Assembly (NCBI GenBank): GCA_001781995.1
Contig: MFNH01000035.1
Span: forward strand, 1 to 34,012
Source of the DNA: Candidatus Levybacteria bacterium RBG_16_35_11
GTDB lineage: Bacteria; Patescibacteriota; Microgenomatia; Levybacterales; UBA12049
Length of the DNA stretch: 34,012 nt
Reading direction: 5' to 3'
In this document: piece after piece, positions 1-34,012 of the stretch
How positions within the stretch are numbered: the first letter of the stretch is position 1
How the letters are laid out: each line of letters opens with the position of its first letter
Notes under the pieces: model-generated
Database searches by the model: none
What the model saw: the letters and a program-made list of their open reading frames with translations, nothing else
Told to the model about the DNA's origin: nothing
Made by a program: the position numbers and the translations under genes

Positions 1-1
1 T

Positions 2-208
2 TTCAAACCTTATCAGCTTTCCTTGGAATTGATTAAAAAATATTGCCCCAAAGCCAAAATAATGCATTGCATGCCCTGCCATGTTGGATATGAAATTACA
101 AGGGACGCAATTGAGAGTAAAAATTCAATAATTTTTGATCAAGCCGAAAACAGAATGCATATCCAGAAAGCAATAATAATGTGGCTTCTTAAAAAACGTT
201 TTAATTAA
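2..208 (+). CDS. argF: Ornithine carbamoyltransferase-like, C-terminal fragment (5' truncated by window edge)
   Basis: Frame open from base 2 (FKPYQLSLELIKKYCPKAKIMHCMPCHVGYEITRDAIESKNSIIFDQAENRMHIQKAI); resembles the OTCase C-terminal HCLPAHRGEEV...FDQAENRLHAQKA signature. Confidence 0.8.
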   Translation, partial: FKPYQLSLELIKKYCPKAKIMHCMPCHVGYEITRDAIESKNSIIFDQAENRMHIQKAIIMWLLKKRFN

Positions 209-906
209 GCTTGCTTTGAAAAAGCGGACAAATAAACTTTTAAATATCTTGGAAACCATTTTAGCATTTTAAAATTTGATTTACCTGATGTTCTATTTTT
301 CCAAACCGATGGTAATTCGGATATTTTATACCCCTTTTTAAAAGCTTTAATAGTTAATTCCATTGAAAACTCAAACCCGCCATCCGTTTCAATCGGAATA
401 CTTCTAATTACGGATTTTTTATACATCTTAAATGCGTTGGTTGAATCTTGCGTTGGTATACTGGCTAAATGATATAAAGATTTTCCAGCAAGTTTAGAAA
501 GAAAAGTTTTTAGAAAGGGTCCTCCAATTTTTTTCCCGCCCGTCATATATCTTGAGCCACAGACGATGTCATCCCCTTCTTTTATTTTTTTAAACATTTT
601 ATCTACTATTCTTAAATCATCGGCCAAATCGGCCATAACTACCAAAACCGCTTCGCCCTTTGCCTTCTTGAATCCGCTTTTAATAGCGTTAACTACACCT
701 CTTTTATTCCCAGTAAAGTTTTTAACCAGACAAACTGCCTTTTTATTTAAAGCTTTAATTACGTTGACAGTAGGGTCCTCATTAAAATCATAGATCATTA
801 AAATTTCTTTTTTTGTTTTAACATTTCTTTCAATTCCGGATATTAATTTCTTAACGTTGCCTTCTTCGTAATAGATGGGGATAACAATGGAGAGCAAATT
901 CTTCAT
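205..906 (-). CDS. Glycosyltransferase family 2 (dolichol-phosphate mannosyltransferase-like)
   Basis: SIVIPIYYEEGNVKKLI N-terminus, MADLADD acidic motif, GSRYMTGG. Confidence 0.85.
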   Translation of the reverse strand: MKNLLSIVIPIYYEEGNVKKLISGIERNVKTKKEILMIYDFNEDPTVNVIKALNKKAVCLVKNFTGNKRGVVNAIKSGFKKAKGEAVLVVMADLADDLRIVDKMFKKIKEGDDIVCGSRYMTGGKKIGGPFLKTFLSKLAGKSLYHLASIPTQDSTNAFKMYKKSVIRSIPIETDGGFEFSMELTIKAFKKGYKISELPSVWKNRTSGKSNFKMLKWFPRYLKVYLSAFSKQA

Positions 907-908
907 TC

Positions 909-1934
909 TTAAGACTTAATTTTTTTTAGCGCTATTTGTTTTTTGATCCAAGGAATAACCTCGTCTAACATTTGTTCAAGGCTAGTTTTTGCTTCAAAAC
1001 CCAGCAAATTTTTAGCCTTAGTTGTATCGGGAATTCTTTTTTGAACGTCATATTTAAAAGGCTTGTCCGAAATAAAATTAAAAGGTTTTTTTGAATTTGT
1101 TTTTTCCCAAATTAATTTTACAAGTTTCAAAACGGTCGTTGATTCATTTGTAGAAATATTAAAATCTTCATTTTTCGCTCTTGGAGAAAAAATTGCCTTT
1201 TTGATTCCTTCGGCTACGTCGCCACCGTAAGTATAGTGTCTTATTTGTTTTCCGTTACCTAGGATACGAAGAGGATACTGACCTTTTAGTGATTTTTGAA
1301 CTAAGTCAGGAACTACATGACCAAAGGCGAGTTTTACATTCCCACTTTTAACAGTTTTGCCAGCTAACGCTTTTGATTCACCGATTCCTACACAATTGAA
1401 CGGCCTTACGATAGTATATGGTAGTCCATATTGTTCAAATGCGCCTTTTGCAAAATATTCGCAAGCAAGTTTTTGAAATCCATAGGTAGATTTTGGTGGA
1501 GGTGATTTTAGGATTGCGGTTTCAGGAGTTGGAAAAATATCTGTTGATTCAAAGATCATACTTGAGGAAATTACAATTATTTTTTTTAACTTGTTTTTCT
1601 TAAAAGCATCTATTGCTGCGTCAAAAGTAGACGCGATTATTCTTTCATTTTCTGCAAGCAAATCATATGCAAATTCATGGAAATAGGTGATTCCACCAAT
1701 TTTTGCGGCAGCCGCAACAATGTAATCACAATCTTTTATCAACTCCTTCAATAACTTGGTATTTTTTACGTCACCTTCAGTAAGGGAATATTTTTTATTG
1801 CGATCGTAGCTTTTTTCGATTTTGCCATACTTTGAATAATTATCAATTCCAACTACATAATGGCCATCTTTAAGTAAATTTTCTACAAGATATCCACCAA
1901 TGAATCCGGAAGATCCCGTTACAAATATTTTCAT
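909..1934 (-). CDS. NAD-dependent epimerase/dehydratase (extended SDR)
   Basis: GSSGFIGGYLVENLL Rossmann motif; STYGFQKLACE (YxxxK); RPFNCVGIGE. Confidence 0.88.
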   Translation of the reverse strand: MKIFVTGSSGFIGGYLVENLLKDGHYVVGIDNYSKYGKIEKSYDRNKKYSLTEGDVKNTKLLKELIKDCDYIVAAAAKIGGITYFHEFAYDLLAENERIIASTFDAAIDAFKKNKLKKIIVISSSMIFESTDIFPTPETAILKSPPPKSTYGFQKLACEYFAKGAFEQYGLPYTIVRPFNCVGIGESKALAGKTVKSGNVKLAFGHVVPDLVQKSLKGQYPLRILGNGKQIRHYTYGGDVAEGIKKAIFSPRAKNEDFNISTNESTTVLKLVKLIWEKTNSKKPFNFISDKPFKYDVQKRIPDTTKAKNLLGFEAKTSLEQMLDEVIPWIKKQIALKKIKS

Positions 1935-3202
1935 TTTTTATTTTTACTTTTTTTAAGAATATTTACCTGATTAACTGTAAAAATTAATTTATTGATCCCA
2001 AAGATATTCCAAATGTCACAAACATAGACCCTTTTATTTAATTTTTTTAAAATTTGATTTTTGCTCCGCTGGTAAACCTTATGTCGTGTAGCTATGAAAA
2101 GAACATCAACGTTTTTTAAAGCCTTATCTAAATTGCTTATTACTTCTTGCTGAGGGTAGACCTTAACAAATGGATCATGCAGGATTACCTTGGCATGTTC
2201 TTTAAGAAGTCCTTTTCTAAGTTTAAAGCTCAATGACTCTCTAATATCATCAATTTCCGGTTTAAATGCTAATCCTAGTATAAGAACTTTTTTATTTTTT
2301 AAGCTTACTCTTTCTCTGATCTTTTTAATTAAAAAGAGCGGAAGACTTTCATTTACTTTCCAAGAAGCAGTAATTAGATCTAAAAAAGGATTTTCATTTA
2401 TGAGAAAAAATCCATCTTTAAAAAGACAAGGTCCGGCTGTTAAACCGGGAAGAGCAAGTCCTCCTCTTTTATAGCCATTATTCACTAGGTTAACAATTTC
2501 ATGAATATTTCTATTAAAACTTTCTGCAATCACCATGAATTCATTAGATATTGCAAATGAGATGTAACGGTACATGTTAGTAAAAAGCTTAGCTAGCTCC
2601 GCAGTTGTAGAATCAGTTAAAAAACTTTTAACATTAAAGCTATCAAAAAAATCCTCCGCTTTTTTTGATGATATTTCATTAATACCTCCAATTATCTGTG
2701 GGATGGTTTTCATTTCTCTTATCGCGTTCCCCTCTGCTATCCTTTCAGGACAAAAGGCAAGATAAATATCCCTACCGACTTTAAATTTTGATAACATTTC
2801 TATCCGATCTTTTACATAAATGGTGGTACGTGGAGAAACGGTACTTCGCAAAATTATCATCTGTCCCTTTCTAAGATATGAAACCATTTTATTAACAGCT
2901 TCATTTATTTGATCAAAAACAGGATTCATGTTTTCATCAATTGGAGTCCCAAGGGTGAGTATTATAATTTTTGATTCTTTAATCGGTTCGTAAGAGGTTG
3001 TGGGAAAGAATCTTTTATTAACATGTTTTTTTAAAAGATCGCTGCCTTCTTCTATAAAAGGCATTTTCCCTTTTTTCAAGTTTTCTATTCTATCCTGATT
3101 TCTTCCTATACCATACGCAATATAACCATGCTCTGCCAACACCAGAGCAAGAGGTAGACCGACTCTGCCAATGCCAATTATGGAGACAGCCTTTTTTATC
3201 AT
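1931..3202 (-). CDS. Nucleotide-sugar dehydrogenase (UDP-glucose/GDP-mannose dehydrogenase family, WecC/Ugd-like)
   Basis: IGIGRVGLPLALVLAEHGY; FCPERIAEGNA; GLAFKPEIDDIRES. Confidence 0.88.
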   Translation of the reverse strand: MIKKAVSIIGIGRVGLPLALVLAEHGYIAYGIGRNQDRIENLKKGKMPFIEEGSDLLKKHVNKRFFPTTSYEPIKESKIIILTLGTPIDENMNPVFDQINEAVNKMVSYLRKGQMIILRSTVSPRTTIYVKDRIEMLSKFKVGRDIYLAFCPERIAEGNAIREMKTIPQIIGGINEISSKKAEDFFDSFNVKSFLTDSTTAELAKLFTNMYRYISFAISNEFMVIAESFNRNIHEIVNLVNNGYKRGGLALPGLTAGPCLFKDGFFLINENPFLDLITASWKVNESLPLFLIKKIRERVSLKNKKVLILGLAFKPEIDDIRESLSFKLRKGLLKEHAKVILHDPFVKVYPQQEVISNLDKALKNVDVLFIATRHKVYQRSKNQILKKLNKRVYVCDIWNIFGINKLIFTVNQVNILKKSKNKK

Positions 3203-3238
3203 TGCCCTATTTTACATAAAAAAAATCAAATTTAAAAG

Positions 3239-5578
3239 CTAATTTAGAGAAGTCTTTCTCCTTAGAAATAGATACGATGCGTACCAACCTAAACATACGA
3301 TTAGTGTAACAACTGAAATTGCCTTGCCTTTTTCAAACGAATCTGGGTTATAGATAAAAACAATATTGCTTTTTCCCGACCCTAAATATGCAGCCCTAAA
3401 TATAGTGTCGGCTTTTAATATTTCTTTTTGTCTTCCGTTAACAAATACCTTCCACCCTGGATACCAGATCTCACTTAACACTAAATATCCTGAATTTGAA
3501 AGACTTGCCGATAATGAAATTTTATTAGGCTCATAATAATTTACCTTTATTAGACTTTTCCCAACCGGGTTCTTTAATGGCGTTTTAGGATTTTTATCTA
3601 AAATGATAGTTTTTTTAATGTCAATTTTGTTATTTGCCAATATTGACAGCGCTTTTTTATTATCTGCGATAACAAGAGCATCGGGAACAATGTAGGCGCG
3701 CGGGAGCAATTTTCTGTTTTCATAGATATAATAAGTTCCTTTCCACTCTCCGTTTTTAAGTGTAGCTTTACTAATAAGCTTTAATCCCGGTATAGTAAGA
3801 GGTTTTTTACTATGAATATATTTAACATTCAAAAGATTGATAATATTTTGATTGGTAATGTCGGTTAATCCAGAAAACATGCTTTTAAATCTTTCTTCAG
3901 TTGGTCCGGCTAAGTAGAGAAAATCACGGTAATAAGAAAGAAATAAAGGGTCAAAGTCTTTTACTGATTGAATTTTTGCGACATTTTCCTGGCTGATTGA
4001 AAGCTTGTCAAGTCTAAAAGTTCTAGCTAAATCATCATCCTTTAGCTCTTTTAATTGCTTAGGCCTGTTAATTGCTTTTTGTATTTCTACTGTTTTAATA
4101 CTTGTAGAATTAATTAAGAAAAGATCAAAAAAAATTAACAAAATCAAGCTTATTTTTAAAAACTGATTAGATTGTACAATTTTAAAGATAATTAGTATCG
4201 CAGAGAAAAACAGGAAAATAAATGCCAGAAATCTCAAATCGGAAAGAATGTGTAAGAATATTAAAAAATGGTTTTGGTTTTGAGCATAATTGTTCCCAAG
4301 CACGAAACGATCAAAAAAAATTAAAGCAGAGGGATTATTTATATAAAAGAATAAAATTAAACTAAGCATTCCCAATCCAAGGAAACTTAATATGAGAATA
4401 TTTACTAACCTTTTCTTAATTTTTAATTGCCTAGTAAAGAAATCTCCTCCTATGCCGGCAAGAATCGATAGCGAGAAAATAAAAATATAAAGGAAACGGG
4501 AAGAAAATTTAAAATACTTTGCGAAAGGAAAATAATGCTGAGAAAGAGGAAAAACAAAGCTTTCATTTCCAAATGAATAAAAAAGGGCAAACAGAGCTAT
4601 GAAAGAAAAGACGAGAGTATATTTGTTTTTATAAGTAAATAAACTGAGGAATGCGAGAAAAAGAGGAACAATTCCAATATAAATAGAATTTACAAAAGGA
4701 TTTCCCGGCGCCCAGAATGTATTGTCAGCGCTAGAGCCAAAGAAATGAGGAAGAATAAAAGAAATTAATGTTTTTTGGGGAAGATACATAGTGTCAGTAA
4801 AGATTCCCTGGGTTCTTGCAGAAAAGGCGGCTAATTCGCTAGTGGGTAATAATTGAATTGCGCTTAAGCCAGTGGCTAGTAAAACTGAAACAAGTAAAAA
4901 TAGAAATTTTTTTAATCTCTTCCTAAGACAATAATCTTTCTTCAGAAGCATTAACCGGGTTAAAAAATAGATGCAAACGGCAACCAACATATAGAATGAC
5001 ACTTCCGGCGCTCCAGCTAAAAAGGAAAGGGCAATAGGGAATGCGGCAAAAACAGAATAAATAATTTTTTCATCAGTTATCATCTTTTCAGTTAAAAGAA
5101 GTATTAAAGGGAACCAAATAAAAGTATCTAAGTTTGCCGGAAAACCAAGTGGTATTAAACCGATTAAAACCGGGGAAAACATTATGACTATGGCTGAAAC
5201 TAATGATCCAAAACGATTAAGCTTTATGGTTCTTGCGAATAAATAAGTAAAACTGCCAATTAAGAACGAATCGAAAATATATAAATACCCAAAGGTCAAG
5301 TAAAGGGGGAATAGAAAGATTAAATAAGTAAAAGGATAAAAAAGAGCGGGAGCAGGATTTCCAACAAAAGACATGCCGCTAAAAACATATGGATTCCATA
5401 ACGGAAGAGTATGGAAATTCTTAACAGTCTCATAGATGATTATTTTATACGGAGCGACTATGGCGAAGATGTCCCCAGAAGGATAAATCATTTGGTTAAA
5501 ATAAACAATGATTTTGTAAAAGAAAACAGATCCAAGCAGTAAAAGAATTAGAAAAGGATTGCTAAGAATTTTCCTCAT
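3239..5578 (-). CDS. YfhO-family multi-pass membrane protein
   Basis: 779 aa, many TM segments; WNPYVFSGMSFVGNPAPALFYPF and C-terminal LVLSEIWYPGWKVFVNG are typical of YfhO. Confidence 0.85.
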   Translation of the reverse strand: MRKILSNPFLILLLLGSVFFYKIIVYFNQMIYPSGDIFAIVAPYKIIIYETVKNFHTLPLWNPYVFSGMSFVGNPAPALFYPFTYLIFLFPLYLTFGYLYIFDSFLIGSFTYLFARTIKLNRFGSLVSAIVIMFSPVLIGLIPLGFPANLDTFIWFPLILLLTEKMITDEKIIYSVFAAFPIALSFLAGAPEVSFYMLVAVCIYFLTRLMLLKKDYCLRKRLKKFLFLLVSVLLATGLSAIQLLPTSELAAFSARTQGIFTDTMYLPQKTLISFILPHFFGSSADNTFWAPGNPFVNSIYIGIVPLFLAFLSLFTYKNKYTLVFSFIALFALFYSFGNESFVFPLSQHYFPFAKYFKFSSRFLYIFIFSLSILAGIGGDFFTRQLKIKKRLVNILILSFLGLGMLSLILFFYINNPSALIFFDRFVLGNNYAQNQNHFLIFLHILSDLRFLAFIFLFFSAILIIFKIVQSNQFLKISLILLIFFDLFLINSTSIKTVEIQKAINRPKQLKELKDDDLARTFRLDKLSISQENVAKIQSVKDFDPLFLSYYRDFLYLAGPTEERFKSMFSGLTDITNQNIINLLNVKYIHSKKPLTIPGLKLISKATLKNGEWKGTYYIYENRKLLPRAYIVPDALVIADNKKALSILANNKIDIKKTIILDKNPKTPLKNPVGKSLIKVNYYEPNKISLSASLSNSGYLVLSEIWYPGWKVFVNGRQKEILKADTIFRAAYLGSGKSNIVFIYNPDSFEKGKAISVVTLIVCLGWYASYLFLRRKTSLN

Positions 5579-5668
5579 TTAATAGCGGAATTCTTTCTCG
5601 TAAAAACAATTTTAATAGCAATGATAGATTATAACATGGGATAACAAATGTGTTACTATTTTTATAGA

Positions 5669-6526
5669 ATGGATTTTAAAAAACCTCATTATAGGCATCT
5701 TGCAGAGAAATGGGCAAAGAGGAATGAAAATTACATTCAAAAATTAATTAACGAGCATAAAGAAGCGTTTGAATGGCTTGCCCAGAATACAAAAAAACTG
5801 GCAATTTCCTCTCTTGCCGGTTTATTTATTATTTCCTCACCGTTAATAGCCAAATTAACTCCAACAACCGTATCGGCAGAAAAATCAATTGACAGAAATG
5901 TTTTTCTGGTTTCTGATCTTTCCCATGTTCTTCCTGATGAGGTAGGTCCTTTGAGTGAGTTTAGAGAAAAAGAAGTAGAGGAAATTTTAGAAAGAACATT
6001 TAAATTAAAAATAAAAGCACAACTTAATGGAATTAGACTTAACACAACCTATGGCAAAATCGGCGCAGAACAACATTTATCACGTTATCCAGGGGATAAT
6101 ATAGTAACTCACCTTGATTCAGAAGAAGAGGCAAAAGAATACTGGTCGGCCGGAATGGCTCCGGGACTTGGGGGATGGGGATATTTTGCAGATTCCCAAT
6201 CTGAGACAACCGAAAAGGAAAAAATGAGAGAAAAATATTACATTGCGGTTCAAGCATTTTTAGCTCCCGGATTTAATGAAGATAGACAAAGATATTTGGA
6301 TTTTTTCAAATTCAGAAAAATGCTGGTTGTAAATCCGCATAATGGAAAAGCGGTTGTTGCGGTAATTGGCGATGCCGGACCTGCTGCTTGGACAGGAAAA
6401 CAATTAGGCGGATCTCCCGAGGTTATGAAATATCTACAAAGATATGATGGTAGGCAGGTCCGGGGGGTGCTTTATTTTTTTATTGATGATCCAAATGACG
6501 AGGTTCCCTTAGGCCCATTGGAGTGA
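5669..6526 (+). CDS. Uncharacterised secreted or membrane-anchored protein; C-terminal part weakly like a double-psi beta-barrel/RlpA-type domain
   Basis: TM near the N-terminus (LAISSLAGLFIISSPLIAKL), C-terminal NPHNGKAVVAVIGDAGPAAWTGKQLGGSPEVM. ORF opens at 5648; ATG at 5669 preferred because MDFKKP... looks like the natural start. Confidence 0.6.
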   Translation: MDFKKPHYRHLAEKWAKRNENYIQKLINEHKEAFEWLAQNTKKLAISSLAGLFIISSPLIAKLTPTTVSAEKSIDRNVFLVSDLSHVLPDEVGPLSEFREKEVEEILERTFKLKIKAQLNGIRLNTTYGKIGAEQHLSRYPGDNIVTHLDSEEEAKEYWSAGMAPGLGGWGYFADSQSETTEKEKMREKYYIAVQAFLAPGFNEDRQRYLDFFKFRKMLVVNPHNGKAVVAVIGDAGPAAWTGKQLGGSPEVMKYLQRYDGRQVRGVLYFFIDDPNDEVPLGPLE

Positions 6527-6540
6527 ATTATAATAATATT

Positions 6541-6873
6541 ATGAAGAAAAAGCGTTTTTATGCCCATCTTGTTGAGACCTCTTCAATTACAGTTGAGCTA
6601 GCTGATATGGAGCTGTCACAAGAAGAAAGACTGCATCTTCTAAACTTGGTCAATTCAAATATTCACAATTCTGTTCTTGAAACAGTTTTATCGAATCTAG
6701 CTTCAGAGGATAAGAAAATATTTTTAGCAAATCTACATTCTAATGATCATGACAAAATTTGGTCTCATCTAAAAAGTAAAATCGAAAATATTGAAGAAAA
6801 GATTAAAGAAAGTATAGAGGATTTAAAAAAAGAATTGCAAAAAGACATAGCAGAGGCCAAAAAAGCAATTTGA
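6541..6873 (+). CDS. Small coiled-coil hypothetical protein
   Basis: ORF 6523-6873; ATG at 6541 lies 6 nt after TATAAT (6529-6534). C-terminus predicted helical (KIENIEEKIKESIEDLKKELQKDIAEAKKAI). Confidence 0.55.
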   Translation: MKKKRFYAHLVETSSITVELADMELSQEERLHLLNLVNSNIHNSVLETVLSNLASEDKKIFLANLHSNDHDKIWSHLKSKIENIEEKIKESIEDLKKELQKDIAEAKKAI

Positions 6874-6879
6874 TATAAT
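6874..6879 (+). promoter_or_regulatory. -10 box of 6886 ORF (leaderless)
   Basis: TATAAT 6 nt before GTG; no clear -35. Confidence 0.5.
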
Positions 6880-6885
6880 CCCCTT

Positions 6886-7332
6886 GTGAAAAAGATAAAA
6901 ACAATTGTCATTTGCTCAAGTGGATCGTTCTACAAACAACTTTTTCCCATCCAAACTTCGCTTAAAAAACTTGGTTACAAAGTAGTTCTGCCCGTTACAG
7001 CCCACAAGATGAAGAGAACAAATAACTTTGATATTAAAACTTACAAAACATGGTATAAAAAACCGCAAGATTACTCTAAAAAAAGAGCATATATGGACAA
7101 GCATTTTAAAAAGATAATAAAAGGGGACGCAATTCTTGTTGCCAATTTTGACAAAAAAAGGATAAAAGGATATATAGGAGGGAATACTTTAATGGAAATA
7201 ACTATTGCCTATTTTCACAAAAAGCCAATTTTTATCCTTAATGATATTTCCAGTAAATCTTTAATTAAGGAAGAAATTTATGGGGTAAATCCTGTTTTTC
7301 TTAAAGGAAGCTTAAACTACTTTACCTTGTAA
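6886..7332 (+). CDS. Hypothetical protein, possibly nucleoside 2-deoxyribosyltransferase-like fold
   Basis: GTG start 6 nt after TATAAT; ILVANFDKKRIKGYIGGNTLMEITIAYFHKKPIFIL resembles the NDT-like pattern (xNxxK...GGxTxxE). Confidence 0.6.
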   Translation: MKKIKTIVICSSGSFYKQLFPIQTSLKKLGYKVVLPVTAHKMKRTNNFDIKTYKTWYKKPQDYSKKRAYMDKHFKKIIKGDAILVANFDKKRIKGYIGGNTLMEITIAYFHKKPIFILNDISSKSLIKEEIYGVNPVFLKGSLNYFTL

Positions 7333-7613
7333 AAATAAACAGGTTCAATAACGCCATTTTTAAATCCAACGCCCTCATTTTCAAGTTTTTTTCTCTGCTT
7401 ACTTATTCCGCCAAAAGCATATCCCTTTGCCAATTTTCCGTTGCTTTTTACAACTCTATGGCAGGGAATCTGCAAGGGATTTTTATTTACATGCAGGGCA
7501 AAGCCGACAGTCCTCGGGTTTGTATTTGCCTTTTTGGCAACTTCTTTGTAAGTTATAACTTTACCCTTGGGGATGCTAGAGACAACCTTATAAATTTTTT
7601 CAAAAGCATTCAT
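7317..7613 (-). CDS. MGMT-family O6-alkylguanine-DNA alkyltransferase-like protein, catalytic domain only
   Basis: PCHRVV active-site motif with intact Cys; IPKGKVITYKEVAKKANTNPRTVGFAL. Confidence 0.88.
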   Translation of the reverse strand: MNAFEKIYKVVSSIPKGKVITYKEVAKKANTNPRTVGFALHVNKNPLQIPCHRVVKSNGKLAKGYAFGGISKQRKKLENEGVGFKNGVIEPVYFYKVK

Positions 7614-8389
7614 TTAAGGATAATTAACCAAAAGAGGATAGCTAAAATAATTCTGTAAATTCCAAAGGGAATAAATGTGTGTTTTTTAATAAAGTTTAAG
7701 AAAAACTTAACTGCCAGTATTGCAACAATAAAAGATGTAAGAAACCCAACTGCCAAAATAGCAAGTTCGGAAGATGGATAGGATGAAAAACTACCTTTTG
7801 CGATATCAAGAGCCGATGCTGCAATCATTGTCGGGACAGCCAGCAAAAATGAGAATTCAACTGCGGTTTTTCTTTTTGTCCCTAAAAATAAAGCGCCAAT
7901 TATTGTTGCGGCAGCCCTTGAAACCCCGGGAATTATTGAAAAAGATTGAAAAACCCCAATTAAAAAAGAGTTTCTAATAGAAATTGATTCTATATTTTCT
8001 ACATGACTCCCTTTTTCTTTATGGATCAGCTCAAGTAAAATTAAAAGGATCCCCCCAATCAAAAGTGCCCAAAGAGTAATATAGGTATTGCCAAGGAAAA
8101 CATCTTTTACCACTTTGAAAAGTAAAAATCCAATAACTGCGGTTGGAATAAAGGCAGAAATTATTCTTAGCCATACCTTCTTATTTTTAATAAAAGTTTT
8201 AAAATATAAAACCACAATTGCCAAAATAGCTCCAAGTTGAATAATTATTTCAAAATCTTTAACGAAATTAGACTGGACGATTTTTAAAATATCAGCGGTA
8301 AGGATTAAATGTCCTGTGGAAGATATAGGAAGAAATTCCGTGAATCCCTCTACAATTCCCAAAATAAATGAGTAAAGAAGATTCATCAA
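7610..8389 (-). CDS. uppP: Undecaprenyl-diphosphatase (BacA/UppP family)
   Basis: GIVEGFTEFLPISSTGHLIL and IPGVSRAAATI motifs; multi-pass membrane protein. Confidence 0.93.
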   Translation of the reverse strand: MMNLLYSFILGIVEGFTEFLPISSTGHLILTADILKIVQSNFVKDFEIIIQLGAILAIVVLYFKTFIKNKKVWLRIISAFIPTAVIGFLLFKVVKDVFLGNTYITLWALLIGGILLILLELIHKEKGSHVENIESISIRNSFLIGVFQSFSIIPGVSRAAATIIGALFLGTKRKTAVEFSFLLAVPTMIAASALDIAKGSFSSYPSSELAILAVGFLTSFIVAILAVKFFLNFIKKHTFIPFGIYRIILAILFWLIILK

Positions 8390-8432
8390 TTCATTATATC
8401 AGGGCCTTGGACTAATCTAATACTGAAGGCTG

Positions 8433-8462
8433 TTTGCAAAAGGGGATATTGTTATCTACAAT
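8433..8462 (+). promoter_or_regulatory. Leaderless promoter of 8472 ORF
   Basis: TTGCAA, 18-nt spacer, TACAAT, ATG 9 nt later. Confidence 0.55.
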
Positions 8463-8471
8463 TAGGCTAAT

Positions 8472-8852
8472 ATGGTTTCAGATATAAAGCCCGTTAACAA
8501 AAGAAGAACGTCTGACAAAAGAAAAGTAGCCCTAATTTCGATTGCCTCTTTAGCAGTGATTATTTTTTTAATTCTCGGTTCCACAAGTGCTAATAACAAT
8601 AAAACAAATCAATCCCCAAAAAAGGGAGTTAAATCATCAACAGCTAAATCGATAATTCCTGTAAATGAAATAAAAAGTGCTGTGGAAGATAAAATTGGAG
8701 TGATTCAGGAAGAAGCAAAAGACATTGACCTTGCAGAAGTTGCATCCTCTTCACCTCAGATTCAAAAAATAATAAAAGATCTAAAATCTTTAGAAAATTA
8801 TCCCGCGGATCAGGCAAAAAGCCTTTGCGAAAAAATCTGCAGCGGTCTTTAA
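8472..8852 (+). CDS. Hypothetical single-TM protein
   Basis: ORF with TM segment VALISIASLAVIIFLILG; leaderless-type promoter upstream. Confidence 0.6.
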   Translation: MVSDIKPVNKRRTSDKRKVALISIASLAVIIFLILGSTSANNNKTNQSPKKGVKSSTAKSIIPVNEIKSAVEDKIGVIQEEAKDIDLAEVASSSPQIQKIIKDLKSLENYPADQAKSLCEKICSGL

Positions 8853-8873
8853 GAAAAAAACAAGAACTTCAGG

Positions 8874-8879
8874 TATAAT
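8874..8879 (+). promoter_or_regulatory. -10 box of prfB (leaderless)
   Basis: TATAAT 8 nt before ATG; no clear -35. Confidence 0.5.
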
Positions 8880-8887
8880 AATCAGAT

Positions 8888-9892
8888 ATGGATGAGATTA
8901 AAAAAAGGGCAGTTAAGTTATTTGAAAAAATTGACTTAGAAGCTAAGAAAGACCAGGCAAAATTAATCGAGAAAGAAGCAGTGAGTCCTAATTTTTGGAA
9001 GGATAACCAGAAAGCTACCGAAAAAATGAAGGAACTTTCCGCTCTCCAAAAAGAGTTAGGGGATGCCGAAAAATTAAAGTTATTAATTAATGAGGAAAAA
9101 TATAAAGAAGCAGAAAAGCTTTTAGATGAACTGGAAATTCTGCTTTACCTTTCAAAGCCTTTCGATAAAGGAGATGCAATTTTAAGTCTTCATTCGGGAC
9201 AAGGGGGAGTTGAGGCAATGGATTGGACACAAATGCTTTTTAGAATGTATACAAGATACCTTGAACAAAAAGGATGGAGCTATGAAACAATTGACCAGAC
9301 ATTAGGAGAAGAGGCAGGTTTTAAAAGCATAACTATTACTGTTTCCGGTCCTTACGCATACGGTATGTTAAAATGTGAGGCCGGAACCCACCGTTTGGTT
9401 AGACAATCTCCTTTTAATGCCGATAAACTTAGACAAACCTCATTTGCGTTAGTTGAGGTGCTTCCAGACATAAGAGAGGAAGGTAAGGTCGAAATAAAAG
9501 AAGATGATTTGGAATGGGATTTTTATAGAGCAAGTTCTCATGGTGGACAGAATGTCCAAAAGGTCTCTTCTGCGGTTAGACTAAAACATAAACCAACCGG
9601 AATTATCGTTACTGCTCAATCCGAAAGATATCAAGGGAAAAACAGAGAGTTTGCCTTAAAACTTCTTCGTGGAAAACTATGGCAAAGACAAGAAGAAGAA
9701 CACAGAAAACATGAACTAGAGTTAAAAGGAACTTATAAAACTCCAGGTTGGGGAAACCAGATAAGGTCATATGTTTTGCATCCTTATCACATGGTAAAAG
9801 ATTTAAGGACAAACTTTGAAACATCTAATACGGATTCTGTATTGGATGGAAATTTGCAAATATTTATTGATGAAGAACTTCGAAAACTTTAG
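8888..9892 (+). CDS. prfB: Peptide chain release factor 2
   Basis: RASSHGGQNVQKVSSAVRLKHKPTGI (GGQ motif); full-length RF domains; single frame. Confidence 0.93.
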   Translation: MDEIKKRAVKLFEKIDLEAKKDQAKLIEKEAVSPNFWKDNQKATEKMKELSALQKELGDAEKLKLLINEEKYKEAEKLLDELEILLYLSKPFDKGDAILSLHSGQGGVEAMDWTQMLFRMYTRYLEQKGWSYETIDQTLGEEAGFKSITITVSGPYAYGMLKCEAGTHRLVRQSPFNADKLRQTSFALVEVLPDIREEGKVEIKEDDLEWDFYRASSHGGQNVQKVSSAVRLKHKPTGIIVTAQSERYQGKNREFALKLLRGKLWQRQEEEHRKHELELKGTYKTPGWGNQIRSYVLHPYHMVKDLRTNFETSNTDSVLDGNLQIFIDEELRKL

Positions 9893-9944
9893 TAAAGTTG
9901 TTTTTAGCTTGTAAAAAACGATAAAATATGCTTTACTTAGAGAA

Positions 9945-10436
9945 GTGATGCCAATGAAAAAATTGGAAGAAACCAAGACAAATGATGCCGTGACTGAAAT
10001 AAACACGGCTCCTGAAAAAGTTGTGCACGATTTCGATTCAAAAAAATCTACATTTTCTAGCAAATTTATAGTTGTTTTAATAGTAGTTCTTTTACTGGGT
10101 GTTGGTAGCGGATACTTATTGGCAAATAGAGGAGTATCCTCTTCGGGGGTAAAACTTCCAACCGGAGCATCTATCTCAAAAGGAACAACTGAAGGCTCAA
10201 ACGATACTACCACTTTTAAAGATGCTGTAGAGGGAACTTTAAAAGAAGGAGGAATCGACGGAGAGGGAGCTTTTCACTTAGTAAGACCGGGAGGAGAAAG
10301 TCAGAATGTCTACTTAACTTCTTCAATTGTAGACCTATCCAAATACATTGATAAAAAGATCAAAGTTTGGGGGCAAACCCAAAAAGCACAACGCGCAGGC
10401 TGGTTAATGGACGTCGGTAAGGTTCAGGTCATATAA
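9945..10436 (+). CDS. Hypothetical membrane-anchored protein, possible OB-like C-terminal domain
   Basis: TM FIVVLIVVLLLGVGSGYLLA; C-terminal VYLTSSIVDLSKYIDKKIKVWGQT...GWLMDVGKVQV. Confidence 0.6.
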   Translation: MMPMKKLEETKTNDAVTEINTAPEKVVHDFDSKKSTFSSKFIVVLIVVLLLGVGSGYLLANRGVSSSGVKLPTGASISKGTTEGSNDTTTFKDAVEGTLKEGGIDGEGAFHLVRPGGESQNVYLTSSIVDLSKYIDKKIKVWGQTQKAQRAGWLMDVGKVQVI

Positions 10437-10460
10437 CATTCAAAAACATCCTTTTTTCTC

Positions 10461-11276
10461 ATGATAAAGCTAGATAAAGTATCGAAAAAGTTTGGAACAG
10501 GGGCTTTTGGCATCTCTTCAATTTCTTTAGGCGTTGATAGGGGGGAATTTATTTTTTTGGTAGGTCCTACCGGTGCTGGCAAAACAACAGTTTTTCGCTT
10601 AATAACAAGAGAGATTCTTCCAACAGAAGGAACAATAATTGTAAATGGTTGGGACATTTTAAAATTACCAAAAAATAAAATCCCAACGCTTAGAAAAAAG
10701 GTTGGAGTAGTTTTTCAAGACCTTAAACTTTTACTTGATAGAACCGTGTTGGAAAACGTAATGCTTCCCTTAGAAGTTTCTGGTTTTAAAACAGAAGAGG
10801 CAATAAAAAAAGTTGAAGATGTATTAAATCAGGTAGGTTTAATTTCTCATAAAAACAAATTTCCGGTTCAACTTTCCGGAGGAGAAGTCCAAAGGACAGC
10901 GATTGCAAGGGCTTTAATCCTTTCTCCTGAGATAATTCTCGCTGATGAGGCAACCGGAAACTTAGATATGGCCACCTCATGGGAAATAATAAACCTTCTT
11001 TTGGATATTAATAAAAAGGGGACAACGGTTATAATGGCAACTCATAATCCAGATTTTGTAAAGAATTTACAAAAAAGAGTAGTTAAGATGGATAAGGGGC
11101 AAATTATTGCTGACACTAAGCATCTTATAAAACATAAAAACCCTCCTTCGCCAAAGGCTACAGAAGGGCACAGGGAAGAAGTAAAAAAAGATGATATAGA
11201 AGAGGCAATAAAAGCAAACACTCACAGCTCTCCTTCGCCAAAAACTATGGAAGGGCAAGAAAAAAAAGAAAAATAA
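10461..11276 (+). CDS. ftsE: Cell-division ABC transporter ATP-binding protein FtsE
   Basis: Walker A GPTGAGKTT, signature LSGGEVQR, Walker B IILADEATGNLD; followed by ftsX. Confidence 0.93.
   Translation: MIKLDKVSKKFGTGAFGISSISLGVDRGEFIFLVGPTGAGKTTVFRLITREILPTEGTIIVNGWDILKLPKNKIPTLRKKVGVVFQDLKLLLDRTVLENVMLPLEVSGFKTEEAIKKVEDVLNQVGLISHKNKFPVQLSGGEVQRTAIARALILSPEIILADEATGNLDMATSWEIINLLLDINKKGTTVIMATHNPDFVKNLQKRVVKMDKGQIIADTKHLIKHKNPPSPKATEGHREEVKKDDIEEAIKANTHSSPSPKTMEGQEKKEK
11141..11170 (+). repeat. Interspersed repeat copy 1, inside ftsE 3' end
   Basis: CCCTCCTTCGCCAAAGGCTACAGAAGGGCA, CCTTC/GAAGG arms. Confidence 0.75.
11229..11258 (+). repeat. Interspersed repeat copy 2, inside ftsE 3' end
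   Basis: CTCTCCTTCGCCAAAAACTATGGAAGGGCA, closely matching copy 1. Confidence 0.75.
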
Positions 11277-12143
11277 ATGAAACACGCAAAAACAACTTGG
11301 AAAAACATAAGAAGATCTCCGTATCAAGCTATTGCCGCAATTTTAATAACAACGTTAACTTTTTTGGCAGTTTCTTACTTTACTTTTATTTTAGTCGGTT
11401 CTTCAAAAGTTGTCAGTTATTTTGAGTCAAAGCCTCAAGTTACAGCTTTTTTTAAAGATGAAGCCAAATCAGAGGACATAGATACACTTAAAAATCAATT
11501 TGATAAATCCGCTAATGTTGCTTCGACTAAATTTGTTTCTAAAGAAGAAGCCTTGAAGATTTATAAAGAACAGAATAAAAATGATCCGTTGCTCTTAGAT
11601 TTAGTATCTGCGGAAATTCTGCCGGCATCTTTGGAAGTTTCAGCAAAGGAAGTAGAAGATTTGCAATCAATCGCCGATACCCTAAAGTCTTCCACAATTG
11701 TTTCGGAGGTGGTCTTTCAAAAAGATGTTGTTTCAACCTTAATATCTTGGACAGGGGCTATAAGAAAAATAGGAATAGGCTTAATTGCGATAATGGGTCT
11801 TGTATCAGTGTTTATTATTGTAACAATAACAGGTATAAAAATTTCCCAAAAAAAAGAGGATATTGAAATTATGCGCTTAATTGGCGCAACCAACTGGCAT
11901 ATTAGGTGGCCATTTATTCTTGAGGGGATTTTTTACGGGATAGTCGGAGCGTTTATTGGCTGGGGATTGGCATCGGCAAGCCTTTTATATGCATCTCCAT
12001 ATCTTGCCTCGTTTTTACAAGGAATACCAATTTTTCCCATCCCCTTAGGCTTTTATATCATTCTTTTAACAGGGGAGCTTTTGCTTTCTATAATCCTTGG
12101 GGCTTTTTCAAGTTTTATTGCAGTATTTAGATACCTTAAATAG
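11277..12143 (+). CDS. ftsX: Cell-division permease FtsX
   Basis: KTTWKNIRRSPYQAIAAILITTLTF N-terminus; EIMRLIGATNWHIRWPFILEGIFYGI. Confidence 0.93.
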   Translation: MKHAKTTWKNIRRSPYQAIAAILITTLTFLAVSYFTFILVGSSKVVSYFESKPQVTAFFKDEAKSEDIDTLKNQFDKSANVASTKFVSKEEALKIYKEQNKNDPLLLDLVSAEILPASLEVSAKEVEDLQSIADTLKSSTIVSEVVFQKDVVSTLISWTGAIRKIGIGLIAIMGLVSVFIIVTITGIKISQKKEDIEIMRLIGATNWHIRWPFILEGIFYGIVGAFIGWGLASASLLYASPYLASFLQGIPIFPIPLGFYIILLTGELLLSIILGAFSSFIAVFRYLK

Positions 12144-12146
12144 AAT
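12118..12146 (+). promoter_or_regulatory. Leaderless promoter of M23 gene, located in the ftsX 3' end
   Basis: TTGCAG (12118-12123), 17-nt spacer, TAGAAT (12141-12146), ATG at 12152. Confidence 0.6.
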
Positions 12147-12151
12147 GCAAG

Positions 12152-13348
12152 ATGTTAAAAGTAACCTGGAAAAAAATAATTCTCTCAATAGGATTTTTTC
12201 TTCTTGTTAGTTTATTCTTTCAATTTAATCACCCTTTTACTCATGCAGAAGACCCGACTCCCACTCCCTCCAAGTCACAACAAACTATTGATTTAGAAAA
12301 TAAAATAAAAGGATTAGAGGATAAAATCAACGAATTAAGAGGGCAGGAAAAAACACTTTCATCACAGATAGCTGTAATGAACAGTCAGATTGAACTTACG
12401 CAGGCAAGAATTGATTCAACAAAAGAACAAATTCTTGAATTAACCGCAAACATTGACACGACAAATAAAAAAATAAGCAATCTGCAAAAATCACTAACAG
12501 ATTTAACGGCAGTGCTAATTAAAAGAGTAATTGCAACCTACGAGATAGGCTCGGCGCCTTCATTTCAGGTTCTTTTATCTTCAACAAGCGTTACAAACTT
12601 ATTTACAAGGTTAAATTACTTAAAAATTGCCCAAGCTCACGATAAACAGCTAATTTACAGTACTCAACAGGCAAAAATGGACTACTCTAACCAAAAAGAT
12701 ATTTTCGAAGACAAAAAAGAAGAGGTAGAGAGTTTAAAAGAACAATTGGAAGATTATAACGCGGAATTAGATAGGCAAAAAGCAGATAAGCAACGTTTAC
12801 TTGATGAAACAGAAGGAAGCGAAGCAAATTATCAACAGCTTCTTGCACAAGCCAGGGCGGAATATGAACAGATTCAGGGAATTGTTTCGGGGAAAGGAAC
12901 AGAAGAAGAGGTTGGTTCTGTAAGTCAAGGAAATCGGATCGCAACGGTTATTTATGGGCCTTCCTGTAATTCAACAGGGACTCATCTTCACTTTACGGTT
13001 AGCAGAAACGGTAATGCTGAAAACCCTTTTAATTATCTAAAACCTGTTGATAGCACAAACAATTCCAATGGCGATTCATTTAACCCAACTGGTAGCTGGG
13101 ATTGGCCAATTGATCCTCCAATTGAGCTTAATCAAGGTTACGGAGATACTTGGTATGTCCGAACATATGGATTTTATCCATTCCACAATGGGATAGATAT
13201 TTCAGGCTCATCTACAGTTAAGGCAGTTAAATCTGGAACTTTATTTCAAGGAAGTTATACTGGAAATGGCGGATGCAGGCTTAACTATGTTAGAGTTCAT
13301 CATCAAGACGACGGACTTGACAGCTTTTATTTGCACGTAGTCTACTAA
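12152..13348 (+). CDS. Secreted coiled-coil murein hydrolase with M23-like domain (EnvC/PcsB-like partner of FtsEX)
   Basis: Signal peptide, long coiled coil, GTHLHF and FHNGIDI M23 motifs; directly after ftsX. Confidence 0.8.
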   Translation: MLKVTWKKIILSIGFFLLVSLFFQFNHPFTHAEDPTPTPSKSQQTIDLENKIKGLEDKINELRGQEKTLSSQIAVMNSQIELTQARIDSTKEQILELTANIDTTNKKISNLQKSLTDLTAVLIKRVIATYEIGSAPSFQVLLSSTSVTNLFTRLNYLKIAQAHDKQLIYSTQQAKMDYSNQKDIFEDKKEEVESLKEQLEDYNAELDRQKADKQRLLDETEGSEANYQQLLAQARAEYEQIQGIVSGKGTEEEVGSVSQGNRIATVIYGPSCNSTGTHLHFTVSRNGNAENPFNYLKPVDSTNNSNGDSFNPTGSWDWPIDPPIELNQGYGDTWYVRTYGFYPFHNGIDISGSSTVKAVKSGTLFQGSYTGNGGCRLNYVRVHHQDDGLDSFYLHVVY

Positions 13349-13404
13349 TATTTTCTAAGTTGCTTTTTTAAAATCTCCGAGCAATACTTTTATTAATACA
13401 TTAA

Positions 13405-14184
13405 ATGAGAAAATTATCCTGGATATCCATCTTTTTTATTCTTTTCATTTTCCCCAAAATTGCACTTGCCACTTCTCAATCAGTAACTATAAGCAACATA
13501 TCTTCCTCAATCGATCAACTGCAAGAATTTAGTGCCGACGTGGTTTTATATTGCTCTTCTTGCGCTGATTCATATCTTCGGGGAGTTTTTTATCAAAGTG
13601 GCACAAGTTATTTTGGATACACACAAGACAATACTGGATCATGGAGTAATGCTGCCGGAGGAAACTGTAATGCCTATTTTAAAATCTCCCAAGACGACCT
13701 CAAGGATGGGAGCTTTAGCGGGAAACTGAGATTTAAACCTGACATAGAGAGCTCTTACTATAAAGGACCGGGGGAGTATTCTTTTAAAGTAGGACGATAT
13801 TCACCAAGCTGTAGTTCTCCAGTTTGGTCTTCGGAAACTACGATTGCCATTTCGGGGCCAACTCCCACCCCAACTTCATCGCAAACCTTAGCTCAATCAC
13901 CAACAAATACACCGACCCCAACATCTAAACCTACCCCTACGACAAAACCAATTTTAACCCGAGCTTTATCTATTACAAAAATACCAACATCAAAGGTTAC
14001 GGAAATGGTTTTAGCGCAGTCGACTAAATCGGCGATCAATAAAAGAAGCCAAAAAAATGAGCCAAAGCAAAAAGTTCTTGGAACTAGCGTAAATTTTTCA
14101 AAAATTTTCATATCTTTCGGCTTAATTATATTAATAAGCTGTGGTATACTAATTTTTCTAAAATTAAGAAGAATAGAAAATTAA
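13405..14184 (+). CDS. Secreted protein with Thr/Pro-rich linker and C-terminal TM anchor
   Basis: Signal peptide; PTPTSKPTPTTKP linker; C-terminal ISFGLIILISCGILIFLKLRR. Confidence 0.7.
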   Translation: MRKLSWISIFFILFIFPKIALATSQSVTISNISSSIDQLQEFSADVVLYCSSCADSYLRGVFYQSGTSYFGYTQDNTGSWSNAAGGNCNAYFKISQDDLKDGSFSGKLRFKPDIESSYYKGPGEYSFKVGRYSPSCSSPVWSSETTIAISGPTPTPTSSQTLAQSPTNTPTPTSKPTPTTKPILTRALSITKIPTSKVTEMVLAQSTKSAINKRSQKNEPKQKVLGTSVNFSKIFISFGLIILISCGILIFLKLRRIEN

Positions 14185-14598
14185 ATGAAAAATGTAGTTT
14201 ATACAAACAGTTCAGCAGAAACTATAAAACTGGGGGAAGAATTCTCCAAAAAAATAAAAAATGGAGGAATAATCCTTTTGTATGGTGAATTAGGAGCAGG
14301 AAAAACAACTTTCGTGCAAGGATTAGCAAGGGGACTGGGGATAAAAAGAAGAATTATTTCACCAACCTTTATAATCATTAGAACTTATAAAGATGAAAAG
14401 TTCTATCACATCGATTTATATAGGGTAGAAAAAGAAACAGATATGGAGACTTTGGGAATAAAAGAAATCTTAAAAGACAGTAAAAATGTTATTGCAATCG
14501 AATGGCCGGAGAAGATTGAAAAACTAATCCCAAAAAATAGAGCTATCATTAATTTTCAATATTTAGACGAAAACAAAAGGAGAATCACATATGGATAA
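14185..14598 (+). CDS. tsaE: tRNA t6A biosynthesis ATPase TsaE
   Basis: GELGAGKTTFVQGLARGLG (P-loop), SPTFIIIRTY, HIDLYR, IEWPEK. Confidence 0.93.
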   Translation: MKNVVYTNSSAETIKLGEEFSKKIKNGGIILLYGELGAGKTTFVQGLARGLGIKRRIISPTFIIIRTYKDEKFYHIDLYRVEKETDMETLGIKEILKDSKNVIAIEWPEKIEKLIPKNRAIINFQYLDENKRRITYG

Positions 14599-15490
14599 TC
14601 AAATAGAAAAAGCAGTGCGAATTCTTAATACTGGTGGAATAATAATCTTTCCAACTGACACTGTTTTTGGAATTGGCTGCAGAATGGATAATGCAAACGC
14701 TATAAAACGATTGTTTGAAATAAGAAAAAGACCAAAAACAAAACCTGTTCCAGTTCTTGTGTCCTCAGTTGATATGGCAAGAAAATATCTTACCCCTATT
14801 CCCAAAGATGTTAAAGAAAAACTAATAGATAAATTTTGGCCCGGACCATTAACAATAATTCTTCCTTGTAAAACAAATCTTATTCCTTCTTTAGTCAGGG
14901 GCGGTGGGAAAACATTGGGGGTAAGAATGCCGGGTAATAAAACAATTTTAGAAATAATTGAAAAATTAGACATCCCCCTTCTTGGTCCGTCTGCCAATTT
15001 TAGTAATAGAAAAACTCCTTATGATATTTCAGAATTGGATCCTGAATTAGTTAAAAAGGTTGATTTTATTTTGGAAGGAAAAACAAAAAGTAAAAAAGCA
15101 TCAACTGTTATTGACTGTTCTAAAAAACCCTGGAAAATACTGCGGGAAGGAGTAATAAGAATTCATAACTTGGAAGAGACTGAACTTACTATTGATACTG
15201 CAAGCAGTGAATATATTTTAGTGGGATTAAAAATTGGTGGTAGGAAATATTTCAAAAAGCAGAAAATGAATTTTCAAAAGGCGCAAGCTATCTTACCAAT
15301 AATAAAAAAAATACTAAAAGAGCACAAGCTATCTTTACAAGATTTAACTTCAATAAAGGTAAACCAGGGACCGGGTTCTTTTACGGGAATAAGAGTCGGC
15401 CTTTCTGTTGCCAATACATTGAGTCATTTTTTAAAAATTCCAATAAATAATAAATCCTCGGGTAAAATAATCGAGCCTATTTACAAATAA
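14591..15490 (+). CDS. TsaC/YwlC (Sua5-like) fused to C-terminal TsaB-like domain
   Basis: N-terminal FPTDTVFGIGCR, KRPKTKPVPVLV, WPGPLTIIL, GPSANFSNRKTP (TsaC); C-terminal LTIDTASSEYILVGL and VNQGPGSFTGIRVGLSVANTL (TsaB). Confidence 0.9.
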   Translation: MDNQIEKAVRILNTGGIIIFPTDTVFGIGCRMDNANAIKRLFEIRKRPKTKPVPVLVSSVDMARKYLTPIPKDVKEKLIDKFWPGPLTIILPCKTNLIPSLVRGGGKTLGVRMPGNKTILEIIEKLDIPLLGPSANFSNRKTPYDISELDPELVKKVDFILEGKTKSKKASTVIDCSKKPWKILREGVIRIHNLEETELTIDTASSEYILVGLKIGGRKYFKKQKMNFQKAQAILPIIKKILKEHKLSLQDLTSIKVNQGPGSFTGIRVGLSVANTLSHFLKIPINNKSSGKIIEPIYK

Positions 15491-15534
15491 GCTCAAGAAG
15501 TTAATAATGTTTTTGTAGAGCAATTTCTGTCCCT

Positions 15535-16476
15535 ATGAAGAAAAAATTGTCTGGTTTTTTTTATCCTCACGATTCAAATAACTATCGGGCGAGATTGCTT
15601 CACCTTGACAGTCTACTGGTTATAATTCTTGCTTTAATTATTTCATCCTTTCTCCTTACTGGAATTAAAACCGCATTTCCTTCGGTTTTAGGGATATCTA
15701 CAGGAATGTCTATAGATCAACTGTTAGCATTAACTAACCAAAAACGAATCGAAAACGGTCTTACACCTCTGGCTTTAAATAGTCAACTTTCCGTTGCAGC
15801 CGAAAATAAAGCAAGTGATATGTTTAGTAAAAATTATTGGGCTCATAATTCTCCGGATGGTAAAACACCCTGGGATTTCATAAGCAGTGCAGGTTACAGC
15901 TATGCCTATGCAGGAGAAAATTTAGCAAGGGGGTTTAATAATTCAGATCAGGTAATTAATGCTTGGATGGCTAGTCCTGAACACAGACAAAACATGCTCT
16001 CTTCAAACTATAAAAATATCGGATTTGCAATAAGACCCGGTAATTTAACGGGGGAAGATACTGTTTTGGTTGTTGAAATGTTTGGGACAGGCATTGCAAT
16101 TGCCCAAAACGCTCCTGAGATAGCAAGTAATAACACGATTGAGGAAAATTATGCCCAACAAATCCAGGAGGAGGTTCAAAAAACCGAAGAAGTCCCAAAG
16201 CCTCAAGAAATTCAGAATCCTACCCTTGCTCAAAATTCAAACCAAGAACAAAATATTGCCGGATTACAAACTAAACCTCTCTTAAACAGCAAAGCTCTTT
16301 CAAAGAATATAGTCCTAATAGTAATTTACATTTTAATATTTACCTTACTTGTTGACGTTATCATTATAGAAAAAAGAAAAGTAATTAGGTTTGTAGGTCA
16401 CAATCTTGATCATGTCCTTTTCTTAATATTTATATTGTCTTTAGTCTTTTTATTCACGAAGGGGTTCATCTTATGA
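15535..16476 (+). CDS. CAP (SCP/YkwD-like) domain membrane protein
   Basis: LLALTNQKRIENGLTPLALNSQLSVAAENKASDM, HNSPDGKTPWDFI, GENLARGF, MASPEHRQNMLSSNYKNIGFA; TM segments at both ends. Confidence 0.92.
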   Translation: MKKKLSGFFYPHDSNNYRARLLHLDSLLVIILALIISSFLLTGIKTAFPSVLGISTGMSIDQLLALTNQKRIENGLTPLALNSQLSVAAENKASDMFSKNYWAHNSPDGKTPWDFISSAGYSYAYAGENLARGFNNSDQVINAWMASPEHRQNMLSSNYKNIGFAIRPGNLTGEDTVLVVEMFGTGIAIAQNAPEIASNNTIEENYAQQIQEEVQKTEEVPKPQEIQNPTLAQNSNQEQNIAGLQTKPLLNSKALSKNIVLIVIYILIFTLLVDVIIIEKRKVIRFVGHNLDHVLFLIFILSLVFLFTKGFIL

Positions 16477-16742
16477 GGAAAAAAATACATAATCATTTTG
16501 CATATTACATTGTTCTTTCGGCTATTCTATTTTTGGGTTTTTTTGCAATTCAAAAAACAAGCAATCTTGAAGATAGAATGTTGTTCATCTCAATAATAAC
16601 ATTTTGTTATGTTCTTTTTGGGATTATCCATCATTTGCTAAATCATAAATTTAACGCTAAAATTATGTTAGAATACGTTCTAATTGGCTGCCTTGGAATC
16701 TCATTGATATTTTTTATCCTGAAAGGAGGATTAGGAATTTAG
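16473..16742 (+). CDS. Small multi-TM hypothetical protein
   Basis: 89 aa, three hydrophobic segments; overlaps upstream stop by 4 nt (ATGA). Confidence 0.65.
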   Translation: MRKKIHNHFAYYIVLSAILFLGFFAIQKTSNLEDRMLFISIITFCYVLFGIIHHLLNHKFNAKIMLEYVLIGCLGISLIFFILKGGLGI

Positions 16743-16746
16743 CCGC

Positions 16747-17490
16747 ATGAAAGGAGTAGTTTTAGCAGGGGGTCTTGGAACAAGGTTATACCCCTTAACA
16801 CACGTAACAAATAAACATTTGCTTCCCGTTTATGATAAGCCGATGATTTTTTATCCGATTGAAACATTGGTCAGAGCAGGAATTAAAGATGTTTTACTCG
16901 TAACAAGCGGTCCTCATGTTGGGCACTTTTTGGGAGTTTTAAAAAACGGAAAAGAATTGGGCTTGGATCATCTGGAATATGCATATCAGGAAAAGCCTGA
17001 TGGTGGAATTGCCGATGCTCTCGGATTGGCCGAGGATTTTGCAGACGGTGATAATATAACTGTAATTTTAGGTGATAATACTACCGACTCAAACATCTCA
17101 AAAGCAGTCTCAGACTTTAAAAAGGGGGCAGTTGTTTTTCTTAAAAAAGTTAACGATCCTTTCCGGTTTGGAGTTGCGGAATTCGATAAAAATGATCCGA
17201 AAAAAGTAGTTGGGATAGAGGAAAAACCAAAAGAACCAAAATCGGACTATGCAGTAACAGGTCTTTATATTTATGATAAAAATGTTTTTTCCTACATTAA
17301 AAAATGTAACCCTAATTTTGCCGGCAGAAATCAACTTGAGATAACCGAAGTCAATAATTATTATCTAAAAGACGGAGAATTACGTTGGGAAGAGTTGAAG
17401 GGGTTCTGGAGCGATGCCGGTACTTTTGGTAGCCTTTTTGAAGCTAGCCAGTTCTGGGCAAGTAAACAAAAAACAACGGGAGAGCTTTAG
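16747..17490 (+). CDS. rmlA: Glucose-1-phosphate thymidylyltransferase-like nucleotidyltransferase
   Basis: MKGVVLAGGLGTRLYPLTHVTNKHLLPVYDKPMIFYPIETL; next to rmlB. Confidence 0.88.
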   Translation: MKGVVLAGGLGTRLYPLTHVTNKHLLPVYDKPMIFYPIETLVRAGIKDVLLVTSGPHVGHFLGVLKNGKELGLDHLEYAYQEKPDGGIADALGLAEDFADGDNITVILGDNTTDSNISKAVSDFKKGAVVFLKKVNDPFRFGVAEFDKNDPKKVVGIEEKPKEPKSDYAVTGLYIYDKNVFSYIKKCNPNFAGRNQLEITEVNNYYLKDGELRWEELKGFWSDAGTFGSLFEASQFWASKQKTTGEL

Positions 17491-18027
17491 ATGAGTCAAT
17501 GGAAGATAAGAGAAAAAACGGTCCACAAAACAGACCTTTTCCAAATTATTGAACAAACAATAACTGGAAAAAACAAGACTAAGAAATATGAAATTGTGGA
17601 AAGAAGGCCTACAACAATAGTTTTTCCTCTTACCGAATCTTTTGAAATTTATCTCTTGTCGCAATACAGAAGCTTGTTTAATAAGACAATTATAGAGGCG
17701 GTATCCGGTCATGTAGATAATTCCGAGAGTCCTTTTAAATCGGCAAAAAGAGAGCTAAAAGAAGAGGCGGGATTAATCGCCAATACATGGGAAGAATTAT
17801 TAAGAGTAGACGCTTCGGCAAGTGTAATAAGGTCAGTTATGCACCTTTTTTTAGCAAGAGATCTTGAAGAGACAGATTCAAGTCCCGAAGAGGGAGAAGA
17901 AATTAAGATAATAAAGATGCCATTGTCAGATGCAATAGAAAAAATAGAAAAAAGAGAAATAACAAGTGGCCCCACTGTTTTGGGCTTATTGTATATTGAT
18001 AAATTAATAAAGGAAAAAAAATTATAA
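17491..18027 (+). CDS. Nudix hydrolase
   Basis: Nudix box GHVDNSESPFKSAKRELKEEAGL fits GX5EX7REUXEEXGU. Confidence 0.9.
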   Translation: MSQWKIREKTVHKTDLFQIIEQTITGKNKTKKYEIVERRPTTIVFPLTESFEIYLLSQYRSLFNKTIIEAVSGHVDNSESPFKSAKRELKEEAGLIANTWEELLRVDASASVIRSVMHLFLARDLEETDSSPEEGEEIKIIKMPLSDAIEKIEKREITSGPTVLGLLYIDKLIKEKKL

Positions 18028-18028
18028 T

Positions 18029-20125
18029 ATGAAGCTTTTAGTAACAGGCGGAGCAGGATTTATTGGTTCAAATTTTATTCTTTATTGGTTAAAGAATTAT
18101 CCAAATGATGAAATTATAAATTTTGATAAATTAACTTACGCTGGTAATTTAGAGAATTTAAAGGAGGTTGAAAAAAATCCTCATTATTCTTTTGTAAAAG
18201 GTGATATTTGCGATGCTACATTCTTAGAAAAAGTAATGCCGGGAATTGATGTTGTCGTTCATTTTGCTGCCGAGTCACATGTTGACAGATCAATTATTAA
18301 ACCTGCTGACTTTATTTCCACAAATGTCTTAGGCACCCAAGTTTTATTAGAAATGAGTTTAAAAAATAAAGTTAAAAAATTTCACCATATTTCCTGTTAT
18401 GACGAAAAAACTCGAGCTATGACAAAAGAAGGATTGAAATATTATTGGGAACTAAATGATAGAGATGAGGTTCTTTCTTTGAATTTAGAAACTAAAGAAA
18501 TCGAATGGAAGAATATCAATAAAATAATAGTACAAAATTACACGGGCGAGATGGTCAAAATAAAATCGGACAGAATTGACTTTCTTGTTACACCAAATCA
18601 CAGAATGCTTCTTGTAACTAAGAGGAATAAGCTACTTTTTAAAGAAGCAAGGGGGTTAGGAGCAAGAAACATTCTCCCAAGAGGTCTCTGGACTTCAGGA
18701 GAAGCGATTAATAGTGATTTTATGTATCTTCTGGGTTTTTTTATTGGTGATGGATTTTTGGCATATCAAGAAAAAAGAACTAAGAGCATTTCCGGGTTAA
18801 CAAAGCAAGAATATCTTCTCGTTGCAAAAGACAATTCAACTGGACGGTTTGTAAGCGTCGGGAAACTAGGAACGACTTCAGAGGTAGTATCTAAATCGTA
18901 TAGAATATTTTTAGATGTTCCCGTATCAGATAAGTCAAGGAGAAGACTTGAAGAGACCCTAACCAGACTTAAAATTAATTGGCATGCACATAAAGGGGCG
19001 GCAGGTGAACATATATATTTCACTTCAAAATTACTACACAAAGTCTTAAAAGATTGTGGAAAAGGGGCAATTAACAAAAGAATACCAAGATGGGCATTAG
19101 AAGGCGACAAAGAGGGTTTGACAGCGTTATTCAATGGGTTAATAGACTCTGACGGTAGCAGGGGTCGTAATTTCCTAAGATTTACCACTTCAAGCAAAAA
19201 ACTTTCTGAAGATTTCTCTGAATTATGTATTAAATTAAGCTTAGCCCCTCACATCTTTACCGTAAGGTCTAAAGGAAGCTACTATAGAGGCAGATTTATA
19301 AGGGGTGGAGTAAGTTATCTTGTTACAGTTGCTAACACAAACCGTTCTATTATTACAAGATATGGATATAAACATGTAAGTAAAACTTCTTACATTGGGA
19401 AAATTTGGTGCGTTAAAATTCCAGATAACAAGAACTTACTCGTAGAAAGAAATGGGGTTTTTGCTTTTTGCGGCAATACAGATGAAGTGTTCGGACACCT
19501 TAAATTAGAAGAAAAGAGTAAGTTTAATGAACGAACAAATTATAATCCCAGAAGTCCTTATTCAGCCAGTAAAGCCGGCTCAGATCACTTAGTAAGAGCA
19601 TACCATTATACATTCGGATTACCAATTACAATTTCAAACTGTTCGAATAATTTCGGTCCTTATCAGTTTCCGGAAAAGTTAATTCCTTTGGCAATAACTA
19701 ATCTTTTAGAAGGAAAAAAAGTGCCTGTTTATGGTGATGGTCTTTATGTCAGAGATTGGCTTTATGTCGAAGATCATTGCAGGGCAATTGATTTAATAAT
19801 CAATAAAGGAAAAGATGGAGAAACCTATTGCGTTGGCGGAATGACACAAGACGTTAATAATCTTGAGGTAGTTAGAAAAATATTAAAGGTTTTGGGCAAA
19901 GATGAAGATATGATTGAATTTGTAAAAGATAGACCAGGCCATGACCGAAAATATGCAATTGATTGGAGCAAGATAAAAAAAGAACTTAGCTGGGAACCAA
20001 AATACAGTTTTGAAAAGTGGCTTGAAAAAACGGTCAAGTGGTATGAGGAAAATCAAGGTTGGTGGAAAAAAGTTAAAAGCGGAGAATATAAAGATTATTA
20101 CAAAAAGCAATATGGGGACTTATGA
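18029..20125 (+). CDS. rmlB: dTDP-glucose 4,6-dehydratase precursor containing an intein
   Basis: N-extein MKLLVTGGAGFIGSNFI...KKFHHIS and C-extein TDEVFGHL...SPYSASKAGSDHLV form a ~337-aa RmlB; intervening 361 aa are intein. Confidence 0.94.
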   Translation: MKLLVTGGAGFIGSNFILYWLKNYPNDEIINFDKLTYAGNLENLKEVEKNPHYSFVKGDICDATFLEKVMPGIDVVVHFAAESHVDRSIIKPADFISTNVLGTQVLLEMSLKNKVKKFHHISCYDEKTRAMTKEGLKYYWELNDRDEVLSLNLETKEIEWKNINKIIVQNYTGEMVKIKSDRIDFLVTPNHRMLLVTKRNKLLFKEARGLGARNILPRGLWTSGEAINSDFMYLLGFFIGDGFLAYQEKRTKSISGLTKQEYLLVAKDNSTGRFVSVGKLGTTSEVVSKSYRIFLDVPVSDKSRRRLEETLTRLKINWHAHKGAAGEHIYFTSKLLHKVLKDCGKGAINKRIPRWALEGDKEGLTALFNGLIDSDGSRGRNFLRFTTSSKKLSEDFSELCIKLSLAPHIFTVRSKGSYYRGRFIRGGVSYLVTVANTNRSIITRYGYKHVSKTSYIGKIWCVKIPDNKNLLVERNGVFAFCGNTDEVFGHLKLEEKSKFNERTNYNPRSPYSASKAGSDHLVRAYHYTFGLPITISNCSNNFGPYQFPEKLIPLAITNLLEGKKVPVYGDGLYVRDWLYVEDHCRAIDLIINKGKDGETYCVGGMTQDVNNLEVVRKILKVLGKDEDMIEFVKDRPGHDRKYAIDWSKIKKELSWEPKYSFEKWLEKTVKWYEENQGWWKKVKSGEYKDYYKKQYGDL
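18395..19477 (+). mobile_element. Intein with LAGLIDADG (DOD) homing endonuclease domain, in frame in rmlB
   Basis: Starts at Cys (CYDEKTRAMTKEGLKYYWEL), block B VTPNHRMLL, LAGLIDADG-like LLGFFIGDGF and LFNGLIDSDGS, C-terminal WCVKIPDNKNLLVERNGVFAFCGN followed by Thr+1. Confidence 0.94.
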
Positions 20126-20994
20126 GAATAATTGGAACAGGATTAACCGGGCTTTTGGGGTCAAGAATCGTAGAGCTGTTAACTGATTATCAATTCCAAA
20201 ATTTAAGTAGAGTTACAGGAGTTGATATTACAAGCAAAGATCAAGTTTCTTCTGCGATTGCTAATTCTTCTTCAAGCTTAGTTCTTCATTTAGCTGCCTT
20301 TACAGATGTTGATGGGGCGGAAAAAGAGAAAGATTTAAAAGAACAAAGTTTGGTTTGGAAAATAAATGTTGAGGGCACAAAAAATGTTTTGGAGGCTTGT
20401 GAGAAATCTAATAAGAAAATAATTTATTTTTCAACTGATATGGTTTTTCCAGGTACAAAAGAAGTTCCAGAAAAATATACTGAGGAAGATAAAACAGGTG
20501 CAATTGGTTTTTATGCCAAAACCAAAGAAGAAGCGGAAAAATTGATTGAAAAAGCAACTTGTCCCTGGTTAATTATTCGTCCGGCTTACCCATATCGTTC
20601 AAATTTTGAAAAAAAAGATTTTGTCAGAAACTTTAAGCAATTACTTGAGGCAGGTAAACAAATAGAAGCGGTATCTGATCACTTTTTTACCCCGACTTTT
20701 ATTGATGATCTTGCAAAAGTTTTAGACCTTGCAATTTCCGAAAATTTAACGGGTAAGCTACATGTAACAGGCGGAGAGATTGTAAATCCGCTTGAAGCTG
20801 CTTTAAAGATTGCCGATTTTTTCAAACTCAACAAAGATTTAATTGGAAAAACAACGCGCGATAAGTTTTTTAAAGACAGGGCGCCAAGAGCTTACAATTT
20901 ATCTTTGAATAATGATAAAATAGGAAAACTGGGGGTTAGAATGCATTCTTTTCAAGAAGGTTTAATAGAACTTAAAAAACAACTAGCAATATGA
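20122..20994 (+). CDS. rmlD: dTDP-4-dehydrorhamnose reductase-like SDR
   Basis: GLTGLLGSRIVELL, LHLAAFTDVDGAE, YFSTDMVFPG, FYAKTKEEAE. Confidence 0.8.
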   Translation: MRIIGTGLTGLLGSRIVELLTDYQFQNLSRVTGVDITSKDQVSSAIANSSSSLVLHLAAFTDVDGAEKEKDLKEQSLVWKINVEGTKNVLEACEKSNKKIIYFSTDMVFPGTKEVPEKYTEEDKTGAIGFYAKTKEEAEKLIEKATCPWLIIRPAYPYRSNFEKKDFVRNFKQLLEAGKQIEAVSDHFFTPTFIDDLAKVLDLAISENLTGKLHVTGGEIVNPLEAALKIADFFKLNKDLIGKTTRDKFFKDRAPRAYNLSLNNDKIGKLGVRMHSFQEGLIELKKQLAI

Positions 20995-22280
20995 CAATAA
21001 CATTCATAGGGCATGGCTACGTAGGTCTTGTTACGGCCTCTATTTTTGCTGACTTGGGTAATAAAGTTTGGGTCATTGGTCACACAAAGCAAAAAATAGA
21101 AGAATTAAAAAAAGGAACAATCCCCTTTTATGAGCCAGGTCTTGCCGAACTTGTTAAAAAAAATATTAAAGAAGAAAGGCTTCTTTTTACCTTAGATTAT
21201 GAGGAAGCAATTCCCGATTCAGAAGTTGTCTTTATTGCGGTTGGAACACCTCCATATAAAACAGGGGATGCTCAGCTCTCCACAGTTTTTGAAGTATCGA
21301 GAAAAATTGCAAAGAATTTAAAAGGTTATACGGTGGTTGCAATAAAAAGCACGGTTCCACCCGGCACATGCAAAAAAATCGGTAGTTACATTAAATCTTT
21401 AAAAGAAGGAAAATCTGAGTTTGACATTGCGTCTTGCCCAGAATTTTTAAGGGAAGGAACGGCAATCCCCGATACACTTAATCCCGATAGAATCGTAATT
21501 GGATCAGAAAATAAAAAAGCGGAGAAACTACTTATGGAGCTTCATAGGCCAATTGATGGAAATTTTGTATTAACAAATCTAGAGACATCAGAGCTTATTA
21601 AATATGCTGCAAATTCCTTTTTAGCTACTAAAATTTCATTTGCCAATGCTATTGCTAAACTTTCGGAAATATTGGGAGCAGATGGGCTTAAAGTCTTGGA
21701 AGGAATAGGCTTGGATAGAAGAATAGGCAGTGAGTTTCTTTTTCCAGGGCCTGGATATGGCGGCAGCTGCTTCCCTAAGGACGTTAAAGCATTAGTTGCA
21801 ATTGCCAAAGACTATGATTATTCATTTTCACTCCTCGAAAGTGTAGAGAGGGTAAATGAACAAGCAAAAAGAGATATTGTTAGAAAAGTAAGGAAGTTGG
21901 TAGGAGATTTAAGGGGAGTAACAATTGGAGTTTTGGGGCTTTCTTTTAAACCAAATACCGATGATATGAGAGATGCTCCGTCAATAGATATTATTGAGCT
22001 TTTAAAAAGAGACGGTGCAAATATAAAAGCTTTTGATCCTCAGGCAATTGAAAATGCGAAAGGAATAATTAAAGACATCAAGTTTACGGAAAATATTTAC
22101 GATGCTGCAAAAGATGCGCAAGCACTAGTTATCCTTACCGAATGGAATGATTTTAAAGAAGTTGATTTAGGAAAGATAAAAAACCTTATGAAAAATCCTG
22201 TAATTATCGACGGAAGAAATATTTACGACCCTCAAAAAATGAAAGAATTAGGTTTTACCTACGTGGGAGTTGGGAGATGA
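20991..22280 (+). CDS. ugd: UDP-glucose 6-dehydrogenase
   Basis: GHGYVGLVTASIFADLGN, CPEFLREGTAIPD, PGPGYGGSCFPKDVKAL, GLSFKPNTDDMRDAPS. Confidence 0.93.
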   Translation: MTITFIGHGYVGLVTASIFADLGNKVWVIGHTKQKIEELKKGTIPFYEPGLAELVKKNIKEERLLFTLDYEEAIPDSEVVFIAVGTPPYKTGDAQLSTVFEVSRKIAKNLKGYTVVAIKSTVPPGTCKKIGSYIKSLKEGKSEFDIASCPEFLREGTAIPDTLNPDRIVIGSENKKAEKLLMELHRPIDGNFVLTNLETSELIKYAANSFLATKISFANAIAKLSEILGADGLKVLEGIGLDRRIGSEFLFPGPGYGGSCFPKDVKALVAIAKDYDYSFSLLESVERVNEQAKRDIVRKVRKLVGDLRGVTIGVLGLSFKPNTDDMRDAPSIDIIELLKRDGANIKAFDPQAIENAKGIIKDIKFTENIYDAAKDAQALVILTEWNDFKEVDLGKIKNLMKNPVIIDGRNIYDPQKMKELGFTYVGVGR

Positions 22281-23254
22281 AAAAAACCTTAATTACAGGA
22301 GCCTCAGGTTTTGTTGGTAAGCATTTAATAGAACTTCTTTTAAAGGAAAATAAACAAGTTTGTTTCTCACAAAATAATCAAATTTTCGGAACATATTTGG
22401 ACCCTAAAAGCATAGATAGCCTAAGCATATTTAAAGACAAATTAAACTTAGCAAAAATAGACTTAAAAGACGAAAAAGGGGTGTTTTCTCTAATAGAAGA
22501 AATAAAACCCGATTTTATTTTTCATCTGGCGGCATTTACCTCTCCTGCAGAAAGTTTTAACGATCCCAAAGAAACGATAGTTAATAACATCTTAACGGAG
22601 TTAAACATACTTGAAGCGCTTAGAAAATTATCCCTAAGCAATACGAGAATTTTAATTACATCATCCGCAGATATTTATGGAAAAGTTAAAAAAGAGAATT
22701 TGCCAATAAATGAAGATTGTCCATTAAATCCTACAGATCCCTATGCAGTATCTAAAATTGCCCAGGATTTTCTGGCTCTTCAATACTTTAATGCTTATGG
22801 CTTAAAAACAATTAGAACAAGGGCTTTTAATCATGTTGGACCCGGACAATCTCCTAATTTTGTGGTTTCCGCATTCGCAAAAAAAATTGCCCAGTTAGAA
22901 AAGGGGCTACATAATGAGATAACTGTAGGAAATTTGGAAGCCAAGCGGGATTTTACAGATGTTCGAGATATGGTTCAGGCATACGCACAAATAATAGAAA
23001 AAGGAGAGCCAGGAGAAGTGTACAACATAGGGTCCGGAATCTCTATTAAAATTTCTGAACTTTTAGAAAATTTAACTAAATTAGTAAATAAAAAAATCAC
23101 AATTTCGATTGATAAAAAATTGTTTCGTCCGGTTGACAATCCCGAACTTGTATGCGATGCTACTAAAATAGGAAAGACTATCAATTGGAGGCCAGAAATT
23201 CCACTTAATAAGACGCTTGAGGATACGTTGAACTATTGGCGAAATCAAATATGA
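22277..23254 (+). CDS. NAD-dependent epimerase/dehydratase, GDP-4-dehydro-6-deoxymannose reductase-like
   Basis: [65 protein letters not shown]. Confidence 0.85.
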
Positions 23255-24219
23255 AAAAAGCTTTAATAACAGGAATTACGGGTCAGGATGGTTCATATTT
23301 AGCAGAGCTACTTTTATCAAAAGGATATAAAGTATACGGCCTTACAAGAAGAACCAGCACAGTTAATAACGAGAGAATACAACATATTGAGGATAAAATT
23401 ACTCTACTTCAGGGAGATTTATTAGATCAGAGTTCATTAAGTTCTGCGATTTTGGAATCTGAACCAGATGAGGTTTATAATTTAGCTGCTCAATCATTTG
23501 TTAAAACTTCCTGGAATCAGCCTGTTCTAACGGGTGAATTCACTGCCTTAGGGGTAACAAGATTACTTGAGGGAATAAGAACAATTAATCCAAAAATTAA
23601 GTTTTATCAAGCATCTTCTTCGGAAATGTTTGGAAAAGTAACTGAGAGTCCTCAAAAAGAAACAACAAGGTTCCATCCAAGAAGCCCCTATGGGGTAGCA
23701 AAGGTATATGGGCATTACATAACCGTAAACTATAGAGAAAGTTACGGAATTTTTGCTTGCTCTGGAATTTTATTTAACCATGAATCACCAAGGCGCGGGC
23801 TTGAATTTGTAACCCGAAAAGTTACCCATTCAGCAGCCAGAATTAAACTGGGAAAACAAAAAACTATGGAGTTAGGTAGCCTAGAGCCAAAAAGAGACTG
23901 GGGATTTGCAGGAGATTACGTTGAAGCAATCTGGTTAATGCTTCAACAAGAAAAGGCGGATGATTATGTAATTGCATCGGGAGAAAATCATTCAGTAAGG
24001 GAACTTGTTGAGCTGGCATTTAGCTTTGCCGGTATAAAAGATTGGAGAAAACATGTTATTTTTGACAAAGAAGAGCACATGAGACCAGCAGAAGTAGATT
24101 ATCTTATTGGAGATGCCTCTAAAGCAAAGGAAAAATTGGGATGGAAACCAAAAACAAGCTTTAAACAATTGGTGGAAATGATGGTTAAAGCCGATTTAGA
24201 GCTCGAGCGTTCTAAATAA
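23251..24219 (+). CDS. gmd: GDP-mannose 4,6-dehydratase
   Basis: [70 protein letters not shown] at 23251 (track start is an upstream TTG). Confidence 0.93.
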
Positions 24220-24282
24220 TTATCTCCGCTAATAATCCATCTTGAAAAAAGCTCCATAAAACCAATAAAATAGTTAAAGAGA

Positions 24283-25413
24283 ATGAAAGTAGTAATCGTA
24301 ATTCCCACCTACAACGAAAAAGAGAATATCCAAACGTTAATACCAATCTTAGAAGAAGAAATATTCCCGCAAATTAAAAACCACGATATGAATATCTTGG
24401 TTGCTGACGATAGTTCCCCCGACGGAACCAGACAGGAAGTTGAGAAACTAATGAAGAAATGGAGCAATATTAATATCAGTTCCGGCGAAAAACATGGACT
24501 CGGCGCAGCTTACGTTAGAGGAATGACTTATGCAGTTGAAAAAATGGGGGCAGAAGTGATGTTTGAAATGGATGCAGATCTTTTCCATGATCCGAAAAAG
24601 ATCCCGGATTTTCTTAAAAAAATTGAGGAGGGATTCGATTTTGTAATTGGCACCAGATACAGCGACGGAGGTTCAATTCCGTCTAATTGGGGAATTCATA
24701 GAAAATTCCTTTCCATTTTTGGGAATTTGATAATCCGCGTCATCCTAACAAGGTTTTATATTCATGATTGGACCGGAGGATATAGAGCAATTAAAAAAGA
24801 AGTTTTCTTAAAAGAGAAAAATAAACTCTCCGAATTTACAGGTTATCTTTTTCAGGTAGGATTTTTATTAAACGCAGTTCATGATGGATTTAAAGTTGCA
24901 GAGGTTCCCTTTCACGCAACCGACAGAGTACTGGGGAAATCAAAAATTCCAACAGGGAATACAATTGTTCAGACATTAGCCTTTGTTATTAAAGAAAGGA
25001 TTAAAGAACTAATTTTTGGATCATTTGGAAAATTTTTGGTTGTGGGAGGAACAGGTTTTGTCATTCAGGCAGTTGTTCTTAAGATTTTGGTTGAAGGCTT
25101 CAATATTCATCCTGCAATTTCAAGTTTGGCAGGAGCGGTTTTGGCAATTTTTTCCAATTTTAATCTCAACAATATCTGGACATTTAAAACCGAAAAAGTA
25201 AAGGGAATTGGGATGTATTTTTGGAAATTGCTTCATTTTTACGGGACCTCTGCGGTTGGAGTAGTTGTTATTCAATCAGGAATAATATTCTTAGGAGATC
25301 AAATTATTGGCAGAAAATATTATTTTATTTATTTCTTGGTTGGAACATTTATTTTAATGCTTTATAATTTCACAATGTATAGATTTGTTATCTGGAGGAA
25401 AAAGCCCCATTAA
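24283..25413 (+). CDS. GT2 glycosyltransferase (dolichol-P-mannose synthase-like) fused to GtrA-like membrane domain
   Basis: VIPTYNEKENI, ADDSSPDGT, EMDADLFHDPKKIP; C-terminal GKFLVVGGTGFVIQ...FNLNNIWTF GtrA pattern. Confidence 0.9.
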   Translation: MKVVIVIPTYNEKENIQTLIPILEEEIFPQIKNHDMNILVADDSSPDGTRQEVEKLMKKWSNINISSGEKHGLGAAYVRGMTYAVEKMGAEVMFEMDADLFHDPKKIPDFLKKIEEGFDFVIGTRYSDGGSIPSNWGIHRKFLSIFGNLIIRVILTRFYIHDWTGGYRAIKKEVFLKEKNKLSEFTGYLFQVGFLLNAVHDGFKVAEVPFHATDRVLGKSKIPTGNTIVQTLAFVIKERIKELIFGSFGKFLVVGGTGFVIQAVVLKILVEGFNIHPAISSLAGAVLAIFSNFNLNNIWTFKTEKVKGIGMYFWKLLHFYGTSAVGVVVIQSGIIFLGDQIIGRKYYFIYFLVGTFILMLYNFTMYRFVIWRKKPH

Positions 25414-26978
25414 TGAGAATTAAGAATTTAGAATTTAGAATTCAGAATCTATTCCTGCCGCTAATACTCATTGTTTCCGCTTTTTTAAGACTCTATAGGA
25501 TTGGGGATTACATGACTTTTTTGGGAGATGAAGGACGTGATGCCTTAATTGTCTACAATATTTTACATGGGAAACTCACTCTTCTTGGTCCAACTGCCTC
25601 GGTAGGTGGTTTTTTCTTAGGTCCGATTTACTATTACTTCATGGCGGTTTTCACCTTTTTATTCAACTACAGCCCAGTCGGTCCGTCTGTTATGGTTGCT
25701 TTATTTGGAATTGCCACTGTTTGGCTAATTTATAAGGTATGTAAAGAATTTTTTGATTACAAAGTCGGACTTATTGCAGCTTTACTTTATGCTATTTCTC
25801 CGATTGTAATTTCTTATTCTCGGTCTTCCTGGAATCCTAATCCTCTACCGTTTTTTTCTCTTTTATCACTTTATACATTATATAAGGCAGTTAAGAAAAA
25901 CAATTGGCTCTTTTTTATCATAAGCGGTTTATTGCTTGGAATTGCTATTCAACTCCACTACTTAACATTATTTTTAATAGTTATTGTTTTAGCCTACGTA
26001 TTATTTGCGAATTTTGTAGTTTTTAAAAAAACCTTCTTCAAAAATCTCTCAAATACTGTCAGAAGTTATTTATTGGTTGTTGTTGGTTTTCTAATTGGTT
26101 GGTTGCCTTTTCTTGCCTTTGAATTAAGGCATGGTTTTCCCAACATTATTAGTATTTTTAATTTTATTTTCTCATCTGGAAAAACAGGTGCAGGAGCCTC
26201 CTTTTTTTCAAATATCTACGATGTTTTCACAAGAGTTTTTAGTAGGTTTCTCTTTAGTTTTCCTCCAATTGAGCAATTAACTAATTACAATAAAAATCTT
26301 CTAATCTTTTGGCAATATATTATTTTAATTTTTGCAGTTTTAAGCACAATAGTTTTATTAACTAAATTGTGGAGAAGGAAAAGCAATAAAGAAGAATTAT
26401 TAAAATACGGTTTGCTTGCGACATGGTTTTTAATTGGAATAATCCTTTTTGGTTTTTATAAAAAGTCAATTTACGAATACTATTTTGGCTTTATGTTCCC
26501 AGCGCCATTTATTCTAATTGCTTTATTAATAGTTAGCTTAGCTAAGGTAAAATTCGGAAAGCTAATAGGAGCATTAATCCTTATAGGAATCTTTATAATA
26601 AATATTCAAGGAGTCCCATTTAGATATATCCCAAACAGACAATTAAACCAGGCAGAAACAATATCTAAATTTGTTTTGGACAAGACGGACAATAAACCTT
26701 TTAACTTTGCTTTAATTACAGGTGGAAATTCGGATTATGCCTATCGTTATTTCTTTACCATTTGGAATCATCCGCCAATAACAATAGAGCAGCCTGCAAA
26801 TGACCCGGAAAGAAAAACAGTAACAGATCAATTATTGATTATTTGCGAAAGTCTTCCCTGTGAGCCCTTGGGCAACTCACTTTGGGAAGTAGCAGGGTTT
26901 GGCAGGGCAGAGATAGCCGATTCCTGGGATGTTTCCGTGGTTAAGATATACAAACTAGTCCACTACAAGGAAAGATAA
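25413..26978 (+). CDS. GT39/ArnT-like membrane glycosyltransferase
   Basis: AFLRLYRIGDYMTFLGDEGRDALI, LLYAISPIVISYSRSSWNPN; multi-pass membrane protein. Confidence 0.85.
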   Translation: MRIKNLEFRIQNLFLPLILIVSAFLRLYRIGDYMTFLGDEGRDALIVYNILHGKLTLLGPTASVGGFFLGPIYYYFMAVFTFLFNYSPVGPSVMVALFGIATVWLIYKVCKEFFDYKVGLIAALLYAISPIVISYSRSSWNPNPLPFFSLLSLYTLYKAVKKNNWLFFIISGLLLGIAIQLHYLTLFLIVIVLAYVLFANFVVFKKTFFKNLSNTVRSYLLVVVGFLIGWLPFLAFELRHGFPNIISIFNFIFSSGKTGAGASFFSNIYDVFTRVFSRFLFSFPPIEQLTNYNKNLLIFWQYIILIFAVLSTIVLLTKLWRRKSNKEELLKYGLLATWFLIGIILFGFYKKSIYEYYFGFMFPAPFILIALLIVSLAKVKFGKLIGALILIGIFIINIQGVPFRYIPNRQLNQAETISKFVLDKTDNKPFNFALITGGNSDYAYRYFFTIWNHPPITIEQPANDPERKTVTDQLLIICESLPCEPLGNSLWEVAGFGRAEIADSWDVSVVKIYKLVHYKER

Positions 26979-27012
26979 AAAAACATCGTCCATCCCACGG
27001 AGCTGATAGAGT

Positions 27013-27041
27013 TTGATATACTTAACTTCCCCTGGTATAAT
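27013..27041 (+). promoter_or_regulatory. Leaderless promoter of 27048 ORF
   Basis: TTGATA (27013-27018), 17-nt spacer, TATAAT (27036-27041), ATG 6 nt later. Confidence 0.75.
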
Positions 27042-27047
27042 CCACTT

Positions 27048-27524
27048 ATGTCAGAAAGAGTTGAAAGGCGCCATAAAAACGAAGATAAGCCGATTGAAGA
27101 AGGAATTAAAGAATTAACAGAGCTTCTGAGGGGAAGAGCTTCTGAGGTGTTACCTGATGGAGTAAAAATAAAAAAGATAGTTCGTGAAGAATCTTATCAT
27201 TTTGATGATCCAATTTTGGGACCCGCAATAATTACTATACACTATGAAATCTTTAAAGAAGATGGGACTAGGGCATGGGTAAGTAGCGAGGAAGGAAAAA
27301 TCCACACATACAGAGAAATACCAATAAAAAAAACACCACTATTTGGTAGAACATTTCGAAGAATAATCTTGAGACCGACACTGGAGGATGATGCTTGTAA
27401 AATTGAACATATTTATCCGAACGGGAATAAATCAGAGTATCTAGCATCTAGGCATTGGCCTGCTAAGTACATCAACACTGCGCTTATCATGCCTTCGCCA
27501 AATCGAAGACAAGTTTTCAAATAG
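27048..27524 (+). CDS. Hypothetical protein
   Basis: ORF with strong leaderless promoter (TTGATA-17-TATAAT-6-ATG). Confidence 0.65.
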   Translation: MSERVERRHKNEDKPIEEGIKELTELLRGRASEVLPDGVKIKKIVREESYHFDDPILGPAIITIHYEIFKEDGTRAWVSSEEGKIHTYREIPIKKTPLFGRTFRRIILRPTLEDDACKIEHIYPNGNKSEYLASRHWPAKYINTALIMPSPNRRQVFK

Positions 27525-27554
27525 ATTCTAACGTCGTCCATTTCGTGGAGTAAT

Positions 27555-27586
27555 AAAAAACCCCACACTGCATGCGGGGGTTTTTT
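27555..27586. terminator. Bidirectional intrinsic terminator
   Basis: AAAAAACCCCACACTGCATGCGGGGGTTTTTT. Confidence 0.85.
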
Positions 27587-27587
27587 A

Positions 27588-27707
27588 CTTAAGACTTCCG
27601 AAGAAGTAACTTAAGCAAGCTCGATTGAGCTTTAAAGCGAAAGCAACCGCAGACCTTTGGCCTGCGGTTGCTTATTAGTTCTTGAAATTATTATTCCTTT
27701 TCAAGAA
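27588..27707 (-). ncRNA. Hairpin-rich structured RNA or 3' UTR candidate downstream of the DUF5679-like gene
   Basis: Minus strand: TTCTTGAA/TTCAAGAA stem, 12-bp stem AAGCAACCGCAG/CTGCGGTTGCTT, AAGCTC-AATC-GAGCTT, and CTTAAG-TT-ACTTC[TTCG]GAAGT-CTTAAG, ending at a terminator. Confidence 0.5.
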
Positions 27708-27718
27708 TCTTCAAGAAA

Positions 27719-27859
27719 CTAGCCACCAATCCTGTACATTCCTGTACCACATGATGGGCATTTGCCTTTGAGGGCTGGTTTTCCGTTCTTCATTGTAACT
27801 TTCACTGCGTTTGGGTCATCCCTCTTAGCTCTGCATTTTACACAATACATTTGTGCCAT
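27719..27859 (-). CDS. DUF5679-like 46-aa CxxC zinc-ribbon-type protein (not in supplied ORF track)
   Basis: Translation MAQMYCVKCRAKRDDPNAVKVTMKNGKPALKGKCPSCGTGMYRIGG*; strong Shine-Dalgarno GGGAGGTGA upstream of ATG. Confidence 0.9.
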   Translation of the reverse strand: MAQMYCVKCRAKRDDPNAVKVTMKNGKPALKGKCPSCGTGMYRIGG

Positions 27860-27865
27860 TAATAG

Positions 27866-27874
27866 TCACCTCCC
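27866..27874 (-). promoter_or_regulatory. Shine-Dalgarno of the DUF5679-like gene
   Basis: Minus strand GGGAGGTGACTATTAATG. Confidence 0.8.
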
Positions 27875-27879
27875 TTCAC

Positions 27880-28194
27880 TTAATAAGATATTCCAGGCAA
27901 AATTATTATATGTTGTCTAAATAATAAAAATAATAAAAGTTGTCCCAAAACAATTCCCGCAGTTAGGATTGCTGTCTTTCTCAAATCCTTAGCAAGATAT
28001 GGATTTGTATATGTTAGATGCTTAACGCTTGTAGTCTTGGGAGTGGGATAATAAACCCTTTTTTCTGCCTTAGGTGTTGGTTTAACTGCTTCAACCCCTG
28101 GGACCACCTGACTTTTTGCTGGCTCTCTTGTCACTGATAATTGTCGACGAAGTTCGGCTATTATCTTTTGTTGACGTGTTTTCCTTCTAGCCAT
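27880..28194 (-). CDS. Hypothetical single-TM protein
   Basis: MARRKTRQQKIIAELRRQ basic N-terminus, C-terminal TM AILTAGIVLGQLLLFLLF. Confidence 0.65.
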   Translation of the reverse strand: MARRKTRQQKIIAELRRQLSVTREPAKSQVVPGVEAVKPTPKAEKRVYYPTPKTTSVKHLTYTNPYLAKDLRKTAILTAGIVLGQLLLFLLFRQHIIILPGISY

Positions 28195-28215
28195 GGATGA
28201 AGCTAGATTACACTA

Positions 28216-28245
28216 TTGACAGCCAGGCTGTCAAGAGGCTAATAT
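28216..28245 (+). promoter_or_regulatory. Promoter of DUF4446 gene with palindromic -35 region
   Basis: TTGACAGCCAGGCTGTCAA (28216-28234) then TAATAT (28240-28245), 18-nt spacing; ATG at 28256. Confidence 0.65.
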
Positions 28246-28255
28246 ATGAATAAGT

Positions 28256-28735
28256 ATGTTACTCAATTTTTGGTTTATTCCTGCCTCTGTTTTTTTTATT
28301 TGGCTTATTGTCCTTACAGTTTGGCTAATGCGTAGTTCTTCCCACTATAACGAGCTAACTCGTGGCGTTAATAATAAAAATCTCAGGAATATTTTAGAAA
28401 ATATGCTCAAGGAATTCGATATTGCCAAAGGAGATATTAGTGATTTAAAGAAGTATTGTGAGAAGAATGAAAGGGATGGAATCTTTCATATTCAGAAAAT
28501 TGGCCTAAAAAGATTTAACCCTTTTAAAGATACGGGAGGGGATCAAAGCTTTGTTCTTGCTTTGGTTGACGGGAACGACACGGGCGTGGTAATATCAGGT
28601 TTATACTCAAGGTCTGGAACGCGGTGGTACGCAAAAAAAGTCAGTTTTGGAAAAGGCGTTGATTACGAGCTTTCTGACGAAGAAAAATCAGCAATTAAAG
28701 AGGCTCGTTTAGGTGAGGCAAGCAGGAGGAGCTAA
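28256..28735 (+). CDS. DUF4446-like protein
   Basis: N-terminal TM then HIQKIGLKRFNPFKDTGGDQSFVLALVDGNDTGVVISGLYSRSGTRWYAKKV. Confidence 0.85.
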   Translation: MLLNFWFIPASVFFIWLIVLTVWLMRSSSHYNELTRGVNNKNLRNILENMLKEFDIAKGDISDLKKYCEKNERDGIFHIQKIGLKRFNPFKDTGGDQSFVLALVDGNDTGVVISGLYSRSGTRWYAKKVSFGKGVDYELSDEEKSAIKEARLGEASRRS

Positions 28736-28744
28736 ATTGTAAAA

Positions 28745-29914
28745 ATGGGAAGTAGAAAAATTTTATCGATTGTTTTAGTAATTATTGCTTATTTAGTTGG
28801 TACCGGGCTTTCTTATTTATTCTTCTCAGCTTCCGCATCCTCAAAATCCGTTACATCTCCAGTTACTGCTCCGAAAAACGCATCCGGCCAGACTATGTTT
28901 GATCCAAGTCTTCCAAAGACGCAAGCCTGCCCTTTAAATGGAGCCAAGTATTCAAAACAACAGGAGGCTTGGTGGGAAAAACACGCACCCTTGGGAATCA
29001 TGATCGAAAACCATGAAGATTCAAGACCTCAATCGGGCCTTTCGGGTGCGGATATTATTTATGAGGCAGTGGCAGAAGGCGGAATAACTAGATTCTTGGC
29101 TATGTATTATTGTCAAGATGCAGGAATTGTCGGTCCGGTCCGCTCGGCAAGAACTTATTTTGTTGATTTTGTGTCCGAATACGGTAGCTTTCCTTTATAT
29201 GTTCATGTAGGGGGAGCCAATCAGCCAGGACCTGCGGATGCTTTGGGACAGATTAGCCAGTACGGATGGGATGGCTACAATGATCTTAATCAATTCTCAA
29301 TTGGATTTCCGGTTTTTTGGAGAGATTACACAAGACTTGGACATCCAACCTCCACAGAGCATACAATGTATTCTTCGCTGGATAAGCTCTGGGATTATGC
29401 GGCAAAAGAGAGAAAATTAACAAATGTAGATGAAGACGGAAAATCATGGGATGAAGACTTTACACCCTACACATTTAAAGAAGATGCGCCATCTTCGCAA
29501 AGACCTAGCTCCCAAACGGCAGACGTTCAATTTTGGAGCGGCTACAATGACTATTTTGTTTCATGGAAGTATGACCCTGCCTCAAATAGTTATAAAAGAT
29601 TTATAGGCGGTTCTCCTCAAATTGACAAAGATAACAATAAACAATTGACTGCTAAGTCGGTTGTCGTTTTATCAATGGTGGAAATGAATGCAAATGACGG
29701 CTATGAAAATAACTTACATCTTCTTTATAGGAACGAAGGATCGGGAAAAGCAACCATTTTTATGGATGGTAAAAGAATAACAGGAACATGGGAAAAAGAC
29801 AGTAGAACATCAAGAACTATAATTAAAGACGGCAGTGGCACTCCGATTAAATTTAACAGGGGACTTATTTGGTTCCAAATCCTGCCCACAGACGGAGTGT
29901 TAGCTGTAAAATAA
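28745..29914 (+). CDS. DUF3048 (YerB-like) lipoprotein/secreted protein
   Basis: GIMIENHEDSRPQSGLSGADIIYEAVAEGGITRFLAMY, GPVRSARTYFVDF. Confidence 0.9.
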   Translation: MGSRKILSIVLVIIAYLVGTGLSYLFFSASASSKSVTSPVTAPKNASGQTMFDPSLPKTQACPLNGAKYSKQQEAWWEKHAPLGIMIENHEDSRPQSGLSGADIIYEAVAEGGITRFLAMYYCQDAGIVGPVRSARTYFVDFVSEYGSFPLYVHVGGANQPGPADALGQISQYGWDGYNDLNQFSIGFPVFWRDYTRLGHPTSTEHTMYSSLDKLWDYAAKERKLTNVDEDGKSWDEDFTPYTFKEDAPSSQRPSSQTADVQFWSGYNDYFVSWKYDPASNSYKRFIGGSPQIDKDNNKQLTAKSVVVLSMVEMNANDGYENNLHLLYRNEGSGKATIFMDGKRITGTWEKDSRTSRTIIKDGSGTPIKFNRGLIWFQILPTDGVLAVK

Positions 29915-29926
29915 GAAAGTGGGCTT

Positions 29927-30502
29927 ATGTTTTCTGATTTAATTACATCAAAGGCAAGGGTAAAATTATTAAATGTTTTTTTAACTAATCCCTTTGAAAT
30001 GTTTCACGTTAGGGAATTGGTTAGAAAAACTAGTGACGAAATAAACGCTGTAAGGCGAGAACTTCAATTCTTAGAGAAAAAGGGCATTTTAACAAGAGAA
30101 CCAAGAGCAAACAGGGTATATTATTCGCTTTCGAAGAATTATCCTTTTTATTTTGATCTTTTAAGACTTGGTTCAAAAACAATCGGCTTGGGTTTTGAAA
30201 TTATTAAAAATAAAGTTAAATTGGGGAGAATAAAATTTGCAATGTTTTCTGGAAAATTTGCAAGAAAACTAAAAGAAGGACCGGAGGAAATTGATCTTTT
30301 AGTAGTTGGAACAGTAGTTTTACCAGAACTTGCCCTGTTGGTTCGTGAAGAAGAGAAAAAGATAAGCTCGGAAATTAATTACACTGTAATGACAGAAGAT
30401 GAATTTGCTTTTAGGAAGAAAAAAAGAGACCCTTTTATACTTTCGATTTTATCTGGGTCTAGGATAATGCTAATCGGCGATGAAGAAAGTATGCTAGCAT
30501 GA
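29927..30502 (+). CDS. Winged-helix, ArsR/MarR-like DNA-binding protein
   Basis: TSKARVKLLNVFLTNPFEMFHVRELVRKTSDEINAVRRELQFLEKKGILTREPRANRVYYSL. Confidence 0.75.
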   Translation: MFSDLITSKARVKLLNVFLTNPFEMFHVRELVRKTSDEINAVRRELQFLEKKGILTREPRANRVYYSLSKNYPFYFDLLRLGSKTIGLGFEIIKNKVKLGRIKFAMFSGKFARKLKEGPEEIDLLVVGTVVLPELALLVREEEKKISSEINYTVMTEDEFAFRKKKRDPFILSILSGSRIMLIGDEESMLA

Positions 30503-31851
30503 AAAACCCCCGTCTGCTTTTTTGGTTCATAATTTTTTTAACCGTAATATCCATATTTATTGTGATTCCTTCTTTTAGCAATCTTTCAATAGGTTCTTTA
30601 AAAACAAAATTAAGCTTTAACCAGCAAGATCTCTTAAGAAGAATCGGAATAAAAAATGCAATAGATTTTAAAAAGGGCTTAGATTTACAAGGGGGAACAA
30701 GTGTCGTGTTAAAAGCAGACATGAGTGAAATATCCCAAACTAAAAAAGACGAAGCTTTAAATTCCGCAAAAATGGTTATTCAAAAAAGAGTAGATCTTTT
30801 TGGTGTAACCGAACCGATTGTTGAAACTTCAAAAGTTGGAAACGATTACAGGATTATCGTAGAGCTTCCCGGAGTTAGTAATTTTGATCAGGTAAAAAGC
30901 TTAATTGGGACTACAGCAAAGTTAACTTTTTGGGAACAAGGTGCCACAGGCTCTGCTCAAATTACCCCTCAAAAGAATCTCCCTCTTGGCTTAACCCAAT
31001 TTTTAGGGGAAAATCCCAAACAGACAAATTTAACAGGAAACGATCTTCAATCTACCAGCGTTACTTTTGATCAAAATACGGGAAAGCCTCAGGTTCAATT
31101 GGTTTTCACATCCGATGGATCAAAGAAATTTGCAGACATAACTAAAAGAAATGTTGGAAAAATTGTTGCGATTGCCTTAGATAATCAAGTTATAGAAGCG
31201 CCCCGTGTCAATGAACCAATACTATCAGGAGATGCGGTTATTACGGGTGACTTTACAGTTGACACTGCTAAAACCTTAAGCACTGCTTTAAATGCCGGTG
31301 CTCTTCCTATACCACTAACAACGCTTCAGTCAAATGTTATAGGACCAACTTTAGGTATGTCTTCTTTGCAAAAAAGTCTTTTTGCAGGAATAATCGGGTT
31401 TTTAATAATTGTTGTTTTTATGGTTGTTCTTTATGGGGGATTAGGCGCAATTGCAAGTATTGCCTTAGTTATCTATACTCTTTTAGTTTTAGCTATTTTT
31501 AAGATAAGTTCGCTTTCGCCATATGCAATAACTTTAACATTGTCGGGAATTGCCGGCTTTATATTATCCATTGGAATGGCGGTTGATGCCAATATTTTAA
31601 TTTTTGAGCGAATGAAAGAAGAGCTAAGACAGGGAAAAAGCAAAACTTCTGCAATAGAAGTGGGCTTTTCAAGAGCCTGGACATCAATTAGGGATTCAAA
31701 TATTGCAACCCTTATTACAAGTATGGTTTTGTATAAATTTGGAACCGGAACTGTTCAGGGATTTGCTTTAGTTTTAGCAATTGGAGTAATTGTTTCAATG
31801 TTTTCGGCAATTGTAGTAACAAGAACATTCTTAAGATTTATTTATAAATAA
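30499..31851 (+). CDS. secD: Protein translocase subunit SecD
   Basis: KGLDLQGGTSVVL; GDAVITGDFTVDTAKTLSTALNAGALPIPL; GMAVDANILIFERMKEELRQGKS. Confidence 0.95.
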   Translation: MKNPRLLFWFIIFLTVISIFIVIPSFSNLSIGSLKTKLSFNQQDLLRRIGIKNAIDFKKGLDLQGGTSVVLKADMSEISQTKKDEALNSAKMVIQKRVDLFGVTEPIVETSKVGNDYRIIVELPGVSNFDQVKSLIGTTAKLTFWEQGATGSAQITPQKNLPLGLTQFLGENPKQTNLTGNDLQSTSVTFDQNTGKPQVQLVFTSDGSKKFADITKRNVGKIVAIALDNQVIEAPRVNEPILSGDAVITGDFTVDTAKTLSTALNAGALPIPLTTLQSNVIGPTLGMSSLQKSLFAGIIGFLIIVVFMVVLYGGLGAIASIALVIYTLLVLAIFKISSLSPYAITLTLSGIAGFILSIGMAVDANILIFERMKEELRQGKSKTSAIEVGFSRAWTSIRDSNIATLITSMVLYKFGTGTVQGFALVLAIGVIVSMFSAIVVTRTFLRFIYK

Positions 31852-31858
31852 GATGAAT

Positions 31859-31968
31859 CCCGTTAGAAGCCGCGATTGCAAGCGGTGATAATGGGAGTAA
31901 ACATTAACTATGAAAATAAACAAAATTATAAAAGAAAGGCAAGCAGATCGCGATCTGCTTCTAACGGG
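31859..31968. repeat. BIME/MITE-like palindromic element with 12-bp terminal inverted repeats flanked by ATGAAT
   Basis: CCCGTTAGAAGC (31859-31870) and GCTTCTAACGGG (31957-31968); internal perfect palindrome AGCAGATCGCGATCTGCT; ATGAAT at 31853-31858 and 31969-31974. Confidence 0.8.
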
Positions 31969-32877
31969 ATGAATATTATCGGAAAAAAATATTGGTATTT
32001 TGCAATATCATTAATAATCATAATCCCAGGTCTGATTGCTTTTATCTTGTGGGGATTAAACCTCTCAATTGATTTTACAGGCGGTTCAAGATTAACCTTA
32101 TCTTTTAAAAACGGAATAAATAATAAGACAATAGATACTGTTAAGGGGACTTTAACTTCGGAAAAGATAAAAGTCTATAGCGTTCAAGAGTCTAACAATT
32201 TACTTTTTGTTAAAACACAAGTTTTAAATGAGAATCAAAATAAAAAGTTTGTTTCGGATTTAAATAAAAAATCAATTTCATTTAAAGAAGAAGAATTTGA
32301 AACAATCGGACCAACAATAGGAGCAGAGACAACTACAAATGCAATTTTGGCAATAATTATTGCTTCAATTTTAATTGTTTTATATATTTCCTTTTCGTTT
32401 AGAAAAGTCCCAAAACCGACAAGCAGCTTAAGATTCGGAGTTTGCGCAATTATTGCTTTAATCCATGATGTCCTGGTCATAATTGGTCTTTATGCAATTT
32501 TGGGGCATTTCTTTGGCGTTGAAACAGACAGTTTGTTTTTAACAGCTGTTTTAACGATCATTGGTTTTTCAGTCCACGATACAATAGTTGTGTTTGACAG
32601 AATCAGGGAAAATTTAAAAAAGACAGTAAATATGCCTTTTGCGCAGGTTGTAAATGAATCAATCCTTCAAACTCTTGATAGATCTCTAAACACCTCTCTT
32701 ACCGTCATTTTGGTTTTATTTGCCCTGCTTTTGTTTGGGGGAGAAACAATCCGCTGGTTTGTGGTAGCATTATTAATTGGAATAATCAGTGGAACTTATT
32801 CATCGATATTTAATGCCTCACCTTTATTGGTTGTTTGGCATGAGTGGAGAGAAAAAAGGAGAAAAATTAAACAATGA
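31969..32877 (+). CDS. secF: Protein translocase subunit SecF
   Basis: MNIIGKKYWYFAISLIIIIPG; LSIDFTGGSRLTL; GFSVHDTIVVFDRIREN. Track start (31876, TTG) runs through a repeat; ATG 31969 preferred. Confidence 0.92.
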   Translation: MNIIGKKYWYFAISLIIIIPGLIAFILWGLNLSIDFTGGSRLTLSFKNGINNKTIDTVKGTLTSEKIKVYSVQESNNLLFVKTQVLNENQNKKFVSDLNKKSISFKEEEFETIGPTIGAETTTNAILAIIIASILIVLYISFSFRKVPKPTSSLRFGVCAIIALIHDVLVIIGLYAILGHFFGVETDSLFLTAVLTIIGFSVHDTIVVFDRIRENLKKTVNMPFAQVVNESILQTLDRSLNTSLTVILVLFALLLFGGETIRWFVVALLIGIISGTYSSIFNASPLLVVWHEWREKRRKIKQ

Positions 32878-33323
32878 AAGATAAATTAAAAAATGATTTA
32901 AAGGAATCAATGCTTCAAAAAGATGAGCTCAGAACATCTGTTCTTCGTCTTTTACTATCTGCAATTAATTACTATGAAATCCAAAAGGGCGGGGCAGGAT
33001 ATGAGGCAACTGATGAAGATGTCCTTTCCGTTATTCAAAAAGAGGTAAAACAAAGAAAAGATTCAATCGAACAATTCAAAAAAGCAGAAAGGCAGGAACT
33101 GGTTGATAAAGAAGAAAAAGAAATGGCAATTTTAAATACTTATCTTCCAAAGCAGATGGGGGAAGAAGAAATATCAAAACTAGTTCAAGATGCAATAAAA
33201 GAAACAGGGGCTTCATCAATCGCCGATATGGGAAAGGTTATGGGAGTATTAATGCCAAAAGTTAAAGGAAAAGCTGACGGAAACCTCGTTTCCTCAATTG
33301 TCCGCAAAGAACTAGCTTCTTAA
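32874..33323 (+). CDS. GatB/YqeY domain protein
   Basis: MKDKLKNDLKESMLQKDELRTSVLRLLLSAINYYEI; LNTYLPKQMGEEEI; MGKVMGVLMPKVKGKADGNLV. Confidence 0.93.
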   Translation: MKDKLKNDLKESMLQKDELRTSVLRLLLSAINYYEIQKGGAGYEATDEDVLSVIQKEVKQRKDSIEQFKKAERQELVDKEEKEMAILNTYLPKQMGEEEISKLVQDAIKETGASSIADMGKVMGVLMPKVKGKADGNLVSSIVRKELAS

Positions 33324-33342
33324 TACTAATATATCTAGTATG

Positions 33343-33675
33343 TTAGTTATCCTTGGTAATTATCGAAGGAGCTTGAGAGAGGGGGTCTTGTCTTTTCCTG
33401 CTTAACGGGTGCCAGTTGGAAAGATCGTCCGCCATGTCTTTTGAAATAAATAAATCTGTCCCTTGAGGTTGTTGAGCAGCTATTTTTTGAGTCAAGTCTT
33501 GGAGACGAGGATACATTCTGTCCAGAACTTCTTGATCTGGTAATTTTAGTTCCGGTTCTTCTTCCATTACGTGTTTTTCATGGTCCTCGGCCCAGCGAGA
33601 AAGCCCTCCTCGTGGCAATTTAGCTTTGGGGGAAATAATAAACTCAAACTCGTCAATTGGTTCTTTTTCTGCCAT
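33343..33675 (-). CDS. Hypothetical small protein
   Basis: 110-aa ORF immediately downstream of another small minus-strand ORF, likely same transcript. Confidence 0.5.
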   Translation of the reverse strand: MAEKEPIDEFEFIISPKAKLPRGGLSRWAEDHEKHVMEEEPELKLPDQEVLDRMYPRLQDLTQKIAAQQPQGTDLFISKDMADDLSNWHPLSRKRQDPLSQAPSIITKDN

Positions 33676-33676
33676 T

Positions 33677-33877
33677 TTATTTATGGGTTGTCCTATCGTA
33701 ATAAATTTTATCTCCTCGAAACCCTAAAGGAGATTTTCTTTCTCTCCCTGAAGGTTTAAGTTGACCCTTTCGTCCTACCTCGATACCTACAGGGGACACT
33801 GGACCTTGATTGTCAACGGAAACATTGCCGTGTATTCTTCCCAGCACTCCTGTAAATACCCCTTCGTTTTTTCTCAT
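33677..33877 (-). CDS. Hypothetical small protein
   Basis: 66-aa ORF preceded by TTGCTA-16-TAGAAT-9-ATG on the minus strand. Confidence 0.45.
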   Translation of the reverse strand: MRKNEGVFTGVLGRIHGNVSVDNQGPVSPVGIEVGRKGQLKPSGRERKSPLGFRGDKIYYDRTTHK

Positions 33878-33886
33878 ATCAGTTAG

Positions 33887-33914
33887 ATTCTAGCAAATTT
33901 TTTTAAAATAGCAA
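33887..33914 (-). promoter_or_regulatory. Leaderless promoter of 33877 minus-strand ORF
   Basis: Minus strand TTGCTA-16-TAGAAT-9-ATG. Confidence 0.55.
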
Positions 33915-33952
33915 CTTTATCGGTTTTTCCCAAGAGAATTCAGACCCCTTAT

Positions 33953-33981
33953 TTGACTCTTTGATTATGTAATGGTAAAAT
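33953..33981 (+). promoter_or_regulatory. Leaderless promoter of 33988 gene
   Basis: TTGACT-17-TAAAAT-6-ATG. Confidence 0.65.
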
Positions 33982-33987
33982 CTCGCA

Positions 33988-34012
33988 ATGCTAGAATTTA
34001 CAAGGGAAGATG
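33988..34012 (+). CDS. Start of a further gene (3' truncated by window edge), MLEFTRED...
   Basis: ATG 6 nt after TAAAAT with TTGACT at 17-nt spacing. Confidence 0.5.

Follow-up and report, generated by a model that had tools for sequence, protein, structure and literature searches.

A probable LAGLIDADG intein at the catalytic Thr-Asp-Glu motif of a Patescibacterial RmlB, with relatives in phage sugar-enzyme genes

Inteins commonly insert at or near the active sites of their host proteins (PMC3359363, PMC5050341, PMC7765530), and intein sites lie on average 8.3 Å from the active site compared with 21.1 Å for other Cys, Ser or Thr sites (PMC3359363). In a survey of mycobacteriophages, every intein host was found to act in DNA modification or nucleotide metabolism (PMC5050341). 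Actinophage and other phage inteins (PMC5050341) share active-site insertion, invariant motifs, phage carriage and sporadic distribution with the intein lineage described here, whereas the hosts of our lineage are mainly nucleotide-sugar enzymes. Our literature search found no inteins in RmlB or related nucleotide-sugar enzymes, although intein databases may list some, and no paper that pairs inteins with dTDP-glucose, short-chain dehydrogenases or Patescibacteria; those that mention inteins together with RmlB, GDP-mannose or NAD-dependent epimerase appeared to treat other subjects.

We analyzed a window of 34,012 nucleotides (contig MFNH01000035.1 of Candidatus Levybacteria bacterium RBG_16_35_11) that carries an rml operon in the order rmlA-like gene, NUDIX gene, rmlB and rmlD (Table 1), with no rmlC seen in the operon. 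The NUDIX gene does not adjoin rmlB in two other Patescibacterial genomes discussed below, G202 and G208. The rmlB precursor frame has neither stop nor frameshift and scores 465 bits against the RmlB model TIGR01181 (cut-off 365) across its two exteins; without the insert, RmlB is 337 aa long. The first-pass annotation had placed an insert of 361 aa, starting with Cys and ending in Cys-Gly-Asn, at positions 18395-19477, and these coordinates are correct to the base. It had also recognized a Hint block A/B and two LAGLIDADG-like motifs, which our HMM search of the insert confirmed with matches above the curated cut-offs to the Pfam families Intein_splicing (PF14890, 37.8 bits versus 35.8) and LAGLIDADG_3 (PF14528, 30.6 bits versus 22.5).

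Table 1. Features of the interrupted rmlB gene and its operon (window positions).
Feature	Position	Strand	Basis
Nucleotidyltransferase, rmlA-like, in the operon upstream of rmlB	16747..17490	+	PF00483, 180 bits
NUDIX hydrolase, between rmlA and rmlB	17491..18027	+	PF00293, 41.8 bits
RmlB precursor ORF (N-extein, intein, C-extein), 698 aa	18029..20125	+	Open frame; TIGR01181 across both exteins
N-extein, RmlB residues 1-122, C-terminal end ...KKFHHIS	18029..18394	+	
Predicted bifunctional intein (Hint + LAGLIDADG), 361 aa, C...CGN	18395..19477	+	PF14890, PF14528, AF2 model, Foldseek
Cys1, predicted first splicing nucleophile	18395..18397	+	Invariant in 19 lineage inteins
Block B T-P-N-H, intein residues 66-69	18590..18601	+	Conserved in 19 lineage inteins
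LAGLIDADG motif 1, LLGFFIGDGF (Asp119)	18728..18757	+	Acid conserved in SDR-host relatives
LAGLIDADG motif 2, LFNGLIDSDGS (Asp251/Asp253)	19127..19159	+	PF14528 match; acids conserved in SDR-host relatives
Blocks F and G, YIGKIWCVKIPDNKNLLVERNGVFAFCGN; Cys339 (block F), terminal Gly360-Asn361	19391..19477	+	19-intein alignment
+1 Thr123, Asp124, Glu125: RmlB catalytic motif; Thr predicted second splicing nucleophile	19478..19486	+	1g1a alignment
C-extein, RmlB residues 123-337	19478..20122	+	
Tyr-Ser-Ala-Ser-Lys, SDR catalytic Tyr and Lys	19559..19573	+	
rmlD-like reductase, intein-free, downstream of rmlB	20122..20994	+	PF04321, 172.6 bits

The insert was said to interrupt RmlB exactly at its Thr-Asp-Glu motif. 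Consistent with this, the protein without the insert aligns to solved RmlBs with no gap at the insertion site, and Thr123-Asp124-Glu125 falls on Thr133-Asp134-Glu135 of the Salmonella enzyme (1g1a). These three residues, with Tyr167 and Lys171, form the RmlB active site. The motif is invariant in all eight interrupted RmlBs, and of the 35 Cys, Ser or Thr residues of the window extein only four, Thr123 among them, never vary across 36 aligned RmlBs. The joined protein has Thr-Asp-Glu, Tyr-x-x-x-Lys and a Gly-rich NAD site. Because the catalytic Thr, Asp, Glu, Tyr and Lys of the dehydratase are retained in the eight interrupted RmlBs, the spliced enzyme appears to be under selection. Self-excision after translation would proceed via Cys1, the +1 Thr123 and Asn361 and would join the exteins as a 337-aa RmlB, with Thr123 acting first as the second nucleophile of splicing and afterwards in RmlB catalysis.

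In an alignment of 19 inteins of the lineage, Thr66, Pro67 and His69 of block B are invariant and Asn68 almost invariant; Trp338, Cys339, Gly360 and Asn361 are also invariant. The insert has the Cys1, block B Thr-x-x-His, Asn361 followed by a +1 Thr and Hint fold of class 1 inteins, together with the two acid-bearing motifs of a LAGLIDADG endonuclease. Class 1 inteins commonly, though not universally, have a penultimate His and a block F Asp, where all 19 relatives have Gly360 and Cys339. The block F Asp is present in 60% of inteins (PMC7765530), and both positions vary among active inteins (PMC7664689, PMC7765530). Cys in block F and Gly at the penultimate position are traits of this lineage. 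We infer that the insert is a class-1-type intein that splices and homes. Since the block F Cys is common to class 3 inteins, we also considered a class 3 mechanism. Class 3 inteins are defined by a position 1 without Cys or Ser and by a Trp-Cys-Thr motif (PMC7664689). The RmlB intein has Cys1, the block B His is followed across the lineage by a Met/Val/Ile/Leu-type residue and not Trp, and block G holds Cys, Ser, Thr or another residue with no fixed Thr. The class 3 mechanism was rejected.

The 19 relatives gave a confident AlphaFold (AF2) model of the intein (mean pLDDT 91.9, pTM 0.87). Its best PDB matches by Foldseek are the bifunctional inteins TliVMA (7qsu), PI-PfuI (1dq3) and PI-SceI (1vde), with E-values of 1e-12 to 1e-16 and a probability of 1.00, and in each of them a LAGLIDADG endonuclease with two motifs likewise splits the Hint domain. 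They differ from the RmlB intein in sequence (just 11-16% identity) and in lacking its block F Cys and penultimate Gly. Their hosts are ATPase or ribonucleotide reductase genes and not sugar enzymes. Searches of the PDB with the single intein sequence gave no match, and those with a three-sequence profile gave weak intein matches only. The model of the full precursor is poor (mean pLDDT 70), with residues 481-510 unformed.

The first-pass annotation had proposed a search of related genomes for empty and occupied alleles, and we found both. RmlB is interrupted at the same residue in the source genome (G000) and in three others, G202, G208 and G664. The four carriers span four families and two classes of Patescibacteria: G000, G202 and G208 belong to the same class and G664 to another. 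Their inteins all terminate in Cys-Gly-Asn and are 46-65% identical in pairs, that of G000 being 50-51% identical to the other three. RmlB is present in 283 of the 374 genomes of the class, with ordinary lengths among the matches listed; any related intein (E <= 1e-6) occurs in 10 of the 374, and in RmlB only in G000, G202 and G208. Most relatives carry an empty RmlB site. This census of carriers is a lower bound because a scan with narrow peptide patterns missed one of the three Patescibacterial carriers other than G000. Taken together, the HMM matches, the confident model, the same-site relatives and the abundant empty alleles support the original reading of a LAGLIDADG intein that uses the catalytic Thr as its +1 nucleophile.

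Other Patescibacterial inteins (in SufB, NrdD, UvrB, ribonucleotide reductase and, at another site, Gmd) come from the same class or phylum as the RmlB intein but occupy different hosts and sites and share at most about 35% identity with it. Those of the same class (L008, L010, L011, L007, L009, L012) were read as lying in SufB, anaerobic ribonucleotide reductase, UvrB and ribonucleotide reductase, with two SufB inteins in L011 by our own reading. A Patescibacterial GDP-mannose dehydratase (L243, G428:C38) has a LAGLIDADG intein at the other site (junctions ...YAKDY / C and GN / CEAMW). The source genome has a second intein (L001, G000:C33:12912-13565) with an HNH rather than a LAGLIDADG endonuclease motif, whose host is split directly before a Ser-Gly-Lys-Ser P-loop-like motif and has no Pfam match. 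Near the interrupted rmlB of G208, a free-standing LAGLIDADG-like frame (L013:2412-2978, minus strand; ATIDGDGSIG) with no Pfam match lies amid sugar genes.

Inteins of this lineage are also found in about fifteen phage contigs, where they sit in the corresponding catalytic loop of related sugar enzymes. These hosts are extended short-chain dehydrogenases (SDRs): RmlB-like (L017, L018, L019/L020, L153, with a partial frame in L136), epimerases/dehydratases (L021, L022, L161) and GDP-mannose dehydratases (L160, L163/L164, L165, L167, L333, L334, L337), with L333, L334 and L337 assigned from motifs alone. We placed the insertion points by aligning each host to the Ser/Thr-x-x-V/I/L-Y/F-Gly motif. 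The intein directly precedes the catalytic Ser/Thr, which is thus its +1 residue, in all RmlB cases and in L021, L022, L160, L167 and L337; in L161, L163, L165, L333 and L334 it lies one residue further upstream. Across the SDR relatives Cys1, Thr66, His69, Gly360, Asn361 and the +1 Thr/Ser are invariant, and the LAGLIDADG acids are retained. Neighboring genes support a phage context: L017 adjoins a terminase, and weak matches to a baseplate wedge and to PhuZ lie near L019 and L153, respectively. The phages of INPHARED yielded only distant inteins (23-33%) in other hosts, and most matches of the junction-pattern scans were unrelated proteins. Viruses of Patescibacteria are little known.

Several further features of these contigs were noted. 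On the L017 phage contig, the gene adjoining the interrupted rmlB encodes a terminase large subunit with an apparent intein at its P-loop (L152:3962-6226). The C-exteins of L021, L165, L333 and L337 contain an apparent second intein downstream, near a Phe-Asn-(His-Glu)-Cys stretch. Among the closest phage inteins in other hosts, some again sit in glycan genes, namely glycosyltransferases (L029, assigned from Pfam; L033 and L263, from our own reading) and a sugar C-methyltransferase-like gene (L162).

The annotation had further held that active RmlB depends on splicing. This stands for the interrupted gene, less clearly for the cell: because the same bin also has an intein-free RmlB, encoded with RmlD and RmlC on contig C52 (L244, G000:C52:1-7174), dependence on splicing is not absolute here. 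The C52 RmlB shares 49% identity with the window extein and is atypical for the family, with a best identity of 52% among 61 family genomes; having no close relative there, it may be foreign or mis-binned. We found no evidence for the accompanying suggestion that surface-sugar synthesis is conditional on splicing. A switch on surface-sugar synthesis operated by redox-, temperature- or metabolite-regulated splicing is very improbable. In its favor, a precursor split in the catalytic loop should be inactive, the four Patescibacterial RmlB inteins have a Cys near the splice site, and conditional inteins are known (PMC5790916). However, we found no regulatory signal, insertion near the active site is a general intein habit (PMC3359363), and a patchy presence, with most relatives intein-free, fits a mobile element and not a control device. 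The same bin also holds an intein-free RmlB.

The C52 genes also bear on whether the intein has decayed and no longer splices, leaving rmlB a pseudogene and its work to the second RmlB. That C52 encodes RmlC and RmlD as well, while the window operon has no rmlC, would agree with such a loss. Yet the frame is intact and all key splicing, endonuclease and dehydratase residues are retained in the window gene; it is the interrupted copy, with identities of up to 79%, that is the family's usual RmlB, and no second RmlB above the cut-off was found in G202, G208 or G664, where the interrupted gene is the only one. We regard decay as very improbable. That the insert is an ordinary domain, or the product of a chimaeric assembly, is hardly credible even for a metagenome assembly of 72 contigs and 82% completeness. 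Three independent genomes and several phage contigs share the arrangement at this very residue, the matches and fold are those of Hint and LAGLIDADG domains, and solved RmlBs have an uninterrupted catalytic loop at the insertion point.

We therefore favor, with a probability of about 0.87, a bifunctional class-1-type LAGLIDADG intein that excises itself to yield the 337-aa RmlB and probably homes, with phages as likely carriers. The LAGLIDADG domain probably cleaves intein-free rmlB alleles at the conserved catalytic-loop sequence, upon which repair would copy the intein in. Phages are the likely carriers among Patescibacteria because the lineage also occupies the loops of phage RmlB, GDP-mannose dehydratase and epimerase genes.

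Phylogenies of intein and extein were compared. The lineage is set apart from other phage inteins as a single supported group (100/98), in a tree whose rows were picked by similarity to the window intein, which favors that grouping. SDR hosts dominate this group, which also takes in a glycosyltransferase, a DUF5131 protein and a protein resembling sugar C-methyltransferases. The SDR-loop inteins are monophyletic in an eight-row tree (100/96); in larger row sets other hosts fall among them, and strict SDR monophyly has AU p values of 0.11 and 0.25. The four Patescibacterial and four phage RmlB inteins make one group (90/95) without a clear donor. In the extein tree, the window RmlB is nested among intein-free relatives, and G208 stands apart from G202 and the G000 group (98/96). 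The exteins of G000 and G202 are the closest pair among carriers at 73% identity, with inteins at 50%. The inteins of G202 and G208 are 65% identical and their exteins 59%; for G000 and phage L017 the inteins are 49% and the exteins 38% identical. The intein data reject a pairing of G000 with G202 (AU p 0.0002 and 0.004), and the extein data only marginally disfavor a forced pairing of G202 with G208 (AU p 0.065). The two phylogenies thus disagree, indicating horizontal movement, and because the exteins do not firmly reject G202 with G208, this indication leans chiefly on the intein data.

Mechanically this is an ordinary intein; what deserves follow-up is the host range of its lineage. The insert has the appearance of a genuine mobile element of glycan genes and not of a proven switch. 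We tentatively propose, at a little under even odds, that this is one lineage specialized on nucleotide-sugar and glycan genes, whose endonuclease may read the DNA of the catalytic Ser/Thr loop of extended SDRs and so could spread among the paralogous RmlB, GDP-mannose dehydratase and epimerase genes and between phages and Patescibacteria. If it is specialized on SDR catalytic loops, the +1 nucleophile would repeatedly be the host enzyme's own catalytic residue. With inteins in the same loop of all three enzyme families, it can be tested directly which targets the endonuclease accepts and whether it hops between paralogues. The RmlB intein is a clear example of a single residue that would have to serve as splicing nucleophile and later as enzyme catalyst; with it, surface-sugar enzymes join the range of intein hosts, and phages and Patescibacteria have a traceable mobile element in common.
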